In this document: positions 1-64,000 of the stretch, in pieces
Numbering within the stretch: the stretch's first letter is position 1
Layout of the letters: each line of letters begins with the position of its first letter
Program-made: the position numbers and the translations under genes
Notes under the pieces: generated by a model
Seen by the model: only the letters and a program-made list of their open reading frames with translations
Told to the model about the DNA's origin: nothing
Database searches by the model: none
Source of the DNA: Geobacter sp. DSM 9736
GTDB lineage: Bacteria > Desulfobacterota > Desulfuromonadia > Geobacterales > Geobacteraceae
Length of the DNA stretch: 64,000 nt
Assembly: GCF_900187405.1 (NCBI RefSeq)
Contig: NZ_LT896716.1
Coordinates: forward strand, 620,001 to 684,000
Direction of reading: 5' to 3'

Positions 1-203
1 CCGAGGTCACCGTCTGGAACAATCAGGTCCTCAAGCTCGATGAAATGAGCATCGGCCTGAAAGGCTCTCCCACCTGGGTGAGCAGGATATTTTCTCCCGA
101 GCGGGACAAGGGGGAAATCATCGGCGACGGGTTGAACGATCCGGAGGGAACTGCGAAGTTGCTTATCGACAAGCTTCTCGCCAAGGACCTGCTGGCTCTT
201 TGA
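1..203 (+). CDS. etfB: Electron transfer flavoprotein beta subunit, 3' end only
   Basis: Only the last 66 codons lie in the window, read in the frame starting at base 3. The residues include GLKGSPTWV and FSPERDKG, the typical C-terminal signature of EtfB, in which a conserved loop precedes the tail that packs on EtfA. EtfB binds AMP or FAD and forms a heterodimer with EtfA to carry electrons between dehydrogenases and a membrane or Fe-S acceptor. The next gene is etfA, 162 bases downstream, which supports the call. The start is outside the window, so domain content beyond the tail cannot be judged. Confidence 0.85.
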   Translation, partial: EVTVWNNQVLKLDEMSIGLKGSPTWVSRIFSPERDKGEIIGDGLNDPEGTAKLLIDKLLAKDLLAL

Positions 204-321
204 CGGCTGCGGCTTTTGGCAATAGGTTCGTTGGCCTTCGCTCTTCCTTGTGCGGCGTAGCGCTGCTACGCCTCCGCGTCAGAGCTCGGCCGCCTGCCTC
301 TTGCCGAAAGATCCACAGCCG
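204..321. repeat. Dispersed palindromic element, copy A (diverged arms)
   Basis: The core at 251-278 contains GCGGCGTAGCGCTGCTACG, which recurs in four other intergenic sites of this window. The outer arms here (204-222 and 301-321) are inverted repeats of each other but differ from the arms of the other copies. It lies between etfB and etfA and could fold as a transcript hairpin within the operon. Confidence 0.75.
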
Positions 322-365
322 AAGCTGATAGCTGCAACAATACCGAAAACCTGAAAAGGATTTCT

Positions 366-1694
366 ATGACTGAACCGAAGAAGTTGAAGAAGCCCCGCGG
401 CAAGGCGTGTCTCATCGAGGGGAAATGCATTGCCTGTGGTGCCCGTTGCGAAAGCTCCTGCCCTGTCGATGCGGTGACCATGAACGATGCGGGAGAGCCG
501 ATCATCGATGCCGAAAAATGTATCGGCTGCGTCAAGTGCGTCAAGGTCTGCCCCGCCCAGGCCATCGAAATGTTCTTCACCCCGGAGGAGCAGAAGATCC
601 TTGACGAGATAATGAAGCAGGAGGGTGGGTCGGCCGAGGAGCCGGACGACGAAGAAGCCGCGCTGGCAAAGACCCTTTCTGCTTATACGGGTGTCTGGGT
701 TTTTGTGGAACAGACCGAAGGGGAGGCCGCCAAGGTTTCGTGGGAGCTGCTCGGCAAGGGGCGGGAGCTTGCTGATGCTCTCGGCGTCGAGTTGTGTGCC
801 CTGGTGGTGGGAGACAAGGTCGAGCATCTATGCAATGAGGCCTTCAGCTGGGGGGCGGACAAGGCGTATCTCGTCGACGCTCCCGTATATAGATTTTACC
901 GCACGGAAACTTACCTTAAAGCTGTCTGCGCCCTCGTTAACAAGTACAAACCCGAAATAATTCTTATGGGTGCGACAGGTCTCGGCCGCGATCTTGCCGG
1001 CGCCGTCGCGACAGTTCTCAAGACGGGCCTCACCGCAGATTGTACCGGCCTCGGTATCGACGACAAGCGGAACCTCATGCAGACCCGTCCCGCCTTCGGC
1101 GGCAACATCATGGCTACCATCATGTGCGACAAGTTCCGTCCGCAGATGGCGACGGTGAGGCCTCATGTGATGGCGATGCCGGAGCGCAGAGAGGGGACGG
1201 GGGAGATCATCCGTGAAGAGTGCCCGGTGAGGGAAGAGGATGTCCTGGTCAAGGTTCTGGAGATCATCAGCGACAAAAAAGGGAAGGAACAGATAGATAT
1301 CGCCGGAGCCGAGTTCATCATCTCCGGAGGCCGCGGCATGATGGGGAAGGAGAACTTCGCGCTTCTCCAGGAGCTCGCCGACGAGCTGGGAGGTGTTGTC
1401 GGAGCTTCCCGCAGCGCCGTGGACGCCGGCTGGATGCCCCAGGAACGGCAGGTGGGGCAGACGGGAAAAACTGTGCGTCCGAAGATATACATCGCCTGCG
1501 GCATATCCGGCGCAATTCAGCATCTGGTCGGAATGCAGGACTCCGATTTCGTCATCGCCATCAACCGGGACAAAGAAGCCCCGATCTTCGAGGTCGCAAC
1601 CTACGGAATCGTAGGCGATCTCTTTCAGGTCGTACCGGCCATCATCAAGCGCGTACGGGAGCTGAAAGCAGAGCGCCAGAAGAACGTAGCCTAG
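366..1694 (+). CDS. etfA: Electron transfer flavoprotein alpha subunit with N-terminal ferredoxin domain
   Basis: The 442-residue protein begins with two 4Fe-4S motifs (CIACGARCESSCP at about residues 19-31 and CIGCVKCVKVCP at about 53-64). An acidic linker follows, then a standard EtfA body: an N-terminal nucleotide-binding-like half and a C-terminal FAD domain with SGGRGMMG and a GISGAIQH region near the end. ETF moves electrons between flavin dehydrogenases and quinone or ferredoxin partners. Ferredoxin-fused EtfA is known in anaerobes that link flavin chemistry to Fe-S carriers. It follows etfB and precedes an Fe-S membrane oxidoreductase on the same strand, so the three probably work as one complex. 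The start ATG follows an AAAGGA site. The link to nitrogen fixation is inferred only from nearby nifV. Confidence 0.92.
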   Translation: MTEPKKLKKPRGKACLIEGKCIACGARCESSCPVDAVTMNDAGEPIIDAEKCIGCVKCVKVCPAQAIEMFFTPEEQKILDEIMKQEGGSAEEPDDEEAALAKTLSAYTGVWVFVEQTEGEAAKVSWELLGKGRELADALGVELCALVVGDKVEHLCNEAFSWGADKAYLVDAPVYRFYRTETYLKAVCALVNKYKPEIILMGATGLGRDLAGAVATVLKTGLTADCTGLGIDDKRNLMQTRPAFGGNIMATIMCDKFRPQMATVRPHVMAMPERREGTGEIIREECPVREEDVLVKVLEIISDKKGKEQIDIAGAEFIISGGRGMMGKENFALLQELADELGGVVGASRSAVDAGWMPQERQVGQTGKTVRPKIYIACGISGAIQHLVGMQDSDFVIAINRDKEAPIFEVATYGIVGDLFQVVPAIIKRVRELKAERQKNVA

Positions 1695-1724
1695 GCAATG
1701 CCATAATCAGGTCGCTAAAAAACC

Positions 1725-1865
1725 AGGTTGCTCAAAAGCGGTCAGATCGTCACACCCGCAGAAAGTTGCCGCGGAGGCGTAGTACCCTCTGGGGCATAAA
1801 CAGCGCTACGCTGCACAAGGCGGGCTTTCGAGGACGGTGGCGAGATGACTGGTTTTCAGCAACCT
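1725..1865. repeat. Dispersed palindromic element, copy B (interrupted core)
   Basis: The outer arms AGGTTGCTCAAAA and TTTTCAGCAACCT are inverted repeats, with the GGAGGCGTAG / CAGCGCTACGCTGCAC core between them. The core palindrome is split by about 19 extra bases (near 1781-1799) that other copies lack. The right arm also supplies an in-frame ATG at 1845, upstream of the more likely start of the next gene. Confidence 0.8.
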
Positions 1866-1886
1866 GCCGATTCGCAAGAGGTATAC

Positions 1887-3881
1887 ATGACACCCAACAA
1901 CCCCGCAATCTTCGCCCCCCTTTTCATAGCCGCCCTTGTTTTTTTCGCCTGGAGCTGTTACCGGCGTTTCAGGCTCCTGTCGCTGGGACAGTCGGAAAAC
2001 CGTTTCGAGCGCCCCGACCTGCGCATCTGGGACATGCTCCTCTACGCCTTCGGCCAGAAGAGGGTGGTGGAGAAAGCCTTCGGCATCAATCACTTCGTTA
2101 TCTTCTGGGGCTTCGTCATACTCCTGCTGGCCAACGCGGATTTCCTGATTCAGGGGATGTTCCCCGGGGTCGGGCTGCATCTTCTCCCGGCGGGGGTGCA
2201 CCACGCGCTTCTCTTTGCCTTCGATGCCGTTTCGCTCCTTACTCTCGTGAGCATAATGCTCGCTTTCGGACGGCGCATCTTCGTGAATCCGGACTACCTC
2301 AACACACCCTATGTCAAGGCCCGGAGCCCCGAAGCTTTCATGATCCTGTCCTTCATCGCTCTGCTCATGATCGCCTACTTCGGTCTTCATGGGGCCGAAA
2401 TGGCGACGGGTAACGCAGCCGTTACGTCTGCCGCTCCGGTCTCTGCGTTTGTTGCTTCGCTCTTCGCGGGGCTCTCTCCGGAGACCCTCCACATGGTAGC
2501 CACGGTATCCTGGTGGGTCCACGCGCTGGTACTCCTGGCATTCATCTGCTACCTGCCGGCAAGCAAGCACATGCATATTCTCACGGCGATACCGAACTGC
2601 TTCATGCAGACCCTCGGCCAGCCCAACACGCAGCCCAGGGAAGAGTTTGCTCCGGAAAAGAGTTACGGCGTAGGCCGTGTGGATCAGTTCACCTGGAAGG
2701 ACATGTTCGACGGATATACCTGTACCGAGTGCGGCCGCTGCCAGGCCGCCTGCCCGGCTACGAATACAGGGAAATCGCTCAATCCTCGCCAGGTGGTGCA
2801 TACGGTCAAGGCCAACCTGCTCATGAACGGCCCCCTCCTGGAGAGTGGAGGGAAGCCCGTCGTCCCGCTGATCGGCGAGGAGGGGGAGGGGACTAACACC
2901 CACGAGACCATCTGGTCGTGCACCACTTGCGGCGCCTGCCTGGAAGCCTGCCCCGTCTTTATCGAGCAGATGCCGAAGATCGTCAAGATGCGCCGCCATC
3001 TCGTGCAGATGGAGTCCAGTTTCCCCGAGGAGCTACTGAATCTCTTCGAGAACATGGAGCAGCGAAGCAATCCCTGGGGAATCGCACCGACGGAGCGCAC
3101 CAAGTGGACCTCCACTATGGACGTGAAGCAGTTCAACGCGGACGAGACAGAGTACCTCTTCTACGTCGGGTGCGCAGGCTCCTTCGATTCCCGCCAGAAG
3201 CACGTAACCGTGGCCCTTGCCACCATATTCGACGCAGCAGGCCTTTCCTGGGGAATTCTCGGCCGGGAGGAGAAGTGCTGCGGCGAGAGTCTTCGCAGGC
3301 TCGGGAACGAATATGTCTTCGACCGGATGGCGCGGGAGAATGTACAGCTCTTCAAGGAGAAAAAGATCCGTAAGATCATTACCCAGTGTCCTCACTGTTT
3401 CTCGACCCTGAAAAACGATTACCGCCAGTACGGCTTGGAGGTGGAGGTTATCCATTATACGGAGCTGCTCCAGGACCTCCTCGGAGAGGGTAAGCTTCGC
3501 CTCAAACAGACCGTTAAAAATATGGGGAAAGTAGTCTTCCATGACTCCTGCTACCTGGGAAGGCACAACAATATCTATGACGCTCCACGCAATGTCATAG
3601 CGGCGGCTACCGGGACCGCTCCAGTGGAACCGGACCGGAACCGTAAAAACGGCTTCTGCTGCGGCGGCGGCGGCGGCAGAATGTGGATGGAGGAACATAC
3701 CGGGGAGAGGATCAATATCAACCGCGTGACGGAGATGCTTGAAAAAAATCCGGATACCATCTGCGTCTCCTGCCCCTACTGCCTTACCATGATCGAGGAT
3801 GGCCTTAAGGACAAGCGAGCGTCCCAGACAAGGGTGAAGGATGTGGCGGAACTCGTTGCCGAAGGTCTTCGCCCCCTCTGA
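1887..3881 (+). CDS. Membrane Fe-S oxidoreductase (heterodisulfide-reductase-like ETF partner)
   Basis: From the ATG at 1887 the protein has 664 residues. The N-terminal third is hydrophobic and resembles a cytochrome-b/NarI-like membrane domain. A dicluster ferredoxin domain follows (CTECGRCQAACP near residue 280, CTTCGACLEACP near 350). Two cysteine-rich CCG domains come last (EEKCCGES and CCGGGGGRMW), as in HdrD and GlcF. Such proteins pass electrons from ETF to the quinone pool or the reverse. The open frame extends to 1845, but that stretch is the arm of a dispersed repeat. The ATG at 1887 has an AGAGG site six bases upstream and opens with a membrane-anchor-like sequence, so 1887 is preferred. 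Confidence 0.88.
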   Translation: MTPNNPAIFAPLFIAALVFFAWSCYRRFRLLSLGQSENRFERPDLRIWDMLLYAFGQKRVVEKAFGINHFVIFWGFVILLLANADFLIQGMFPGVGLHLLPAGVHHALLFAFDAVSLLTLVSIMLAFGRRIFVNPDYLNTPYVKARSPEAFMILSFIALLMIAYFGLHGAEMATGNAAVTSAAPVSAFVASLFAGLSPETLHMVATVSWWVHALVLLAFICYLPASKHMHILTAIPNCFMQTLGQPNTQPREEFAPEKSYGVGRVDQFTWKDMFDGYTCTECGRCQAACPATNTGKSLNPRQVVHTVKANLLMNGPLLESGGKPVVPLIGEEGEGTNTHETIWSCTTCGACLEACPVFIEQMPKIVKMRRHLVQMESSFPEELLNLFENMEQRSNPWGIAPTERTKWTSTMDVKQFNADETEYLFYVGCAGSFDSRQKHVTVALATIFDAAGLSWGILGREEKCCGESLRRLGNEYVFDRMARENVQLFKEKKIRKIITQCPHCFSTLKNDYRQYGLEVEVIHYTELLQDLLGEGKLRLKQTVKNMGKVVFHDSCYLGRHNNIYDAPRNVIAAATGTAPVEPDRNRKNGFCCGGGGGRMWMEEHTGERININRVTEMLEKNPDTICVSCPYCLTMIEDGLKDKRASQTRVKDVAELVAEGLRPL

Positions 3882-3903
3882 CCGGCGGGTCCGGCTGTTG
3901 GCC

Positions 3904-4635
3904 ATGCTTGTAATCGTCCAGAATGATCCCCAAGTTCCCCTCGGCGCGTATGCGGATATGCTCCGCGAAGAGGGGACAGGCTTCTCCCTTTTCCGCCCCT
4001 TTGCGGGGGAGGAGCTTCCTCCGGCCGCCGAAGTGTCTGCAGCCATCATCCTCGGGGGCGCCATGGGGGTGCATGACTGCGGCCTTCATCCCTTTCTCGT
4101 ACGAGTGAAACGATTCATCTCGGAACTTGTGGCTGGTGAGATTCCTCTCCTGGGGATCTGCCTGGGAGGGCAGTTGCTGGCCGATGCTCTCGGGGCCGAG
4201 GTCATAGCCGGTTCCCCCTGTGGAGAGAAAGGCACCCTTCCGGTGAGCTTGACGGAGGAGGGAGCCTGCGACCCGTTATTTTCCGGCATTCCCAGAGAGT
4301 TTGTCACGTTTCAATGGCATCAGGACAGCTTTGCAATCCCCGGGCAGGGGGTCCTGCTTGCATCTTCGATTGTCTGCCCAAACCAGGCCTTCCGGTACGA
4401 GAAATGTGCGTACGGCATCCAGTTTCATCCGGAGGTGACCCGCGAGATAGTGGAAGAGTGGGCGCTCTGGAGGCCTGAGACTGCGCAGCATCTTTCCTGC
4501 TTTCTGGTTGACTTCGATTCCCATCATTCTGTTTATGCTGCTGCTTCACGGAAACTGCTTAAAAACTTTCTGCGGATTGCCTCCCTGCATCCAGGATGTC
4601 TCAAGAACGCGCTGATCGCGCCTGTTTCTGCCTAA
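3904..4635 (+). CDS. Class I glutamine amidotransferase, GMP-synthase-like
   Basis: This 243-residue protein shows the triad of class I glutamine amidotransferases: the nucleophile in GICLGGQLLADALGAE, and a histidine and glutamate in QFHPEVT. It also has the WHQD segment typical of GMP-synthase-like amidotransferases. Such stand-alone enzymes hydrolyse glutamine, or act on related gamma-glutamyl amides, and their true substrates are often unknown. The open frame extends upstream into the previous gene, but MLVIVQND at 3904 is the usual first strand of the family. No strong ribosome site is visible there. It sits between an Fe-S oxidoreductase and nifV; a nitrogen-metabolism role is only suggested by position. 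Confidence 0.8.
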   Translation: MLVIVQNDPQVPLGAYADMLREEGTGFSLFRPFAGEELPPAAEVSAAIILGGAMGVHDCGLHPFLVRVKRFISELVAGEIPLLGICLGGQLLADALGAEVIAGSPCGEKGTLPVSLTEEGACDPLFSGIPREFVTFQWHQDSFAIPGQGVLLASSIVCPNQAFRYEKCAYGIQFHPEVTREIVEEWALWRPETAQHLSCFLVDFDSHHSVYAAASRKLLKNFLRIASLHPGCLKNALIAPVSA

Positions 4636-4694
4636 TATTGCGGCAGCCGTGTCGACACCTTCCGCTCCTGCCGCTCTAACGGCCTTTTCTCTGC

Positions 4695-4709
4695 TGGCAT
4701 GCCATGTGC
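4695..4709 (+). promoter_or_regulatory. Sigma-54 promoter of nifV
   Basis: TGGCATGCCATGTGC has GG and GC exactly ten bases apart, matching the -24/-12 consensus TGGCAC-N5-TTGC apart from small changes. Transcription would start near 4721, about 70 bases before nifV. Nitrogen-fixation genes commonly use sigma-54. Confidence 0.7.
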
Positions 4710-4740
4710 TATCCCCATTTCATGGTTTACAGCGGCAACG

Positions 4741-4775
4741 AAGCCTCACAGCCATTCCGGCGTGGGGCTTTTTTC
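4741..4775 (+). terminator. Intrinsic terminator inside the nifV leader
   Basis: AAGCCTCAC (4741-4749) pairs with GTGGGGCTT (4762-4770), giving nine pairs with one G-T, followed by TTTT. It lies between the sigma-54 promoter and the nifV ribosome site, so it would stop nifV transcription unless antiterminated. A small hairpin with hexaloop AACGAA (4734-4745) overlaps its 5' arm. Confidence 0.65.
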
Positions 4776-4792
4776 GTGGAAAGGAGGCAGCC

Positions 4793-5941
4793 ATGAGAGA
4801 ATGCACCGGAGAAGTCATTATAACGGACACTACGCTGCGTGACGGCGAACAGGCCGCAGGCGTGGTATTCAGCCTGGGCGAGAAAATGGCCATTGCCAGG
4901 ATGCTTGATAGCATTGGCGTGCAGGAGCTTGAATGTGGTATACCAGCGATGGGTGAGGAAGAGCGGGCTTCCATACGAGCACTGGTCGATATGGGCCTCT
5001 CCGCTCGGCTCATCACGTGGAACAGGGCTGCCAAGGCCGACATAGAAGCAAGTCTCGACTGCGGCGTCAATGCCGTCGATCTCTCTCTGTCCGTCTCCGA
5101 CATCATGATCGAGCGAAAGCTGCGAAAGAACCGCGAGTGGGTAAGGAATCAGCTGAAAGAAGCCCTCGGTTTCGCGAAGCAGCACAATCTCTATGTCTCC
5201 ATAGGAGGGGAAGATGCGAGCCGCGCCGACATCTACTTCCTTATAGAACTCCTTGAGATAACGAAGGCGTTCGGTGGCGACCGTTTCCGTTTCTGCGATA
5301 CCCTCGGTATTCTCGATCCCTTTTCCATGCATGAAAAAATCCGTGCCTTGCGGCGGGCGGTGCCTGACATGGACTTGGAGGTTCACACTCATAACGACCT
5401 CGGCATGGCAACGGCCAACGCCATCGCCGGAGCAAGGGGGGGAGCCCGGTTCGTCAGTACTACCGTCAACGGGCTAGGGGAACGGGCTGGAAATGCCGCA
5501 CTCGAAGAGGTCGTTATGGCGCTCAGGCATGCCTGCGGGACCGATTGCGGCATCGAAACCAGGAGGTTGGGAGAACTCTCACGTCTCGTTGCGGACGCAT
5601 CACGCAGGGTTGTGTCTGAATGGAAACCGGTGGTCGGAGAGCGCGTGTTTTCGCACGAATCGGGGGTGCACGCAGACGGGGTGCTCAAGGACCCGTCCAA
5701 TTATGAAGGCTTCGACCCGGCAGAGGTAGGCCTGAGCAGGTTTTTTGTGGCGGGGAAGCACTCCGGTGGGAGCGGCCTGGCCGAGCGGTACCGGCAGCTT
5801 GGTATCTCTATCGGCAAGGGTGAGGCCTCCGTTCTCCTGAAGAAGGTGCGAGGGCTTGCCCAGCAGTTGAAGCGCCCACTTGACGACCGCGAGCTCATCG
5901 ATCTTTATGGCTGTTTTTCGTGCAGACTGCATGCGGCCTGA
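4793..5941 (+). CDS. nifV: Homocitrate synthase NifV
   Basis: This 382-residue protein condenses acetyl-CoA and 2-oxoglutarate to homocitrate, the organic acid of the nitrogenase FeMo-cofactor. It opens with ITDTTLRDGEQAAGV, the DRE-TIM metallolyase active-site strand. HTHNDLGMATANA carries the metal-binding histidines, and VNGLGERAGNAALEE is also seen. The length matches NifV (about 380) rather than the longer LeuA. The ATG at 4793 follows a clean AAGGAGG site; the frame continues upstream only through leader sequence. It is followed by modABC, which supplies molybdate for the same cofactor. Expression is probably under sigma-54 plus leader termination control. Confidence 0.93.
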   Translation: MRECTGEVIITDTTLRDGEQAAGVVFSLGEKMAIARMLDSIGVQELECGIPAMGEEERASIRALVDMGLSARLITWNRAAKADIEASLDCGVNAVDLSLSVSDIMIERKLRKNREWVRNQLKEALGFAKQHNLYVSIGGEDASRADIYFLIELLEITKAFGGDRFRFCDTLGILDPFSMHEKIRALRRAVPDMDLEVHTHNDLGMATANAIAGARGGARFVSTTVNGLGERAGNAALEEVVMALRHACGTDCGIETRRLGELSRLVADASRRVVSEWKPVVGERVFSHESGVHADGVLKDPSNYEGFDPAEVGLSRFFVAGKHSGGSGLAERYRQLGISIGKGEASVLLKKVRGLAQQLKRPLDDRELIDLYGCFSCRLHAA

Positions 5942-6005
5942 CCGGAGAGGCCGATATCCGGGTGCTGATGAATTCCTCCTTGATTGACCGGAAAAGGAAA
6001 GTTAC

Positions 6006-6776
6006 ATGAAGCTGATCAAACTGCTGGTCGTGGCCTGCACCTTGTTGACGACTGCGGCTGCACATGCCGAGCAGGTCACCATAGCGGCGGCGGCCGACCT
6101 GAAGTTCGCCATGGACGAGATCGTTGCCAGCTTCAGGAAGATGCATCCCGGCGACAAGATCCAGGTTACCTACGGCTCCTCGGGGAAGTTCCATACCCAG
6201 ATACAACAGGGCGCCCCTTTCGACCTGTTTTTCTCCGCCGACATCACCTTCCCACAGGAGCTGGTGAGGTTGGGACTGGCAGCGTCTGAAGCCGCTCCGT
6301 ATGCGCTCGGGCGGATCGTGCTCTGGAGCAATACCCTGGACGCGAGCAGGATGACGCTGGTTAGTCTGGCCGATCCCAGAATCACCCGGATCGCCCTGGC
6401 GAATCCGAAACATGCGCCGTACGGAAAACGGGCAGAAGAGGCGCTTCGGGCATCTGGCCTCTGGGATAAACTGCAGCCGAAACTGGTATTCGGCGAAAAT
6501 ATCGCTCAGACGGCCCAGTTCGTACAGAGCGGAAATGCACAGATCGGAATCATAGCTCTGTCGCTGGCGCTAAACCTTGAACTGGCAAAAAACGGGGGCT
6601 ACTACCTCATCCCGGGAAACCTGCACAACCCGCTGGAACAGGGCTTCATCGTCACCAGGAAGGGGGCTGGGAAGGCCTCCGTCGGACGATTTGCCGAGTT
6701 TATGGGCACCAAATCAGCACGCGATGTATTGAAGAGGTACGGGTTCATCCCTTTGGGTGAAAAAACAGGCAAATAG
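6006..6776 (+). CDS. modA: Molybdate ABC transporter substrate-binding protein ModA
   Basis: The 256-residue protein starts with a signal peptide (KLIKLLVVACTLLTTAAAHA) and continues with VTIAAAADLKFAMDEI, the classic ModA opening that builds the oxyanion site. SSGKFHTQIQQGAPFDLFFSAD follows, where serines and backbone amides bind molybdate. It acts in the periplasm and hands molybdate or tungstate to ModBC. The start has an AAGGAAAG site. modB begins 12 bases after its stop, so the three mod genes form an operon, probably read from the nifV promoter since no separate promoter is obvious in the 64-base gap. Confidence 0.95.
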   Translation: MKLIKLLVVACTLLTTAAAHAEQVTIAAAADLKFAMDEIVASFRKMHPGDKIQVTYGSSGKFHTQIQQGAPFDLFFSADITFPQELVRLGLAASEAAPYALGRIVLWSNTLDASRMTLVSLADPRITRIALANPKHAPYGKRAEEALRASGLWDKLQPKLVFGENIAQTAQFVQSGNAQIGIIALSLALNLELAKNGGYYLIPGNLHNPLEQGFIVTRKGAGKASVGRFAEFMGTKSARDVLKRYGFIPLGEKTGK

Positions 6777-6788
6777 GAAGGAACTATT

Positions 6789-7478
6789 GTGCTGCTGACC
6801 GACGGCGATATTCAGGCAATATGGCTTACCCTCAGACTGGCGGCTGTTGTGACAGCCATACTGCTTGTCCTGGGAACTCCTCTCGCGTGGTGGCTGGCAA
6901 GCACACGCTCGCGGCTCAAGGGTGCTGTCGGCGCCGTGGTAGCATTGCCTCTGGTGCTGCCCCCTTCAGTGCTCGGTTTTTACCTGCTTCTGGCGATGGG
7001 GCCAAACGGCCCGGTCGGCCACCTGACCGATATGATGGGACTCGGTACCTTGCCATTCACCTTCTGGGGGCTCGTGGTCGCCTCTGTTTTCTACTCATTT
7101 CCTTTCATGGTGCAGCCGCTGCAGAACGCCTTCGAGTCAATAGGTGATCGTCCCCTGGCGGTAGCTGCGACACTGGGAGCTTCCCGGCTCGATGCTTTCT
7201 TTACCGTGGCGGTCCCCCTCGCGCGTCCGGGATTCGTGACCGCCTCCATCCTGACTTTCGCCCACACCGTTGGAGAATTCGGCGTCGTGCTGATGATCGG
7301 CGGGAACATCCCTGGAGTTACGAAGGTAGCATCGGTGCAGATCTACGATCACGTAGAAGCCTTGGAGTACGCCCATGCCCACCGGATGTCAGCCGTGATG
7401 CTGATCTTTTCTTTCCTGGTGCTGCTCGCTCTCTACGTCTGGCGTCCCAATGCCCGTAGCGTCATCCGGGGGGAATAA
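6789..7478 (+). CDS. modB: Molybdate ABC transporter permease ModB
   Basis: The 229-residue integral membrane protein has about five hydrophobic segments and the permease EAA-type loop ([24 protein letters not shown]) that docks on the ATPase. [14 protein letters not shown] and [19 protein letters not shown]-like sequences are typical of ModB. It forms the inner-membrane channel for molybdate. The likely start is GTG at 6789 after AGGAAGGAAC; a TTG lies one base earlier in another frame. Its stop TAA directly adjoins the ATG of modC, implying coupled translation. Confidence 0.94.
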
Positions 7479-8534
7479 ATGCACCTTACCCTTAACGTAC
7501 GGAAAATGTACGGAGACTTCACCCTGGCGGCGGATGTGGTTGTCTCCGGCGAGAGCGTCGGCATCTTCGGTGCCTCAGGCAGCGGCAAATCGACCATTGT
7601 TGGGATGCTTGCCGGGCTGGTGAAGCCGGATGCCGGGGAGATCGTGCTGGATGGTGAGTGTCTTTTCAGCAGCGAGAAGGGAATCGACCAGTCCCCCGGC
7701 AAGCGCCGCATAGCCGTAGTTTTTCAGCAGCACGAGCTTTTTCCCCATCTGAATGTGAAGAACAATCTGCTCTACGGCTACAGGCGTTGTAAGGCGGAGC
7801 ATCGAAGGATCGACTTCGATCACCTGGTGGACGTTTTGCAGATCGCTCCATTTCTCGACCGGGAAATCGACAGCCTTTCCGGCGGAGAGAAACAGAGGGT
7901 GGCGATCGCTCGTGCAGTTCTTTCCAACCCGCGCCTCCTGCTGATGGACGAGCCACTTTCCGCTCTGGACGACAACCTGCGATTCCAGATCATTCCTTAT
8001 CTGAAGAGTGTGAGTGAAGAATTCGCCATTCCCTACTTCTTCATCTCTCACTCCCTGGTTGAGATGCGGCTGATGGCGGAGCAGGTGCTCGTGGTGAAGG
8101 GAGGGAGTGTTGCCGAACAGACGACGCCGGATCTGCTTGCCCGCTCCAGAATGGGACGAAGCCCGGTAGGATACATAAACCTGCTTCGCCTCACCGACCC
8201 TCGCCCGGATAATGGCCTCCATGTCTATCGCTGGGGAGGGACCGATCTGGTTGTTTCAATGGGAGGTACGGCTCAGGAATCGGTTTTCGAGCTCTCTTCG
8301 AAAGACATGATCCTCTTCAAGAAGCACCCCGAAGCTATCAGCGCCAGGAACCTCCTCAGATGCAGGGTTACAGGTACTTTCTCCAGTGGAAACCGGGCGG
8401 GGGTGGAGCTGGACTGTTCCAGGGAGCGCCTTGTGGCGGAAGTGGTACCCTCTGCACTAGCCGATCTCGATATCTGCGAAGGGAGCGAGGTCTTCGTCGC
8501 CATCAAGGCCTCGGCTTTCCGCCCGCTGTTCTAG
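7479..8534 (+). CDS. modC: Molybdate ABC transporter ATP-binding protein ModC
   Basis: The 351-residue ATPase has a Walker A motif GASGSGKST (about residues 31-39), Q-loop FQQHELFPHL, ABC signature LSGGEKQRVAIARA, Walker B LLLMDEPLSALD and the switch histidine in FISHS. The last 70 or so residues form a molybdate-binding TOBE domain. It powers import through ModB on the cytoplasmic side. The start abuts the modB stop. A terminator hairpin follows at 8595, ending the nifV-modABC unit. Confidence 0.95.
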   Translation: MHLTLNVRKMYGDFTLAADVVVSGESVGIFGASGSGKSTIVGMLAGLVKPDAGEIVLDGECLFSSEKGIDQSPGKRRIAVVFQQHELFPHLNVKNNLLYGYRRCKAEHRRIDFDHLVDVLQIAPFLDREIDSLSGGEKQRVAIARAVLSNPRLLLMDEPLSALDDNLRFQIIPYLKSVSEEFAIPYFFISHSLVEMRLMAEQVLVVKGGSVAEQTTPDLLARSRMGRSPVGYINLLRLTDPRPDNGLHVYRWGGTDLVVSMGGTAQESVFELSSKDMILFKKHPEAISARNLLRCRVTGTFSSGNRAGVELDCSRERLVAEVVPSALADLDICEGSEVFVAIKASAFRPLF

Positions 8535-8594
8535 CTTCGAGTCCCGCCGGTCTGCTGATTTCGTCGCACCGTTTGCATAAAAAAGAGGCATGTT

Positions 8595-8626
8595 GGGGCC
8601 GTAATGGTGATGCGGCCCCTTTTTTC
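8595..8626 (+). terminator. Terminator after modC
   Basis: GGGGCCG and CGGCCCC form a seven-base-pair stem with an 11-base loop, followed by TTTTTTC. It closes the modABC transcript about 60 bases after the stop. Confidence 0.8.
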
Positions 8627-8694
8627 TTTCAAATTTTTTAATTCTGTAACGTCAACTGCCTGTAATTCCAGCAGTGCAAATTAGGTTTACCTAG

Positions 8695-8709
8695 TGGCAT
8701 GCCTCGTGC
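8695..8709 (+). promoter_or_regulatory. Sigma-54 promoter of the outer-membrane/glnK/amtB unit
   Basis: TGGCATGCCTCGTGC matches the sigma-54 -24/-12 pattern with ten bases between GG and GC. It is nearly the same as the nifV promoter in this window. The predicted start is near 8721, leaving a leader of about 165 bases before the first gene. Confidence 0.7.
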
Positions 8710-8762
8710 TTTTTGGTTGAAGCAGCAGACGAGAGATTTTGATGTGATACGGACCAGGCAAT

Positions 8763-8797
8763 GGCGCCTTTTCTCCAGGAGGGGAAAGGCGCCTTTT
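8763..8797 (+). terminator. Intrinsic terminator inside the leader
   Basis: GGCGCCTTT (8763-8771) pairs with AAAGGCGCC (8785-8793), with extra weaker pairs toward the loop, then TTTT. It stands between the sigma-54 promoter and the first gene. A hairpin with hexaloop AATGGC (8756-8769) overlaps its 5' arm, so the two would exclude each other, as in an antitermination switch. Confidence 0.65.
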
Positions 8798-8885
8798 AGT
8801 TTGACTTTGGAGGAAAGGGGGTTGAAGACCCGGAGAGGTCGCTGAAGGGCAGTTCCTATTACACATTATTACAAAGGAGTATGAC

Positions 8886-9677
8886 ATGAAGAAGACAACC
8901 AAGATTGTTACCCTTGCAATGACGCTCATGATGGCTGCCGCAGGCTCGGCGATGGCCACCCCCTCTACCCAGATCTGGATTCCTTCCACGGACATTCAGC
9001 CTTTCGGAGTGGTCCACCTCAATATCGACAATTACTTCCGTGCATCCGGCGTCTCGAAAGCGGCATCACCCACCGGGAGGGATGCCAATGTCATGATGAT
9101 CGGACCTACGGTAGGTATTCTCCCCTTTGAAAAGGTTCAGATGGAGATCGGGGCCGACTACATGGTGGTGGGAGGGGAGCCCAACGACAACCACCCGTTC
9201 GCGTTCAACGCAAAGCTGGGTACTCCGGAGAACTCGCTTTTCGATTTTTCGCCTGCTCTTGCGGTGGGGATATACAATGCGGGGCCTTCCCAGTCCGCTG
9301 CCAATGCTCCGCTAATCCTGAGCGGCCAGAACATAGTATACGGACTTGCAGCCAAGACCCTGCCCGTCATTGGCAGGATTTCCGCCGGTGGCTACCGCGG
9401 CGGCAAATCTGCACTTGTTGACGCCAATAATCCCGCTAAATCCGCAAATGAGGGCGTTCTTCTCTCCTGGGACCGGACCATGAGCGAGATTTCGGATAAG
9501 CTCTGGATGGCAGTCGACTACATGAGCGGCAACAACGTCAACGGCGCCATAAATTTCGGTGCTTCCTGGGCCTTCTCCAAGAATGTCTCGGTCATCTTCG
9601 CCTACGATGTCTACAAGGAGAAGGCGCTTGCCGGGAATAACACCTTCACCACGCAGGTCGACATCAATTTCCCCTAG
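8886..9677 (+). CDS. Outer-membrane beta-barrel-like protein linked to glnK/amtB
   Basis: The 263-residue protein starts with a clear signal peptide (about residues 1-24, ending SAMA). It continues with alternating hydrophobic and polar strands rich in aromatic residues and ends in VDINFP, resembling an outer-membrane barrel with a C-terminal aromatic signal. A pore for small nitrogen compounds is a fair guess, because it is first in a unit with glnK and amtB. It has an AAAGGAG site and is preceded by a sigma-54 promoter and a leader terminator. I do not recognise a named family, and substrate specificity cannot be read from the sequence. Confidence 0.75.
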   Translation: MKKTTKIVTLAMTLMMAAAGSAMATPSTQIWIPSTDIQPFGVVHLNIDNYFRASGVSKAASPTGRDANVMMIGPTVGILPFEKVQMEIGADYMVVGGEPNDNHPFAFNAKLGTPENSLFDFSPALAVGIYNAGPSQSAANAPLILSGQNIVYGLAAKTLPVIGRISAGGYRGGKSALVDANNPAKSANEGVLLSWDRTMSEISDKLWMAVDYMSGNNVNGAINFGASWAFSKNVSVIFAYDVYKEKALAGNNTFTTQVDINFP

Positions 9678-9694
9678 TTTCCCGGCATGTGTCG

Positions 9695-9722
9695 CGGCAG
9701 GGGAGAGCAGGTTCCCCTGCCG
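9695..9722 (+). other. Strong hairpin before glnK
   Basis: CGGCAGGGG and CCCCTGCCG form nine perfect pairs around a ten-base loop. No T-run follows, so it may be an mRNA processing or stability element between the outer-membrane gene and glnK rather than a terminator. Confidence 0.6.
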
Positions 9723-9745
9723 GGGCAGCAGCGCAACCTGCATAA

Positions 9746-10099
<354 letters not shown>

Positions 10100-10102
10100 A
10101 GA

Positions 10103-10223
10103 AGGTTGTTGAAAAACAGCCATCTCGACGCCGTCCTCGAAAGCCGCCGTGTGCGGCGTAGCGCTGCTACGCCTCCGTGGGGCTTCCTGCGGGTGCGACG
10201 ACCTGGCTATTTTTGAACAACCT
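10103..10223. repeat. Dispersed palindromic element, copy C
   Basis: The outer arms AGGTTGTTGAAAAACAG and ATTTTTGAACAACCT frame the common core TGCGGCGTAGCGCTGCTACG. It fills most of the glnK-amtB gap and is the cleanest copy in the window. It lies in the opposite orientation to copies B, D and E. Confidence 0.85.
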
Positions 10224-10274
10224 CAGTTTTTCAGCAGGCGAACAAGAACCATATAAACGCTGACGGAGGTTCAT

Positions 10275-11726
10275 ATGAAGCTTAGAATCTGGATGACATA
10301 TCTCATTGCTCTGCTTACCCTGGCGGCTCCTGTAGCGGCTTTAGCCGAGGAGGCAAAACCTGCCGCGGTCCAGGCTGTGACTGCCGCGACCGCACAGGAG
10401 GCGCCGGCTGCAGCGCCGGCTGCTGCTCCTGCCGATGCGGAGAAGCCCAAAACCGTCGATCCGGTGCTCAACACCGGTGATACTGCATGGATGCTCGTTT
10501 CGAGCGCCCTCGTGCTCTTCATGATTCCCGGCCTCGCTTTCTTCTATGGTGGCATGGTGCGGCAGAAGAACGTCCTCTCTACACTGATGCATTCCTTCGT
10601 GGCGATGGGGATCGTGGGGGTGCAATGGGCGGTGATAGGCTACTCCCTTGCGTTCGGTCCCGATGTCGGGGGAGGTCTCCTCGGAGATTTTTCCAAGGCC
10701 CTCCTGAACGGTCTCATCTCCTTCAAGGATGGCGCCCCCGTCTACACGCTCTTCCAGAACGTGGCCAGCGAGCCCGGCTCCATTCCCGAATACGTCTTCG
10801 CAATGTACCAGTGCATGTTCGCCATGATCACGGTTGCTCTGATTTCGGGCGCACTTGCCGAGCGGGTGAAGTTCTCCGCCTACTGCCTCTTCGTCCTGCT
10901 CTGGACCACACTGGTATATGATCCGCTGGCTCACTGGGTGTGGATGGTTGATGGCTGGCTCTTCAAGAAAGGCGCCCTCGATTTCGCAGGCGGTACCGTC
11001 GTCCATCTTTCATCCGGTATCTCCGCTCTCGCTGTTCTTATATTTCTTGGAAAGCGTCACGGATTCCCGCACGAGAGGATGGCGCCACACAGCCTTCCGC
11101 TGACGATGCTCGGAGTCGGAATGCTGTGGTTCGGCTGGTTCGGCTTCAATGCGGGATCCGCGATTGTCGGCGTGAACAACTCGGACGCTGCCGGAGGGCT
11201 GGCGGGCCTCGCTTTCGCAACTACAACCATTGCTCCTGCAGCTGCAGGTCTTTCCTGGATGCTCGCCGAATGGATTCATGCAGGCAAGCCTTCTGCCCTG
11301 GGCTTCGGATCAGGGGTCGTCGCCGGCCTGGTCGTCATCACTCCCGCCGCCGGATTCGTGCAGCCAGGAGCCGCAATCATCATGGGGCTGGCTGCCGGTG
11401 TGGTATGTTACCTGGGTGTCCTAATGAAGGCACGGCTCAAGTATGACGATTCTCTGGATGCCTTCGGTGTGCATGGTATCGGCGGCACCTTCGGCGCGAT
11501 CCTTACGGGCGTTTTCGCATCGGTCGGTGCTACCGGCCTAATGTCCGGCAATTTCAGCCAGTTCATGACCCAGTTGATTGCCGTTGTTGCTGCAGGCGCC
11601 TATGCTTTCCTGGTGACCATCGGCATTGCTTTCCTCCTGGACAAAACCATCGGCCTGCGAGTGGAGAAAGAGGATGAAATCATGGGCCTCGATACGACTC
11701 AGCATTCGGAGAGTGCCTATAACTGA
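10275..11726 (+). CDS. amtB: Ammonium transporter AmtB
   Basis: The 483-residue protein begins with a signal-like segment and an Ala/Pro-rich stretch (residues 20-55). The eleven-helix Amt core starts at NTGDTAWMLVSSALVLFM. Conserved features include FYGGMVRQKNVLST, the pore histidines in FAGGTVVHLSSG and FGVHGIGGTFG, and GMLWFGWFGFNAGS. It conducts ammonium across the inner membrane as a trimer, gated by GlnK. The start follows GGAGGTTCAT. The Ala/Pro-rich spacer after the signal is longer than in E. coli AmtB. A strong terminator follows at 11749. Confidence 0.96.
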   Translation: MKLRIWMTYLIALLTLAAPVAALAEEAKPAAVQAVTAATAQEAPAAAPAAAPADAEKPKTVDPVLNTGDTAWMLVSSALVLFMIPGLAFFYGGMVRQKNVLSTLMHSFVAMGIVGVQWAVIGYSLAFGPDVGGGLLGDFSKALLNGLISFKDGAPVYTLFQNVASEPGSIPEYVFAMYQCMFAMITVALISGALAERVKFSAYCLFVLLWTTLVYDPLAHWVWMVDGWLFKKGALDFAGGTVVHLSSGISALAVLIFLGKRHGFPHERMAPHSLPLTMLGVGMLWFGWFGFNAGSAIVGVNNSDAAGGLAGLAFATTTIAPAAAGLSWMLAEWIHAGKPSALGFGSGVVAGLVVITPAAGFVQPGAAIIMGLAAGVVCYLGVLMKARLKYDDSLDAFGVHGIGGTFGAILTGVFASVGATGLMSGNFSQFMTQLIAVVAAGAYAFLVTIGIAFLLDKTIGLRVEKEDEIMGLDTTQHSESAYN

Positions 11727-11748
11727 AACGTCCGTCCTTCATTGTTAT

Positions 11749-11774
11749 GGCCGCCTTGATGGCGGCCTTTTTTT
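11749..11774 (+). terminator. Terminator after amtB
   Basis: GGCCGCC-TTGAT-GGCGGCC is followed by seven T residues: a textbook intrinsic terminator about 20 bases past the amtB stop. Confidence 0.9.
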
Positions 11775-11885
11775 ATAGGAAGGGTGCCGCTTTTTTTAGC
11801 ACCCACTGCACGAAACGGTGCAGAACAGGGCCGTCATGCCGAAAGTTATGGGCGTGCCGTCAGTCAAATCAAAGGCTTATGCTGA

Positions 11886-11900
11886 TGGCATATCTTATGC
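11886..11900 (+). promoter_or_regulatory. Candidate sigma-54 promoter of the histidine kinase gene
   Basis: TGGCATATCTTATGC keeps GG and GC ten bases apart, as in the two better sigma-54 sites of this window. It lies about 60 bases before the kinase start. The match at -12 (ATGC rather than TTGC) is weaker. Confidence 0.45.
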
Positions 11901-11972
11901 CTCTTTCTGAAGCAGCGATTCCTGTCTCGACTGCAGCCCGGCTGGACGGCCCCACGGAGGCCACGGAGCACG

Positions 11973-12716
11973 ATGGAGAACCTGCTCGCGACATACCTGG
12001 AACCCGAAGATGGGGACACCGAACGGTTTCTCGATCAATTGGCAGTCAACGAGAAGATGTCGGAGCTGGGGCGGCTGACGGCAGGCATCGTGCACGAGTT
12101 GAATACCCCGCTTTCGGTGATAGTTTCCGCGGCGCAGCTGATCCTGCGGGAGCGGGATGTCCCGGAATACGTTGCCGAACTGGTGGAGCGGATCGGGGTC
12201 GAAGCGCAACGGCTGGCTCAGTTAACGAGAGGTATTCTCTCCTTTGCGGGCAACGGTGGCGGGAGCTGCGAAGCCGACATCAACGACGTGCTGCGCGAGG
12301 TCATGACCTTTCTGAAATACGAGGCGCAAAAGCGATCGATCACCGTGACCGAGTCGCTCGATTACAGCCTCCCTGCCATCACTACCGACAGCAACAGATT
12401 GAAGCAGATATTCATCAACCTCATCATGAACGCTCTTCAGGCAATGGAGGGGGGCGGTAATCTCAAACTTCAAACGACGTGGGGAAACGGGCGGGCAGAA
12501 ATCGTGGTTGCCGATAGCGGGCCGGGGATCCCTGTGGAGCATCTCCACCTGATTTTTGATCCGTTCTTTACGACCAAGGCGCCGGAGAAGGGCACCGGCC
12601 TCGGGCTTTACATCACGAAGAGGCTTACGGAATCCCTCGGGGGTGACATCCGTGTGAACAGTACCCCGGGAAGGGGCGCAACATTCGTTATCTCCTTTCC
12701 CCTCTCTTCTACTTGA
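11973..12716 (+). CDS. Soluble sensor histidine kinase (NtrB/GnfK-like transmitter)
   Basis: The 247-residue protein is a bare transmitter with no membrane segment and almost no sensor domain. The H-box [17 protein letters not shown] carries the phospho-accepting histidine at about residue 41. The N-box ([10 protein letters not shown]), G1 (DSGPGIP), F and G2 (GTGLGLYI) motifs form the ATP-binding half. Such kinases phosphorylate a response regulator, and the input here may be protein-protein. Its position after amtB and behind a possible sigma-54 promoter suggests a nitrogen-regulatory role like GnfK of Geobacter, whose partner GnfR is an ANTAR antiterminator. No regulator gene is adjacent, so this is inference. 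Confidence 0.8.
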
Positions 12717-12733
12717 CCGGCAATGGGTATCTT

Positions 12734-12880
12734 TCAGCCGCAGATACCTACCAGATTGACCTTCTCCCATCTCACCTCACAGCTGATCGAGCAGCAGAAG
12801 TGGTTCCTGCCGTTGAGCCTGCGTAGAATCATCTTTTCATTAGGTCCCAGCTGACCGCAAACTGCACATTTCACATTCAT
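12734..12880 (-). CDS. Small zinc-binding protein with four cysteines
   Basis: Taking the ATG at 12880 gives 48 residues: CAVCG near the N-terminus and HFCCSISCEVRW near the C-terminus, a probable Cys4 zinc site of TRASH/treble-clef type. An AGGAG site sits at good distance upstream. The open frame extends to 12937, but without a ribosome site. Such peptides are often metal sensors or nucleic-acid binders; no specific function is recognised. It is convergent with the kinase gene. Confidence 0.6.
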   Translation of the reverse strand: MNVKCAVCGQLGPNEKMILRRLNGRNHFCCSISCEVRWEKVNLVGICG

Positions 12881-12979
12881 GATACGCTCCTGAAGTTTTG
12901 AATTAATATACTTTAACACGGGCCGCTTTTCAGTCAACGTGAGCCGGGAATTTCTCCACCGGCAGCCGACCTGCGCGGA

Positions 12980-13027
12980 TTGACAGCCGTATGCTGAGGT
13001 CTACACTGTAATCAGGTCGACATTACA
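12980..13027 (+). promoter_or_regulatory. Sigma-70 promoter with overlapping palindromic operator
   Basis: TTGACA (12980-12985) and TACACT (13002-13007), 16 bases apart, form a promoter. A perfect inverted repeat TGTAAT-N9-ATTACA (13007-13027) covers the expected transcription start. This geometry suggests a repressor site controlling the lipoprotein gene at 13070. Confidence 0.5.
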
Positions 13028-13069
13028 CACCCGAGAGATCGGACGGTCCTATGGAGAAAGGAGGCAGCA

Positions 13070-13312
13070 ATGAAGCGAATCGTACTTTTGTCGGCGGTAC
13101 TGGTTTCCCTTGCCTTGTCCGGCTGTGCCAGCAAAGCGGGGACCGCGGGGGTGGGGGTTCTCGGAGGGGCGGCAGCCGGTGGGGGCGCCTATGAATACAG
13201 GTTGAATCAGGAGATGCAGAGGATCGAAGACGAGCATAAGGCAGGCAAGATGGAGAAGGAGGAGTACGAAGCACGGAAGGACACCATAAACAGGCTGAGT
13301 ATCATCAAATAG
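13070..13312 (+). CDS. Small lipoprotein with charged C-terminal helix
   Basis: The 80-residue protein has a signal peptide ending in the lipobox LSGC (cysteine at about residue 19). A glycine-rich stretch resembling glycine-zipper segments follows, then a highly charged helix (RIEDEHKAGKMEKEEYEARKD) like SHOCT-type tails. It is probably anchored in the outer membrane. The start follows a strong AAAGGAGG site. No function is known; a palindrome over the promoter suggests regulated expression. Confidence 0.7.
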   Translation: MKRIVLLSAVLVSLALSGCASKAGTAGVGVLGGAAAGGGAYEYRLNQEMQRIEDEHKAGKMEKEEYEARKDTINRLSIIK

Positions 13313-13322
13313 TCCGGATGCA

Positions 13323-13353
13323 GGGAAGGCAGTGGCCAAGCCACTGCCTCCCC
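13323..13353. terminator. Bidirectional hairpin between convergent genes
   Basis: AGGCAGTGGC and GCCACTGCCT form ten perfect pairs with a three-base loop. It lies between the lipoprotein gene and the end of the first hcp, where it can stop transcripts from both sides. There is no T-run. Confidence 0.55.
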
Positions 13354-13369
13354 GAACCCTGCTGTCCGG

Positions 13370-15025
13370 TCATGTCCCCAACGCCTGCCGCAAATCCTGT
13401 TCGGGGGTAGTGGTCGGACCCAGTGCATAATTCTCCACCAGGAAGTTCAGCACCGCCGGCGAAACGTACGCCGGCAGCGAAGGCCCGAGCTTGATCCCCT
13501 TGATCCCCAGGTGCAGGAGCGTCAGCAGGATAACATGTGCTTTCTGCTCGTACCAGGAGAGGATCATGGAGAGGGGGAGGTCGTTTACCCCGCAATTGAA
13601 GGCGTCCGCCAGGGCCAGAGCTATTCTGACGGCGGAATAGGCATCGTTGCATTGACCCACATCGAGCAATCTCGGGATTCCGCCGATATCTCCGAAATCG
13701 AGACGGTTGAACCGGTTCTTGCCGCAGGCGAGGGTGAGAATGACGCAGTCTTTCGGAACCTGCTGCGCCAGGTCTGTGTAGTAGTTACGTCCCGGCTTCG
13801 CTCCGTCGCACCCTCCTATCAGGAAGAAGTGCCGAACAGCGCCGCTCTTGACGGCATCCACCACCGCTCCCGCCACTTTGAAGACGGCCTCGTGGCCGAA
13901 TCCTACAAGTATTTCCTTCCCCGGATTTTCCGGGAGGTCGGGAAGAGCCAGTGCTTTCTCTATGACCGGAGTGAAATCGTACCCTTCCAGGTGCGGGATG
14001 CCGGGCCAAGCGACCTCTCCCCAGGTAAATACCCGGTCGGCGTAGGAGGCGTCGGGCCTCTGGATGCAGTTGGTGTTGAAGATGACCGCGCCGGGGAAAT
14101 CGGGAAGTTCCCTGGTCTGGTTCTGCCATGCCCCTCCGAAGTTGCCGGCGAAGTGCTCATATTTTCTGAGGCCGGGATAGCCGTTTGCGGGGAGCATTTC
14201 ACCATGGGTATACACATTTATGCCCTTTCCCGCGCTCTGTTTCAGGATTTCCTCCAGCATCGGCAGGTCGTGTCCCGAAACCACGATTCCTTTACCCGCA
14301 CGGGTGCCGAGGTTGACCTTCATCGGCTCCTGGTCTCCGAAGCGCTCCGCATGTCCCTGATATAGGAGTTCCATCGTCCGCAGGTTCATCTTTCCGCACT
14401 CCAGGGAGAGCGCCACGAAATCCTTGAGCTGGAGTTTGGGGTCTGCCGTGGCGGCCAGGGCCCGATGGATGAAGGCGTAGATATCCTCATCTTCCTTACC
14501 CATTTCCGTTGCGTGCCAGGCGAACGCTCCCATCCCCATAAGCCCGTAGATCAGGATCTCGATGGTGGACAGAACGTCCGGGTCTTGATGCCACGTCAGC
14601 ACTCCGTGCTTCCGCCCCTGGGCGACCAGCCCCTCTATGTTTTCCGCCGGAGTCCACCTTGCGGGTTCAGCGTCCAGCGGCCGTGCTGGTTCGTTCTTTC
14701 GCTCCCGATAGGCCTGCTCATAGAGGGTGCGTGCTTTTTCCTTGATCCTGTAGCAGTTATACAGCCTGCGGGAGATGTCCTCCGGGTCGAAGTTCACGTT
14801 CGTCACCCGGGTGAATAGCCCGTCGAGCATGAACAGGTCTATCTCCCGGTCCTTTGCCCCCAGTTCTCTCGCCCGGTGGGCATAAACCGCCACCCCCTTC
14901 AGCCCCTGGATCATCAGGTCGAGAAGGGCGGAGACCTTCGGGTCCTTGCCGCAGTTTCCCATTACTTCGCATCCGACTCCACGCGCCGCCTGCTCACACT
15001 GTCTGCAGAACATAGCTGATTCCAT
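13370..15025 (-). CDS. hcp: Hydroxylamine reductase (hybrid cluster protein), first copy
   Basis: The 551-residue prismane protein reduces hydroxylamine to ammonia and, in E. coli, nitric oxide to nitrous oxide. N-terminal cysteines at about residues 7, 10, 19 and 25 (CRQCEQ...GCEVMGNCG) bind a 4Fe-4S cluster. Hybrid-cluster ligands lie in FGHEAV, NTNCIQRP, CDGAKPGRNYY, LACGKNRFN and IGQCNDAYSA. It acts in the cytoplasm in nitrosative stress defence. The start follows AAAGGAGC. It is about half to two thirds identical by eye to the second copy at 17388-19019. No FNR-like palindrome is seen upstream of this copy, unlike the other. Confidence 0.95.
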   Translation of the reverse strand: MESAMFCRQCEQAARGVGCEVMGNCGKDPKVSALLDLMIQGLKGVAVYAHRARELGAKDREIDLFMLDGLFTRVTNVNFDPEDISRRLYNCYRIKEKARTLYEQAYRERKNEPARPLDAEPARWTPAENIEGLVAQGRKHGVLTWHQDPDVLSTIEILIYGLMGMGAFAWHATEMGKEDEDIYAFIHRALAATADPKLQLKDFVALSLECGKMNLRTMELLYQGHAERFGDQEPMKVNLGTRAGKGIVVSGHDLPMLEEILKQSAGKGINVYTHGEMLPANGYPGLRKYEHFAGNFGGAWQNQTRELPDFPGAVIFNTNCIQRPDASYADRVFTWGEVAWPGIPHLEGYDFTPVIEKALALPDLPENPGKEILVGFGHEAVFKVAGAVVDAVKSGAVRHFFLIGGCDGAKPGRNYYTDLAQQVPKDCVILTLACGKNRFNRLDFGDIGGIPRLLDVGQCNDAYSAVRIALALADAFNCGVNDLPLSMILSWYEQKAHVILLTLLHLGIKGIKLGPSLPAYVSPAVLNFLVENYALGPTTTPEQDLRQALGT

Positions 15026-15109
15026 GGGAAGCTCCTTTATCGCAAATTTCTTTCTGGAAGTATGGCAGGAAGATGCGGATTTTCAATGTCTGCTGCTTCT
15101 TCTAAGTTT

Positions 15110-15138
15110 TTGACATTTTTACCGAAGCATTGTAGTTT
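15110..15138 (+). promoter_or_regulatory. Sigma-70 promoter of the lipoprotein gene
   Basis: TTGACA (15110-15115) and TAGTTT (15133-15138), separated by 17 bases, lie directly before the gene at 15164. Confidence 0.5.
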
Positions 15139-15163
15139 GAAAAAAATTTTATTGGAGGGTGCT

Positions 15164-15421
15164 ATGAAAAGAACTGTAGGATTGGTGCTTGTTGGTGCAT
15201 CGCTTTTTCTCGGCGGCTGTATGGCAAAGATGACGGGGCCAGGCGGTGCCGGGGTCGACGTTTCCAAGATGACGCAGACCGAGATGGACTGCTTCATCCA
15301 CGTACTCGGATTCGGCCCTTTCAAGAACGCGGTCCTCAAGCAGAAGGCTGATGTTGTCCAGTACAGCTTCGAGAACTATTTCGTTTGGGGAAGAGTCTGC
15401 GCGGAAGGGTACAAGAAGTAA
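15164..15421 (+). CDS. Small lipoprotein
   Basis: This 85-residue protein starts at the ATG after GGAGGG. Its signal peptide ends at the lipobox LGGC (cysteine near residue 19). The mature part is about 65 residues with a cysteine pair (DCFIHVLGFG and GRVCAEGYKK) and a basic end. The frame extends to 15062, but that part lacks a ribosome site and contains the promoter. It is divergent from hcp and may be a stress-induced envelope protein. No family is recognised. Confidence 0.65.
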   Translation: MKRTVGLVLVGASLFLGGCMAKMTGPGGAGVDVSKMTQTEMDCFIHVLGFGPFKNAVLKQKADVVQYSFENYFVWGRVCAEGYKK

Positions 15422-15438
15422 TTCATAAGAAGTTCCGT

Positions 15439-15477
15439 CCCGTAACAGCTTCAAGTCAGGAGAGCTGCTGTTACGGG
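15439..15477. terminator. Hairpin between convergent genes
   Basis: CCCGTAACAGC and GCTGTTACGGG are eleven-base inverted arms separated by 17 bases. It separates the lipoprotein gene from the convergent PAS gene. There is no T-run on the plus strand. Confidence 0.55.
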
Positions 15478-15486
15478 ACCTCGATT

Positions 15487-15912
15487 TCACCTGGAAGCTT
15501 CGCATTCCGACAGCCGTTTCTTCAGTTCCTTCTCTTTCTCCCACCTCTCCGACACGTCCCTCATGATTGCGCCGCTCCCGGTGATGGTTCCGTTCCCGTC
15601 GCGGAGCAGCACGATGCTGAATTCCGTCGAGAGCCGGCCACCGTCCGTGCGGATAGCGGGTACTGCCAGAAGGCGGGTGGAGTACCTGGTCATTCCCGTC
15701 TCCATGACCCGCCGATACCCCTCCCAGTGCCGCACGCGCTGGTTTTCCGGGATGATGAGGTCGAGGGATTTTCCGAGCGCCTCCGCTTCCGAATAGCCGA
15801 AGATCCGCTGCGCTCCGCTGTTCCAGAAGCGGATGATCCCATCCACGTCTGCCGCGAGAATTGCATCGGGGGCCTTCTCCACCAGCTGCCTGAGCAGGTC
15901 AATGTCCGTCAT
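15487..15912 (-). CDS. Single PAS-domain protein
   Basis: From the ATG at 15912 the protein has 141 residues and is one PAS domain: LVEKAPDAILAADVDGIIRFWNSGAQRIFGYSEAEALGKSLDLIIPE, followed by the PAC-like end (GSGAIMRDVSERWEKEKELKKRL). There is no kinase, GGDEF or other output, so it must act through a partner. Its start overlaps the end of the upstream DUF6448 gene by 14 bases, so the two are co-translated. It may bind a small ligand or heme, but no heme-ligand histidine is obvious. Confidence 0.7.
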   Translation of the reverse strand: MTDIDLLRQLVEKAPDAILAADVDGIIRFWNSGAQRIFGYSEAEALGKSLDLIIPENQRVRHWEGYRRVMETGMTRYSTRLLAVPAIRTDGGRLSTEFSIVLLRDGNGTITGSGAIMRDVSERWEKEKELKKRLSECEASR

Positions 15913-16531
15913 GATTCTCGGCCCCCGCGTGATCCTGCCCTGCATTGCCGTGACCCACGGGACCTACCGCTGCCTTGTGGAGCCCTTCCAGGTAATGGGT
16001 ATATTCGACGTACGCAGCTACGAATGCGCGTCCCTTCTCTACGCTCTCGTCCTTATGCAGGAGAGCTTCGGCGACCTTCTCGTAGCGGGTGCGGATGCCC
16101 TGCTTGACGGCTTCGGTGAGGCCTTCTACCAGCTGGTCGGCAGATCCTGCGGCGAGACTGCGGTCCCCTGCGGCGATAACCGCATCGATCTCTCCGGCGG
16201 GCTTGAGGCCGGTGAAGGGAGCTCCTTCCCCCGCACGATGGATTCTTACCAGCGTCTCGTAGAACCTTTTCCTGGCCCTTTCCTGATCCTTTTTACCCTT
16301 TGCGGCGAGTGCTGCGGCGAAGGCTTCCTTCACCTCACTCTCGTCACCGGCATGTACCCATTTGAGCACCGGTGTGACCACTCCCGCTTCCAGCGCAACC
16401 TCTGCGTCCCGTACCACCGGTCCGTCCAGGGTGTCGCAGTGCGCGTAAGCATTGCCCTGGAGGCCGAAGATGAGGGCCGCTGCAGCCATTGCCACCGTGA
16501 GTCCCCGTATGCATCCGTTGCTTGGTGTCAT
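15899..16531 (-). CDS. Exported DUF6448-type protein
   Basis: The 210-residue protein has an N-terminal signal peptide ending NAYAHCDTLDGPVV; this mature start (HCDTLDGPVV) is the hallmark of a small exported family labelled DUF6448. The rest is helical and charged (KKDQERARKRFYETLVRIHRAGEG, AAYVEYTHYLEGL). The tail is rich in His, Gly and Asp (GHGNAGQDHAGAENHDGH), which could bind metal. Function is unknown. It is the upstream partner of the PAS gene and lies between the two hcp genes. Confidence 0.65.
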   Translation of the reverse strand: MTPSNGCIRGLTVAMAAAALIFGLQGNAYAHCDTLDGPVVRDAEVALEAGVVTPVLKWVHAGDESEVKEAFAAALAAKGKKDQERARKRFYETLVRIHRAGEGAPFTGLKPAGEIDAVIAAGDRSLAAGSADQLVEGLTEAVKQGIRTRYEKVAEALLHKDESVEKGRAFVAAYVEYTHYLEGLHKAAVGPVGHGNAGQDHAGAENHDGH

Positions 16532-16612
16532 GTCAATTTCCCTCCTTATCAGAGAATCGAACCTTTTACTGTCAATCAGGATTATACCTCACAACAGGTT
16601 CTGACGAAGCCG

Positions 16613-17299
16613 TCAGCGAGATTTCAAGAGAACCGAGAATTCCTTCTGAAAGCTTGCGGGCTCCATTCCGGCTTTGGACATGAGGCCTCCCCAACTGGTC
16701 GATCCGCTTTTCACCTGCTGAAGAAGCTGTCGCGCCGTTTTTTTAGTTTTAATTGCGAGAAGCGAGGAGATGATCACCTCCTGATTGGTTCCACCGGATC
16801 TGCGAAGGGCGGAAAGCTCCTGCTCGTCGAGCAGCCGGTTGTTTACGAGGAGGTCGTCGACAACCGCTTCGGCGAGTCTGGCATCGGGCTGCCTTGCGGC
16901 TGCTGCCCCCGCCAGCTTCCCTCCGAGACTTTTGGTGTTTATGCCGAGATGTGCGAGGACGTCGTTCCAGCTTGCCTTGGTCTGTTTCGTCTGGAGGAGT
17001 GAGTCAGCCGAACGTCCCGACCGGGAAGCAATGCCGTGGGCCAGCCAGAGATCGTCGGAGGAGGTTCCGCGCTGCTTGCTCAGGACGATGCTCTTCTTGT
17101 CCACCTTATACGCAGCCGCGAGAAAGGAGTTTTGAGCGTTGGCTAGAAAATAGGGGTCCGCAGCCGTGGGGCGCGCCGCGTCGTAGGAACGGTCGGTGAA
17201 GCAGTGGCAGGTGATGGCCGGGGTCGCGAAGACCGGCAGGGGCGCGCAAAGGAAGATGGCCAGACAGAAGTGGTAAGGGATATGTCGGAGGCTGATCAT
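16613..17299 (-). CDS. Exported protein of unknown function
   Basis: This 228-residue protein has a signal peptide (to about VFA at residue 25). Right after cleavage comes CHCFTDRSYDAARP, a CxC motif that could bind metal or form a disulfide. The remainder is mostly helical, with two similar segments (SIVLSKQRGTSSDDLWLAHGIA and LSALRRSGGTNQEVIISSLLA) suggesting an internal duplication. The ribosome site AAAGGA precedes the ATG. It lies just downstream of the second hcp on the same strand. No family is recognised. Confidence 0.55.
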   Translation of the reverse strand: MISLRHIPYHFCLAIFLCAPLPVFATPAITCHCFTDRSYDAARPTAADPYFLANAQNSFLAAAYKVDKKSIVLSKQRGTSSDDLWLAHGIASRSGRSADSLLQTKQTKASWNDVLAHLGINTKSLGGKLAGAAAARQPDARLAEAVVDDLLVNNRLLDEQELSALRRSGGTNQEVIISSLLAIKTKKTARQLLQQVKSGSTSWGGLMSKAGMEPASFQKEFSVLLKSR

Positions 17300-17344
17300 T
17301 TTGATTCCTTTCAGGTGTTCCGGTTACAGCCCCGGGGAACGACG

Positions 17345-17370
17345 AAGGGGGAGCTTGGCGCTCCCCCTTT
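17345..17370. terminator. Hairpin after the second hcp
   Basis: AAGGGGGAGC and GCGCTCCCCCTT form a strong stem just past the hcp stop (minus strand). No T-run follows on the minus strand, so it may attenuate rather than end transcription into the next gene. Confidence 0.5.
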
Positions 17371-17387
17371 GTCCTTCTCTGCCTGCA

Positions 17388-19019
17388 CTACCCGAGGATC
17401 TGCTTGAGGTCCCCTTCGGCGGTTCCGATGGGGGCGATGTTGAAGTTCTCCACGAGGAAGTTGAGGACGTTGGGGGTGATGAACGCCGGCAGGCTCGGCC
17501 CCAGCTTGATGTTCTTGATCCCCAGGTGGAGGAGCGTCAGGAGGATCGCCACCGCCTTCTGCTCGTACCAGGAGAGGATCATCGAGAGGGGGAGGTCGTT
17601 GACGCCGCACTTGAATGCCCCCGCCAGGGCCACTGCGATCTGGATGGCACTGTAGGCGTCGTTGCACTGCCCGATGTCGAGGAGCCTTGGAATTCCGCCG
17701 ATATCGCCAAAATCGAGCTTGTTGAACCGGTACTTCCCGCATGCGAGGGTGAGGATGACGCAGTCGTTGGGGACTTTCTCGGCGAACTCGGTGTAGTAGT
17801 TGCGCCCGCTTTTCGCGCCGTCGCACCCCCCGATGAGGAAGAAGTGGCGGATCTGCCCGGCCTTCACCGCGTCGATCACCTTGTCGGCCACGCCCAGGAC
17901 CGCATTGTGCCCGAAGCCGGTGAGGATCTCCTTGCCGGGGTTGTCGGCGAAGCCGGGGAGTTCCAGAGCTTTTGCGACCACTGCGGAGAAATCCCATCCG
18001 TCGATGTGCTTCACGTCGGGCCACTGTACGAGGCCCCAGGTGAAGAGACGGTCCTTGTAGCTGTCGGCCGGGCGCTGGATGCAGTTGGTGTTGAAGATGA
18101 TGGCGCCGGGGAAGTTGACGAATTCCTTGGCCTGGTCCTGCCATGCTCCGCCGAAGTTCCCTGCCAGGTGCGCGTACTTCTTGAGCCCCGGGTAGCCGTG
18201 GGCTGGGAGCATCTCACCGTGGGTGTAGATGTTGATGCCGGTTCCTTCGGTCTGTTTGAGGAGTTCCTCCAGCATCCGAAGGTCGTGCCCCGAGACCAGG
18301 ATCGCTTTCCCAGCCTTGGTTCCAAGCTGCACCGGGGTCGGCACCGGATGTCCGTAGCTGTCGGTGTTGGCCTTGCTGAGGAGCTCCATCGTTACCAGGT
18401 TGATCCGCCCGCACTCCATGGCGAGGCCCACGAAGTCCATCAGCCCCAGGCTCCTGTCCAGGGTGGCGGCAAGGGCCTTGTGGGTAAAAGCGTAGATTTC
18501 GTCATTTTCGAGGCCTATCACGAGGGCGTGGTGGGCGTAGGCGGCATATCCCTTCATACCGTAGAGGATGATGTCCTGGACGGATTTTACGTCGGGGTCG
18601 ATAGTGTCGTCCTTTACTCCGTGCTGAGCCCCGAGAGCCACGAGTTCGGCGGTGGAAGCGGGTGCGAAGGGCTTGGCTGCATCGGGAACTTCACCGGCGA
18701 ACGCGCCGCCGTTGGCCCTCTCGTAGAGGCTCTGTGCCTTGTCCCGAACACCGGCCGCCTGTCGGACCAGCTTTGCCACTTCTTCGGCGCTGAAGTCGAC
18801 GTTGGTGACGGTGGTGAAAAGTCCGTCAAGCATGAACCGGTCGATCTCCTGGTCTTTCACCCCTTTGGCGCGCGCCTTGTCGGCCCAGAAGGCGATCCCC
18901 TTCATTGCGTAGACAAGCTGGTCCTGAAGAGCCGCCACGTCGGGCTGCTTACCGCAGACCCCGATCTTGCTGCAACCGCCGTTGGCCGCCTGCTCGCACT
19001 GGTAACAGAACATGTTCAT
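17388..19019 (-). CDS. hcp: Hydroxylamine reductase (hybrid cluster protein), second copy
   Basis: From the ATG at 19019 this is a 543-residue Hcp. MNMFCYQCEQAANGGCSKIGVCGK gives the N-terminal cluster cysteines, and FGHNAV, NTNCIQRP, CDGAKSGRNYY, LACGKYRFN and IGQCNDAYSA give the hybrid-cluster ligands. The role is hydroxylamine/NO detoxification. The frame continues to another ATG at 19088 that also has an AGGAG site. The 19019 ATG has the stronger GGGAGG site and the usual family N-terminus, so it is preferred. A perfect FNR-like palindrome lies 155 bases upstream. Confidence 0.93.
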   Translation of the reverse strand: MNMFCYQCEQAANGGCSKIGVCGKQPDVAALQDQLVYAMKGIAFWADKARAKGVKDQEIDRFMLDGLFTTVTNVDFSAEEVAKLVRQAAGVRDKAQSLYERANGGAFAGEVPDAAKPFAPASTAELVALGAQHGVKDDTIDPDVKSVQDIILYGMKGYAAYAHHALVIGLENDEIYAFTHKALAATLDRSLGLMDFVGLAMECGRINLVTMELLSKANTDSYGHPVPTPVQLGTKAGKAILVSGHDLRMLEELLKQTEGTGINIYTHGEMLPAHGYPGLKKYAHLAGNFGGAWQDQAKEFVNFPGAIIFNTNCIQRPADSYKDRLFTWGLVQWPDVKHIDGWDFSAVVAKALELPGFADNPGKEILTGFGHNAVLGVADKVIDAVKAGQIRHFFLIGGCDGAKSGRNYYTEFAEKVPNDCVILTLACGKYRFNKLDFGDIGGIPRLLDIGQCNDAYSAIQIAVALAGAFKCGVNDLPLSMILSWYEQKAVAILLTLLHLGIKNIKLGPSLPAFITPNVLNFLVENFNIAPIGTAEGDLKQILG

Positions 19020-19173
19020 ACTTTTTTCCTCCCTGATTGAATTGGTTGCTTCGGTGGATATTCCGAGCCACTCCATGATTTTTTTCATCCCGTTCTCCTG
19101 TCTTACGTCCCGATGCTGCGGAAGGTGTTGTCATCGTATGGGGAGAAATTAGCGGGAATTCGGCGATGCCGCT

Positions 19174-19187
19174 TTGACCCAAGTCAA
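19174..19187 (-). promoter_or_regulatory. CRP/FNR-family operator upstream of hcp
   Basis: TTGACCCAAGTCAA is a perfect TTGAC-N4-GTCAA palindrome, the geometry used by FNR-type regulators. HcpR and related FNR-like factors control hcp genes in many anaerobes, so it is a probable binding site. The exact regulator is not identifiable here. Confidence 0.6.
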
Positions 19188-19327
19188 CAAAACGGATTTC
19201 ATCGGGTAGGGTTGACCAAAGGGGGCAAAGGGCTTGGAGACATGTAGGATGGCTGGATTCTCTATCCGCCGGGGCAGGGGCGACAGAAGGGCCCGGTAAA
19301 ACTTCCGTGATCAATTCCTTATCCCCG

Positions 19328-20998
19328 CTAGCGGAGCAACGGTGTCGGGGAAGAAGGAACATTCTTCAGCGAGGATATTCTTTTCGCGTTGAGCATCGAC
19401 TGAAGCTTGAAGTTATCGGTGTCCCTGTCATTGGACTTCTGTGCGAGCGTATAGAACTGCAGTGCCTGGTCATATTTCCCGAGGGACTCGTGTACTTTCC
19501 CCAGGTAAAAGAGTGCCGGCAGAAAGTCGTTCTTCTTGAACAGTGCTCTTTTCAGTGAATGAATCGCCGTGTAGTAATCACCTTTTTCATAGGACCCGAT
19601 GGCGTTGCCGATATCGAATTCTATGCTGGAGGGGTTTATCTGGTACGACTTTTTGTACAGCATGCCAGCTTTCTCTATGTCGCCCCTCTGGAGGTAGTAG
19701 GCATCTCCGAGTATTCCGTATGCTATGTAATTGTCATCAGAGGCGCTGATCGTGTACTCGAAAAGAGTGAAGGTGTTTTTCCATACCTTCACCTGATAGA
19801 ATGTCCTCACCCCCAGTGCCAGCAGGATTCCCGCAGCTGCCGCTACAAGAAGTCTCCTGCGCTCCGAGCTCCTTGTGATCTCCTCCAGCCCCCACGCTAC
19901 CATGATAAAGATTCCTATCAGCGGCACGTATGCGTACCGGTTGGCCATTGCAGCCCACAAGCCGCTTCTCACCAACCCTATCATCGGAACCATGGTACCC
20001 AGGTACCAGAGCCATCCGACAAGGAGGTAGGGACGCTTCTGTTTTTCCCTGTACGCATAGAACGAGACTGCCGCGAGCAACAGGAAGGCTCCGGCGACCT
20101 GCCAGAGTGGATATTCTTTTGGAAATGGGTAGAAGACCGGAAGTTCCGCAGGCCAGATCATCTTGAGGATGTATCCAATGTAGGAAACGAGAGCGTTGCT
20201 GACCTTATCCATTAGTCCGGTCTGACCGTTAACGTCGGATACGCCGAGCCCTTTTGCGGACTGCATCGTGATTATGCATGTGATGCAGGTTATGGCGAGA
20301 AGCGGGGCCTTTTCCAGAATCGCCCTGCGCAACACTCTTCCAATGTCGGCCCACGTATCGTGATTACCTGGTTTCATGGCGAGTTCCATCCTGTTCAGCG
20401 GCCAGACGTCCAGGAGCAGCAGCAGAAATGGGAGAGTGACCAGCATCGGTTTTGCCAGCAGGCTCAGGATGAAGAAAAGGGTAACCAGGATGTACCAAGC
20501 GATATTCCTCTTCCTGACATACTCGACGTAGGAAAGAATGGCCGCCATTCCGAAGAAGCAGCTAAGCAGGTTCTTTCGTTCCGCTACCCACGCGACGCTT
20601 TCGACATTGATCGGGTGGATGGCAAAAAGCATGGCAACCAGGAAACTGGGGAATGTCTTTTCAGTCGTCCTGTTAAGAATGAAAAAAAGCAGGAGGGCGT
20701 TCAGCAGGTGAAGTGCCAGGTTCTCAAGGTGGTAAAAGGCAGCATTGAACCCGAACAGCTGGTAATCCAGCATGAGGGAGAGCCAGGTGAGCGGGTGCCA
20801 CACCGATTTATGGGAGGAGATGGAGAAAGCCCACTTTATACTGTCAAAACTGAACCCTTTCTGTATTTCGGGGTTCTGGGTGATGTACAGAAAATCGTCA
20901 TAACTTACAAAGCCATTGTATGACACCTGCCAATAAGCAAGAATTGTAATACCGACAATTACAGAAACAGCGAGGTAATTGGATCTGTTGCTGAACAT
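19328..20998 (-). CDS. Membrane glycosyltransferase-like protein with C-terminal TPR repeats
   Basis: About 556 residues from the ATG at 20998, which has an AGAGG site six bases upstream; an earlier ATG at 21004 sits too close to it. The first 390 residues hold ten or more membrane segments and an early periplasmic loop with YDDFLYITQNPE, the acidic pair expected of GT-C mannosyltransferases such as PMT/TMTC. Two or three TPR units follow (YGILGDAYYLQRGDIEKAG, AIGSYEKGDYYTAIHSLKRA, LGKVHESLGKYDQALQFY). It probably transfers a lipid-linked sugar outside the cytoplasm; acceptor unknown. Confidence 0.7.
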   Translation of the reverse strand: MFSNRSNYLAVSVIVGITILAYWQVSYNGFVSYDDFLYITQNPEIQKGFSFDSIKWAFSISSHKSVWHPLTWLSLMLDYQLFGFNAAFYHLENLALHLLNALLLFFILNRTTEKTFPSFLVAMLFAIHPINVESVAWVAERKNLLSCFFGMAAILSYVEYVRKRNIAWYILVTLFFILSLLAKPMLVTLPFLLLLLDVWPLNRMELAMKPGNHDTWADIGRVLRRAILEKAPLLAITCITCIITMQSAKGLGVSDVNGQTGLMDKVSNALVSYIGYILKMIWPAELPVFYPFPKEYPLWQVAGAFLLLAAVSFYAYREKQKRPYLLVGWLWYLGTMVPMIGLVRSGLWAAMANRYAYVPLIGIFIMVAWGLEEITRSSERRRLLVAAAAGILLALGVRTFYQVKVWKNTFTLFEYTISASDDNYIAYGILGDAYYLQRGDIEKAGMLYKKSYQINPSSIEFDIGNAIGSYEKGDYYTAIHSLKRALFKKNDFLPALFYLGKVHESLGKYDQALQFYTLAQKSNDRDTDNFKLQSMLNAKRISSLKNVPSSPTPLLR

Positions 20999-21326
20999 AA
21001 TCATCCTCTTTCTGTATCAGCTTCATACAGCTGTTGACGATGTATTGTATTTCTTTTCCCTGGCTGATCGATCCCCATTCCATCACTATTGCTCAAGCCT
21101 TTGACCAACAGCCGGCTTCTGCAAAGGATGATGAAAAACCTTCCGTGTTGACAGGTTATATTACGTTTGCAGGCGTTTTGCAATGACCAGCTCTCCCGGC
21201 GAAGCCGGAGAGGGCATTTCCTCCGCTGTTGTATCCCTCCATCGAGATGGTATCATTGGTGATGATTAATAAACAGCGCGGGAAATATGACGGATTCACC
21301 CACCTGGTCATCAATGGGGATCATCA
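20999..21326. other. Divergent intergenic region
   Basis: This 328-base gap separates the minus-strand GT-C/TPR gene from treY. A minus-strand promoter is likely (TTGCAA at 21183-21178, TATAAC at 21160-21155, 17 apart). A short hairpin (CTCTCCCGGC / GCCGGAGAG, about 21192-21214) stands between. No clear promoter, ribosome site or small gene is seen for the treY side. Confidence 0.45.
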
Positions 21327-24284
21327 ATGGACAGAGGCATTCCAGGCATAACGGTACCGGCAGCGACCTACCGGCTCCAGTTCAACAAAGAGTTCACCTT
21401 TAATGCGGCCTCCGCCCTGATCCCTTATCTCGCAGAGCTGGGCATAACCCACGTCTATGCTTCCCCCTTCCTGAAAGCTCAGACTGGAAGCCTCCACGGC
21501 TACGACATAATCGACCATGGCGCCCTCAATCCAGAGGTGGGTACCGAGGAGGAGTTCGCCCTGTATCTGGCTGCCCTGGAACAGCACGGCATGAGCCAGA
21601 TTCTCGACATAGTGCCGAACCACATGTGCGTCGAGAGCAGCGAGAATCTATGGTGGCAGGATCTGCTTGAAAACGGCATAGCGTCGCCCCGTGCATCCTA
21701 TTTCGATGTCAACTGGCAGCCGGTGAAGCGCGACCTCACCAACAAGGTGCTTCTGCCGGTTCTCGGGGCGCAGTTCGGCCGGATACTGGAAAACAAGGAG
21801 CTGTGGCTGGTGTATCAGGAAGGGGCCTTCTATGTTTATTACTACGACCACCGGCTTCCCCTGTCTCCCGAATCGTACCCGCTGATCCTGTCCCACAGGC
21901 TGGAGGAACTGGGGGAGAGCCTTCCTGAAGCAGAGAGGGAAGCCCTGGAGGACCTGCAGAGCGTCATTGCTGCCTTCGAACGCCTGCCATCGGGGGCAGG
22001 GGGGGACGAAGGTGCCGTGGCGGAGCGCATGCGTGAAAAGGAAGTCACCAAGCGACGGTTGTGGAAGCTCTGCTGCGACAACCCTCCGATAAGGGAGTTC
22101 ATCGACCGGAACGTGGAGATATTCAACGGCATCAAGGGGGAGCCCTCATCGTTCGGTCTCCTGGAGCGTCTTCTTCTTCAGCAGTCCTTCCGCATCGCCC
22201 ACTGGAGAGTGGCTACGGAGGAGATCAACTACCGCCGTTTTTTCGACATCAACGCTCTCGGCGCGATCCGGGTCGAGCTGGCCCCCGTATTCGAGGAGGT
22301 ACACCGCCTGGTCCTCGATCTCATAACCAGGGGGAGGGTGTCGGGGCTGCGGGTGGACCATGCCGATGGCCTCTATAATCCGGGAAAATACTTCCATCAG
22401 CTCCAGTTTGCGTGCTTCCAGAAGCTGTGGCTTCACCACAATTCACCCGGTCAATCTCCGGACGATTGCACGGAATTGCGTCAGGAGGCGGCATCGGCGT
22501 ACCAGCAGCTTGTGGAGGCGGACCCTCATTACAAACCCTTCTACGTGGTGGGAGAGAAGATACTGCTGCAGAACGAGTCGATGCCGAAAAACTGGTCTAT
22601 TCACGGGGAAACGGGATACTCCTTCATCAACAGCATCAACCACCTCTGCGTCCACGGGGAAAGCCTGGAGACATTCGACACATTTTATCGGAACTTCACC
22701 GGAATCCAGGACAACTTCCGCAGGATGTTGTACGACAAGAAAAAGCTCGTCATGTACTCCTCCATGGCAAGCGAAGTGAACACTCTGGGGCACCGCCTGA
22801 GCAGCATTGCGGAGAACAACAGGCATACCCGGGACTTCACCCTCTACAGCCTGATCAAGGCGCTCGCCGAGGTGATCGCCTATTTCCCCGTCTACCGTAC
22901 CTACACCAACTCCCTGCTGGTGACGGAAACCGACAGAGAGCAGATACATCGGGCCGTTGACAGGGCGCAGCGCAAGGCCCGCGGCATCGATCCCTCCGTG
23001 TTCGGCTTCGTGCGGGACGTACTGACGCTGCAGTTCTACGATGAAATGGAGGATGAGCACAAGTTTCAGTGGCTCGATTTCGTGATGAGGTTCCAGCAGA
23101 TCACCGGGCCGGTCATGGCCAAAGGCATGGAGGACACGACATTCTATGTCTACAACAGGCTGATCTCCCTGAATGAGGTGGGGGGTGATCTGGACAGTTT
23201 CGGCCTTTCCATCGCCGACTTCCATTCGACCAACATCGAGCGGGTGAACCATGCACCTCACGGGATGCTCGCTTCCTCCACCCATGACACGAAAAGGAGT
23301 GAGGACGTCCGGGCAAGGATAAACGTTCTCACCGAGATCCCGGACGAATGGATCGGTGCCGTATCCCGCTGGAGCCGCACGAACCGTAAGCACAAGAAGC
23401 TTGTGGATGATGAACTGGTTCCCAATGCCAACAAGGAGTATCACCTCTATCAGACCCTTGTGGGGTCCTGGCCGCTCAACAGCGATGATCCCGCCGTATT
23501 CGCAAGCTTCAGTGGCAGAATCAGGGAGTACATGCTGAAGGCGCTGCGGGAAGCGAAAGAGCGCACGAGCTGGATAAACCCGAACGAGCAGTACGAACAG
23601 GGAATACTTTCCTTCATCGATGCAATACTCTCCGACAGGACTTTCCTCGACGACATGAAGCTGTTCATCGGGCCGGTGGCCCTGTGCGGGATGTATTCAT
23701 CCCTTTCCGCAACGCTCCTGAAGATGACCTGCCCGGGGGTGCCCGATTTCTATCAGGGAAGCGAGCTGTGGGACCTGCGGCTGGTCGATCCCGACAACCG
23801 GCAGCCGGTGGATTACGAGCGCAGGGCAAACCTTCTGCGGCAGATACAGGGGATGGAGAAGGAGGCGGGGGCGCGGGCGGTCGCCGAAAGGCTTGCGGAG
23901 AAGATGGAGGACGGAAGGATAAAGCTTTTCCTGATCCACAAGCTGTTGCAGTTCCGCCTCGCCCACCAGGATATCTTCCGTGCCGGAGACTACAAGCCCC
24001 TGGAGGCGACCGGGAAGGGCGACCATCTCTGCGTCTTTTCCCGGACATGGGGAGTGGAGGAGATTGTCGTCGTAGCTCCCCGGTTCTTTTCCCGGCTTAC
24101 CACCAACGGAAAAAGGAAGCCGTGGGGGGGACAGGTAGGGGAAGACGCATCCTTTTCCGTCCCCGGTGGGGGGAGGTACCGCAACATATTCACCGATGAA
24201 ATTCATGACTCGGAAACGGGTATTCTTCCAGTTGCTGATCTTCTCACTGTTTTTCCCGTCGCCCTTCTTGCGAAGGAACGATAG
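21327..24284 (+). CDS. treY: Maltooligosyl trehalose synthase
   Basis: The 985-residue GH13 enzyme converts the reducing-end glucose of a malto-oligosaccharide into a trehalose unit. It opens with PAATYRLQFNKEFTF, the TreY signature. Other features are GYDIIDH, DIVPNHM, the nucleophile region GLRVDHADGL, the acid in FYVVGEKIL, and STHDTKRSEDVRARI, specific to TreY. It has the long insertions that distinguish TreY (about 900-1000 residues) from amylases. A debranching enzyme gene follows, so stored glycogen is probably the source. TreZ, which releases free trehalose, is not in the window. The ATG has only a weak GGGG-type ribosome site. Confidence 0.93.
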   Translation: MDRGIPGITVPAATYRLQFNKEFTFNAASALIPYLAELGITHVYASPFLKAQTGSLHGYDIIDHGALNPEVGTEEEFALYLAALEQHGMSQILDIVPNHMCVESSENLWWQDLLENGIASPRASYFDVNWQPVKRDLTNKVLLPVLGAQFGRILENKELWLVYQEGAFYVYYYDHRLPLSPESYPLILSHRLEELGESLPEAEREALEDLQSVIAAFERLPSGAGGDEGAVAERMREKEVTKRRLWKLCCDNPPIREFIDRNVEIFNGIKGEPSSFGLLERLLLQQSFRIAHWRVATEEINYRRFFDINALGAIRVELAPVFEEVHRLVLDLITRGRVSGLRVDHADGLYNPGKYFHQLQFACFQKLWLHHNSPGQSPDDCTELRQEAASAYQQLVEADPHYKPFYVVGEKILLQNESMPKNWSIHGETGYSFINSINHLCVHGESLETFDTFYRNFTGIQDNFRRMLYDKKKLVMYSSMASEVNTLGHRLSSIAENNRHTRDFTLYSLIKALAEVIAYFPVYRTYTNSLLVTETDREQIHRAVDRAQRKARGIDPSVFGFVRDVLTLQFYDEMEDEHKFQWLDFVMRFQQITGPVMAKGMEDTTFYVYNRLISLNEVGGDLDSFGLSIADFHSTNIERVNHAPHGMLASSTHDTKRSEDVRARINVLTEIPDEWIGAVSRWSRTNRKHKKLVDDELVPNANKEYHLYQTLVGSWPLNSDDPAVFASFSGRIREYMLKALREAKERTSWINPNEQYEQGILSFIDAILSDRTFLDDMKLFIGPVALCGMYSSLSATLLKMTCPGVPDFYQGSELWDLRLVDPDNRQPVDYERRANLLRQIQGMEKEAGARAVAERLAEKMEDGRIKLFLIHKLLQFRLAHQDIFRAGDYKPLEATGKGDHLCVFSRTWGVEEIVVVAPRFFSRLTTNGKRKPWGGQVGEDASFSVPGGGRYRNIFTDEIHDSETGILPVADLLTVFPVALLAKER

Positions 24285-24306
24285 CCTCACACTGCTTACA
24301 GCACCC

Positions 24307-24493
24307 AGGTTGTTCAAAAACAGACAGATCGACGCACCCGCAGGAGCGACCGCGGAGGCGTAGCGGCGCTACGCCGCACATTTTCGCTTGCTAAAGTGGA
24401 CCGCAGCTTTAAGCGCCCGAAGGGTGAGGCCGCAGGCCGAAGTCACAAGGAAGCGACGAGGACGGCGGCGAGATGGCTGTTTTTCAACAACCT
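24307..24493. repeat. Dispersed palindromic element, copy D (expanded)
   Basis: The outer arms AGGTTGTTCAAAAACAG and CTGTTTTTCAACAACCT are perfect inverted repeats apart from minor changes. The core GGAGGCGTAGCGGCGCTACG is present. Unlike the other copies, about 65 extra bases follow the core (near 24380-24450). It sits just before the glgX ribosome site. Confidence 0.85.
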
Positions 24494-24507
24494 CTCAGGA
24501 GGGTCAC

Positions 24508-26730
24508 ATGAAGGTATGGCCGGGTAAACCTTATCCCCTTGGGGCCACATGGGACGGCTTCGGCGTCAACTTCGCCATCTTCGCCGAAAATGCGGATCGG
24601 GTGGAACTCTGCCTCTTCGATTCCCCGGAGGTCGATACAGAGACCGCCCGAATCGAGATGACCGAGCGAACGGACCAGGTCTGGCATGTATACCTCCGGG
24701 AGTCGCAGCCGGGGCAGCTCTACGGATATCGGGTCCACGGCCCTTTCCTGCCGGAGGAGGGGTTGCGATTCAATCCGAACAAGCTCCTCATAGACCCGTA
24801 TGCCAAAGCGCTGGCCGGAGACGTGCTCTGGGACGACAGCCTCTTCGGCTACACCATGGGGGCGGAGAATGCGGACCTTTCCTTCGACCCCCGCAACAGC
24901 GCCAGGGGAGTGCCGAAGTCGGTGGTGGTGGACCAGACCTTCGACTGGGAGGGGGACCGGCTGCTACGCAACCCGTGGCACGAAACCATCATCTACGAAA
25001 TGCACGTCAAGGGTTTCACCATGCGCCATCCGGATATCCCGTCGGAGCTGCGGGGGACCTATTCGGGGATTATTTCGCCTGCTTCGCTCTCCTATCTCAG
25101 GTCGCTGGGGGTGACCGCCGTGGAACTCATGCCGGTGCACCAGTTCGTATCGGACCGGATCCTGGAGGACCAGGGGCTCTCGAACTACTGGGGGTACAAT
25201 ACCATCGCCTATTTCGCCCCTGCCGTCCAGTATGCGAGCATCGGGCTCATCGGCAAGCAGGTTGCCGAATTCAAGCACATGGTGAAGACCCTCCACCGGG
25301 AGGGATTCGAGGTGATCCTGGACGTCGTGTACAACCACACAGCCGAAGGGAACCACTTGGGGCCGACCCTTTCGTTCCGGGGAATCGACAACCGGAGCTA
25401 TTACCATCTCATGCCGGAGCGTCGCTATTACCTCGATTTCACCGGAACCGGCAACACCCTCTGCACCAACCACCCGCGGGTGCTCCAGCTCATCATGGAC
25501 AGCCTTCGCTACTGGGTGCAGGAGATGCACGTGGACGGCTTCCGGTTCGACCTCGCTTCCGCGCTGGCGAGGGAACTCCATGAGGTGGACAAACTCTCCT
25601 CCTTCTTCGACATCATTCATCAGGATCCCGTCCTCTCCCAGGTAAAACTGATTGCGGAGCCGTGGGACGTAGGTCTGGGCGGGTATCAGGTGGGGAACTT
25701 TCCGGTCCTCTGGACCGAGTGGAACGGCCGGTATCGCGACACCGCCCGGCGCTTCTGGCGAAGCGACGAGGGGCAGATGTACGATATGTGCTACCGCCTC
25801 ACCGGCAGCAGCGATTTATATACCCGGGAAGGAAAACGCCCCTACGCGAGCATCAACTTCATCACCTGCCACGACGGCTTCACGCTACACGACCTGGTGA
25901 GTTACAACGAAAAGCACAACGAAGCCAATCTCCAGGGAAACAGCGACGGACCGGACGACAACCTGAGCTGGAACTGCGGAGTAGAGGGGCCTACGGAGGA
26001 CCAGGCGGTTCGCTCGCTGCGGAACCGCCAGAAGCGGAACTTCCTGGCGACACTCCTTCTTTCCCAGGGGGTTCCGATGATTCAGGCCGGAGACGAAATC
26101 GGCCGGACGCAGAAGGGGAACAACAACACTTACTGTCAGGACAACGAGCTGTCCTGGATAGACTGGAATCTGGACGACGAGCGGCGGACGCTGATGGAGT
26201 TCACCAGGCTTCTCATCCAGATCCGCAAGAGCCACCCGGTGTTCCGCCGCCGCAATTTTTTCCAGGGAAAGAACGTCCGCAGTTCGGAGATAAAGGACCT
26301 GACATGGTTTTATTCCACGGGTGAAGAGGTTGCGTTCGACCGGAGCGATTTCAACATGCGCTGCTTCGGTCTGCGCCTCGCGGGGGACGCTCTGGAGGAT
26401 GTGGATTCGGAAGGGAACTATCTTAAAGACGACACGTTCCTCATCCTTCTGAACGCCCACGTGGAAGCAGTCCCCTTCGTCCTTCCGGCCCGCAGCGATT
26501 CAGTTCGTTGGGAACTGGTGTTCGATACCGCCGACCCGATCGGCAGGGAAAGTATCGTGGGCAGGCTTAGCCAAGGGGAGCTATACACGATACAGGACCC
26601 GGAGGAGAAGGGGGGAGTACTTACCATGAGGCGGGGAGAAGTCTTCAACCTGGAGCCGCGCTCGCTGGCTCTTTTTCGTCACAGGCTCACATCTGAACAC
26701 TCGGTGCTGGGAGACCGGGTTCTTGTATGA
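24508..26730 (+). CDS. glgX: Glycogen debranching enzyme, GlgX/TreX type
   Basis: This 740-residue GH13_11 enzyme hydrolyses alpha-1,6 branches. MKVWPGKPYPLGATWDGFGVNFAIFAENADRVELCLF-type sequence forms the CBM48. The catalytic domain shows DVVYNHTAEGN, GFRFDLASAL (nucleophile), LIAEPWDVG (acid/base), and FITCHDGFTLHDLVSYNEKHNEANL. The ATG at 24508 follows AGGAGGG. The open frame continues 40 codons upstream, but only through the palindromic repeat, so an annotated longer start would be an artefact. With treY upstream it forms a trehalose-from-glycogen pair. Confidence 0.94.
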   Translation: MKVWPGKPYPLGATWDGFGVNFAIFAENADRVELCLFDSPEVDTETARIEMTERTDQVWHVYLRESQPGQLYGYRVHGPFLPEEGLRFNPNKLLIDPYAKALAGDVLWDDSLFGYTMGAENADLSFDPRNSARGVPKSVVVDQTFDWEGDRLLRNPWHETIIYEMHVKGFTMRHPDIPSELRGTYSGIISPASLSYLRSLGVTAVELMPVHQFVSDRILEDQGLSNYWGYNTIAYFAPAVQYASIGLIGKQVAEFKHMVKTLHREGFEVILDVVYNHTAEGNHLGPTLSFRGIDNRSYYHLMPERRYYLDFTGTGNTLCTNHPRVLQLIMDSLRYWVQEMHVDGFRFDLASALARELHEVDKLSSFFDIIHQDPVLSQVKLIAEPWDVGLGGYQVGNFPVLWTEWNGRYRDTARRFWRSDEGQMYDMCYRLTGSSDLYTREGKRPYASINFITCHDGFTLHDLVSYNEKHNEANLQGNSDGPDDNLSWNCGVEGPTEDQAVRSLRNRQKRNFLATLLLSQGVPMIQAGDEIGRTQKGNNNTYCQDNELSWIDWNLDDERRTLMEFTRLLIQIRKSHPVFRRRNFFQGKNVRSSEIKDLTWFYSTGEEVAFDRSDFNMRCFGLRLAGDALEDVDSEGNYLKDDTFLILLNAHVEAVPFVLPARSDSVRWELVFDTADPIGRESIVGRLSQGELYTIQDPEEKGGVLTMRRGEVFNLEPRSLALFRHRLTSEHSVLGDRVLV

Positions 26731-26791
26731 AAACAAGGAGGTTTGCTGCAGGTAGAGGTGGTGATTCTTTAGCGGATCGCAAAATAATCTG

Positions 26792-26820
26792 TTGACAAGA
26801 AAAAAAAGATACTTTACCGT
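26792..26820 (+). promoter_or_regulatory. Promoter of the SAM-riboswitch transcript
   Basis: TTGACA (26792-26797) and TACCGT (26815-26820), 17 bases apart, in an A-rich context 40 bases before the riboswitch. The -10 match is weak, but position and -35 are good. Confidence 0.5.
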
Positions 26821-26857
26821 TTGAGTACAAAAAAGGGCATACGCCCACAAGCAATTT

Positions 26858-26958
26858 CTTATCAAGAGCGACCGAGGGACAGGCCTGATGACGTCGCGGC
26901 AACCTCCCGTCAGGGAAGGTGCCAATTCCTGCGGAACCAGACGGTTCCGGGAGATAAG
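26858..26958 (+). ncRNA. SAM-I (S-box) riboswitch
   Basis: P1 is closed by CTTATC and GATAAG. Conserved internal elements appear in order: TCAAGAG, GAGGGACAGGCC, GATGACG with CGGCAACC, and GGTGCCAATTCC. This is the class I SAM aptamer. It controls the two trans-sulfuration genes downstream, which are expected to be off when S-adenosylmethionine is plentiful. Confidence 0.93.
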
Positions 26959-26987
26959 GAAGAGCGATGCACCTCCAGGTGTACAAT

Positions 26988-27017
26988 CCTCTTCCAACCC
27001 CGGAAGGGGATTTTTCA
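26988..27017 (+). terminator. Expression-platform terminator of the SAM riboswitch
   Basis: CCTCTTCC and GGAAGGGG form eight pairs (one G-T) with a six-base loop, followed by ATTTTTCATTTT. It ends just before the ribosome site of the first gene, as expected for SAM-induced termination. Confidence 0.75.
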
Positions 27018-27031
27018 TTTTGGAGGCAACA

Positions 27032-28171
27032 ATGAACATCGCTACCCAGGCAGCACAGATCGGACTCGATTGGGACACCCGCACCGGCGCGGTCACCGTC
27101 CCCGTCTATCAGACGGCAACCTTCCGCCACCCCGGGCTAGGGCAGAGCACCGGCTATGATTATTCCCGCTCGGGGAATCCTACCCGCCAGGCTCTTGAGG
27201 AGGGAATCGCACGTCTCGACGGCGGCGCGAGAGGCTTCGCCTACGCATCGGGGATGGCCGCCATCGCCAATATCCTCCTCCTTTTCAAAAGCGGCGATCA
27301 TATCGTCGTCACCGAGGATCTCTATGGCGGTACCTGCCGGCTCTTCGACCAGATCCTCACCCAGTACGGCCTCGCCTTCACCTACGTCGATACGAGCGAC
27401 ACCGCGGCTGTACGCGAAGCGATCCGCCCCGAGACAAAGGCGCTCTTCGTGGAGTCCCTCACCAACCCGCTTCTCAAGGTTGCCGACATTGCCGCCCTCT
27501 CAGCCATTTGCCGCCAGCGGGGGCTTCTCTGTATCGTTGATAACACATTCCTTACCCCGTACCTTCTGCGCCCGCTGGATCTTGGGGCGGACATCACCGT
27601 CTACAGCGGCACCAAATACCTCTCGGGACATAACGACACCGTTTCAGGTCTGGCGGTGGTGAAAGACCCGACCCTTGCCGAGCGGGTCTACTTCCATCAG
27701 AATTCTGTGGGGGCAGTGCTGGGGCCGCAGGATTCCTGGCTAACGATTCGCGGCATGAAGACCCTTTCTGTGCGCCTCGACCGTCAGCAGGAGAACGCCC
27801 TGCGGATCGCGGAGTGGCTTTCCGGTCATCCGAAGATCAGAAAGGTGTACTATCCGGGGCTCGCAGAACATCCCGGCCACGATCTCCTGAAGAAGCAGGC
27901 GCGCGGATTCGGGGCGATGATCGCCTTTGAGGTGGAGAGCCCCGATCAGGTGGAGCCGTTACTTATGAAGACCGATGTGATATCCTTCGCCGAAAGTCTC
28001 GGAGGGGTCGAGACCCTAATCACCTTTCCGCAGGTCCAGACTCATGCGGACATTCCCCCCGAGGTGCGTACGCGGCTGGGCATAAACGACGTGCTCCTGA
28101 GGCTTTCGGTGGGGATCGAGGACGCAGACGACCTGATCGCCGACCTGGCCCAGGCATTGGCAGGCTATTGA
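27032..28171 (+). CDS. Cys/Met-metabolism PLP enzyme, first copy (cystathionine gamma-synthase-like)
   Basis: The 379-residue enzyme belongs to the trans-sulfuration family. The PLP lysine lies in VYSGTKYLSGHND (about residue 195). YASGMAAI, the substrate tyrosine region YDYSRSGNPTR, and ESLGGVETLITFP near the C-terminus complete the active site. Members act as cystathionine gamma-synthase, beta- or gamma-lyase or O-acylhomoserine sulfhydrylase, and sequence alone does not settle which. The ATG at 27032 follows GGAGG directly after the riboswitch terminator; the frame extends upstream only through the riboswitch. A SAM-I switch points to methionine synthesis. Confidence 0.88.
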   Translation: MNIATQAAQIGLDWDTRTGAVTVPVYQTATFRHPGLGQSTGYDYSRSGNPTRQALEEGIARLDGGARGFAYASGMAAIANILLLFKSGDHIVVTEDLYGGTCRLFDQILTQYGLAFTYVDTSDTAAVREAIRPETKALFVESLTNPLLKVADIAALSAICRQRGLLCIVDNTFLTPYLLRPLDLGADITVYSGTKYLSGHNDTVSGLAVVKDPTLAERVYFHQNSVGAVLGPQDSWLTIRGMKTLSVRLDRQQENALRIAEWLSGHPKIRKVYYPGLAEHPGHDLLKKQARGFGAMIAFEVESPDQVEPLLMKTDVISFAESLGGVETLITFPQVQTHADIPPEVRTRLGINDVLLRLSVGIEDADDLIADLAQALAGY

Positions 28172-28173
28172 GA

Positions 28174-28211
28174 ATAGGTCTAATAGGTCCTATGAGACCT
28201 ATAGGACCTAT
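28174..28211 (+). promoter_or_regulatory. Two mutually exclusive perfect hairpins between the PLP-enzyme genes
   Basis: ATAGGTCT (28174-28181) is the exact complement of AGACCTAT (28195-28202). ATAGGTCCTAT (28183-28193) is the exact complement of ATAGGACCTAT (28201-28211). The arms overlap at 28201-28202 and are interleaved, so both cannot form fully at once. It lies just before the ribosome site at 28222-28225 and might tune translation of the second gene. Confidence 0.6.
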
Positions 28212-28233
28212 CAGTTCAGGAGGAATCATCAGC

Positions 28234-29367
28234 ATGAAAATTGGCACCCGCATCATCCACACCGGAGAAACCGACGAAAGGACAGGGGCCGTTTCGGTCC
28301 CGATCTACCAGACCTCGACCTTCGCCCAGAAGTCGGTTGACCATTTCGGAAAATATGACTATGCACGCTCTGACAACCCCACGAGGGAAGCCGTGGAGGA
28401 GGCCGTGGCGCAGTTGGAGGGGGGGAGCAGAGGCTTTGCCTTTGCCTCGGGAATGGCGGCCATCTCTTCCGCGCTTCTCCTCTTCTCGCCGGGGGATCAC
28501 CTGGTTGTCTGCGAGGATGTCTACGGCGGGACCTTCCGCGTCCTGACCCAGCTCTTTTCGCGTCTCGGAATCGAATCGACCTTTGTGGATGCGACCGACC
28601 CGGCAGCCATAGAGGCTGCATTCAAGCCCCACACGAAAGGGCTCTTCCTGGAGACCCCCTCGAATCCCCTCATGAAGATCATCGATCTGGCTGCTGCTTC
28701 CCGCATTGCAAAGGCACACGGCGCCATTACCCTGGTGGACAACACCTTCATGACTCCGTACCTGCAGCGCCCCCTGGAGCTTGGTTGCGACTTGGTGCTT
28801 CACAGCGGCACCAAGTTCCTCAACGGCCACAGCGACGTCATCTGCGGCTTTGCAGTCGTTGGGGACGCCGAACTCGGGAAGCGCATCCGCTTCATCCAGA
28901 ATGCCTTCGGGGCGGTCCTCGGCCCTCAGGATTCTTGGCTTGTGCTTCGCGGGTTGAAGACCCTGAAGGTCCGTATGGAGGAGAGCCAGCGGGGTGCCGA
29001 AAAGATCGCACGGTGGCTTGCGGGAGAGAAACGGGTGGACCAGGTGTTCTACCCTGGCTTAAAGGATCATCCAGGATTTGACGTCCACTCCCGTCAGGCT
29101 TCCGGCCCGGGCGCCGTGCTCTCCTTCACTCTCGATTCGCTGGAGACTACGCGCCGGCTCCTGGAGGGGATGCGGCTTGCCTCCTTCGCCGTAAGCCTTG
29201 GTGGCGTGGAGAGCATCATTTCCTATCCTGCAAAAATGTCGCATGCCGCCATGCCTCCGGCCGAGCGGGCGGCCCGTGGTATCGGAGATAACCTGGTAAG
29301 ACTTTCCGTTGGTCTGGAGGATGCGGAGGATCTTATAGAAGAAATGGACCGCCTCATCAACTGCTAG
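28234..29367 (+). CDS. Cys/Met-metabolism PLP enzyme, second copy (cystathionine lyase-like)
   Basis: The 377-residue paralogue of the preceding gene has KYDYARSDNPTREA, FASGMAAISS, the PLP lysine in LHSGTKFLNGHSDV (about residue 193) and SLGGVESIISYPAKMSHA. The serine-rich SYPA.MSHA end resembles cystathionine gamma- or beta-lyases, so it may complete the two-step route from an O-acylhomoserine to homocysteine, or the reverse to cysteine. The ATG at 28234 has an AGGAGG site; the frame extends to 28168 only through the hairpin region. It probably shares the riboswitch-controlled transcript. Confidence 0.88.
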   Translation: MKIGTRIIHTGETDERTGAVSVPIYQTSTFAQKSVDHFGKYDYARSDNPTREAVEEAVAQLEGGSRGFAFASGMAAISSALLLFSPGDHLVVCEDVYGGTFRVLTQLFSRLGIESTFVDATDPAAIEAAFKPHTKGLFLETPSNPLMKIIDLAAASRIAKAHGAITLVDNTFMTPYLQRPLELGCDLVLHSGTKFLNGHSDVICGFAVVGDAELGKRIRFIQNAFGAVLGPQDSWLVLRGLKTLKVRMEESQRGAEKIARWLAGEKRVDQVFYPGLKDHPGFDVHSRQASGPGAVLSFTLDSLETTRRLLEGMRLASFAVSLGGVESIISYPAKMSHAAMPPAERAARGIGDNLVRLSVGLEDAEDLIEEMDRLINC

Positions 29368-29540
29368 CGCGGCGCCATATTCGCGCCCTTCCGCCGTCGG
29401 TTCCTCCTCCTGCTCCTCGACGTAGCGCCGCTACGTCTGCGGGCCATCGGTCGTCACCGACGACGGAATCATCGCGAATCTGGCGCCGCACTAAACTTAC
29501 TCGCCCTTCCGCCGCCGGTTCCTCCTCCTGCTCCTCGATG
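29368..29540. repeat. Duplicated GC-rich intergenic repeat with palindrome
   Basis: A 37-base unit starting CGCCCTTCCGCCG and ending CTGCTCCTCGA occurs at 29384-29420 and again at 29502-29538 with one base changed. The first copy is enclosed by inverted arms GCGGCGCCATATTCGCG (29369-29385) and a near complement ending at about 29490. It contains CGTAGCGCCGCTACG, which resembles the core of the dispersed palindromic element. Confidence 0.65.
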
Positions 29541-29616
29541 TTGCACTGCTGTCTCACGTCTGTTGATGTCGCAGCCCTCAAAGCCTCTGGTATACTTGAG
29601 GTGAGGAGGGCATGCT

Positions 29617-30102
29617 ATGGCCACCGAGGATCTTGCATCGTATCTGAATGACCACCTGGCAGGCTCCGTGACGGCGCTTGAGCTGTTCGACTTCCTTATC
29701 AAGAAACAGGAGGGGACTGCGGCCGGGCAGGTCCTGACCAGGCTTCGGGAGGAGGTCGCGGCTGACCGGCGCGAGCTTGAAGCGCTCATGCTCCGGCTCG
29801 ATATCTCACAGAGCCGCACCCGGAAGGCGACCGCATACCTTGGAGAGAAGTTCTCGGAGCTGAAGCTTCGGGGGGACGATCCTTCAGGAAACTATCATCT
29901 CCTTCAGACTTTGGATGTGCTTTCCGCCGGCATCGAGGGGAAAGCCCTGCTGTGGCGGGCGTTGGCTGCTGCGGCACAGGATGTGCCCGCACTTCAGGTC
30001 CTGAAATACGATCTCCTCATCGAACGCGCCGAGACGCAGCGGAACCAGGTGGAGGAACTCCGTATTGCAGCGGCTAGAGCCGCACTGGGCAAATCTGGCT
30101 AG
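29617..30102 (+). CDS. Helical protein of unknown function
   Basis: The 161-residue protein is predicted almost entirely helical: SYLNDHLAGSVTALELFDFLIKK, then VLTRLREEVAADRRELEALMLRL, then a C-terminal helix NQVEELRIAAARAAL. The layout recalls ferritin-like or rubrerythrin-like four-helix proteins, but no diiron ligand pair is evident. It has a GAGGAGG site. Its TAG stop directly abuts the stop of the convergent NDH-2 gene. No family name can be given. Confidence 0.6.
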   Translation: MATEDLASYLNDHLAGSVTALELFDFLIKKQEGTAAGQVLTRLREEVAADRRELEALMLRLDISQSRTRKATAYLGEKFSELKLRGDDPSGNYHLLQTLDVLSAGIEGKALLWRALAAAAQDVPALQVLKYDLLIERAETQRNQVEELRIAAARAALGKSG

Positions 30103-31353
30103 TCATCCGCATTTGCCTCCTTCACCCTCTCTCGTTATCAGCCGGACCTGCCGCTCATGGGAAAAGTAGTAGTAGGACCAGTTAAGCAGAACCAGAAGCC
30201 GGTTCCGGAACCCGATCAGATAGAAAAGATGAAGTCCGAGCCATAACACCCACGCCATGAATCCGGAAAAGCCTGCTTTCCCTATCTGCGCTACCGCCGC
30301 ACTTCTGCCGATCGTAGCCATTGTTCCCTTGTCCCGGTATCGGAATGGCGGGATAACGTCTCCACGTTGGCGGGCGAGAATCGCTTTTCCCACGTAATCC
30401 CCCTGCTGCATCGCCACGGGGGCCACCATCGGAAGACCCTCACCATCCTGCTCCAGGTAGGCCGCATCCCCTGCGACATAGACGTCGGGGTGTCCGGGAA
30501 TGGTCAGATCCGGAAGCACCACGATCCTGCCCTGTGGCCCTTTGCGGCAATCTATCGCATCGGTCAGTGGGGCGCCTCTCACCCCGCTCGACCAGAAAAG
30601 AGTAGCGGCATCGATGCTGCTGCCATCATCCAGAAACACCCTGTCCGGTTGAGCATCTACGACCCTTCTTCCCAGTACGACCTCAACGCCCATCTCCGTC
30701 AGCTTTCGGTGCGCATACTTCTGAAGCCGCTCCGGAAGCGTCTTCAATAGCCTGTCCAGTTCGATCAGCACAATTCGGCAGTCGGGGGTATGAATTCCGG
30801 GGTAATCGCGGGCGAGCACGAAATGGATGAGTTCGGCCAGGGCTCCGGCGAATTCAACTCCCGTCGGCCCGCCACCGACAATAACAAAGGTAAGGAGCAT
30901 CCGGCGCCTTGCCGGATCGGACTCCCGTTCCCCCTTTTCGAAGCAGGAGAGTATCTGGCTTCGAAGATCGGTGGCTTCGTCGAGCCGTTTCAGGTCGTAG
31001 GAGAGGCGCCTGATGTTTTCCATTCCGAAGAAGTTGGTGATGCTGCCGGGGGCGATTACGGCGTAGTCGTAGCCGATGGGCCCGTCAGGCGTGAGGATCT
31101 CCCGTCGGTCGAAATCGATGCCGCACACCTCGTTCAGCCTGAAGGAGACATGCTCCCGGTGGCGAATGATGGCGCGTGCGGGGTATGCAATCGATTCCTG
31201 TTCGAGTCCTGCCGTTGCTACCTGATAGAGGAGGGGCTGGAAGAGGTGAAAATTCTCCCGGTCCACAACGACAACCTCCAACCCCCTCCCTGCGAGTGCC
31301 CTTGCCGCATGCAGACCGGCGAATCCTATGCCGACGATGACGACCCGCTTCAT
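30103..31353 (-). CDS. ndh: Type II NADH:quinone oxidoreductase
   Basis: The 416-residue flavoprotein has two Rossmann motifs: VVIVGIGFAGLHAARALAG for FAD at the N-terminus and VIVGGGPTGVEFAGALAEL for NADH at about residue 160. VYVAGDAAYLEQDG near 295 binds FAD. The hydrophobic C-terminal stretch (GFMAWVLWLGLHLFYLIGF) anchors it to the membrane. It oxidises NADH and reduces quinone without pumping ions. The ATG follows GGAGGTGAT. It is the second gene of a unit with the lipoprotein at 31395-31865. Confidence 0.92.
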   Translation of the reverse strand: MKRVVIVGIGFAGLHAARALAGRGLEVVVVDRENFHLFQPLLYQVATAGLEQESIAYPARAIIRHREHVSFRLNEVCGIDFDRREILTPDGPIGYDYAVIAPGSITNFFGMENIRRLSYDLKRLDEATDLRSQILSCFEKGERESDPARRRMLLTFVIVGGGPTGVEFAGALAELIHFVLARDYPGIHTPDCRIVLIELDRLLKTLPERLQKYAHRKLTEMGVEVVLGRRVVDAQPDRVFLDDGSSIDAATLFWSSGVRGAPLTDAIDCRKGPQGRIVVLPDLTIPGHPDVYVAGDAAYLEQDGEGLPMVAPVAMQQGDYVGKAILARQRGDVIPPFRYRDKGTMATIGRSAAVAQIGKAGFSGFMAWVLWLGLHLFYLIGFRNRLLVLLNWSYYYFSHERQVRLITREGEGGKCG

Positions 31354-31394
31354 ATCACCTCCGAAACAACCTCCGGTCGGGTCCGGCCAGACTC

Positions 31395-31865
31395 CTACCT
31401 GCCGACCGGTGCCCCTGTAGCAGCATCGACCTCGACGGTGGTGAGCCAGAGGAGGCCGTTTTCTTTTCCTCCTTCGCTTGCCCGGTACTGGATGGCGAAT
31501 TCCAGGATATCTCCCTTTTCAGGAGCCCCCTTTTTCAGGATAATCGAGAAGGGTACGATCTCATCCTGCCGCGAGTGTTGCGGTATGGGTATTTCCGTCT
31601 CCTTTGCCCGAAGAGCCCCGTCCCTTCCAAGCAGTGAGACCGTCAGCTGAAGACTCTCAATGACGGCGTAACGGACGTTTTTCAATGTTCCTTCGATGGC
31701 GAGACCCTCTGGCAGCTGTGTGGTTCTCCAGGCCAGATGGTAGTCGAAGTTGGCGTAGCGGTAGGGAAAGGCAGCCGCATTGTCTACCTGTGCATACCTG
31801 GCACCGCATCCTGTCAGAAGAAGTGACATTGCAAGAAGAGTAATTGCATGTGCCGCACGAGCCAT
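31395..31865 (-). CDS. Lipoprotein upstream of ndh
   Basis: The 156-residue protein has a signal peptide with lipobox LTGC (cysteine about residue 20). The mature part is mostly beta strands (YANFDYHLAWRTTQLPEGLAIEGTLKNVRYAVIESLQLTVSLLG), reminiscent of immunoglobulin-like envelope domains. The start follows GGAGGTG. It ends 41 bases before ndh on the same strand. No specific function is recognised. Confidence 0.65.
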   Translation of the reverse strand: MARAAHAITLLAMSLLLTGCGARYAQVDNAAAFPYRYANFDYHLAWRTTQLPEGLAIEGTLKNVRYAVIESLQLTVSLLGRDGALRAKETEIPIPQHSRQDEIVPFSIILKKGAPEKGDILEFAIQYRASEGGKENGLLWLTTVEVDAATGAPVGR

Positions 31866-32136
31866 ATTTACACCTCCGGGGGCTGTATCACTTCAACCAT
31901 ACCGGCGCTTGCCCCTTAGTCAACAACGGAAAGTGAAAATACAGATCCACGCTTCGTTGGGTGCCGTTGAATCGCTGAAGAGGACTGGTGATTATGCCTG
32001 CATAAAGGGGTGGGGAAGCTATGCAAAAGAAATGATATCAGAAGGATAGGGATTTGAATTTGCCAGGGAATAAAAATTGCTTAATTTGCAGATTCAAATA
32101 TTGTGTTGTTGGCTTACTGCTGGCGCGGCTCTGACG

Positions 32137-34302
32137 TCATTCGATAACGATATCTGCTATTGTGACAGTGCCGGAGCTTACCGTCAGCGTTCCACGAAGG
32201 AGAGTAAGCCCGGTTCGTCCCGCGAATGATGAATCGTAGCCGCCATTGAGGGTAACGGCGACGTTCCTGTCCAGTGCAGGATTTTCCGTGAAGAGTGCAT
32301 CCTGCAGAGCGATCACGGCGCCTTCGGGTGCGGCGGCATATGCTGCGGAGAGGGTGGTGAAGTAAGAAGCCGTGGAGGAGACCATTGCCGGCGGTTTCAA
32401 CAGGAAGTTTGCGGTAACCTGAGTGTCAGCATTGATCGTGATCTGGCAGGGTCCAGTACCGGCACAGTTTCCGCTCCACCCTGAGAAGAGGGAGTCGCTT
32501 GCAGGAGTTGCGGTGAGGATAATTACGGTTCCGGGCGCATAGCCTGCGCTGCACGAGGATCCGCAGGAAATTCCAGCCGGCGTGCCCGCCACCGTTCCGC
32601 TACCGTTTCTGTTTACTGTCAGCATGTACCTGCTGGTACCGCTTAGCGGTAGGGATGTCAGCGGGAAATCGGGGTCATTGGAGGGTACTTCCAGGAACGC
32701 TGCGTGGCTGCCGCTCGCGGTCGGGCGGTAGTAGACAGAGACGGTGCAGGATGCCTGGGGGGAGAGAGTGGCCCCGGAGCAGCCGTCGGCGGCGAAGGAA
32801 AAGAAAGAGGCCCCTGTACCCGAAAGGGAGAGGGTTCCAAGAACGAGAGGCGCAGATCCCGTGTTGGAGATGGTGATGGCCTGCGCCGGTGAAACGTTCC
32901 CTGCGGCCACCATGCCGAAGCTTGCCGATGCGGGGGATATGCCGATTTTCTGGTAAGCGAGTGCGTTTTTGAGGTTCAGGCGCGGCTTGACGTACGTCAT
33001 ACCCTGCCGGACGTTGGTGACCTGGTCACCAGTTGATGCGAGGCGGGCGGCTATGCTGTCGGCGGAGAGCAGCGGGTGGGCGCTTTTTAGCAGGGCTACG
33101 GCTCCGGCTACATGGGGAGTCGCCTGAGAAGTACCTGCATAGGTATATCCTGCAGCGGAAGACCATGCGCCGGGAGCGAGCATGGATATGAAACCGGCCA
33201 TATTGGTGAAGCAGGTGACCTGGTCGGCAGCGGTCGATATGTCGGTACAGGCGGACCAGGTGCGCTGGCCGAGGTTGCCGTCGTAGACGGCGCCCACTGA
33301 GACTGCACCGGGGATGCAGGCCGGATAGGCGATGTAACCGTTACGGGCTTCGTTTCCGGAAGCGATGACGGAGAGGATGCCGTTCGATTTCAGCGTGCTC
33401 ACGGCCGTCGCGAGGGAGACGGAGGGGCAGGGAGCGGAGTAGGCGCCTCCACCGAGGCTCATGTTTACGGCGGTGATATTGTAGAGCGCCCTGTTCTGCA
33501 CGACCCAGTTCAGCGCCGCCAGAAGATCGGAGTCGTAGGCATAGCCGTCGGTTCGAAAGACGTCCAGCGCGAGGATATCGGTCTGAGGTGCGACGCCGAG
33601 AACGATGCCGGCAACGTTGGTGCCGTGTCCGTTATCGTCCAGCCGGGCGTCATCCGGTGCGAAATCGCGTGCGAAGGGTACCCTGCAGGTGGAGGGGGCG
33701 CCGGGAGCCGTACAGCTGCCGAAAGCGGAGAGTGAATAGTTGACGCCGGTATCGAGGACCGCAACCGATGTGCCGCTCCCCTTGTATCCAGCGGCCTGCA
33801 TATCGGTGGCACGGACAAGGGGGAGGCTCTGTGACAGAAAATGCGTCATCCGCCGGTTCGGGTTTACCGATACCACACCTGGGTCTTCCAGTAGCGCGGT
33901 GAGGGAAGATTCGTCCAGATCCAGATGGATAACCGGAAAGTGGTCATAGTCAGTCAGTTTCAGGGCTGATGGGGGGAGTCTCCTGAGAACCCGGTTCTTC
34001 TTTTCTGCAAGACGCTCGGTTCTGGCCGTAAGGTGCTCCGCGTGTCCGGATTCATGCGGCCCGTCCTCACCGGCAGCGGAAAGAGGTTCTTCCGATAGAA
34101 CCACGAGCACCTCCGCCCGCCCGTGGGACCTGACCCGGTCATCTATCGACGGGTCGAGGCGTCCATGCTGCACGTGGCCCTGCAATCCGGGAGAACGGGA
34201 AAGATCCTCAGCGCGCAATTGGGAAGGCAGGACGAAAAGAGCCTGCACCAGGAGGATGAGCAGAATGAAGTTGCAACGTTTATTCATGGCGAGGCGAGTC
34301 AC
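32137..34302 (-). CDS. Secreted subtilisin-family serine protease
   Basis: The 721-residue S8 peptidase has a signal peptide, an inhibitor-like propeptide region, and the catalytic triad in AVLDTGVNYS (Asp), DDNGHGTNVAGI (His) and YAGTSQATPHVAGA (Ser). After the protease come a choice-of-anchor/immunoglobulin-like domain (SPASASFGMVAAGNVSPAQ), an InlB-type repeat domain (SCGSSCSAGYAPGTVIILTATP, WSGNCAGTGPC) and a short C-terminal repeat domain. It is probably exported and processed. The start is uncertain: GTG at 34302 has an AGG at fair distance, while ATG at 34287 has no site. Confidence 0.88.
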   Translation of the reverse strand: MTRLAMNKRCNFILLILLVQALFVLPSQLRAEDLSRSPGLQGHVQHGRLDPSIDDRVRSHGRAEVLVVLSEEPLSAAGEDGPHESGHAEHLTARTERLAEKKNRVLRRLPPSALKLTDYDHFPVIHLDLDESSLTALLEDPGVVSVNPNRRMTHFLSQSLPLVRATDMQAAGYKGSGTSVAVLDTGVNYSLSAFGSCTAPGAPSTCRVPFARDFAPDDARLDDNGHGTNVAGIVLGVAPQTDILALDVFRTDGYAYDSDLLAALNWVVQNRALYNITAVNMSLGGGAYSAPCPSVSLATAVSTLKSNGILSVIASGNEARNGYIAYPACIPGAVSVGAVYDGNLGQRTWSACTDISTAADQVTCFTNMAGFISMLAPGAWSSAAGYTYAGTSQATPHVAGAVALLKSAHPLLSADSIAARLASTGDQVTNVRQGMTYVKPRLNLKNALAYQKIGISPASASFGMVAAGNVSPAQAITISNTGSAPLVLGTLSLSGTGASFFSFAADGCSGATLSPQASCTVSVYYRPTASGSHAAFLEVPSNDPDFPLTSLPLSGTSRYMLTVNRNGSGTVAGTPAGISCGSSCSAGYAPGTVIILTATPASDSLFSGWSGNCAGTGPCQITINADTQVTANFLLKPPAMVSSTASYFTTLSAAYAAAPEGAVIALQDALFTENPALDRNVAVTLNGGYDSSFAGRTGLTLLRGTLTVSSGTVTIADIVIE

Positions 34303-34519
34303 ACCGACCTAAAAAACATCGGCAATTCATGAAAGAGGCATGACTTGGCGTATCATTAAACATACGCCCAGCTGAATCAACAGATTTATGATGAGACGCT
34401 ACATATGAATTGGAGTGGTGGTCTCATTGAAAAGCCGGCGTGCAGTGATACTATTTCTGGCGTGACCGAAGCCCGAGACGCGGATTGCTCCGCATGTTCA
34501 GAACCAGGAGAAACCTACG

Positions 34520-35158
34520 ATGCCACGAATCACCATTCCCGTCCATCACCGCGCCAATCCCCTGTATCTGCTCTGCCTGCTGGTAGTTCTGAGTGTTGGG
34601 GAGGGGAACGCCATGTCGGGACCTCCCGGCCTGCACGGGATCGAGCAGTTCGCCTGCCGCGGCGTGCCGGTGGAACCTGGGGACACGCGGGAAGAGGTGA
34701 TCGGGAAGTGCGGAGAACCGGCGTGGAGAGATGTCAGGGTTGAGACCCTGGAGGAAGAGGACCTGGATAACGGCCTCATATCCGGGGTCACCGAAGAATG
34801 GATCTACGAGTTCGGCCACGACCAGCTGCTCGAGTTCCTGCGGTTCCGCGACGGCCGGCTCGTCACACTCCACACCGGAAACTACGGCTTCGGCGGCAAT
34901 CGGAGCGGAGACTGCGACTATGGCGGTAACCTGGCACTCGGCGACAGCAAGCTGGAGGTCGTCGCTAAATGCGGAGAGCCACTGGCCGGGCAACTGGGGG
35001 AGGACCCGTCCCACCACCCGGGTGTCGAGGATCGTCGGGCCGGTATTCTCTCCAGTGATGAGTGGAGGTACAACTTCGGCCGTGAGCGGCCGGTCCACTA
35101 TCTCTCGTTTCGCTACGGACGGCTCATGGAGATCCGCTTCGGGGGCTTCGGGAGTTAG
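34520..35158 (+). CDS. Exported protein with two DUF2845-like repeats
   Basis: The 212-residue protein has a signal peptide of about 30 residues. Two copies of the DUF2845 motif follow: FACRGVPVEPGDTREEVIGKCGEP near 44-67 and a second with LALGDSKLEVVAKCGEP near 138-154, each followed by a W.Y.FG strand (EEWIYEFG, DEWRYNFG). This fold resembles BamE/SmpA-type small envelope proteins, and the role is probably periplasmic. The ATG follows AGGAG. It is divergent from the protease gene. Confidence 0.7.
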   Translation: MPRITIPVHHRANPLYLLCLLVVLSVGEGNAMSGPPGLHGIEQFACRGVPVEPGDTREEVIGKCGEPAWRDVRVETLEEEDLDNGLISGVTEEWIYEFGHDQLLEFLRFRDGRLVTLHTGNYGFGGNRSGDCDYGGNLALGDSKLEVVAKCGEPLAGQLGEDPSHHPGVEDRRAGILSSDEWRYNFGRERPVHYLSFRYGRLMEIRFGGFGS

Positions 35159-35205
35159 ACGAGCCTCGACCGGACAAGCCCGCCATTCTCAATTGCGTAA
35201 GCAGG

Positions 35206-35284
35206 TCATGGTTGTCCATAAAGACCTGACCCTGCTATCTTTTCCCTGGCTCCTTTTTGACTTCATCTGCATATCGGATACATT
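35206..35284 (+). promoter_or_regulatory. Repeat fragment and promoter before the methyltransferase gene
   Basis: AAAGACCTGACCCTGC (35220-35235) resembles a short element also found near 39391, 56527 and 62631. Just downstream, TTGACT (35257-35262) and TACATT (35279-35284), 16 bases apart, form a fair sigma-70 promoter for the gene at 35383. Confidence 0.45.
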
Positions 35285-35382
35285 TGTAACTAATGCATTT
35301 TCCTGCATCTTCAAAGTCTTATGCCGTGCGGGTGGAAGTACTGCGAGAGGCGCTGATCATCTCATGTACTTGAGGTCGTGCG

Positions 35383-36651
35383 ATGAAAGAAAACAGGGCC
35401 CCGATCGACAGGCATTGTCCTGCAGCGGAGGCTGATATCGGCGACAGAGGAACGGCTCACCAACTGGAGAAATGGCTTCTGGGAAAATTTCTCGACGCCA
35501 TGGGGACTCCCCCCCTGCGTGTTACACTGTGGGACGGGCAGGTCGTGGAGACCGCTAGCGACGCTCCGGTGGGTATGGTCATACATGAGCGAATTTCCCT
35601 CTGGAAGCTGATTATCAACCCGCTGCTTTACTTCGGCGAAGAGTACAGCGCCGGCAGGATCGATGTACAGGGCCCGCTGGCATCCTTCATCGAGACCGTC
35701 TACCGTGCTGGCGCACCACGGCGGTATCCGCTCGCCTCCAAGCCCGACGCCCACCGGCGCCGCCAGTCTCGCACCAATACTCTTTCCGGCTCGCGTGACA
35801 ACATCCATCAGCACTACGACATCGGTAATGACTTCTACTGCCTGTGGCTCGACTGGAACATGGTCTATACCTGTGCCTATTTCCCCCATCCCGCTACATC
35901 TCTGGAAGAAGCGCAGATCGCCAAGATGGATCTTGTTTGCCGGAAGCTGCGGCTGAATCCCGGGCAGACGGTGGTGGAGGCCGGATGCGGCTGGGGAAGC
36001 CTTGCACGCCACATGGCGAGGCGCTACGGCGTGAAGGTCCGCGCGTTCAATATCTCGGGAGAGCAGGTGGCGTATGCCCGCGAGCGTGCCGCGTCCGATG
36101 GCCTCTCAGGTCAAGTCGAGTACATAGAGGAGGATTACCGGAACATCACAGGCTCCTACGACGCGTTCGTATCGGTGGGAATGCTGGAGCATGTCGGGCC
36201 GGACCACTATCGAGAGCTGGGAGAAGTCATTCGGCGCACGCTCAAGCCTGAGGGCACAGGGCTGATCCATACCATCGGCCAGAATGTGGCCGAGCCGATG
36301 GGGCCATGGTTGCTGAAGTACATATTTCCGGGGGGATACCCGCCCACTCTTAGAGAAATGATGGAGGTTTTCGAGCCGTGGGGTTTCAGCGTGCTCGACG
36401 TGGAGAACCTGCGGCTCCACTATGCCAGAACGCTGGAGCATTGGCTGGAGCGGTTCGAGCAGAATGCGGAGCGGATCAGGAGACGGTTCGACGACCGTTT
36501 CGTCCGCATGTGGCGGCTCTATCTTTCCGGGTCCATCGCCAATTTCAACGTCGGAAACCTCCAGCTGTTTCAGGTTCTTTTCGCCCGCGCCACCAATAAC
36601 TTCGTTCCCTGGACCCGCTCGCACCTCGCTTTGACCGGCGGGGAAACCTGA
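35383..36651 (+). CDS. Cyclopropane-fatty-acyl-phospholipid synthase family methyltransferase
   Basis: The 422-residue protein is a CFA-synthase-family enzyme. Its N-terminal lipid-binding part includes RISLWKLIINPLLYFGEEYSAGRIDVQG. NIHQHYDIGNDFYCLWLDWNMVYTCAYF comes before the SAM site VEAGCGWGSLARHMARRYG (about residues 197-215). SVGMLEHVGPDHY and IHTIGQN follow. It methylates unsaturated membrane acyl chains using S-adenosylmethionine. Its stop overlaps the start of a geranylgeranyl-reductase-like gene (TGATG), so the two are translationally coupled. This suggests the product may be reduced to a methyl-branched chain rather than left as a cyclopropane. Confidence 0.88.
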   Translation: MKENRAPIDRHCPAAEADIGDRGTAHQLEKWLLGKFLDAMGTPPLRVTLWDGQVVETASDAPVGMVIHERISLWKLIINPLLYFGEEYSAGRIDVQGPLASFIETVYRAGAPRRYPLASKPDAHRRRQSRTNTLSGSRDNIHQHYDIGNDFYCLWLDWNMVYTCAYFPHPATSLEEAQIAKMDLVCRKLRLNPGQTVVEAGCGWGSLARHMARRYGVKVRAFNISGEQVAYARERAASDGLSGQVEYIEEDYRNITGSYDAFVSVGMLEHVGPDHYRELGEVIRRTLKPEGTGLIHTIGQNVAEPMGPWLLKYIFPGGYPPTLREMMEVFEPWGFSVLDVENLRLHYARTLEHWLERFEQNAERIRRRFDDRFVRMWRLYLSGSIANFNVGNLQLFQVLFARATNNFVPWTRSHLALTGGET

Positions 36652-37763
36652 TGGATACCTGCGACGTCCTCATAATAGGCGGCGGCCCGGCAGGCTCGAC
36701 CTGTGCGTGGAAGTTGAGGAGTGCCGGACTCGACGTACTGCTCATGGACAGGGCGCAGTTTCCTCGACACAAGCCCTGTGCTGGGTGGATCACCCCGGCC
36801 GTGCTGGATGCGCTGGAGGTGGACCCTGTCGAGTACTCCGAGGAGCACGTGCTTCAGGAGATCAGAGGCTTTCGCACCGGCCTCATGTATGGCAGGGACA
36901 GGCTCATTTCGTACGGAAGGACCGTAAGCTACGGGATCCGGCGCTACGAATTCGACCACTACCTGCTGCAGCGAAGCGGCGCGCGGCTGATGCCGGGAGT
37001 TCCGGTACGCTCGCTGGAACAGCGGGAGGAGGGATGGGTCGTCAACGGGAACATCCGGGCCCGCATGATCGTGGGTGCGGGTGGGCATTTCTGCCCCGTT
37101 GCCCGCTTTCTCGGCGCACGTGTCGGCAATGAAGATGCGGTTGTCGCCCAGGTCGCCGAGCTGCCGCTTTCACCTGAAGAGTCAGAGGAGTCGTCACTTC
37201 TCCCGGACACTCCCGCCCTTTTTTTCTGCCGCGACATGAAAGGTTACGGATGGGCGCTTCGCAAGGGTGACCATCTGAACGTGGGGCTTGGACGGATCGA
37301 TTCAAGGGGGCTGCCCCGGCGGATGGCCGATTTTCGCGCCTACCTGGGGAGGATGGGTATAGTACCCGCGGATGTCCAGGCCGATTTCCAGGGGCATGCC
37401 TATCTGATATACGAGAAGGAGGGGCGGCGTCGCACCGGGGACGACGTCATCCTCATCGGCGATGCCGCCGGGCTCTCCTACCCGCAGAGCGGGGAAGGAA
37501 TCCTGCCCGCCGTGGAATCCGCGCTTATGGCTGCCGAGGCCATACTGGAAGCTGATGGGGACTACCGGCGCGAGAGCCTGGAGCCATATGTCGAAAAACT
37601 CGCCCAGCGGTTCGGCAACCCTGCTGCCGATGCTTCCTCTGCCGTGCCGTCTGCTGTCAGACGCTTCCTCGGTGCAAGGCTTCTATCCAGCCGCTTCTTT
37701 ACCCGCAACGTGGTACTGGACCGCTGGTTTCTCCACCCCCATCAGCAGCCCCTAAATTTCTGA
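36651..37763 (+). CDS. Geranylgeranyl-reductase-family flavoprotein
   Basis: The 370-residue enzyme has an FAD Rossmann motif CDVLIIGGGPAGSTCAWKL at the N-terminus, RHKPCAGWITP (the conserved PxxxPCGG-like patch of this family), and a second FAD motif DDVILIGDAAGLSYPQSGEGI near residue 265. Family members reduce isolated carbon-carbon double bonds in isoprenoids and lipids, or oxidise aromatic substrates. It overlaps the upstream methyltransferase by one base. Coupling to a lipid methylase makes an acyl-chain reductase the most interesting possibility. Confidence 0.85.
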   Translation: MDTCDVLIIGGGPAGSTCAWKLRSAGLDVLLMDRAQFPRHKPCAGWITPAVLDALEVDPVEYSEEHVLQEIRGFRTGLMYGRDRLISYGRTVSYGIRRYEFDHYLLQRSGARLMPGVPVRSLEQREEGWVVNGNIRARMIVGAGGHFCPVARFLGARVGNEDAVVAQVAELPLSPEESEESSLLPDTPALFFCRDMKGYGWALRKGDHLNVGLGRIDSRGLPRRMADFRAYLGRMGIVPADVQADFQGHAYLIYEKEGRRRTGDDVILIGDAAGLSYPQSGEGILPAVESALMAAEAILEADGDYRRESLEPYVEKLAQRFGNPAADASSAVPSAVRRFLGARLLSSRFFTRNVVLDRWFLHPHQQPLNF

Positions 37764-37785
37764 ATGCGCGTTCCCGCTTCCGGTT

Positions 37786-38184
37786 TCAACGCAGAGGCTG
37801 ATCGGTGTGCGCTCCTGCCGAAAAATCCATCACCCTGTCCACCTCGACCACCATTCGGACAAGTATCTGCGGCGTTCCCGGCATCTCCGCCCCGGGAGCG
37901 AAGCCGTTCATGACCGCTTCGTCGATGGATCGGCGCACCACCCCCGTCAGTTGATACCCCCGACCGCCGTCGGGGTCCGTGACCGCTACTGCGACCCTGG
38001 GGTTCAGGGCAACGTTGCGCAGGGTGGTCGTGCAGAACCAGTTCTCGAAAAGCAGCGTCCTTTCGTCCTGCACCTTCAGGTCCACACCCGCCGCCAGGTG
38101 TGGCGCGCCCGCCTCGTCAGTGGAAGCAACGAACGCCACTCTGGCATTCTCTATATATTTCCTGATCTCATCGCTGATGACCAC
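37786..38184 (-). CDS. Pyridoxamine-phosphate-oxidase-like flavin-binding protein
   Basis: The 132-residue split-barrel protein starts VISDEIRKYIENARVAFVASTDEAGAPHLAAG, the normal opening of PPOX-like FMN/F420/heme-binding proteins, and continues with NPRVAVAVTDPDGGRGYQLTGVVR. It is likely a small flavin reductase or binding protein with an unknown substrate. The start is GTG at 38184 after GGGAGGAAAC. It is convergent with the flavoprotein gene, 22 bases apart. Confidence 0.75.
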   Translation of the reverse strand: MVISDEIRKYIENARVAFVASTDEAGAPHLAAGVDLKVQDERTLLFENWFCTTTLRNVALNPRVAVAVTDPDGGRGYQLTGVVRRSIDEAVMNGFAPGAEMPGTPQILVRMVVEVDRVMDFSAGAHTDQPLR

Positions 38185-38291
38185 GTTTCCTCCCTTCCCG
38201 AATACTCACGGGTGCTTCATCTGATCGGTGATGTTCTGCTTGAAGTGTAACGGGAGGCGGGTGAAGGTCAAACGAAGGGGGAGGTGGAGGC

Positions 38292-39242
38292 TCAGTTGCC
38301 AATCAGGTCCGCAAAGCGCCTGAAAAGCTCGTCGTTGAAAGTGCGTCCGGCTTCGTCCTTCATGATCCGGAGAGCCTCTTCGTGAGATGACGCCTTGCGG
38401 TAGGGGCGATTGGAGGTGAGGGCGCAGTATATGTCGCAGATTGCGGCAACCTGGGCCGAACGCGGGATCGCGTTGGCGCGGAGCATGCCCGGATAGCCGC
38501 TGCCGTCCCAATGCTCGTGGTGATGCTTGACCACCGTCAGGGCGACCTCGCTGTCAACGCCCACTTTCTGCAGGAACTCATGTCCCAGGACCGGATGCTT
38601 CTTGACGGTATTGTACTCGACATCGCTCAGTGCGTCGGGCTTGTCGAGTATGTCGGCGCACAGGAACATCATGCCGATGTCGTGGAGGATGCCGCCGACG
38701 CCGATATCGATCATCTCGTCATGCTCGATGGAGAAATGCCGGTCGTGGAAAAGCATGGTCAGGGCTGCGACCTTGACGGAATGTTCCAGTATGTACCGGG
38801 GCTCCGATGCAAGCTCTTTCATCAGCCCGAAAATACCGGCGTTGCCGGTGACATGTGCCATGAGGTGACGTATCAGCCTGCGGCACCGGATAAGCTTGTC
38901 GTCCACCCCGGTCCGCTTTTCCATCATCTCCGCGATGTACTCCGTGGAAATCTGGCAAAGGATCACGTTCTTCGCCCCCTCGGTGATTTCATCGCTGGCG
39001 AGGAACCGGGCGAGGTTTTCCTCCAGGTAGGTTATGAGGTCGCGGAAGTCTTCCGTGTGTACGAACATGCACTTCGTGCCCCCACGGGCAAGGCGCTGGT
39101 GATCCTCCGGCGTAAAAGGGCGCTCCGAGTTTTTATAGAGTATGTAGTTGCCGCCGGAGCCTTTGGTGAAAAGCGCCACCGGGGGGAAAGCTTCAGGAAT
39201 GATGCAGTTGACGATAACGGGCTTGTAAGCGTACTCCTCCAT
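38292..39242 (-). CDS. HD-GYP domain cyclic-dinucleotide phosphodiesterase
   Basis: The 316-residue protein has an N-terminal DUF3391-like domain (about 1-115) and a C-terminal HD-GYP domain. The domain shows RYILEHSVKVAALTM, GILHDIGMMFL (HD pair), HPVLGHEFL, HHEHWDGSGYP (HH and the GYP motif) and AAICDIYCALTSNRPYR. Intact metal ligands suggest it degrades c-di-GMP or cGAMP-type dinucleotides. In Geobacter, cGAMP signalling is relevant to the GEMM-I riboswitch at the end of this window. The ATG has a GGAG site. Confidence 0.87.
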   Translation of the reverse strand: MEEYAYKPVIVNCIIPEAFPPVALFTKGSGGNYILYKNSERPFTPEDHQRLARGGTKCMFVHTEDFRDLITYLEENLARFLASDEITEGAKNVILCQISTEYIAEMMEKRTGVDDKLIRCRRLIRHLMAHVTGNAGIFGLMKELASEPRYILEHSVKVAALTMLFHDRHFSIEHDEMIDIGVGGILHDIGMMFLCADILDKPDALSDVEYNTVKKHPVLGHEFLQKVGVDSEVALTVVKHHHEHWDGSGYPGMLRANAIPRSAQVAAICDIYCALTSNRPYRKASSHEEALRIMKDEAGRTFNDELFRRFADLIGN

Positions 39243-39592
39243 CCAGTTGGACTCCCTTCTCCGGTTACCTGCCTTTAATCCATATCGGCAGCTTGTCCGA
39301 TCACTTCATCAGGGAATACCCTACGCAGAAGCCTCGGGGAACAGGTCAGGCTTCACCGCATTCGCAGCTTTCTCTTAGATATGACAATCATCAAGATCTG
39401 ACCCCGCAGTTTTCTTGGCCTCCCTTTCCTCGTCTCGTCAAGCTTCACCGGGGTTTAGATGCAAATGTACTGTTGACGAGGGTTCATGATCCGACTATAT
39501 TCCGAGGACCAAAAACAGCGGTGTGAGGGGGAAGGCGGGCCTTCTCATTCATCACTCGCGTCACTTGATTCTTTAAAACCGGAGGCAATGAA
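39243..39592 (+). other. Intergenic region with repeat fragment and strong promoter
   Basis: TCAAGATCTGACCCCGC (39391-39407) is one of four related short elements in the window. TTGACG (39473-39478) and TATATT (39496-39501), spaced by 17 bases, make the best-looking sigma-70 promoter in this region and should drive the gene at 39593. The first 140 bases hold nothing recognisable. Confidence 0.6.
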
Positions 39593-39958
39593 ATGAATGT
39601 AAACATCATCAGCAAATCGAACGTCAAAGGCGAGGTACTGGATCTTCTCGCCAAGGAGTTGCCGGCGATTCTTTCGGGAGTTCTGGAGATAGCGGGAGGC
39701 AAACTTGCGGTTCTTAAACCGGAGCAGGTTTCCATAGCATTCTCCGAGGCAAGCCCCCGCGATGTAGGCCAGGACATACGGATCCTGGTGCTTGCCCGCA
39801 TCAACGAGCACAGGGTAAGGGCCAAGAATGTTCATGCGGGAGAGATTCTTGAAAAAGTCGTTGCTCTGATCTCCGGCTCTGGCGTTGAATACTCGGTCAA
39901 TGTGCGCCTCTACTTCACTGAGATCGGCATGGCGCAGCATTTGCCGGGGGCGGAATAG
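39593..39958 (+). CDS. Conserved small protein of unknown function
   Basis: This 121-residue protein begins MNVNIISKSNVKGEVLDLLAKELPAILSGVLEI and has alternating strands and helices (ILVLARINEHRVRAKNVHAGEILEKVVALI, VNVRLYFTEIGMAQHLP). The pattern resembles the 4-oxalocrotonate tautomerase or MIF-like fold, but there is no N-terminal proline. A GGAGG site lies seven bases upstream and a strong promoter precedes it. The next gene begins 21 bases later, so they may be co-transcribed. Confidence 0.6.
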   Translation: MNVNIISKSNVKGEVLDLLAKELPAILSGVLEIAGGKLAVLKPEQVSIAFSEASPRDVGQDIRILVLARINEHRVRAKNVHAGEILEKVVALISGSGVEYSVNVRLYFTEIGMAQHLPGAE

Positions 39959-39979
39959 GCGAATGCAGCCTGGAAAGTC

Positions 39980-40249
39980 GTGACCGTGGCTGAAGAGATA
40001 ATAAGGGTTGATACTGAGGAGGAGCAGGGGAAGCCTCCGGCAGAGGTGGGGATCGAGATCCCCCTGGAGAGGATAAACCCCGACACGCTGCGGAACATGC
40101 TGGCCGAGTTCGTCACCAGGGAGTGGGTGGATGAGGAGTGCTCCCTGGAGACGAGGATTCAACAGGTTCTGCGCCAGCTCCGGGAGCGCAAGGCGAAGAT
40201 TGTTTATGATCTGGGGACGGAGAGCTGGAATATTGTCGAGTGCCGGTAA
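39980..40249 (+). CDS. YheU/UPF0270-family protein
   Basis: The 89-residue protein matches the UPF0270 (YheU) pattern in its second half: IEIPLERINPDTLRNMLAEFVTREW, then SLETRIQQVLRQLRERKAKIVYD and a final WNIVE strand. The first 25 residues are an extra acidic lead. Function is unknown in all members. The start is GTG at 39980. A duplicated remnant of its 3' end lies at 40554-40604. Confidence 0.7.
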   Translation: MTVAEEIIRVDTEEEQGKPPAEVGIEIPLERINPDTLRNMLAEFVTREWVDEECSLETRIQQVLRQLRERKAKIVYDLGTESWNIVECR

Positions 40250-40300
40250 GAGCCTTGCCTCAGTTGCCGTTACCCCCGTTGCTGTTAGAAAGGGTTTCGC

Positions 40301-40537
40301 ATGAAGCTTACAGGAGCACCCAAGCAGGTTGAGTGGGCGGAGAAGGTGAGGAAGGATCGGCTTAAGGTCTGGCATGAGACTTCGCCGGAAGTCTTCAAGG
40401 CTATTGAACCGATCCTGGCGCTGGAGACACGCGCGGAATGGTGGATTGCGCACAAGGACAAGGGGCTCGAAGTTGTGTGCAATCAGCTGCTTTCGGGGAA
40501 GGGGCAGGGGGCGGGGCAGGGGAAGAGAATTAAGTAA
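40301..40537 (+). CDS. Small basic protein of unknown function
   Basis: This 78-residue protein has several tryptophans in a charged helical context (QVEWAEKVRKDRLKVWHETSPEVFKAIEPIL, RAEWWIAHKDKGLEVV) and a Gly/Gln/Lys tail (GKGQGAGQGKRIK). The ribosome site is unclear, although codon use looks genuine. No known family is recognised. It is wedged between UPF0270 and a duplicated fragment of it, before the restriction operon. Confidence 0.5.
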   Translation: MKLTGAPKQVEWAEKVRKDRLKVWHETSPEVFKAIEPILALETRAEWWIAHKDKGLEVVCNQLLSGKGQGAGQGKRIK

Positions 40538-40553
40538 AGGTGTCACCCGAACT

Positions 40554-40604
40554 CTGTCCTACGACCTGGAGACGGAGACGTGGAATATTGTTGAGTGTCG
40601 ATGA
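40554..40604 (+). pseudogene. Duplicated 3' fragment of the UPF0270 gene
   Basis: The last 14 codons and stop read YDLETETWNIVECR, nearly identical to YDLGTESWNIVECR at the end of the gene at 39980-40249. No start or upstream homology remains. It is a remnant of a tandem duplication next to the restriction island. Confidence 0.75.
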
Positions 40605-40644
40605 TGTCATGTAGGCTGTACGCTAAAAAGAAATTGGAGCTAGT

Positions 40645-43059
40645 GTGGCACTGAAAAAATCTGAGCTGTATTCTTCCCTGTGGGCCAGTTGCGATGAGTT
40701 GCGCGGCGGCATGGATGCCAGCCAATATAAAGACTATGTCCTTGTCCTTCTCTTTATCAAGTACGTGAGTGACAAGTATGCAGGTGTACCTTACGCTCCG
40801 ATTAAGATCCCCGACGGTGCGAGTTTCAAGGATATGGTCGCCCTTAAGGGGACCAGTGACATCGGGGACCAGATCAACAAAAAGATCATTGCTCCGCTGG
40901 CCAACGCAAACAAGCTGTCCGACATGCCCGATTTTAACGACGGCACCAAGCTTGGCAGCGGCAAGGAGATGGTTGACCGCCTCACCAACCTGATTGCTAT
41001 CTTTGAGAGTCCCGCTCTGGACTTCTCGAAGAACCGTGCGGACGGCGATGACATCCTTGGCGATGCCTATGAGTACCTCATGCGGCATTTCGCCACTGAG
41101 AGCGGGAAGAGCAAGGGCCAGTTCTACACGCCTGCCGAGGTCAGCCGGATCATGGCGCAGATCCTGGGGATACGGGAGGCGAAGACTACAAGCGCCACCA
41201 CCGTGTACGACCCCACCTGCGGCTCTGGTTCCCTCCTTCTGAAAGTTGCGGACGAGGCCCGGTCTGCCGTCACTCTTTACGGGCAGGAAAAGGATGCCAC
41301 CACCGCCGGTCTTGCCCGCATGAACATGATCCTGCACAACAACCCGACTGCCCTCATCGTTCAGGGGAACACCCTTGCCGACCCTAGGTTCAACGACGGT
41401 GGTGCACTCAAGACCTTCGACTACGTCGTCGCCAATCCCCCTTTTTCCGACAAGCGTTGGAGCAACGGCATCGACCCGCTCTACGACCCTTACGAGCGCT
41501 TCAAGCACTTGGGCGTGCCTCCTGGAAAGCAGGGGGATTACGCGTATCTCCTCCACATCGTCCGCTCCCTGAAGAGCGCCGGCAAAGGGGCCTGCATTCT
41601 GCCGCACGGGGTGCTCTTTCGGGGGAACTCCGAGGCGGAAATACGCCGCAACCTGATCCGCAAGGGTTACATCAAGGGGATCATCGGCCTTCCTGCAAAC
41701 CTCTTCTACGGCACCGGCATCCCGGCCTGCATCATCGTCATCGACAAGGAAGACGCCCATAGCCGCAAGGGGATCTTCATGATCGATGCCAGCAGCGGCT
41801 ACATGAAGGACGGTCCCAAGAACCGCCTGCGGGACCGGGATATACACAAGATCGTGGACGTGTTCAATAGACGCTCCGAGATACCGAAGTACGCCAGGAT
41901 GGTGAGTTTCGACGAGATCGAGAAGAACGACTTCAACCTCAACCTGCCGCGCTACATCGACAGCCAGCAGGCCGAGGATCTCCAGGATATCGAGGGGCAT
42001 CTGAAGGGGGGCATTCCGAAGGCCGATGTTGATGCGCTAGAAGCATACTGGGAGGTCTGCCCCCAACTCCGACAGACATTGTTCAGCAACAACCGTCCAG
42101 GGTACTTTGATCTGGCGGTGGAAAAAGCGGCCATCAAGCCGGCCATCTACGGTCATCCGGAGTTTGCAGCATTCATCGACCACATGAATGCCCTCTTTGC
42201 CGAATGGCGGGACCGCAGCGCCATGTCTTTACGGGAGCTGCAGGCGGGCTGCCATCCGAAGGAAGTCATCGCAGGCCTTTCCGAAGAGCTCCTTGCCCAT
42301 TACGACCGAGCGCCACTCATCGATCCGTACGCTGTCTACCAGCATCTGATGGACTACTGGGCGGAGACGATGCAGGACGATTGCTATCTTATTGCCGCTG
42401 ACGGCTGGAAGGCGGAGACCTACCGGGTGGTCGAGACGAAAAAGGGGAAGGACGGCAAGCCGGGCAAGCAGGTGGATAAAGGATGGGCCTGCGACCTCGT
42501 GCCAAAGGAACTCATCGTCGCCCGGTATTTCCGGAAAGAGCAGGAGGAAATCGACCGGTTGGCGGCAGAGGTTGAGACGATTTCGGCCACGATGACGGAA
42601 CTGGAAGAGGAGCATGGTGGTGAAGAGGGAGCATTTTCGGAACTGGAGAAGGTGAACAAGGCCAATGTCGCGGCCCGGCTGAAAGAGGTCAAGGGGGACA
42701 AAGAGGCGAAGGACGAGGCGGCTGCGCTGGGAGCGTGGCTGAAGCTGGCGAACGAAGAGGCGAACCTGAAGAAGCGGGTAAAGGAAGCCGAGGCGGCGCT
42801 GGATGCAAAGGCATGTGCGAAATATCCCAAACTCACCGAAGATGAGGTAAAGGCACTGGTAGTTGATGATAAGTGGTATGCAGCCCTTGATGCCGCAATA
42901 CATGGTGAGATGGACCGGGTAAGCCAGGCGCTTGCGGGGCGGGTGAAGGAACTGGCTGAGCGGTATGAAATGCCGGTGCCACGAATGGTTGAGCGCATCA
43001 CAGACCTTGAGGCGAAGGTCAATGCACACCTTGAGAGGATGGGGTTTGCATGGAATTGA
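40645..43059 (+). CDS. hsdM: Type I restriction-modification methyltransferase subunit
   Basis: The 804-residue protein has the HsdM N-terminal domain (SSLWASCDELRGGMDASQYKDYVLVLLFIKYVSD). The N6-adenine methylase core follows: YDPTCGSGSLLLKV for SAM and DYVVANPPFSDKRW as catalytic NPPF. It is about 300 residues longer than classic HsdM. The extra C-terminal part contains a long charged coiled coil (about residues 630-720) likely to contact HsdS. It modifies host DNA at the site set by HsdS. The start is GTG at 40645 with a TTGGAG site. It overlaps hsdS by 10 bases. Confidence 0.92.
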   Translation: MALKKSELYSSLWASCDELRGGMDASQYKDYVLVLLFIKYVSDKYAGVPYAPIKIPDGASFKDMVALKGTSDIGDQINKKIIAPLANANKLSDMPDFNDGTKLGSGKEMVDRLTNLIAIFESPALDFSKNRADGDDILGDAYEYLMRHFATESGKSKGQFYTPAEVSRIMAQILGIREAKTTSATTVYDPTCGSGSLLLKVADEARSAVTLYGQEKDATTAGLARMNMILHNNPTALIVQGNTLADPRFNDGGALKTFDYVVANPPFSDKRWSNGIDPLYDPYERFKHLGVPPGKQGDYAYLLHIVRSLKSAGKGACILPHGVLFRGNSEAEIRRNLIRKGYIKGIIGLPANLFYGTGIPACIIVIDKEDAHSRKGIFMIDASSGYMKDGPKNRLRDRDIHKIVDVFNRRSEIPKYARMVSFDEIEKNDFNLNLPRYIDSQQAEDLQDIEGHLKGGIPKADVDALEAYWEVCPQLRQTLFSNNRPGYFDLAVEKAAIKPAIYGHPEFAAFIDHMNALFAEWRDRSAMSLRELQAGCHPKEVIAGLSEELLAHYDRAPLIDPYAVYQHLMDYWAETMQDDCYLIAADGWKAETYRVVETKKGKDGKPGKQVDKGWACDLVPKELIVARYFRKEQEEIDRLAAEVETISATMTELEEEHGGEEGAFSELEKVNKANVAARLKEVKGDKEAKDEAAALGAWLKLANEEANLKKRVKEAEAALDAKACAKYPKLTEDEVKALVVDDKWYAALDAAIHGEMDRVSQALAGRVKELAERYEMPVPRMVERITDLEAKVNAHLERMGFAWN

Positions 43060-44222
43060 AGCCGGGCTACAAGCAGACAGAGATTGGGGTGATTCCGAAG
43101 GACTGGGATGTTTTGCCTTTACAAGATGCCTGTCGAGTTCCTATCACCTATGGCATCGTGCAATGTGGACCACACATTCCGAATGGTGTGCCATATATAC
43201 GTGTGTCGGATATGGATCGAAGCCAACTTGATGTCTCTGGGATGATGCGAACCTCGTTTGCCATTGCAACACAATTTGGGCGATCCACGGTTGAGGAAAA
43301 TGATATTGTCTACGCGCTTCGGGGTGCGCTAGGTGAAGTCCGGCTTATAAGTAGAGAGGTGGCTGGCGCAAACTTAACGCAAGGTACTGCTAGAATTGCT
43401 CCGAAAAATGATTTAGCGCATCAATACTTACTTTGGGCTATGCGCAGCTCTAACGCAGTTCAACAATCGGAGCTCACTTCTAAAGGAACTACTTTTCGCG
43501 AGATCACCCTAGCCGATTTAAGACAAATAACAATCCCCCTTCCCCCCACCAAAGCCGAACAAGAAGCCATCGCCGAGGCTTTGACCGATGCGGATGCCCT
43601 CATCGAATCCCTGGAGCAACTCGTCGTCAAAAAGCGTCAGATCAAGCAAGGAGCGATGCAGGAGTTGCTGACCGGCAAGAAGCGCCTGCCGGGGTTCAGC
43701 GAGTCCTGGCAAATACGACCTCTAGGTGAAATAGCACCCCTACAAAGAGGGTTTGACTTGCCTAATTCAGAGCTTCAGCAGGGACCCTACCCGGTTGTTT
43801 ACTCAAATGGGGTGCTGAATAGGCACACCATGTTTAAGGCAAAAGGCCCTGGGGTTGTCACTGGGCGCTCCGGCACAATTGGGGCAGTGACCTTTGTTCC
43901 AGAAGATTTCTGGCCACACAACACTGCTCTGTGGGTAACATCCTTCAAAGGGAATGACCCGAAATTTATATTCTACCTCTACACGCGTATTGGCCTCGAA
44001 AGGTTTGCTACAGGTTCAGGTGTTCCCACACTAAATCGAAATGATGTTCATGCTTTCAAAGTGAAAGTTCCATCTACCAAAGAAGAGCAAACCGCCATTG
44101 CCACCATCCTCTCCGACATGGACACCGAAATCGACGCGCTGGAAGAAAAGCTCACCAAGGCCCGCCAAATCAAACAGGGGATGATGCAGGAACTCCTCAC
44201 CGGGAGGATTCGATTGGTATGA
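43050..44222 (+). CDS. hsdS: Type I restriction-modification specificity subunit
   Basis: The 390-residue HsdS has two target-recognition domains, each followed by a conserved helix: PLPPTKAEQEAIAEALTDADALIESLEQLVVKKRQIKQGAMQELLTGKKRLPG in the middle and a second KARQIKQGMMQELLTGRIRL at the end. The repeats of QIKQG.MQELLTG make the pseudo-symmetric arms that bind HsdM. It determines the bipartite DNA target. The TRD parts are more AT-rich than neighbouring genes, as is common for exchangeable TRDs. The end overlaps the next gene by four bases (ATGA). Confidence 0.92.
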   Translation: MELKPGYKQTEIGVIPKDWDVLPLQDACRVPITYGIVQCGPHIPNGVPYIRVSDMDRSQLDVSGMMRTSFAIATQFGRSTVEENDIVYALRGALGEVRLISREVAGANLTQGTARIAPKNDLAHQYLLWAMRSSNAVQQSELTSKGTTFREITLADLRQITIPLPPTKAEQEAIAEALTDADALIESLEQLVVKKRQIKQGAMQELLTGKKRLPGFSESWQIRPLGEIAPLQRGFDLPNSELQQGPYPVVYSNGVLNRHTMFKAKGPGVVTGRSGTIGAVTFVPEDFWPHNTALWVTSFKGNDPKFIFYLYTRIGLERFATGSGVPTLNRNDVHAFKVKVPSTKEEQTAIATILSDMDTEIDALEEKLTKARQIKQGMMQELLTGRIRLV

Positions 44223-45697
44223 GAAAGAAACGCCTCTTCATCAGCAGCGTCCAGAAGGAGTTCGAGGCCGAGCGTTCCGCCCTGCGGGACTATCTGCACG
44301 CGGACCCGCTGCTGCGGCGTTTCTTCGACGTGTTCCTGTTCGAGGACCTTCCCGCCTCCGACCGCCGCACCGATGCCGTTTATCTGGAGGAAGTGGCTGC
44401 GTGCGATCTCTATGTGGGTCTGTTCGGTGATGAATACGGTTATGAGGACGGGGCAGGGATCTCGCCGACGGAGCACGAGTTCAACCGGGCTACGGAGCTG
44501 GGCAAACCACGTCTGATCTACGTGAAGGGGGCCGACGACAAGGCCAAGCACCCGAAGATGCAGGCGCTCATCCGGCGGGCCTCTCCACAGTTGATCCGCC
44601 GCCGGTTTACCGATGCGGACGAACTTTGTTCGGCGTTGTATGCCAGTCTGATTGAACACCTGGAGCGTACGGGAGCCATCCAATCCCTTCCCTTCGACGA
44701 GCAGCCTTGCCGCGACGCAACACTCGACGACCTCGATGCCGAAGCAGTCCGACGATTTATTCGGGAGGCGCACCACAAGCGCCAGTTTTCGCTGTCCGAG
44801 AATACGCCGGTTGTTGATGTTCTAACCCATCTCAACCTGATTCGGGACGGACAACCTACCCAGGCAGCTATTCTTTTATTCGGCAAAGACCCACAGCGGT
44901 TTCTGTCTTGCTCGGAAGTCCGCTGCATGCATTTTCACGGCGCAGTGATTCAGCGCCCTGCGCCCTATTACCGGATTTTCAAAGGAAATCTGTTTGAACA
45001 AGTCGATCAAGCGGTAGATTTCGTGCTTTCCAAGATCGACCTGAGTGTCGGCACTCGTGCATTGAGCACGCAAGCGCCGACCCGTTACGAGCTTCCTCCG
45101 GATGTAATCCGCGAAGCTATCGTAAACGCCGTTGCCCATCGGGATTATTCGCACCAGGGCGCCATTCAGGTGTCTGTCTTTGCCGATCGACTGGAGGTGT
45201 GGAACCCGGGAGAACTCCTTGCTCCGTTGACTCTCGAACAACTGCGCAAACCGCATCGCTCGTTGACCCGCAATGCACGGGTATGCGAAGCGCTCTACCT
45301 TGCAGGCTACATCGAAAAGTATGGCACTGGGACCTTGATGATGATTCAGGAAAGCATCGAGTATTCTCTTCCGGAACCCGATTTCGACCAACCAGCCGGC
45401 GAGTTCGTGGCAACCCTCTGGCGCGACTGGCTCACAGCACATGTCCTTGCCGGCCTCGATCTGAATGACCGTCAGCATGCGGTCATCTCTCATCTGAAGG
45501 TCAGCCGGCAGATCACTAATGCCGAGTACCGGCGACTAACCGGTGCCACTGACAGGACGGCCGCCCGTGATCTGGAAGATCTGGTGAACAAGGGCCTCCT
45601 GAGTAAAACAGCCAAAACCGGGCGCGGCACTGCTTACCGCCTGGTGCAGAAACCAGCCATAAACCCGACAAACCCGACGTCCGGGAACCCGACATAA
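44219..45697 (+). CDS. DUF4062 / RecG-like ATP-binding / winged-helix fusion within the RM operon
   Basis: The 492-residue protein starts with a DUF4062 domain (MRKKRLFISSVQKEFEAERSALRDYL, ACDLYVGLFGDEYG, SPTEHEFNRATELGKPRLIYVKG). The body of the RecG-like transcriptional regulators follows: QPTQAAILLFGKDPQRF and the GHKL-type segment LPPDVIREAIVNAVAHRDYSHQGAIQVSVFADRLEVWNPGELL. A winged helix (NAEYRRLTGATDRTAARDLEDLVNKGLL) closes the protein. In typical relatives an AlbA_2/Schlafen domain occupies the front; here DUF4062 replaces it. The ATG overlaps the hsdS stop. It may sense or regulate restriction, or be a separate effector. Confidence 0.82.
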   Translation: MRKKRLFISSVQKEFEAERSALRDYLHADPLLRRFFDVFLFEDLPASDRRTDAVYLEEVAACDLYVGLFGDEYGYEDGAGISPTEHEFNRATELGKPRLIYVKGADDKAKHPKMQALIRRASPQLIRRRFTDADELCSALYASLIEHLERTGAIQSLPFDEQPCRDATLDDLDAEAVRRFIREAHHKRQFSLSENTPVVDVLTHLNLIRDGQPTQAAILLFGKDPQRFLSCSEVRCMHFHGAVIQRPAPYYRIFKGNLFEQVDQAVDFVLSKIDLSVGTRALSTQAPTRYELPPDVIREAIVNAVAHRDYSHQGAIQVSVFADRLEVWNPGELLAPLTLEQLRKPHRSLTRNARVCEALYLAGYIEKYGTGTLMMIQESIEYSLPEPDFDQPAGEFVATLWRDWLTAHVLAGLDLNDRQHAVISHLKVSRQITNAEYRRLTGATDRTAARDLEDLVNKGLLSKTAKTGRGTAYRLVQKPAINPTNPTSGNPT

Positions 45698-45746
45698 ACC
45701 GGACAAAGCAGACAATGCCACCCTGGACAATCTGAAGGGGGAAGTC

Positions 45747-48700
45747 ATGGACACTATCGGCCAGAGCGAGCGCACCACGCAGAATCGAGTGATCGCCCTT
45801 TTCAGGGACGAGCTCAACTACCGCTACTTGGGCGACCGGACCGACTACGACAACAGCAACATCGAAGAACCCCTCCTCACTGCCTACCTTGCCGAAAACG
45901 GCTATTCGCCTGCTCAGGTCAACAGCGCCATCTACAAACTCAGAACCGAAGCCGACAATCACAACCGCACCCTTTACGGGAACAATCAGGCCGTCTACAG
46001 CCTGCTGCGTTATGGCGTGCCGGTAAAGGTCGAGGCTGGGAAGGTTGCGGAGACTGTCCAGCTCATCAATTGGAAGAACCCTGAGAAAAACCAGTTCGCA
46101 ATCGCCGAGGAGGTGACCCTGCGCGGGAACCACGAGCGGCGGCCCGATATCGTCCTCTATGTTAACGGCATTGCCGTCGGCGTACTGGAACTGAAGAACA
46201 GCCGTGTCTCCATAGGTGACGGCATCAGACAGAACATCTCTAACCAGCGCCCGGAGTTCAACGAGTGGTTTTTCAGCACGGTCCAGTTCATCTTCGCCGG
46301 CAACGACAGCGAGGGGCTGCAGTACGGCACCATCAGGACGGAGGAGAAGTTTTTCCTCAAGTGGAAGGAGGACGAAGAGGACAACAGCCGCTTCAAGCTC
46401 GATAAATACCTCCTCAAGATATGCCGAAAGGATCGCCTGATCGAAATCATGCACGACTTCGTGCTCTTCGACGGGGGAGTTAAAAAGCTGCCGCGCGTCC
46501 ATCAGTATTTCGGCATCAAAGCGGCTCAGGAGCATGTCAGAGAACGCAAGGGGGGCATCATATGGCATACCCAGGGCTCCGGCAAAAGCATCGTCATGGT
46601 GCTCCTGGCAAAGTGGATCCTGGAGAACAATTCCCATGCCCGAGTCGCCATAATTACGGACCGAGACGAGTTGGACGAGCAGATCGAGAGGGTCTTCACG
46701 CAAGGAGGAGAGACCATCTACCGCACCAGCAGCGGGCGGGATTTGATGAGCCAGCTCGGGCAGGCAGCGCCCCGCCTGCTCTGTTCCCTGGTGCACAAGT
46801 TCGGCAGGAACGGCGTGGACGACTTCGATGCCTTCATCAAAGAGCTTGAGGCGCAGCCGACCCGGACGGTGGGTGAGTTGTTCGTCTTCGTAGACGAGTG
46901 CCATCGGACGCAAGGCGGTAAGCTCCACCGCGTCATGAAGGCGATGATGCCGAACGCCGTCTTCATCGGCTTTACCGGTACGCCTCTGCTCAAGAAGGAT
47001 AAGCAGACCACCCTCGAAGTCTTCGGCAATTACATTCATACGTATAAGTTCAGCGAGGCAGTAGAGGATGAGGTAGTACTCGACCTGATCTATGAGGCAC
47101 GGGACATCGACCAACGTCTCGGCTCAGTGGAGAAGATCGATGCGTGGTTCGAGGCAAAGACGAAGGGGCTGAACGACTGGCAGAAGGACGAGTTGAAGAA
47201 GCAATGGGGGACGATGCAGAAGGTGTTGAGCTCGAAGTCCCGCATGGACCGGGTCGTCAGCGACATCCTCTTCGACTTCAGCGTCAAACCGCGACTCAGC
47301 AGCGAACGGGGCAATGCCATTTTGGTTTCACAGCGAATCTACGAGGCCTGCAAGTACTTCACGCTGTTACAGAAGACTCCACTTAGGGGCAAATGCGCAC
47401 TCGTGACCTCCTATAATCCGCAGACGAGAGATATCACGCTGGAGGATACCGGGGAGAACAGCGAGACCGACAAGGAGTTCATCTACAATACTTATACTGA
47501 CCTGTTGAAGGACGTGGTTCCGGATACGGGGAAAACAAAGACGGAAACATACGAGGATAAGGCGAAGCTTCTCTTCATAAAGGAGCCGGCCAACATGAAA
47601 CTCCTTGTGGTCGTGGACAAGCTTCTAACGGGGTTTGACGCCCCTTCCTGTACCTACCTCTACATCGACAAGTCAATGCAGGATCACGGCCTGTTCCAGG
47701 CCATCTGCCGCACGAACCGGCTCGACGGTGAGGACAAGGATTTCGGGTACGTCGTCGATTATAAAGACCTGTTCAAGAAATTGGTCAATGACAAGGGGAC
47801 CGGCGCTCTTCAAGTCTATACCTCGGAACTCGATCATAGTGCCGGTGGGGTTGATCCCGATGTTCTCCTGCAGGACCGCCTCAAGAAAGGGAAGGAGCGG
47901 CTCGACAACGCGCTTGAAGCACTTGCTCTCCTGTGCGAGCCGGTGGACCCACCCAAGGGGGAACTGGAGCATATCCATTACTTCTGCGGAAACACAGAGA
48001 TTGAGACAGACCTCGAAGAACGGGAGCCTCAGCGGGCCGCTCTCTACATGGGTAGTGCCGCCCTCGTACGTGCCTACGCGAATATTGCCGATGAGCTTGA
48101 GACTGCCGGTTATGATGAGGGTAAAATAAAGAAGATCAAGCGAGAGCTTGAGCATTACCTGAACCTCCGGGAGATCATTAGGAAGGCGAGCGGCGAAACA
48201 CTCGATCTGAAGGCGTACGAAGCCGACATGCGGCACCTTATCGACACCTACATCGAGGCAGCTGAACCGAGGAAGATTTCCCCCTTTGACGACATGCCAT
48301 TGCTTGAGTTGATCGTGAAGAGTGGCATTGCTGACGCCATTGCGACGCAGCTCAGCTCATTCAAAGGTGACAAAAACGCAATTGCCGAAACCATTGAAAA
48401 CAACGTCCGCAGGAAAATCATCAAGGAGCATTTCAGCGACCCGGCGTACTTCGATAAAATGTCCGCGCTGTTGGACGAGATCATTGGTCTCCGCAAGGCA
48501 AAGGCTATTGAGTACGAGGAATATCTGAAACGGATTGCCGAACTGGCTAAACAGGTCGAGGCAGGGCAGGGCGGGAATGTGCCTGCAGTTCTTGATACTC
48601 CAGGTCGACGTGCCCTTTACAATAATCTGTTGAAAGCAAGCCCTTCCGGAGTCGCAGACCACTCTCCCGAATGGGAAGGTAAGGATGCCGTGCTTGAATT

Positions 48701-48863
48701 GACGATTAAAATAGACAAAACCGTGAAGGAAGTGAGGCCGGATGGCTGGCGGGGAGTGCAGGCCCGAGAACAGGTGATAAAGGCTGCACTTTATGGCGTA
48801 TTGCAGGATGCAGCCGAGGTAGAGCGGATCTTTACGATAGTAGAGAAGCATAGGGAATACTGA
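45747..48863 (+). CDS. hsdR: Type I restriction endonuclease subunit
   Basis: The 1038-residue HsdR has the PD-(D/E)xK nuclease near residues 130-150 (RRPDIVLYVNGIAVGVLELKNS). The motor domains show Walker A in WHTQGSGKSIVMV, FVFVDECHRTQGG (DEAH-like) and FTGTPLL. A helical C-terminal region binds the methylase. It translocates and cuts unmodified foreign DNA. The ATG at 45747 follows AAGGGGGAAG. The 48-base gap before it is the largest in the operon. The last base of its stop is the first base of the metallopeptidase gene. Confidence 0.94.
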   Translation: MDTIGQSERTTQNRVIALFRDELNYRYLGDRTDYDNSNIEEPLLTAYLAENGYSPAQVNSAIYKLRTEADNHNRTLYGNNQAVYSLLRYGVPVKVEAGKVAETVQLINWKNPEKNQFAIAEEVTLRGNHERRPDIVLYVNGIAVGVLELKNSRVSIGDGIRQNISNQRPEFNEWFFSTVQFIFAGNDSEGLQYGTIRTEEKFFLKWKEDEEDNSRFKLDKYLLKICRKDRLIEIMHDFVLFDGGVKKLPRVHQYFGIKAAQEHVRERKGGIIWHTQGSGKSIVMVLLAKWILENNSHARVAIITDRDELDEQIERVFTQGGETIYRTSSGRDLMSQLGQAAPRLLCSLVHKFGRNGVDDFDAFIKELEAQPTRTVGELFVFVDECHRTQGGKLHRVMKAMMPNAVFIGFTGTPLLKKDKQTTLEVFGNYIHTYKFSEAVEDEVVLDLIYEARDIDQRLGSVEKIDAWFEAKTKGLNDWQKDELKKQWGTMQKVLSSKSRMDRVVSDILFDFSVKPRLSSERGNAILVSQRIYEACKYFTLLQKTPLRGKCALVTSYNPQTRDITLEDTGENSETDKEFIYNTYTDLLKDVVPDTGKTKTETYEDKAKLLFIKEPANMKLLVVVDKLLTGFDAPSCTYLYIDKSMQDHGLFQAICRTNRLDGEDKDFGYVVDYKDLFKKLVNDKGTGALQVYTSELDHSAGGVDPDVLLQDRLKKGKERLDNALEALALLCEPVDPPKGELEHIHYFCGNTEIETDLEEREPQRAALYMGSAALVRAYANIADELETAGYDEGKIKKIKRELEHYLNLREIIRKASGETLDLKAYEADMRHLIDTYIEAAEPRKISPFDDMPLLELIVKSGIADAIATQLSSFKGDKNAIAETIENNVRRKIIKEHFSDPAYFDKMSALLDEIIGLRKAKAIEYEEYLKRIAELAKQVEAGQGGNVPAVLDTPGRRALYNNLLKASPSGVADHSPEWEGKDAVLELTIKIDKTVKEVRPDGWRGVQAREQVIKAALYGVLQDAAEVERIFTIVEKHREY

Positions 48864-49579
48864 TGGTCGCAAGGTTAGATCTTGGTGACATAACCGTGGA
48901 TGTGGTCAAGAAAGACATCAAGAACATCCACCTGAGTGTGTACCCTCCTGTAGGGAAGGTCCGTATATCGGCCCCGCTTAGAATGGATCTCGATACCATC
49001 CGCGTCTTTGCTATTAGCAAGCTCGGCTGGATAAAAAAGCAGCAGCAGAAGCTCCGGGAGCAGGAGCGGGAATCACCGCGTGAACTTCTCGACCGTGAAA
49101 GTCATTATGCATGGGGTAAAAGATATCTACTGAAGGTGGTAGAGAAAGACCTGCCCCCGTTTGTGAAGCTGGTCCACAACAAGATGTTTCTCCATGTCAG
49201 ACCAGGAACCATAGAGGAGCGGAAACAAGAGATCCTTGAAGAGTGGTATCGTGAAAGCCTGAAGATTGCCATCCCACCCATTATCGAAAAATGGCAAAAG
49301 CGGTTAGGGGTGCAGGTAGAAAGGTTCCATATTCAGCGGATGAAGACGAAGTGGGGGAGTTGCAACGCCGGTGCAGGCGCTATCCGCATTAATACCGAAT
49401 TGGCGAAGAAGCCACAGGAATGTCTCGAGTATATTGTTGTCCACGAGATGATGCATCTTCTGGAGCCTAGCCATCACGCCCGGTTCATCTCTCTGATGGA
49501 TAAGCATTTGCCAAAATGGCAGTTCCTTCGGGAGGAACTGAATAGATTGCCAGTGCGGCATGAGGAGTGGGAATACTGA
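48863..49579 (+). CDS. YgjP/SprT-like zinc metallopeptidase in the RM operon
   Basis: The 238-residue protein of the YgjP (DUF45, M48-related) family has the zinc motif VVHEMMHLLEPSHHARF (HExxH plus a third histidine) near residue 190, and MKTKWGSCNAGAGAIRINTELAK before it. The N-terminal beta-rich part (KKDIKNIHLSVYPPVGKVRISAP) is normal for the family. It frequently follows type I hsdR genes, but its role there is unknown; proteolytic control of HsdR, as ClpXP does in E. coli, is only a guess. Its ATG overlaps the hsdR stop. Confidence 0.85.
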   Translation: MVARLDLGDITVDVVKKDIKNIHLSVYPPVGKVRISAPLRMDLDTIRVFAISKLGWIKKQQQKLREQERESPRELLDRESHYAWGKRYLLKVVEKDLPPFVKLVHNKMFLHVRPGTIEERKQEILEEWYRESLKIAIPPIIEKWQKRLGVQVERFHIQRMKTKWGSCNAGAGAIRINTELAKKPQECLEYIVVHEMMHLLEPSHHARFISLMDKHLPKWQFLREELNRLPVRHEEWEY

Positions 49580-49617
49580 ACTTCGCGCTTCCAAGTTTAA
49601 TTTCCTTTTATGCAGTC

Positions 49618-49657
49618 GCCGATATTCCTCAGTTGGTAGAGCAGCGGCTGTTAACCA
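49618..49657 (+). other. tRNA-like fragment (D-arm and Asn-type anticodon loop)
   Basis: CCTCAGTTGGTAGAGC is a near-perfect tRNA D arm. It is followed at nearly the right distance by CTGTTAA, an anticodon loop of tRNA-Asn (GTT). The anticodon stem is one base short and there is no T arm afterwards, so this is not a functional tRNA. It could be an integration scar at a tRNA gene. It lies in frame just before the fic start. Confidence 0.6.
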
Positions 49658-49659
49658 TT

Positions 49660-50304
49660 ATGACTGATCGCTACGATACCTCACATTTTCTCGAAGACCA
49701 GGACGAGCCAGGCTCAAATGGCACAGTCTTGCGTAATATGCTTGGCATTATAGATCCTGTAGAAATGGGCATTGCCGAGACTGCTGCCCTTTGGCGGGCT
49801 CAGGAAACCCTGATATCTGAAATAGCTGCCGATCAGTCTTTTACTGCTCAGGATATCTGCGATATGCACCGTCAATGGCTGGAATCAATTTATCCATGGG
49901 CGGGAATGTATCGGCAAGTCAACATTGGCAAAGGTGGCTTTCAATTTGCCATGGCGCACACCATCCCAATCTTGATGGCAGAGCTGGAACGGAACCAGTT
50001 GCGAAGATACACGCCTTGTCTTTTCGAATCCTCTGATGACGTGGCGCATGCACTGGCAGAGGTGCATGTGGAGCTGATGCTTATTCATCCTTTCCGGGAG
50101 GGAAACGGACGCTTGGGGCGGCTGCTTGCGACTTTGATGGCATTACAGGCTGGGCTGCCGTTGCTTGATTTCAGTGAGTTGGACGGGGCGCGGCGAGAAG
50201 AATATTTTTCAGCAGTGCGGGCTGGATTGGATATGGATTATCAGCCGATGAAACGGCTGTTCAAGGATGTTATCGAGAGGTCTTTGAAGTCTTCGCAGGA
50301 GTGA
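49660..50304 (+). CDS. fic: Fic-domain AMPylase-like protein
   Basis: From the ATG at 49660 the protein has 214 residues with a complete Fic motif HPFREGNGRLGRLL (about residues 143-156) and the flap region (KGGFQFAMAHTIPI) that holds the target. Fic enzymes add AMP or other nucleotide parts to a protein target such as gyrase or an elongation factor. No N-terminal inhibitory helix is present, so inhibition must come from another protein, as in class I Fic. The frame runs upstream to 49567 through a tRNA-like fragment, so the true start is uncertain and no good ribosome site is seen. A candidate inhibitor gene is convergent. Confidence 0.85.
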   Translation: MTDRYDTSHFLEDQDEPGSNGTVLRNMLGIIDPVEMGIAETAALWRAQETLISEIAADQSFTAQDICDMHRQWLESIYPWAGMYRQVNIGKGGFQFAMAHTIPILMAELERNQLRRYTPCLFESSDDVAHALAEVHVELMLIHPFREGNGRLGRLLATLMALQAGLPLLDFSELDGARREEYFSAVRAGLDMDYQPMKRLFKDVIERSLKSSQE

Positions 50305-50461
50305 GTTCTTTAGATTGTGAAACGAAGCGGCCGCTTGCGGGGTCCCGTTTTACGCGCACTCCCTCAATGGCGGAAGATGACTCAATGTTACGGGCGAGAG
50401 CTTTAGTCCGTTTGGCTGCGTCTTTCAGGTAGGGATTTGTTTCGAGCAGTGACTTTTTCAT
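50270..50461 (-). CDS. Small protein with Fic-inhibitory motif, possible antitoxin
   Basis: The 63-residue basic protein begins MKKSLLETNPYLKDAAKRTKALARN and contains ESSSAIEGV. This fits the (S/T)xxxE(G/N) inhibitory motif that blocks the ATP site of Fic proteins. The tail is Ser/Lys/Thr-rich. The gene runs opposite to fic and overlaps its last 35 bases, an unusual layout because class I antitoxins normally precede fic on the same strand. A TATAGT sequence lies close upstream of the ATG and no ribosome site is clear, so it could be leaderless. Function as an antitoxin is inference. Confidence 0.55.
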   Translation of the reverse strand: MKKSLLETNPYLKDAAKRTKALARNIESSSAIEGVRVKRDPASGRFVSQSKELTPAKTSKTSR

Positions 50462-50483
50462 GGCGTCGACTATACCACGTAAC

Positions 50484-50560
50484 CACTGTCGACACGAGGA
50501 TTTTCAGTCCTCGGTTCCTACGGCCGAGGGATTTTAAGTCCCTTGCGGCGCCACTGCACG
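50484..50560 (-). other. Two tRNA-like anticodon arms (Leu-UAA and Phe-GAA types)
   Basis: On the minus strand GGGACTTAAAATCCC (50541-50528) followed by TCGGCCGTAGG matches the anticodon arm and start of the variable arm of tRNA-Leu(UAA). GAGGACTGAAAATCCTC (50512-50496) followed by GTGTCGAC matches the anticodon arm and variable region of tRNA-Phe(GAA). Both stems are five or more perfect pairs around seven-base loops. Acceptor and T arms are absent or decayed. Confidence 0.6.
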
Positions 50561-50594
50561 ACAGCCAGGTGCGGCTGGCTGAGCGGCACAACAT

Positions 50595-50819
50595 ATGACT
50601 GAGTCCCTTAAACCCGATCCCACCCACCTCGTTGAACTTGCCACGACTCGCATGCCTTTCGGAAAATATCAGGGGCGCCGGCTCATCGACCTTCCGGAGC
50701 CGTACGTCGTGTGGTTTGCGGGGCAGGGATTCCCGGAAGGCAAGCTGGGTGACTTGCTCCGTGCTGTCTATGAGATCAAGGTGAACGGCCTTGAGTATCT
50801 CTTTGACCCGTTTAGGTGA
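50595..50819 (+). CDS. DUF3820-family small protein
   Basis: This 74-residue protein carries MPFGKYQGRRLIDLPEPYVVWFAGQGFPEGKLGDLL, the full DUF3820 signature. The family has been called a putative quorum-sensing-regulated virulence factor, but its molecular role is unknown, and DUF3820 regions also occur next to exonuclease domains. Length is normal. The ribosome site is weak. It follows the tRNA-like remnants. Confidence 0.8.
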   Translation: MTESLKPDPTHLVELATTRMPFGKYQGRRLIDLPEPYVVWFAGQGFPEGKLGDLLRAVYEIKVNGLEYLFDPFR

Positions 50820-50886
50820 GACCCGCAGTAGGTAAAGTTCTTAACTTTGGCTACCGAACCTCTCTAAAAAAGCCGGGGAGAGTTAT

Positions 50887-51675
50887 ATGAAAAACATTAT
50901 GGGCAAAAGCTTCCTCCCCCAGCATGGCGGTTTTCGGAAGCTGCGCAGCTTTCAGGCGGCTCAGCTTGCTTACGATGGTACGGTCATCTTCTGCGACCGC
51001 TTCATCGACAAGCGCTCCCGCACTAATGATCAGATGGTGCAGGCGGCCCGCAGCGGCGTGCAGAACATCGCCGAAGGGAGCCTTGCTTCCGCAACCTCCA
51101 AAGAGACCGAGCTGAAACTGACCAATGTGGCCCGCGCCAGCCTGGGAGAGCTGCTCCTCGACTATGAAGATTTCCTGCGCCAGCGCGGTTTGCGCCAGTG
51201 GACGAAGGAATCGCCGGAGGCGCTTGAAGTGAGGAGGCTTTATTTGTCTGACCTGTCCGACATCTATGCCTTTCGCACAGCTTCTGCCGAGGTTGTCGCC
51301 AACACTCTCATCTGTCTGGTCAACCAGGCGAGCAGCCTGTTGCACAGGCAGATTCGTCAGCTGGAACAGGAGTTTCTTGCCCAAGGCGGCTTGCGCGAGC
51401 GGATGACCAGGGCCAGACTGGAAGTCAGGGGTTGTTGTCCGACAAGTCCGACCTGTCCGACAAGTCTGACGAGTCCGACAGGTCCGACAAAAGCAAACCG
51501 CCTTCCTGCCCAAAGTGCGGTAAGCCGATGCGGCAGCGTACCGCCCGAAGCGGGCCGCATGCCGGTGAGTCTTTCTGGGGCTGCACCGGTTATCCCGATT
51601 GCAAAGGGATCAGAGCTGTGGAGGAATAACCTGACTCCTCCTCACATAATTGACGCCCCCGCCCGATTCTGCTAA
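50887..51675 (+). CDS. Four-helix-bundle suffix-domain protein with disrupted zinc-finger end
   Basis: Residues 1-165 or so are a four-helix-bundle protein of the S23/IVP-like type (FRKLRSFQAAQLAYDGTVIFCDRFIDKRSRTNDQMVQAARSGVQNIAEGS). The usual C-terminal topoisomerase-type C4 zinc finger is not in this frame. Instead the frame runs through a Pro/Thr repeat and ends with a low-quality tail. The finger is intact in the frame one base earlier (51432-51629). One inserted base just before 51432 would restore a normal fusion. It is either a frame-disrupted gene or one using frameshifting. GGGGAG precedes the ATG. Confidence 0.7.
   Translation: MKNIMGKSFLPQHGGFRKLRSFQAAQLAYDGTVIFCDRFIDKRSRTNDQMVQAARSGVQNIAEGSLASATSKETELKLTNVARASLGELLLDYEDFLRQRGLRQWTKESPEALEVRRLYLSDLSDIYAFRTASAEVVANTLICLVNQASSLLHRQIRQLEQEFLAQGGLRERMTRARLEVRGCCPTSPTCPTSLTSPTGPTKANRLPAQSAVSRCGSVPPEAGRMPVSLSGAAPVIPIAKGSELWRNNLTPPHIIDAPARFC
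51432..51629 (+). pseudogene. Out-of-frame topoisomerase-type C4 zinc finger
   Basis: Read in the frame ending at 51629, the sequence gives a Ser/Asp/Lys repeat linker and then CPKCGKPMRQRTARSGPHAGESFWGC and YPDCKGIRAV, a complete C4 finger. It is the normal C-terminal domain of the preceding four-helix protein, displaced by a one-base shift. A TTG at 51432 could in theory start it separately. Confidence 0.65.
51438..51491 (+). repeat. Six copies of a 9-base repeat within the linker
   Basis: TCCGACAAG and close variants occur six times in tandem (51438-51491). The 9-base unit keeps frame, so copy-number change would alter linker length but not cause the frame break just upstream. Confidence 0.85.
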
Positions 51676-51742
51676 ATTCCCAACCCCGTTCCGGCTCCGC
51701 TCGGCGTAATTTTTTCAGATCCGAAAGCGATTTCCCCCCTTC

Positions 51743-52225
51743 ATGACGAAAGCAGAACTCCTCCAGGCGATCATCGCCTCCCTTTCCGCCGACCTGTCCG
51801 TGCACACCGCCGCTGCGCTGGCTGCCCATGAGGCAGCCACCCACGAGGAATGCATCCCCGACAACAAGTATGATACTACCGCGCTGGAAGCCTCGTATAT
51901 CGCCCAGGGGCAGGCTAACCGCGCCCAGGAGATCCGCGCCGCGCTGGATAGTTACCGCACCCTTACGCTGCAGGAATTCGACGACGAGAACCCGATCCGG
52001 CTGACTGCGCTGGTAGATCTGGAAGACGAAGAGGGGATTGTGCGGCGGTTTTTTCTGGGCCCTCAGGGAGGGGGGATGAAGATCGCCGACGGTGATGGGG
52101 AGATCATGATCATAACGCCCGGGTCGCCGCTCGGGCGCCAGCTCCTGGGCCGTGTCACCGGCGACGAGGTGATCGTCGGTGACGCGGCCGCGTCCAGATC
52201 CTATACCATAGTTGCAGTCTGCTGA
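51743..52225 (+). CDS. GreA/GreB-family transcription factor-like protein
   Basis: The 160-residue protein has an N-terminal helical hairpin (EAATHEECIPDNKYDTTALEASYIAQGQANRAQEI) and a C-terminal FKBP-like domain ending GSPLGRQLLGRVTGDEVIVG. This is the diagnostic Gre C-terminal motif that binds RNA polymerase. Acidic residues at the hairpin tip (EECIPDNKYD) resemble those used for transcript cleavage, but the hairpin is shorter than in GreA. It is probably a divergent anti-pausing or secondary-channel factor. Confidence 0.75.
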   Translation: MTKAELLQAIIASLSADLSVHTAAALAAHEAATHEECIPDNKYDTTALEASYIAQGQANRAQEIRAALDSYRTLTLQEFDDENPIRLTALVDLEDEEGIVRRFFLGPQGGGMKIADGDGEIMIITPGSPLGRQLLGRVTGDEVIVGDAAASRSYTIVAVC

Positions 52226-52267
52226 GATCGTTTCCGTTCCGCCGGAAAAGGAATGCTGAATTTACTT

Positions 52268-52531
52268 TTAGAAGATTACCGCCCCTATACCCCCAAGCAC
52301 CGCAACTCCGATCGCAATTACTCCCAGTACGAGAGCCGCTATGCTCAGGAGTCCGCCCCCCACCCGGGGTGATGCGGACATCATCAGGCCCATTACCCCA
52401 AGGGGGATGGAGAGGAGGGCGCTGAACAGGCCGAAAAAGGGATGGCCTGCGAAGGTAAAGACGAAACCCAGTATTGCCGCGATCATGGCCCCTGTCGCCA
52501 GGGCGCCGGTTTTCTGTTCGTTGACGACCAT
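52268..52531 (-). CDS. Small membrane protein, DUF4190-like
   Basis: The 87-residue protein has two to three hydrophobic helices (MIAAILGFVFTFAGHPFFGLFSALLSIPLGVMGL and LLSIAALVLGVIAIGVAVLGGIGAVIF) with a short polar link, as in DUF4190-type small membrane proteins. It has an AGGAGG site. Function is unknown. Confidence 0.65.
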   Translation of the reverse strand: MVVNEQKTGALATGAMIAAILGFVFTFAGHPFFGLFSALLSIPLGVMGLMMSASPRVGGGLLSIAALVLGVIAIGVAVLGGIGAVIF

Positions 52532-52758
52532 AAGTTTCCTCCTCTTGGCGTTGTAAAGCTGGTGATGAATCGCTTCTCCGCCTTTATGGTAATTATAGCG
52601 AATATCGAGGATGGGGTAAGGCAGTCTTGGACTTTGATGGATAGGGAAGGGGAGTGGCGTGGCAGGAGAGGGGGCGGAAGAGAGCGGTGTACAGATATGG
52701 AGAACCCCCGCCTTTTAGGGCAGAGGTTCTCTTTTCCGCAGGATCAGGGGGAGCAGAC

Positions 52759-53160
52759 TCATCGCCGCTTCTTCCCCAATTCCTCCAACGGCGTCAGGTC
52801 CACGTTTCGCCGCTTGATGACTTTTCCCCGCTCCGAAGCGAATCGCTCCGCCACTTCGGGAAACTCCTTGTTGAGGACCTGTCTCACCGCGTCATGATCG
52901 ATGGAGAGCAGGTCGTCCGGAAGGAGCCCGCCGCGCCCCTTCAGGAACCTGTCTAGCGGGTCATCCGACTTCCGCAGGAACTCGATCATGTCGAGGACGA
53001 ACATCCTGCTGGGAGGGAATTTGCCGTTATAGACGCTCTTCAGCTCGTCGAGTTTCAGCTGTTTCCCCGCCAGGTGACGGATCCATTTAAGGCAGTCGCA
53101 GCTATGGGCTGTCTCGACGTTGCCGCTGGAAATCGTGAAACGTATCCTGTTCTTGGCCAC
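52759..53160 (-). CDS. Conserved protein of unknown function
   Basis: This 133-residue protein opens MAKNRIRFTISSGNVETAHSCDCLKWIRHLAG and is otherwise charged and mostly helical (DDPLDRFLKGRGGLLPDDLLSIDHDAVRQVLNKEFPEVAERF), ending in a basic tail. The close cysteines (CDC) are its only striking feature. The ribosome site AAGGAGAAT is good. No family is recognised. Confidence 0.55.
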   Translation of the reverse strand: MAKNRIRFTISSGNVETAHSCDCLKWIRHLAGKQLKLDELKSVYNGKFPPSRMFVLDMIEFLRKSDDPLDRFLKGRGGLLPDDLLSIDHDAVRQVLNKEFPEVAERFASERGKVIKRRNVDLTPLEELGKKRR

Positions 53161-53320
53161 AATCCTATTCTCCTTGAACTACAGTCTTCATGTCATCGAC
53201 GATCGTTATCATAGCAGAAAAAAGCCCCGTTTCGAACCCTGAAGGGAAGGAATCGCAGCAGTTACCGATCCGGGCCCATCCTGTTACAATTGTATTGGAT
53301 GACGGCAAAGGAGGTGCTGT

Positions 53321-53710
53321 ATGGAACGTTGGCTCGGGAAGTATTCGGATATCTGCTACGCGCTCATGCGCATCGTTGCCGGTTTGCTCTTCGCCTGTCA
53401 TGGCGCGCAGAAACTCTTCGGCGCTTTCGGCGGGATGCCTGCCCCTCCCGGTCCGCTGATGTATGTGGCAGGGGTGATAGAATTCTTCGGCGGCCTGCTC
53501 ATAGCCGTCGGGTTGTGGGCGGGTTACGCGGCATTCATCGCCAGCGGCCAGATGGCCGCAGCCTATTTCATGGTGCACGCGCCGGAAGCCTTCTGGCCCA
53601 TCGTCAACAAAGGGGAGCTGGCCGCTCTCTACTGCTTCGTATTCCTCTACGTTGCGACGAGAGGGTCCGGACGCTTCAGCGTCGACTCGCTGATGAAGAA
53701 CCGGCGATGA
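53321..53710 (+). CDS. DoxX-family membrane protein
   Basis: The 129-residue protein has four membrane helices and the DoxX hallmarks ALMRIVAGLLFACHGAQKLFGAFGG and MYVAGVIEFFGGLLIAVGLWAGYAAFIASGQMAAAYFM. DoxX proteins are linked to thiosulfate:quinone oxidation or envelope redox stress in some bacteria, but many members are uncharacterised. AAAGGAGG precedes the ATG. It is convergent with the sugar-dehydrogenase gene. Confidence 0.85.
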   Translation: MERWLGKYSDICYALMRIVAGLLFACHGAQKLFGAFGGMPAPPGPLMYVAGVIEFFGGLLIAVGLWAGYAAFIASGQMAAAYFMVHAPEAFWPIVNKGELAALYCFVFLYVATRGSGRFSVDSLMKNRR

Positions 53711-53738
53711 CGGATGCGGTGGAGTGCGCCCACCGCCC

Positions 53739-54872
53739 CTACCTGCCTACGACCCGGTAGATATCACCCGTCTCGTAATCGGCCAGGTAGATGTTTCCCG
53801 CCTCGTCCTCGCCGAAGGTGGAGATCGATATCTTTTTTTCCAGCAGGACCTTCGACTCCCACACGTCGCCGCTTTTCCTGAGCCCCCTGATCCTGCCGGA
53901 GCAGAAGTCGCCGTAGAGGTAGATCCCGGCCAGCTGAGGGAACTCTTTTCCGCGGTAGACGTAGCCGCCGGTGACGGAGCAGTCGGGGCTGGCGGTCGCA
54001 TATTCCGCAACGGGAAGGGTCAACCCCTTCTTTTCGCAGCTCTCCTTGCGGAAGCAGTGGTTTCCCTCCATGACGTTCCATCCGTAATTTTCACCGCCGC
54101 GGCTGGTTTTCGGCTGGAAATCGATCTCTTCCCACTCGTTCTGCCCTACATCCCCGATGAAGAGGTCGCCGGTCGCCCGGTCGAAGGAGAACCTCCATGC
54201 GTTACGTATCCCGTAAGCCCATATCTCGTTGCCGAAGGGGTTTCCCTTGGGGTTTTTGTACCCCTTCGTACTGCTCTCGGGATCGATGCGGAGCATCTTA
54301 CCCAGGAACGTTTTGAGGTTTTGGCCGTTCCCCTGGGGATCGCCTCCCGATCCGCCGTCACCCGTCCCGATGTAGAGGTAGCCGTCGGGTCCGAAGGCAA
54401 GCTGCCCCCCGTTGTGGTTCGAATAGGGCTGGCGGATCGTCAGCAGGACCTCTTCGCTCCCCGGGTTGGCGACCTCCCTGTCCCCGGTCATCATGAACCG
54501 GGAGACGTAAGTGTCGCCGACCCCCTTGGTCCGTGTGTAGTTAACGTAGAAACGCCCGTTTTTCGCGAAGTCGGGTGGAAAAGCCAGTCCGAGGAGTCCC
54601 TGCTCCGAGCCAAAAGACCTGACCCGCTTCCTGATGTCCAGGAACGGCTTGGGGAGGAGCTTTCCATCCTTGAAGATGCGGATCGTCCCTTTCCGTTCCA
54701 GGATGAAGAGCCTGCCGCTTCCGTCCCCGGCATGGGTGATGGTGGTCGGTTCCTTCAGCCCGGACATGACTTTTTCCAGGGAGACGGAGGGCCAGCCGCT
54801 TTTCTCGGCTGCGTGGACGGTGGTCGAAACAAGAAGAGCCAGCAGGGGCGTAACTAGGAGCAGATGGCGCAT
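53739..54872 (-). CDS. PQQ-type soluble sugar (glucose/sorbosone) dehydrogenase
   Basis: The 377-residue exported protein has a signal peptide (to about HAAEK) and a six-bladed propeller of the GSDH family: LFILERKGTIRIFKDG, GLLGLAFPPDFAKNGRFYVNYTR, NHNGGQLAFGPDGYLYIGTGDGGSGGDPQGNGQN and GGENYGWNVMEGNHCF. These blades carry the calcium and PQQ pocket residues of Asd-like aldose dehydrogenases. It oxidises sugars in the periplasm. Whether this organism makes PQQ is not visible here. Confidence 0.87.
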   Translation of the reverse strand: MRHLLLVTPLLALLVSTTVHAAEKSGWPSVSLEKVMSGLKEPTTITHAGDGSGRLFILERKGTIRIFKDGKLLPKPFLDIRKRVRSFGSEQGLLGLAFPPDFAKNGRFYVNYTRTKGVGDTYVSRFMMTGDREVANPGSEEVLLTIRQPYSNHNGGQLAFGPDGYLYIGTGDGGSGGDPQGNGQNLKTFLGKMLRIDPESSTKGYKNPKGNPFGNEIWAYGIRNAWRFSFDRATGDLFIGDVGQNEWEEIDFQPKTSRGGENYGWNVMEGNHCFRKESCEKKGLTLPVAEYATASPDCSVTGGYVYRGKEFPQLAGIYLYGDFCSGRIRGLRKSGDVWESKVLLEKKISISTFGEDEAGNIYLADYETGDIYRVVGR

Positions 54873-55150
54873 GTATCCTCCAGAGCACGCTTCAGCGGTT
54901 AATCGGGCAGTGTTTTCCCTTTCATTGTATCAGCTATGGTCACGAAGGCACCTGGAACAGGATATTGTTTCCACCGCAGCCGCTGCCTCTCTGCTTAAAC
55001 AACTCATTCGATGTTCGGCTTCCGGTCATTTTAATTGATATCACCGAAGCCCTGGTGTATTTCAGGAGATATGCATCCTCGACCATTCACGAGAGGGCTC
55101 GGCGTGGGACAGGTTGCTTTCGGTGCGCACTCAACCCATGCGAGGAGATA

Positions 55151-55528
55151 ATGGCAAAAGGTTACCAGGCACACAAGGAACGGCAGGAAGCGTTGAGCAC
55201 CTTCGGCAAGGCCATAGGCAAACGGGCGGGGTTCGCCTGCGAATGGTGCGGGGAAAAGGAAGACCTGCGGGTGTGGGATTACAGGCCGGAGGATGAGCCT
55301 GCCATGGAAACTCTTGCCCTGCTATGCGGCCGGTGCCGCACTCTCGCCGAGGGGGGAAAGGCAGGTTCGGACGAACTCCGCTCGATCCGCAACGCGCTCT
55401 GGAGCGACGTGCCGGCGGTGTCGGAAGGGGCTGCACGGGTACTGGCCCGATGCAAGGAGCAATGGGCACGCGAGGCGATAGAGGAGAGTCTTATCGATGA
55501 AGAACTGAAAAGCGAGCTGCTCCGGTAG
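55151..55528 (+). CDS. PhnA-like zinc-ribbon protein
   Basis: From the ATG at 55151, after AGGAG, the protein has 125 residues. FACEWCGEKEDLRVWDYRP and ALLCGRCRTLAEGG form a two-CxxC zinc ribbon like that of PhnA/YjdM N-terminal domains. The remaining 60 residues are helical (DELRSIRNALWSDVPAVSEGAARVLARCKEQW), as in that family. The open frame continues 62 codons upstream without a ribosome site. The true role of PhnA-like proteins is unclear. Confidence 0.65.
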   Translation: MAKGYQAHKERQEALSTFGKAIGKRAGFACEWCGEKEDLRVWDYRPEDEPAMETLALLCGRCRTLAEGGKAGSDELRSIRNALWSDVPAVSEGAARVLARCKEQWAREAIEESLIDEELKSELLR

Positions 55529-55604
55529 CGCTGCAGCCGTGGTGTGGAAGTCCTGGGGAGAGCTGGTTCGACACGGACTTTTCGGGCACCCTGCCGCAGC
55601 CTCG

Positions 55605-56420
55605 TTATGGTTGTGCGGAAGGTATTTCGTGCCGCTTCCGTATGTATTCGACAAGCGCGGCCTGGTCTTCTTCATCTATCAGGACGTACTTGCCTGCCGT
55701 TATGCAGATGAGCTGTGATTTCAGCCGGATCTTCGCGTACATGTAGAACGCCTTGTCCTCCTGGGTCAGATGGAACATTTCAGAGCGGGTGACTTCCATG
55801 ACGGCGTGCAGCACGGCAGGTTTCGGATACTGTAGAAACATCTGCAATGAAATGAAGCTTCCCCGTTTGATCTCCTCCGCTGTGGTGAAGCGCACTCCTC
55901 CGCCGCCGAGATTCACCTTGGAGGGGAGGATGTCGCCTTTGTCCTGCCAGTTTTCGACATAGTAACTTTCCCCATACTCCTTCGGAATGAAGGAGGCGAG
56001 CTTCGCGTCGCTTCTCGTCGCACGCCACTTCTTTTCCAGGTCCTTGATGTCCGCGTTCTTCTCTTCGTTGTAGAGGAAGGGGATCAGCACGTCACAGCGC
56101 AGAAACTTCCTCAGCATGGTCACGGTCGCTTTCCCATCGAACCTGAGGCACAGGTTGTTGCGATCTGAATTCTTTCCGATAATGACCGGGCAGTCGCACC
56201 GGAGATGCCCTGTGATAGCGAGGAGGGAGGCGGAGGTTTCTTTTCCTTTCAGGTCGTTTCCTGCTCCGTTGGAAAGGAGTATCATTTCTGCACCGACGTC
56301 GGTGACCTGAACTATCGCTCCATGCAGCTCGTTGATTATCCCCCCTTCCAGCTTCGTGCTGACGACGGCCATCTCGCCGATCCTGAAGTATTTGCCGTAC
56401 TCGGTGGTCTCGAAGTCCAT
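55605..56420 (-). CDS. PilZ-like domain protein
   Basis: From the ATG at 56420 (AAAGGA upstream) the protein has 271 residues. The second half looks like a PilZ barrel: PSKVNLGGGGVRFTTAEEIKRGSFISLQMFL, AVLHAVMEVTRSE and YAKIRLKSQLICITAGKYVLIDEEDQAALVEYIRKR. The arginine-rich RxxxR loop for c-di-GMP is not evident, so ligand binding is doubtful. The first half (EYGKYFRIGEMAVVSTKLEGG) may be a YcgR-N-like domain. The longer frame to 56687 runs through a repeat-bearing intergenic region. Confidence 0.55.
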   Translation of the reverse strand: MDFETTEYGKYFRIGEMAVVSTKLEGGIINELHGAIVQVTDVGAEMILLSNGAGNDLKGKETSASLLAITGHLRCDCPVIIGKNSDRNNLCLRFDGKATVTMLRKFLRCDVLIPFLYNEEKNADIKDLEKKWRATRSDAKLASFIPKEYGESYYVENWQDKGDILPSKVNLGGGGVRFTTAEEIKRGSFISLQMFLQYPKPAVLHAVMEVTRSEMFHLTQEDKAFYMYAKIRLKSQLICITAGKYVLIDEEDQAALVEYIRKRHEIPSAQP

Positions 56421-56526
56421 AGATGCGGTTCCTTTCAGTGTGTGTGGACTTTTCCCCTTATCGGACCTGTTACTGCGTTTCTTGAGAAAAGACCTTCGAT
56501 ATCCCATGTTTGCGTGACTACCCAGG

Positions 56527-56545
56527 ATCAAGACCTGACCCATCA
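56527..56545 (+). repeat. Short dispersed element, third copy
   Basis: ATCAAGACCTGACCC is related to elements near 35220, 39391 and (inverted) 62631. It lies between the PilZ-like gene and the gene at 56712. Confidence 0.45.
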
Positions 56546-56711
56546 ATCTTCTCTCTCTTTCCCTGCATTGGCCGCTGATTGCAAAGAGCAGTGCAAAAAC
56601 TCTCCGGTTGTGCGCCTGCCACTTGCGTCCGGAGGAAAGCGCTTTACAATATTTTATGCCGGTTTTCTGGTAGTTTCCGATCAGCAAACCTCAGGAAAGG
56701 AGAACAATTGA

Positions 56712-57101
56712 ATGGAGAAGCATGGTAGTTCCTCCTTTCGTTCCTATGGGCCCGCTGAATTGAGGGAACTCTACGAGAGGAATCCGGATCTCTTTAACGA
56801 ACTTGCTGCTGACGCCATCAGGCAGGCGTGCACCGGCAAGAGTCCGGAACAGACGCTCAAGCTCCGGCAAATGCAGTGGGTGATAGACTCACGGCTGCGG
56901 AAAGGCAAGACGCCGGTAGACAAGCTGCGGATCATGGAGAATATCTTCTATGACCAGGTGTACGGCGCAGACGGGAAGCTTGCGCAGCTGAGTTCCCACT
57001 GGACGGAACTGCTTGCCGTTATCGGCGACGATCATGTCCCAGGCGGGAGGAGGGGAATGCGGGTCGTCAAGAAGGAGAAGCCTCCGTTGCCGGTCACATA
57101 G
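56712..57101 (+). CDS. DUF3135-like small protein
   Basis: The 129-residue protein has YGPAELRELYERNPDLFNELAADAIRQA followed by LKLRQMQWVIDSRLRKGKTPVDKLRIMENIFYDQVYG. This order of motifs resembles DUF3135 proteins, which are of unknown function and often lie near metabolic genes. The basic tail (GGRRGMRVVKKEKPPLPVT) may bind nucleic acid. It has a GGAAAGGAG site. Confidence 0.55.
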   Translation: MEKHGSSSFRSYGPAELRELYERNPDLFNELAADAIRQACTGKSPEQTLKLRQMQWVIDSRLRKGKTPVDKLRIMENIFYDQVYGADGKLAQLSSHWTELLAVIGDDHVPGGRRGMRVVKKEKPPLPVT

Positions 57102-57314
57102 ACCGGACCTTCCTGCCAAAATCTCCAAGGTATTCCCTAACCATGAATCCACGGTCGGTCCTGCCTTCTCCTGGACGTCCCCTGCATAGCCTGCCGGGTT
57201 TCCAGCGGCTTTTGGCAACAGGAGGTTTCCGCGCATAACACTCCTCATTGACGCATGCCAACACAGGTGGTACGATTTCCGCCGGTTGATAATCCATTTT
57301 GAGGGGGAGGAGAG

Positions 57315-57746
57315 ATGAAACGACTGATTGTTGCAGCCATTGCCACGACTCTTGCTGTTCCGGCCTTTGCAGCGGCCAATGAGACCATCGAGAAGGCCGC
57401 AAAGGAAAAAGGCGCCGTGAAAACTTCATCCGGAATGGTTTACCGGTCGATAAAGGATGGCGCCGGCAAGTCTCCAACCGCCAGCAGTACCGTCGAAGTC
57501 AACTACCGCGGAACGCTGCCCGACGGCAAGGAGTTCGACAGCTCCTACAAGCGCAAGCAGTCGATTAAGTTTCCGCTTTCCGGAGTTATCCCCTGCTGGA
57601 CCGAGGGCCTGCAGCGGATGAAGGTCGGCGGCAAGGCTCAGCTTGTCTGCCCGCCGGAGTTGGCTTACGGCGCCCGTGGAGCTGGCAGGGATGTTCCGCC
57701 GAACGCAACGCTGATCTTCGATGTGGAACTGCTTGATGTGAAGTAG
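57315..57746 (+). CDS. FKBP-type peptidyl-prolyl cis-trans isomerase
   Basis: The 143-residue exported protein has a signal peptide (to about AFAA) and a full FKBP domain: VEVNYRGTLPDGKEFDSSYKRKQSIKFPLSGVIPCWTEGLQRMKVGGKAQLVCPPELAYG and GRDVPPNATLIFDVELLDV. It assists folding in the periplasm by proline isomerisation. It resembles Mip/FkpA catalytic domains without their dimerisation helix. A GGGGAGGAG site precedes the ATG, and a terminator follows. Confidence 0.93.
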   Translation: MKRLIVAAIATTLAVPAFAAANETIEKAAKEKGAVKTSSGMVYRSIKDGAGKSPTASSTVEVNYRGTLPDGKEFDSSYKRKQSIKFPLSGVIPCWTEGLQRMKVGGKAQLVCPPELAYGARGAGRDVPPNATLIFDVELLDVK

Positions 57747-57767
57747 AAACTGCATGACAGCCCGAGC

Positions 57768-57801
57768 AAAGGCGGCAAAATTTCAGCCGCCTTTCTTCTT
57801 T
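57768..57801 (+). terminator. Terminator after the FKBP gene
   Basis: AAAGGCGGC and GCCGCCTTT form a nine-pair stem around a nine-base loop, with CTTCTTT after it. It ends 19 bases before the start of the next gene. Confidence 0.8.
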
Positions 57802-57819
57802 GAAAAGGAGCCGTACCGA

Positions 57820-58101
57820 ATGGTTACAGTCGTAGCAAAGGTCGTAGCAAACAAAAATTCCATCGAAGCCGTGAAAGCCGAATTGCTGAAGCTTGTGGCC
57901 CCAACCAGGAAAGAGGCCGGATGCATTGAATACAGACTGCACCAGGATAATACAGATCCGGCGACCTTTATCTTCTACGAGAACTGGGAGAGCATGGAGC
58001 ACCTGGGGCAGCACATGGAATCTCCCCACTTCAAGGCATATATAGCGGCTGTGGACGGACTCGTGGCCGACAAGACCGTGCACCTGATGACCGAGCTCTA
58101 G
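57820..58101 (+). CDS. Antibiotic-biosynthesis-monooxygenase (ABM) domain protein
   Basis: From the ATG at 57820 (AAAGGAG upstream) the protein has 93 residues: MVTVVAKVVANKNSIEAVKAELLKLVAPTRKEAGCIEYRLHQD, TFIFYENWESMEHLGQHMESPHFKAY and a final strand. This is a ferredoxin-like YgiN/ABM protein that acts as a dimer, often oxidising quinols or small aromatics. The longer frame from 57754 spans the preceding terminator and is not real. Confidence 0.85.
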   Translation: MVTVVAKVVANKNSIEAVKAELLKLVAPTRKEAGCIEYRLHQDNTDPATFIFYENWESMEHLGQHMESPHFKAYIAAVDGLVADKTVHLMTEL

Positions 58102-58139
58102 CTGCGGGTGGAGATGCGATGAGTTCGCAGGCTACGACA

Positions 58140-58169
58140 TTGACAAGATAAGGTCCCGACGGGTATAAC
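58140..58169 (+). promoter_or_regulatory. Sigma-70 promoter
   Basis: TTGACA (58140-58145) and TATAAC (58164-58169), 18 bases apart, lie 40 bases before the small gene at 58209. Confidence 0.6.
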
Positions 58170-58208
58170 TTCGACGTCGCCCAATCCAAAGGCTGCCGAG
58201 GATCTGTA

Positions 58209-58424
58209 ATGGAAATAGACACACGCTCGCTGCGCAATCTGCTGAGAACCCGAACCGATGAGATCGAGCGGAGCGTCGCCGGTACCGGTTATCTGCCGAA
58301 AACCGTTATCGGAGTATGCACGTTTCTTCTGGACAACGAAGGGGATTTCGACCTGTTGACCTCTAAGCAGCAGGCTATATTCGAGAAGTTCGTAAAGCCG
58401 CTTCTGGAATCGCCCCGCAGGTAG
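58209..58424 (+). CDS. Small protein of unknown function
   Basis: This 71-residue protein (MEIDTRSLRNLLRTRTDEIERSVAGTGYLPKTVIGVCTFLLDNEG, then LTSKQQAIFEKFVKPLL) is helical and acidic-basic mixed. A good promoter is present, but no clear ribosome site. The second half resembles the small C-terminal helices of DNA-binding or phage proteins, without a specific match. Confidence 0.5.
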   Translation: MEIDTRSLRNLLRTRTDEIERSVAGTGYLPKTVIGVCTFLLDNEGDFDLLTSKQQAIFEKFVKPLLESPRR

Positions 58425-58473
58425 CATCGCCTTATCCGGGCCACCTCCCTCTCATCTGCCTGCTCAGGACCAC

Positions 58474-58914
58474 ATGCGCACTTCTACGTCATCACTCGCC
58501 ATAACCTGGTTGCAGCCTGATCCTGCCGAGGAAGCCTGGGAGTTTTTCCATCACCCTGCCAAGCAGGACTTCTACCGGCGACACGGGATCACCTGGGAGC
58601 GCATTGTGGAAGGCTTCGAGCATGGTCAGCTGGTTCCTTATCCCCGTTCGGACCTGATCGGGGATTTAACCGTTCTCCTCGCATATCACCGCTATGAGGA
58701 CTATGAGCGGTACCTTGCCAAAGCGAAGCGGGGGTACCGCGCGAACTACAACAAAATGGAGACCGACCTTCAGCGGTCGGGCAGCCTTACCCTTCCGGCG
58801 CCGATCATCCTCTGTCAGGGGCAGGAGGCGCTTCTCTTCTCCGGTTACCGTCGGCTGTGTCTGGCATGGAACTACGGGATGGTGCCGTATGCGTGGCTGG
58901 TGCGATATGACTGA
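58474..58914 (+). CDS. ParB-like fold protein of unknown function
   Basis: The 146-residue protein ends with LPAPIILCQGQEALLFSGYRRLCLAWNYGMVPYAWLV, which resembles the ParB/sulfiredoxin-like segment in which a Gx(H/Y)R motif binds nucleotide. The N-terminal part (EEAWEFFHHPAKQDFYRRHGITWERIVEGF) is helical and unique. It may be a nucleotide-binding or DNA-modification accessory protein. The start has only a weak site. Confidence 0.5.
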   Translation: MRTSTSSLAITWLQPDPAEEAWEFFHHPAKQDFYRRHGITWERIVEGFEHGQLVPYPRSDLIGDLTVLLAYHRYEDYERYLAKAKRGYRANYNKMETDLQRSGSLTLPAPIILCQGQEALLFSGYRRLCLAWNYGMVPYAWLVRYD

Positions 58915-59012
58915 ATGCATCGGCTCCATGATCCTGCCACCTTGGGAATACAGGCTTTAACCATGATAGGTTGTTTAGAACTACTGCCGTGCAGAACCGA
59001 AAGGAAAAACCG

Positions 59013-59435
59013 ATGACAGAACTGGACAAGGCGCTGGAAGTGATGCGCGCAAACCCCACCGACAATGCAGGGCAGTCGGCCTACTACGACCTCTTTCTCA
59101 ATGCCGCCTTCTGGGTTCCGACCCTGAGCATGGAACAGGCCCGGGAAGTTGCTCCGGAGGCTGCGGCTGCAGGGGAGGCCCTCCCTCTCGTGGTCGAGAC
59201 TGACGGGAAGGAGTACCTCATGCTCTTCGACACGGAGGAACGGATGCTCGGTTGGACAAAAACAGAGGTCCCATACGTGCAGGTGCCGGGTCACGTCCTT
59301 GCCGAGATGAGCGAGCCGCCGCTTCACTGGGCCCTGAACGTCGGCACCGAGTACTCGAAGAGCTTCGTACCCGATGAGATAGCGTGGCTGCGGGAGGTGG
59401 TGAAGCAGTGCCAGGCGGAGGCGGAGAATAAATGA
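59013..59435 (+). CDS. SseB-like protein
   Basis: From the ATG at 59013 (AAAGGAAA upstream) the protein has 140 residues. The pattern TELDKALEVMRANPTDNAGQSAYYDLFLNAAFWVPT, LPLVVETDGKEYLMLFDTEERM and VPGHVLAEMSEPPLHWALNVGTEYSKSFVPDEIAWL fits the N-terminal domain of SseB-type proteins. These enhance serine-sensitivity phenotypes in E. coli, but their molecular role is unclear. It sits 19 bases before the NUDIX gene. Confidence 0.65.
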   Translation: MTELDKALEVMRANPTDNAGQSAYYDLFLNAAFWVPTLSMEQAREVAPEAAAAGEALPLVVETDGKEYLMLFDTEERMLGWTKTEVPYVQVPGHVLAEMSEPPLHWALNVGTEYSKSFVPDEIAWLREVVKQCQAEAENK

Positions 59436-59454
59436 CCTGGGATAGGATGGCCTG

Positions 59455-59982
59455 GTGACAGATCAAAATCAGACCCAGCTCACCCACTGCCCCCGTTGCG
59501 GCGCCAGGAGTCTCGACTGGCCCCTTCCCAACAACCTCCTGTGCCCCGGCTGCGGCTTCACCCTTTATCTCAATACGGCAGCCGCGGTGGCGGTTATTAT
59601 CGAGTGGGACGGAAAGATCCTCTTCGGCGTAAGGAAGAACGAGCCGTGCCGCGGAATGCTGGATCTGCCGGGGGGATTTGCCGACCCTGGAGAGACGGCG
59701 GAAGAAGCGGGGCGCAGGGAGGTAAGGGAAGAGGTTGGAATCGAGGTGGCGGGGCTTCGCTACCTCTGCTCCTTCCCCAACAGGTACCTTTACCGGGATA
59801 TCCTCTATAACACCATGGATCTCGTATTCGTAGCCTCATGCGAAGAACTGCCCCAGGTGAAGGCTGCGGACGACCTGGCGGAGGTCCTGTGGGTCGACCG
59901 GGACGCAGTGGAGTATGAACGAATCGCCTTCGATTCGCTGCGTCGCGCCGTGAGGCGCTACGTGGAGGAATTCAGCTGCTGA
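59455..59982 (+). CDS. NUDIX hydrolase with N-terminal zinc ribbon
   Basis: The 175-residue protein has a zinc ribbon (HCPRCGARSL and LCPGCGFTLY), followed by a NUDIX box: GGFADPGETAEEAGRREVREEVGIEV (Gx5Ex7REUxEExGU). Zinc-ribbon NUDIX enzymes include NADH pyrophosphatase-like NudC and ADP-ribose hydrolases. The start is GTG at 59455. The substrate is a nucleoside diphosphate linked to another group; which one cannot be told. Confidence 0.88.
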   Translation: MTDQNQTQLTHCPRCGARSLDWPLPNNLLCPGCGFTLYLNTAAAVAVIIEWDGKILFGVRKNEPCRGMLDLPGGFADPGETAEEAGRREVREEVGIEVAGLRYLCSFPNRYLYRDILYNTMDLVFVASCEELPQVKAADDLAEVLWVDRDAVEYERIAFDSLRRAVRRYVEEFSC

Positions 59983-60021
59983 TCACCCAGGGTCGCGTTG
60001 CCGGCTTCCTGCCGGCGGCAA

Positions 60022-60387
60022 TCACTGCTGCATGTTCCCTTTCGGCTGCCACATGGCGATCGCTGCGCCCGTGGGGTCCATTATCACGCTGAACCACCCG
60101 AAGTCGGGAATTTCGGTCACCTCCTTGCAAATGGTGGCGCCGAGAGACCTGGCTTTTTCCGTGGCGGCAACGGCATCGTCGACGTGCACGTACGCCAGCC
60201 AGTGGGATGGACCGTCAGGCATCGGGTTTTTCATCATTCCCCCACCGGTTCCTTTTTCGACATTTATGATCGTGTAGTTCATCGTGGGAATTTCTTCCAG
60301 CTTCCAGCCGAACAGCTTCGTGTAGAACTCCTTTGCCCTAGGCACATCGTTTGTCAGCAGTTCCACGTGCACAAATGGATTCGCCAT
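60022..60387 (-). CDS. VOC (glyoxalase-fold) protein
   Basis: The 121-residue protein is one vicinal-oxygen-chelate unit: FVHVELLTNDVPRAKEFYTKLFGWKLEEIP, HWLAYVHVDDAVAATEKARSLGATICKEVTEIPDFGWFSVIMDPTGAAIAMWQPK. Metal ligands (His, Glu-type) are partly conserved. Members include isomerases, dioxygenases and resistance proteins; no substrate can be assigned. It has a GGAGG site. Confidence 0.82.
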   Translation of the reverse strand: MANPFVHVELLTNDVPRAKEFYTKLFGWKLEEIPTMNYTIINVEKGTGGGMMKNPMPDGPSHWLAYVHVDDAVAATEKARSLGATICKEVTEIPDFGWFSVIMDPTGAAIAMWQPKGNMQQ

Positions 60388-60433
60388 CTTCCACCTCCCT
60401 CACAAAGTCCGTCAGTCCGAACCGGCCTCTTCT

Positions 60434-60754
60434 TCACTTTTTACCTGTATCGGGCAGGGTCCTGATATAGGCCATCAGAGATTTCATTTCCTGTGAAGCC
60501 GGATTGAGCGCCTTTCCATTCAGAGGTTTCTCTATACACGCATTGATGATCTCGGACAATTTACTGTCCGAAAGCCTGGCTGCGCCTTCCAGTCCTTTCC
60601 CGCCCGGATGGCACGTTGCGCAGCTTTTCCCGTTAGTTCCGAGCTTGCTGCTCCCGAAAAGCTCCTTTCCCTTTTCGAGAGACGGCCCCTCTGCAGCCAC
60701 GGCAAGTGATGCCGCAGCGGCGAGGGCCGCGGCTACTGTCACTGTACATTTCAT
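60434..60754 (-). CDS. Small periplasmic c-type cytochrome
   Basis: The 106-residue protein has a signal peptide and one heme c motif (KSCATCHPGGKG at about residues 44-55). A methionine-containing C-terminal segment (SQEMKSLMAYIRTLP) could give the axial sixth ligand. This class I monoheme cytochrome carries single electrons in the periplasm, fitting the cytochrome-rich respiration expected of Geobacter. A GGGGGAA site is present. Confidence 0.85.
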   Translation of the reverse strand: MKCTVTVAAALAAAASLAVAAEGPSLEKGKELFGSSKLGTNGKSCATCHPGGKGLEGAARLSDSKLSEIINACIEKPLNGKALNPASQEMKSLMAYIRTLPDTGKK

Positions 60755-60846
60755 GTCGTTCCCCCTCCTTTGACTCGCTTACAGGCAGTCTGCAACGGTA
60801 GATACGATTAAAGTGTATCAGAAGATGCACCAATGAGAAGCGCAGT

Positions 60847-61281
60847 TCAGAACCGCTGCGACGGACCCACAGGGATGTACCATTTCGGCTTCAATCTGGC
60901 GAGATCCCTCCTGACGTTGGATTTAAGGTTCCTGTCCGGATCGAGAATGACCGGGCCGTTTTCCCGCCGGTGGAACACCGTCCAGTGCCAGCACTCCGAT
61001 TCGGCACCTGCTTTATGCTTGACGGCAAGTATAGAGGGGGAGGGGACCTCGTTCCAGTTCCTGAAGGAAGTCTTCCTGCCGATGCGGATGTTGTACGACT
61101 CCAGCAGGGGCCTTAGATCGGAGATGTCGGAGGAGAGGTTTCGATCGTCAGAAAACAGCGAAAGTTCTTTTGCCCGTCTCTTGGCCGCATGATATGTTTT
61201 CCCCGCCAGCATGGCCGCACAGGCTATGCCGCATCCCGTTGCATCCTCCTGTACGACGACCCTCGGCTCTTCGTTCTTCAT
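60847..61281 (-). CDS. C39-like cysteine peptidase (stand-alone)
   Basis: From the ATG at 61281 (AGGAGG upstream) the 144-residue protein has the C39 layout: VVVQEDATGCGIACAAMLAG with the nucleophile Cys, HWTVFHR with the catalytic His, and VILDPD with the Asp. In bacteriocin exporters this domain is fused to an ABC transporter, but here it stands alone without a transporter or leader peptide gene nearby. It may be a papain-like hydrolase of other use. Confidence 0.72.
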   Translation of the reverse strand: MKNEEPRVVVQEDATGCGIACAAMLAGKTYHAAKRRAKELSLFSDDRNLSSDISDLRPLLESYNIRIGRKTSFRNWNEVPSPSILAVKHKAGAESECWHWTVFHRRENGPVILDPDRNLKSNVRRDLARLKPKWYIPVGPSQRF

Positions 61282-61357
61282 CACTGCCTCCTCGCGGGCG
61301 GAATATATACCCTGATAACTGAATATCATACGTTCAGGCAGAGGCAATTGGAGACGC

Positions 61358-61387
61358 TTGATCTATTTCTCCCGGACACGCTACACT
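61358..61387 (+). promoter_or_regulatory. Promoter abutting the SGNH hydrolase start
   Basis: TTGATC (61358-61363) and TACACT (61382-61387), 18 bases apart, would start transcription at about the ATG at 61394. The mRNA could therefore be leaderless. Confidence 0.4.
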
Positions 61388-61393
61388 CTTGTC

Positions 61394-62002
61394 ATGAACA
61401 GATTACGCAAGATTCTAGTTTCTATCTGGCTTCTTCTCCTTGTTTCCTGCAGCGACACCCCCACGCTCCCTCCACTGCCGACTGACGGCGCGATTCTGGC
61501 GTTTGGCGACAGCCTGACGTACGGGACCGGAGCAGCGGCGGGGGAATCCTACCCGGAGGTTCTTGAGACGCTGATCAGGCGCAGGGTAATCAATGCAGGT
61601 ATTCCTGGGGAGACGACTGCCGAGGGGCTCGTAAGGCTTCCCGCATTGCTTGAGGAACAGAAACCCCGGCTCATGGTTCTCTGTCTCGGCGGAAACGATT
61701 TTCTCCGACGGATGGACGAGGATCAAACCGAGAAGAACCTGAAAGCGATGGTAGGCGCAGCCCGGGAGAGGGGGGTGCCGGTAGTTCTTCTCGGAGTGCC
61801 GAAACCGGGCGTGTTCCTTAAGGCACATTCGATGTACTGCAACATTGCCGGGCAATTCGCCCTGCCATACGAGGGAAAGTCTCTGCAGCGGGTGCTTGGG
61901 GATACGTCGCTCAAGTCCGATCCGATACATCCGAATGCGGCAGGGTACAGAGAACTGGCGGAAGCAGTGGCGAAGGTGTTAAAGAAGTCGGGGGCGCTTT
62001 AG
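61394..62002 (+). CDS. SGNH/GDSL-type lysophospholipase or arylesterase
   Basis: From the ATG at 61394 the protein has 202 residues. It shows a lipoprotein-like signal (LLLLVSCSD), block I LAFGDSLTYGTGA with the nucleophile Ser, block III LGGNDFLRRM and block V SDPIHPNAAGYRELA with catalytic Asp and His. It resembles TesA-type thioesterase/arylesterases, which cleave fatty esters in the periplasm. No ribosome site lies before the ATG; a promoter abuts it, so a leaderless mRNA is possible. Confidence 0.85.
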   Translation: MNRLRKILVSIWLLLLVSCSDTPTLPPLPTDGAILAFGDSLTYGTGAAAGESYPEVLETLIRRRVINAGIPGETTAEGLVRLPALLEEQKPRLMVLCLGGNDFLRRMDEDQTEKNLKAMVGAARERGVPVVLLGVPKPGVFLKAHSMYCNIAGQFALPYEGKSLQRVLGDTSLKSDPIHPNAAGYRELAEAVAKVLKKSGAL

Positions 62003-62276
62003 GATTTTTTGGTGGGGGCGTTGCCCCCTTGCCCCCACTTCATTTCTTTTGATTGCCCAAAAGAAACGAAGCAAAGAAAAGGGCACCCCTGCGACCTGGC
62101 CGCTTACGCGGTACCCTCGCTGCGAGCACCGACGGCGCGACGATCAGATTCGCTTCGCTCAGGAGATCGTCGAAAACCCGCCGCCGCTGTTCTCACTCGG
62201 CCATGCCGAAGGGGGAACTGCTCAAAAAGCTAAAGCTTCAAGCCCTTAGGCCGCGTTCTGCGGCCTCCCCCATTAC
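62003..62276. repeat. Mosaic repeat region, left part
   Basis: After the SGNH stop come inverted arms (GGGGGCGTTGCCCCC) and the stretch TTTGATTGCCCAAAAGAAAC, followed by several frames giving Arg/Pro-rich peptides and GGCCGCGTTCTGCGGCC. This type of low-information sequence recurs in many proteobacterial genomes as noncoding repeats, so its small ORFs are not called as genes. Confidence 0.6.
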
Positions 62277-62398
62277 AGGTTGCTCAAAAACAGTCAGATC
62301 GTCGCACCCGCAGAAAACCCCCGCGGAGGCGTAGCAGCGCTACGCCGCACAAGGTGGCTTTCGAGGACGGCGGTGAGATGGCTGTTTTTCAGCAACCT
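62277..62398. repeat. Dispersed palindromic element, copy E
   Basis: The outer arms AGGTTGCTCAAAAACAG and CTGTTTTTCAGCAACCT are inverted complements, with the core GGAGGCGTAGCAGCGCTACG inside. It is nested in the larger mosaic repeat region. Confidence 0.85.
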
Positions 62399-62655
62399 AT
62401 GCATTTCGCCGAGTGAGGAGGCCGGGCGGGAAGGGGGAGGCTGCCCAGGAGCGGAGCGACTTTGCAGAATCCTCCGCCCGGCTGACGAGGGAGGGAATCC
62501 CGAAGGGACGGAATGTTCCGGGGCGGATCTTTCTTTGCGTACTTTCTTTGGAGCCAAGCCAAAGAAAGTGCGTGGGGTACGGGGCGACGCCCCGAAGAGC
62601 TCCAAAAGAGAATACGACATAGTTTGACGGGGTCAGATCTTTATCAGTCTTTGCG
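62399..62655. repeat. Mosaic repeat region, right part
   Basis: Includes the arms TTTCTTTGCGTACTTTCTT and CCAAGCCAAAGAAAGT, GGGGCGACGCCCC, and the inverted short element GGGGTCAGATCTTT near 62631. Reading frames here give Arg-rich peptides without ribosome sites and are not called as genes. Confidence 0.55.
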
Positions 62656-62671
62656 GGAGTGGTCATGGATA

Positions 62672-62701
62672 GGAAAAGGCCCTGAAAACAGGGCCTTTTC
62701 C
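62672..62701 (-). terminator. Terminator of the beta-barrel gene
   Basis: GGAAAAGGCCCT and AGGGCCTTTTCC form twelve perfect pairs with a six-base loop, 27 bases past the minus-strand gene stop. T-rich arms let it act in both directions. Confidence 0.8.
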
Positions 62702-62727
62702 TACGGGTTAAACCTAAAACTCTTGGT

Positions 62728-63351
62728 CTACTCGAAAAAATAGCGGACGCCGAATGTCATCGACAGGCTGGAAGGATCGAAATTACCGATCTTGAACCCG
62801 CGATAATCCCTTATATCCGCATCGGGCGCGACAACTGCTTTTAACTGCCCCGTTACGGCCAGCTGCTTCCGAATGAAATAGTCCACCCCGCCCGATGCAT
62901 GCACACCGGCGACGGTGTCCACGTTCCCGCTGAAGCCCGCGACTGGAGAGAAATCATTGATAAGGATGTCCAGACCTGCGCCGGCGTAGGGAACGAGCTT
63001 CTTCACCGGCACGTTGACGAAACGGTACTGGGCTCCCAGGGATATGTTGGTGGTAGCGAAATCACCCCCTTCGAATCCGAACCCGTCATGGGCACTGAAT
63101 TCCGAATGGGTAATATCAAGCTCCGCGGCCCAGTTCCTGTCGATACCGTAAATGAATCCGCCACCTCCGATAAACCCCGTATCGGTATCGGAGTTGCGAC
63201 GATACGGAGCATCTGTGAACTCGCTGTCCGCGGGGAGAAGGAACCCGATCCGTCCGGTGACGCCGAATCTCCCCTGAGTGGTATCCGCGGCGGCATTTGC
63301 GGCCACGGAGAGGGCAAGGGCGATACATGCACATATGGCAATTCTTTTCAT
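62728..63351 (-). CDS. Outer-membrane beta-barrel protein under riboswitch control
   Basis: From the ATG at 63351 (GGAGG upstream) the protein has 207 residues, with a signal peptide ending ANAAA. OmpA/OmpW-like strands follow: RFGVTGRIGFLLPADSEF, GGGGFIYGIDRNWAAELDITHSEF, NISLGAQYRFVNVPVKKLVPYAGAGLDIL, ending SMTFGVRYFFE with the C-terminal aromatic signal. It is an eight-stranded barrel by appearance. Its mRNA leader carries a GEMM-I riboswitch of cGAMP type, linking it to surface or extracellular electron-transfer programmes. A terminator follows. Confidence 0.82.
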   Translation of the reverse strand: MKRIAICACIALALSVAANAAADTTQGRFGVTGRIGFLLPADSEFTDAPYRRNSDTDTGFIGGGGFIYGIDRNWAAELDITHSEFSAHDGFGFEGGDFATTNISLGAQYRFVNVPVKKLVPYAGAGLDILINDFSPVAGFSGNVDTVAGVHASGGVDYFIRKQLAVTGQLKAVVAPDADIRDYRGFKIGNFDPSSLSMTFGVRYFFE

Positions 63352-63452
63352 ACTATCCTCCAAAGGCAATTATATTTCATTACTGTCTTGATCAAGCCTT
63401 TTCAGATGCCGCTCCGCACAGGATCACCTCCTTGCCGGCCCCTGACCGCGGC

Positions 63453-63564
63453 AATAAAAAAAGCCGGGGGCCGAAATGTGTGTATTTCGGCAACCCGGCT
63501 GTCTCGTTGAGACCCTGTAGGCTTTCCGCCCCATCCTCACGGATGGTTTAGTATTATCGTGTAC
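63453..63564 (-). ncRNA. GEMM-I riboswitch, cyclic-GMP-AMP type, with terminator
   Basis: On the minus strand: AATACTAAACCATCC, then GGATGGGGCGGAAAGCC, GGGTCTC...GAGACAGCCGGGTTGCCGA. These are the conserved joints of the GEMM-I aptamer. The base aligned with Vc2 position 20 reads A, the feature of cGAMP-selective GEMM-Ib members common in Geobacter. GCCGGGTTGCCGAAAT is followed by a complementary arm and CGGCTTTTTTT, forming the expression-platform terminator. The controlled gene starts at 63351; the 100 bases between show no other element. Confidence 0.88.
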
Positions 63565-63742
63565 CAATTAAGCTCTTTTTTCAGGTGGCGCATCATAGCC
63601 CAACGCGAAGCGGAAATCAACCCTTCATCGGAGAGTTGGCCATCTAGTGGTCCCCTGCGCCTCCACACCTTTATTTCCACGATAAAGTCTGATATGGTGT
63701 GCGCCGTTCAACGCAAGACAGAAATTCGAAGGAGAAGAGTCC

Positions 63743-64000
63743 GTGGGAAATAGTGCAGTGGAAAAAGTATCCGCCTCTCCCGGTCCGGCAGTGGATCTGA
63801 GCGGTGAGACCGGCTGGGTTCAGTTCGATGCGCCGTCACTGGTCGGTGAATCGCTTCGTTTCGTCTCGGGTGAGCCTGAAGGTAACCGGTTCCGTGTTCG
63901 CTACTACCGTGATGCCGAGCAGCATCTTCATGCCCGTATCTGGTTCGGCCCCGAAACCGAAGGCCCACCGGGCCATGCACACGGCGGCGCTGTATCCGCA
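63743..64000 (+). CDS. PaaI-type acyl-CoA thioesterase, 5' part
   Basis: The first 86 codons are in the window, starting at GTG 63743 after AAGGAGAAG. The sequence RFRVRYYRDAEQHLHARIWFGPETEGPPGHAHGGAVSA leads into the hot-dog motif (HGG) of PaaI/4HBT thioesterases, which hydrolyse acyl-CoA. The rest of the fold, including the catalytic aspartate helix, lies beyond the window. It is divergent from the riboswitch-controlled gene; the 180 bases between hold no other recognisable element. Confidence 0.7.
   Translation, partial: MGNSAVEKVSASPGPAVDLSGETGWVQFDAPSLVGESLRFVSGEPEGNRFRVRYYRDAEQHLHARIWFGPETEGPPGHAHGGAVSA

Follow-up and report, generated by a model that had tools for sequence, protein, structure and literature searches.

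The window, by which we mean the whole stretch of 64,000 nucleotides of Geobacter sp. DSM 9736 that was analysed, positions 620001-684000 of contig G000:C1, carries a gene for an outer-membrane-type protein (omp) followed by glnK, amtB and a histidine kinase gene, together with nifV and modABC-type genes (Table 1). The omp product found no match in NCBIfam or Pfam and has relatives in 38 of the 48 genomes of the family. The kinase, which we take to be gnfK from its position beside amtB, is a candidate partner of GnfR. The glnK-amtB gap (10100-10240) holds gtagcgctgctacgcc-type palindromes that recur in other intergenic stretches of the same genome (L001, L077).

Table 1. Features of the omp-glnK-amtB and nifV regions (positions in the window)
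Feature	Position	Strand	Remark
nifV-leader sigma-54 element TGGCATGCCATGTGCT	4695..4710	+	
nifV-leader P2 hairpin GGC-AACGAA-GCC	4734..4745	+	predicted +1 just 13 nt upstream
nifV-leader intrinsic terminator	4740..4771	+	3' of P2
nifV, homocitrate synthase	4793..5941	+	TIGR02660
sigma-54 promoter element TGGCATGCCTCGTGCT	8695..8710	+	-24/-12 spacing
predicted +1 of omp-glnK-amtB RNA	~8721	+	from sigma-54 spacing
predicted leader RNA 5' end	8721..8755	+	lacks P1 hexaloop hairpin
P2 hairpin AGGC-AATGGC-GCCT	8756..8769	+	conserved in relatives
intrinsic terminator (8763-8793 plus T tract)	8763..8797	+	13 pairs
outer-membrane-type protein, 263 aa	8886..9677	+	label from the earlier note and a signal-like N-terminus
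glnK-type P-II protein	9761..10099	+	PF00543
amtB ammonium transporter	10275..11726	+	TIGR00836, PF00909
histidine kinase, no recognised sensor domain	11973..12716	+	PF00512, PF02518

Ahead of omp, a sigma-54 promoter element is followed by a hairpin, P2, and an intrinsic terminator whose 5' arm overlaps the loop and 3' arm of P2; start sites here and below are all predicted, as the C of the -12 element plus 12 nt. The P2 hexaloop (8760-8765) has A1, A2 and G4. Folded alone, the terminator reaches -22.6 kcal/mol (shuffle mean -11.4) and P2 -5.0 kcal/mol, so P2 needs help to win. From the predicted +1 to P2 no second hexaloop hairpin (P1) was found, and the RNA 5' of P2 folds no better than shuffles. 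Being without P1, the window leader departs from the standard dual-hexaloop target of ANTAR proteins. At Rfam gathering scores nothing in the 64-kb window matched at the leader; the only matches were a SAM riboswitch (26856-26960, + strand) and a c-di-GMP-I riboswitch (63486-63562, - strand).

The order of sigma-54 site, hexaloop and terminator is the same at nifV (4695-4771), where the promoter element TGGCATGCCATGTGCT differs from TGGCATGCCTCGTGCT at 2 of 16 positions. An earlier note on this DNA had described near-identical sigma-54 sites, a strong terminator overlapping AGGC-AATGGC-GCCT, an A1/G4 hexaloop at both leaders and a GGC-AANGNN-GCC motif at two terminators, and each of these observations held, both motif copies (loops AATGGC here and AACGAA at nifV) lying between the sigma-54 site and the terminator. 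The 12-mer GGCAANGNNGCC alone is nonetheless near chance in the window and not striking (3 matches vs 1.0 expected; at least 3 in 7 of 100 shuffles). Two of its three matches follow a sigma-54 site and precede a terminator; the third, GGCAAAGGGGCC at 41581-41592, is probably a chance match. That the motif is chance only was rejected on position and on its background among other terminators.

Genome-wide, the pattern plus a T tract gave 13 rows and a reversed control pattern 9, so that the pattern alone is weak and it is the terminator that separates true sites. Five distinct places are real terminators, namely those at nifEN, nifB, nifV, omp-glnK-amtB and nifH (nifV identified by family scan, nifE, nifB and nifH by sequence recognition). 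A sigma-54 promoter 5' of the terminator, a trait of GnfR-type regulons, is found at nitrogen genes of this genome, and all five leaders keep A1, A2 and G4, four of them without P1 and nifH alone with it. The nifB leader (L077, 8386-8465, contig G000:C1) has tandem terminators with one A1/G4 hexaloop apiece (AACGAA at the first, AAGGGC at the second), and two tandem terminators likewise occur at nifB of G035.

In 48 genomes of the family we surveyed 221 upstream regions of at most 450 nt, 44 of them for nifB, 45 for nifEN, 47 for nifH, 45 for nifV and 40 for omp. With loop letters left free, 149 of the 221 had a sigma-54 site, any hexaloop and an overlapping terminator, and 147 of these had an A1/G4 hexaloop (nifB 33, nifEN 19, nifH 45, nifV 19, omp 31); among all candidate loops, A at position 1 went with G at position 4 in 163 of 219. 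These two counts are free of selection, AANG in P2 having been required when dual and single leaders were chosen afterwards. The 74 regions with no detected A1/G4 leader were left out of later steps.

These figures bear on a reading in which an ordinary sigma-54 promoter precedes a constitutive or otherwise unrelated attenuator and AANGNN merely reflects terminator composition. Such a leader might well look as it does, given that the terminator 5' arm contains or adjoins the P2 loop and 3' arm, that AAAGGC can pair with the terminator's GCCTTT end and that the 12-mer is near chance in the window. Yet the upstream GGC arm of P2, which is outside the terminator, is kept, and the terminator arm starts at the loop start or 3' of it in 145 of 147 leaders. 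Moreover, over about 800 kb of scanned strand the A1/G4 hexaloop is found at the 5' arm of only 6 of 129 other terminators vs 22 of 23 leaders, the latter figure being partly circular since the label 'leader' was set by match to the leader set. With P1 present and covarying in relatives of the window leader (see below), we regard an unrelated attenuator as very unlikely.

P1 divides these leaders by gene. Under a strict rule (4 or more pairs, loop position 1 being A or G and position 4 G), which makes the counts partly a matter of construction, P1 was present in 92 of 147 leaders: 38/45 at nifH, 25/33 at nifB and 29/31 at omp, vs 0/19 at nifEN and 0/19 at nifV (Fisher p 3e-22 among gene classes, for rows that are related rather than independent samples). 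P1 is thus absent from all 38 detected nifEN and nifV leaders. A blind test that ignored loop letters and asked for at least 5 pairs gave, among best hairpins with six-base loops, G4 in 26/26 at nifH, 14/15 at nifB and 6/7 at omp, and A1 in 14/26, 14/15 and 6/7, respectively, which means that nifH P1 does not retain A1. Many other hairpins scored as tetraloops in this test, outer loop bases being able to close. At nifEN and nifV the blind test returned 0 hexaloops, and hairpins of any kind in just 4/19 and 1/19 leaders.

A P1 hidden further upstream was sought up to 150 nt 5' of single leaders, promoter included; at nifEN and nifV this gave weak scattered hairpins only, 95-146 nt 5' of P2 and before the predicted start, none of which recurs beyond one genus, bar an AT-rich nifEN pair (G035, G047). 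The P2 stem starts 13-32 nt after the predicted +1 in nifEN and nifV leaders and 7 nt after it in three nifB leaders (G002, G007, G009), to which two nifB leaders of another family (G085, G124) are similar as judged by eye. The strict rule leaves 55 single leaders, some with heptaloops or with hairpins resembling P1 that narrowly fail the rule (nifH of G034, G039, G040 and G042; nifB of G035, G036 and G041; omp of G004), and nifH of G014, single by the rule, has a match to R1, a model built from dual-hexaloop leaders; fewer than 17 leaders other than those of nifEN and nifV are accordingly single. At least one dual leader is combined with a single nifEN or nifV leader in 20 of 48 genomes.

For covariation, the 92 dual leaders were thinned by similarity to 53, and nifH of G002 was dropped as a probable chance hairpin, leaving 52. 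Across the whole structure, cells changed on both sides numbered 72, where shuffles gave 31.0 and slid controls no more than 15. In the P1 helix 91.3% of cells are paired, with changes on both sides in 5 of 6 pairs, and the P1 closing pairs are AC/GT in 89 of the 92 dual leaders. Covariation as proof of P2 pairing had to be rejected, its 3 core GGC/GCC pairs being without variation in all 52 rows and its outer pair being paired in 16 of 52; the case for P2 pairing is thus its unchanging sequence, its A1/G4 loop and analogy. The earlier note had proposed to look for covariation of this small hairpin and for its conservation: P2 is indeed conserved, albeit as sequence, whereas the stem covariation is seen in P1, which that note did not report.

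As for the protein that may read these leaders, the genome has one ANTAR protein (L001, 1486-2052), with receiver and ANTAR domains, whose gene closely precedes nifH on the same strand and whose ANTAR domain is 656 nt upstream of one sigma-54/hexaloop/terminator leader. From its domain make-up and its place by nifH, this GnfR-like protein may be an orthologue of GSU2822. Among solved structures, the putative antiterminator 1s8n is matched with E 5.3e-47 and EutV (6wsh/6ww6) with E 1.3e-31. Going by the accessible parts of PMC8934654, EutV residues at the RNA are Arg142, Lys143, Lys147, Lys149, Glu160, Tyr164 and Met172; six of the seven are kept in the GnfR-like protein and Tyr164 is replaced by Phe, according to a structure alignment read by hand with an assumed two-residue shift in numbering. 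With a sole ANTAR protein, its proximity to a leader, most EutV contacts kept and a motif that recurs family-wide at nitrogen genes, the shared antiterminator for which the earlier note had argued seems, from sequence, well supported.

We therefore consider it highly probable that the window leader is a sigma-54-driven, ANTAR-regulated attenuator and that the nifV, nifEN, nifB and nifH leaders are under the same protein. Promoter element, P2 and terminator, their conservation, and a single ANTAR protein close to a leader can be read from the DNA, and we infer from them RNA binding, phosphorylation, the nitrogen signal and the direction of regulation. RNA polymerase would start near 8721 and by default the terminator (8763-8797) would fold, so that transcription would stop before omp-glnK-amtB. 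When fixed nitrogen is short, a phosphorylated GnfR-like regulator may bind the AATGGC hexaloop of P2 on the nascent RNA, through A1 and G4, and by keeping the 5' arm of the terminator within P2 it would let transcription pass; the same protein would act on the four nif leaders. Support for an ANTAR attenuator comes from relatives of the window leader, 29 of 31 omp leaders with P2 carrying the dual-hexaloop target.

In a search of 141 genomes of the order with R1, at the loose bar of E <= 0.1, matches were found in at least 135, and ANTAR proteins in 129, so presence or absence says little. Among the matches listed, families f1 and f3 often have a best E below 1e-4, f2 has best values close to 1e-4, and f4 seldom gets below it. 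An R1 match was placed within 1.5 kb downstream of the ANTAR gene, on its strand and 141-1204 nt past the ANTAR domain, in at least 23 of 141 genomes (rows picked by eye, to which two ANTAR rows and a single R1 row were added for checking); three f4 cases (G085, G095, G124) are weaker, and in G085 and G124 R1 has taken the sigma-54 element for P1. R1 also finds nifH and nifB leaders, and by eye the genes 3' of its matches include glnK-amtB (G001, G007, G009, G036) and amtB (G005, G036, G058, G073). Matches before a large permease-like protein, again named by eye, occur in G005, G026 and G027 (L331, L332, L333), and this protein may be one more target connected with nitrogen scavenging.

Two genomes of one genus, G058 and G059 (100% and 99% complete), gave no ANTAR match, their best GnfR matches covering the receiver part only, as read from the ranges. 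That G058 nevertheless has dual-hexaloop leaders at amtB and an omp gene (L327, G058:C5:160000-173000) counts against an ANTAR attenuator. The gene may have been lost recently, be missing from the assembly or encode a diverged protein, or the leaders may have another reader. Leaders kept where an ANTAR gene goes undetected are what one might expect if P2 were read by a different RNA-binding protein or for another signal. However, an A1/G4 hexaloop over a terminator and the neighbourhood of ANTAR genes fit ANTAR specifically, and gaps or recent loss could explain a single genus, so to our minds a different reader is very unlikely.

This kind of regulon and the principle of a shared antiterminator are already known, from GnfR in Geobacter and from the ANTAR nif regulon of Pelobacter. 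For Geobacter sulfurreducens, Ueki and Lovley reportedly proposed in 2010 GnfK/GnfR antitermination at nif promoters with terminators, and their work is said to treat terminators and antitermination without a hexaloop element or one- vs two-hexaloop classes. Our leaders share with that system sigma-54 nif promoters followed by terminators and a receiver-ANTAR regulator. As far as PMC7962754 is accessible, it names gnfR and gnfK as regulator and kinase of nitrogen fixation. The accessible parts of PMC3369931 predict an ANTAR nif regulon in Pelobacter carbinolicus, with P-II and ammonium transporter matches in other species; its dual hairpins at nitrogenase transcription units resemble ours, but two hairpins were required in that search, which would miss single-hexaloop leaders.

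EutV/NasR/AmiR dual-hexaloop targets share with the window leader the A1/G4 hexaloop, the overlap of P2 with a terminator arm and a link to nitrogen genes (accessible parts of PMC3369931 and PMC8934654); unlike them, the window leader has no P1. In its relatives, the P1 closing pairs (AC/GU in RNA) are those conserved in eut targets (PMC3369931), and omp linkers have a median of 19 nt and a maximum of 27, whereas 14 nt impaired eutP (PMC3369931). Less expected than a shared regulator is the lack of P1 in the window leader and in every nifEN and nifV leader detected. Leaders that naturally have a single hexaloop may plausibly form a class of their own: one ANTAR protein would serve two classes of Geobacteraceae leaders, dual (nifH, most nifB, most omp/glnK) and true single (nifEN and nifV; here also nifB and omp-glnK-amtB), the terminator-overlapping hexaloop alone sufficing, in some leaders roughly 7 nt from where the RNA is predicted to start, and P1 being an element of recruitment or sensitivity that ranks operons rather than a requirement. 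For this fuller proposal we see even chances. Its single class is disfavoured because, as the accessible texts have it, EutV no longer induced eutP once P1 had been deleted, induction suffered with a linker of 14 nt (PMC3369931), and antitermination in vitro was lost when the linker was extended by 20 nt (PMC8934654); the P1 deletion likewise speaks against an ANTAR attenuator at the P1-less window leader. It is favoured because isolated P1 and P2 were bound by EutV with similar affinity (PMC8934654) and P1-less leaders are conserved. Single-hexaloop binding sites were foreseen in PMC8934654, as far as its text is accessible. In the literature searched, with most subscription papers beyond its reach, no natural single-hexaloop terminator leader is described, PMC8934654 alone brings ANTAR and a single hexaloop together, and no article joins ANTAR domain, nif genes and antitermination.

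Alternatively, the window leader may be a decayed dual-hexaloop target, no longer under efficient GnfR control and with P2 a remnant of little function. P1 being so common in omp leaders of the family and absent here would agree with decay, as would the R1 score of just 15.3 bits, with the P1 loop deleted and one P1 pair broken. P2 and the terminator are intact, however, the four P1-less leaders of this genome all retain A1, A2 and G4, and the nifEN and nifV leaders imply that leaders without P1 persist long, so we think decay rather unlikely.

Should single-hexaloop leaders work, the published rule that an ANTAR dimer has to visit two hexaloops if termination is to be prevented would need revision, and two-hairpin motif searches would have overlooked part of ANTAR regulons. 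Two leader classes in one organism offer a ready-made test of the role of P1. In these diazotrophs, ammonium uptake (glnK-amtB) and the nitrogenase genes would be tied to one RNA-level switch.

Follow-up and report, generated by a model that had tools for sequence, protein, structure and literature searches.

Introduction

Fic proteins are classed by where their inhibitory helix is encoded, and the classes were reportedly introduced by Engel et al. in 2012. Class I relatives modify DNA gyrase or topoisomerase IV. In the published class I modules, the antitoxin gene lies directly upstream of fic in an operon (PMC5033356, PMC3667792), and in the class I complexes the partner of the inhibitory glutamate is the second arginine in the FIC motif (PMC5033356).

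We consider here a fic gene whose predicted antitoxin gene lies downstream and on the opposite strand. The two genes belong to the window, a stretch of 64,000 nucleotides from the genome of Geobacter sp. DSM 9736 (contig NZ_LT896716.1), in which positions are counted from the first letter. We conclude that the pair is most probably a two-gene, class I-type Fic toxin-antitoxin module in a new convergent layout. In the literature searched, no description of a convergent or opposite-strand Fic antitoxin was found; an earlier notice in the class tables of Engel et al. 2012 is possible.

The gene pair and its motifs

The first gene, fic (49660..50304, + strand), encodes a predicted Fic AMP-transferase toxin of 214 residues (Pfam Fic, 3.4e-19), and the second (50270..50461, - strand) a predicted Fic-inhibitory antitoxin of 63 residues. 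The two frames run tail to tail and share 35 bp (50270..50304, both strands), and the convergent arrangement is exactly as the original prediction had placed it. The Fic protein carries the catalytically competent HxFx(D/E)GN(G/K)RxxR motif in the form HPFREGNGRLGR (residues 143-154; 50086..50121, + strand), with the catalytic histidine and two arginines. H143, R151 and R154 are invariant, the two arginines being kept in 67 of the 67 Fics compared.

Does the Fic chain carry an inhibitory helix of its own? The motif (S/T)xxxE(G/N) is absent from the window Fic, as had been claimed: the canonical form was not found at the N-terminus or the C-terminus, the places that mark class II and class III. 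The nearest string, S8HFLED13 at the N-terminus, was considered as a class II-like helix and rejected, being non-canonical and unconserved and aligning with the 'DPY' segment of class I proteins. At that position (S/T)xxxE(G/N) occurs in 5 of 26 close relatives and in 6 of 67 diverse Fics.

The AF2 model of the window Fic (pLDDT 96) has its best matches in the PDB among class I complexes: VbhT/VbhA (3shg, Z 22.1) and EcFicT/EcFicA (5jff, Z 21.9), followed by Bep1/BiaA (5eu0, Z 21.4) and Fic-1/AntF (8wt0, Z 20.3). The protein also matches the PADLOC model of PDC-S04 (PDLC04839, 3.2e-75). An identity as Mobile mystery protein B (TIGR02613) was rejected, since the score of 44 falls below the cut-off, 124.

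The small protein reads ...NIESSSAIEGVRV..., also given as ...NIESSSAIEGV..., and contains the predicted inhibitory motif S29-S-A-I-E33-G34 (50360..50377, - strand), in which S29, E33 and G34 fit (S/T)xxxE(G/N), so that the motif noticed earlier in this frame stands. Its AF2 model (pLDDT 81) has a helix from residue 15 to residue 33 that ends in the motif. The protein has no match in Pfam, NCBIfam, PADLOC or PHROG, and profile and fold searches of the PDB gave chance matches only, the protein being too short for either search to inform.

Is the small frame a gene at all? In the region outside the overlap, pS exceeds pN in 136 of 136 pairs of small genes, and dN/dS, where computable, lies between 0.06 and 0.21. 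These substitutions show purifying selection on the small gene, and so the frame on the opposite strand is translated into protein. Since it is conserved, evolves in the manner of a protein and stands convergent beside every fic of the family in the class, as described below, we take the small ORF to be a genuine gene and not a chance frame.

The invariant residues of the small protein are the two that the motif names. Across 65 convergent small proteins, with identity down to 11%, S29 and E33 are the sole invariant columns, and position 34 is glycine in 30 and threonine in 31. An E-T variant, SxxAIET(G), that departs from the published SxxxE(G/N) occurs in roughly half of all convergent small proteins, in several separate groups (small ORFs of loci L065, L066, L071, L072, L087-L121 and L143-L155).

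Conservation, spread and origin of the layout

In the class to which the window belongs, 277 genomes were searched for the small gene and for fic, and the coordinates were then compared. The small gene is present in 52 of the 277 genomes. The fic gene is present in 38, at 41 places, and at 41 of these 41 a convergent small gene adjoins it; the pair is thus kept in other genomes, which was the check proposed for it at the outset. In seven of the loci examined (L004, L005, L007, L011, L018, L021, L032) the small gene is intact beside a truncated or broken fic, and in three others (L017, L023, L030) it occurs with no fic detected within the examined stretch. The small gene outlasting fic is the asymmetry expected of a toxin-antitoxin pair, in which the toxin is lost before the antitoxin.

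With the Fic alignment as query, a wider scan that covered the genomes of bacteria and archaea gave 80 loci. A convergent small ORF is found at about 78 of them; the exceptions, L141 and L142, have a motif-bearing ORF upstream. Of the loci in L094-L155, many were assigned to the family on their position, their motif and weak profile scores, and not on strong similarity to the window protein. The titles name Delta- and Gammaproteobacteria, Burkholderiales, Nitrospira, Nitrospinota, Omnitrophota, Neomarinimicrobiota, Verrucomicrobia, Cyanobacteria and Bacteroidota, although many loci are metagenome bins and individual taxon labels may err. Thirteen prophage-derived loci (L143-L155) have the same convergent arrangement, and plasmids of Citrobacter and Marinomonas carry the pair, though a tblastn search of plasmids with the window small protein gave no match; the members on plasmids are divergent. 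Among the complete genomes of E. coli, 5,426 in all, at least 24 contain most of the Citrobacter pair at the DNA level. In one E. coli genome the pair lies behind an integrase, within an element that also has AlpA, YfjI and inovirus Gp2-like genes. A related E. coli pair, in NZ_CP100996.1, is WP_174330013.1 / WP_102016203.1. In the records examined, the small gene is annotated as 'hypothetical protein'. Distances among the Fics are correlated with those among the small proteins (Mantel r 0.78; permutations reach at most 0.15), a result that linkage alone could also yield.

How does this layout relate to that of the more distant Fics? Most of L156-L195 have an upstream ORF on the same strand with SxxxEG (e.g., SMRLEG, SLRLEG, SQRIEG), and three (L163, L166, L180) have the motif in the C-terminus of Fic itself. 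The upstream, same-strand position that had been stated for the known class I antitoxins therefore holds both in the published modules (PMC5033356, PMC3667792) and in most of these relatives. When layout is mapped onto a tree built from 135 Fics, the label "convergent" requires one change against the upstream or own-chain labels when unclassified rows are set aside and two when they are counted, and the starred branches force at most one change of layout, in a quick tree whose support is by SH-aLRT only. The convergent layout fits a single origin.

Predicted promoters, neighbours and tRNA-like fragments

The small gene has a predicted promoter of the leaderless kind: an extended -10 box, TATAGT (50469..50474, - strand), lies 7 bp before its ATG in the order TGGTATAGT-CGACGCC-ATG. 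A TA[TA]AnT box 11-14 bp before the ATG recurs at 47 of the 65 loci of the window's group (28 at -12 and 13 at -13), whereas shuffles give a mean of 1.4 and a maximum of 6, and a Shine-Dalgarno-like sequence precedes the small gene at 6 of the 65. In the other group, composed mostly of gamma- and betaproteobacteria and Bacteroidota, the box is found in 2 of 24 and a Shine-Dalgarno sequence in 12 of 24. Given the frequent box and the few Shine-Dalgarno-like sequences in the window's group, the antitoxin gene is probably transcribed from a promoter of its own into a leaderless mRNA.

The fic gene often starts a few bases past the stop of an upstream gene on the same strand. Among 20 such neighbours, which were not sampled at random, are genes for restriction and modification, for reverse transcriptases, for helicases and for integrases, as well as metabolic genes. 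At two loci (L067:423-2489 and L082:414-2483) the gene upstream of fic is an RVT_1 reverse-transcriptase gene of about 690 codons that meets it in a start/stop overlap. In the window, fic comes after a type I restriction-modification cluster identified by Pfam (40645..49579, + strand), in the order HsdM, HsdS, DUF4062/ATPase, HsdR and a YgjP-like peptidase, with which it may be co-transcribed. The DUF4062 / RecG-C-terminal-like ATPase gene (44219-45694) sits between hsdS and hsdR. Elsewhere in the window, a QSregVF_b gene (50595-50819) is followed directly downstream by the gene (50887-51675) for a four-helix-bundle protein with a TIGR04258 suffix domain.

Fragments that resemble tRNA genes flank the pair. 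Just before the fic ATG is the 5' half of a tRNA-Asn(GTT)-like sequence, ending in the anticodon loop (49618..49657, + strand). Upstream of the small gene, two exact copies of anticodon arms of host tRNAs stand in tandem, one of 23 bp from tRNA-Phe(GAA) (50490..50512, - strand) and one of 25 bp from tRNA-Leu(TAA) (50523..50547, - strand); a similar, degraded tandem lies upstream of the small gene in L031/L052. Similar tRNA-Asn(GTT) halves precede fic in L035, L052 and L054, at about 25 bp or less from the ATG, and in L204 (6706-6800) a tRNA-Asn half and a tRNA-Thr-like half also stand before the next gene. The arrangement looks as if gene cassettes had been joined at tRNA anticodon loops. As a general trait of the pair the tRNA halves were discarded, because within the same order just 4 fic loci have one before fic. 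An Rfam search of the region found nothing.

Proposed mechanism and alternatives

The original prediction took the small protein for an inhibitor of the Fic protein, and we consider this very probable, because the serine and glutamate are invariant, the Fic arginines are kept, every fic of the family in the class is paired, and the best structural matches are class I complexes. The Fic protein would be a probable AMP-transferase toxin that acts on a bacterial target. The 63-residue protein would supply the inhibitory helix in trans, ending in S29xxxE33G34, and E33 would pair with R154, the second arginine of the FIC motif, so that ATP is kept from productive binding. Unlike the products of the ficA-ficT operons, toxin and inhibitor would be expressed independently, given the antitoxin's own, probably leaderless, promoter and the frequent start of fic right behind an upstream gene on the same strand.

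A variant that deserves some weight, though we hold it to be a minority prospect, is that the small protein makes Fic a reversible switch, the complex removing AMP from the target as a deAMPylase. Fic-1/AntF belongs to class I, carries the same motif and is one of the best structural matches; it has been reported to act as a deAMPylase, and in class II Fics the motif glutamate is required for deAMPylation (PMC13327609). Such a switch would be compatible with the toxin-antitoxin explanation, but the products of the solitary small genes, those with no fic detected (L017, L023, L030), would then be left without an enzyme.

The toxin-antitoxin module might further use its convergent layout as a regulatory device, in which strong read-through from the neighbouring operon raises the toxin and silences the antitoxin by transcriptional collision or antisense RNA; we regard this as unlikely. 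That fic is, within such a device, a passenger ending a defence or integrase operon and transcribed towards a constitutive, leaderless antitoxin gene seems equally speculative, and it is no more probable that the triggers are infection or activation of the element, with loss of the element stopping the supply of antitoxin. If the device were real, it would be a type of toxin-antitoxin system triggered by transcription of its neighbour.

It is also improbable, and somewhat more so, that the pair of Geobacter sp. DSM 9736 is a remnant, decayed or inactive. The fic start has no Shine-Dalgarno sequence and abuts the tRNA-like fragment, and many related copies of fic are broken; but neither frame in the window is broken, the FIC motif has its canonical form, and the serine and glutamate of the inhibitory motif are in place. 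It is very unlikely that the small protein is a different kind of partner (an AMPylation substrate, an adaptor or a DNA-binding autoregulator) and not an inhibitor. Its N-terminus has an LxxTNPYL segment, conserved in one group, and its C-terminal tail is basic, yet the invariant residues are exactly the inhibitory serine and glutamate, and no DNA-binding fold was matched by the small protein.

The last alternative concerns RNA. It had been suggested that the antisense overlap adds control at the RNA level to inhibition by the protein. The overlap is present in 98 of 111 pairs, with lengths of 4-68 bp and exactly 4 bp in 26, and absent in the other 13. Both overlapping tails are the least conserved parts of their proteins: the majority identity is 0.46 over the last residues of Fic against 0.72 elsewhere in Fic, and 0.38 over the last residues of the small protein against 0.70 for its residues 1-40. 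It looks as though the orientation is conserved while the overlap itself is loosely constrained, and with an overlap so variable, or missing, and tails so poorly kept, we find the suggested RNA-level control unsupported. That the locus acts mainly by RNA, the fic and small-gene mRNAs forming a 3' antisense pair of a type I-like kind with the ORF secondary, is the least credible reading of all: most pairs do overlap, and a terminator-like hairpin for the fic-sense RNA at 50508-50530, past the small gene, would let the fic transcript run antisense across all of it, but such hairpins are no more frequent than in shuffles, the strong purifying selection on the small gene is that of a protein, and the overlap is as inconstant as just described.

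Comparison with known systems

We turn finally to the systems that the pair resembles. The type I toxin-antitoxin pair txpA/RatA, which has a 3'-overlapping antisense RNA, is alike in its convergent, tail-to-tail arrangement; its antitoxin is an RNA, whereas the gene on the opposite strand here codes for a conserved protein and evolves accordingly, with the low dN/dS given above. Mobile mystery protein B (TIGR02613) is likewise a Fic-domain protein in mobile contexts, and its partner is an upstream HTH protein.

The window Fic matches PDC-S04 and stands beside restriction-modification genes, but PADLOC lists PDC-S04 as a single-gene candidate for phage defence, without a convergent partner. 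The layout gives the Fics of this clade a predicted partner and opens them to tests in laboratory E. coli, and a PDC-S04 Fic of the convergent kind, cloned or deleted alone, may amount to half a system. For one PDC-S04 system, no evidence of defence was seen in the native host (PMC12409345).

The class II and class III Fics, such as SoFic and NmFic, share the fold and the inhibitory principle; their helix is part of the Fic chain, while the window Fic is without the canonical motif. The closest likeness is to the class I modules (VbhT/VbhA, EcFicT/EcFicA, that is Fic/YhfG, Fic-1/AntF and Bep/BiaA), which also combine a Fic of about 200 residues with HPFxxGNGRxxR, the best structural matches to our model, and a separate small protein with the inhibitory helix. 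In the window this adjacent small protein has (S/T)xxxE(G/N), with about half of the wider family showing E-T. Beyond the motif, no relation of the small protein to VbhA or YhfG is detectable in sequence or fold (no Pfam or NCBIfam match, and no match by profile or fold in the PDB), although shortness can mask kinship. The class I gene order is not that of the window or of its clade: here the antitoxin gene is downstream and convergent, with its own, often leaderless, predicted promoter. A large clade of Fics, spread over many phyla, prophages, plasmids and E. coli, thus has its predicted inhibitor encoded opposite to the toxin, on the other strand, and would offer a natural case of a toxin and an antitoxin with separate, opposing transcription.
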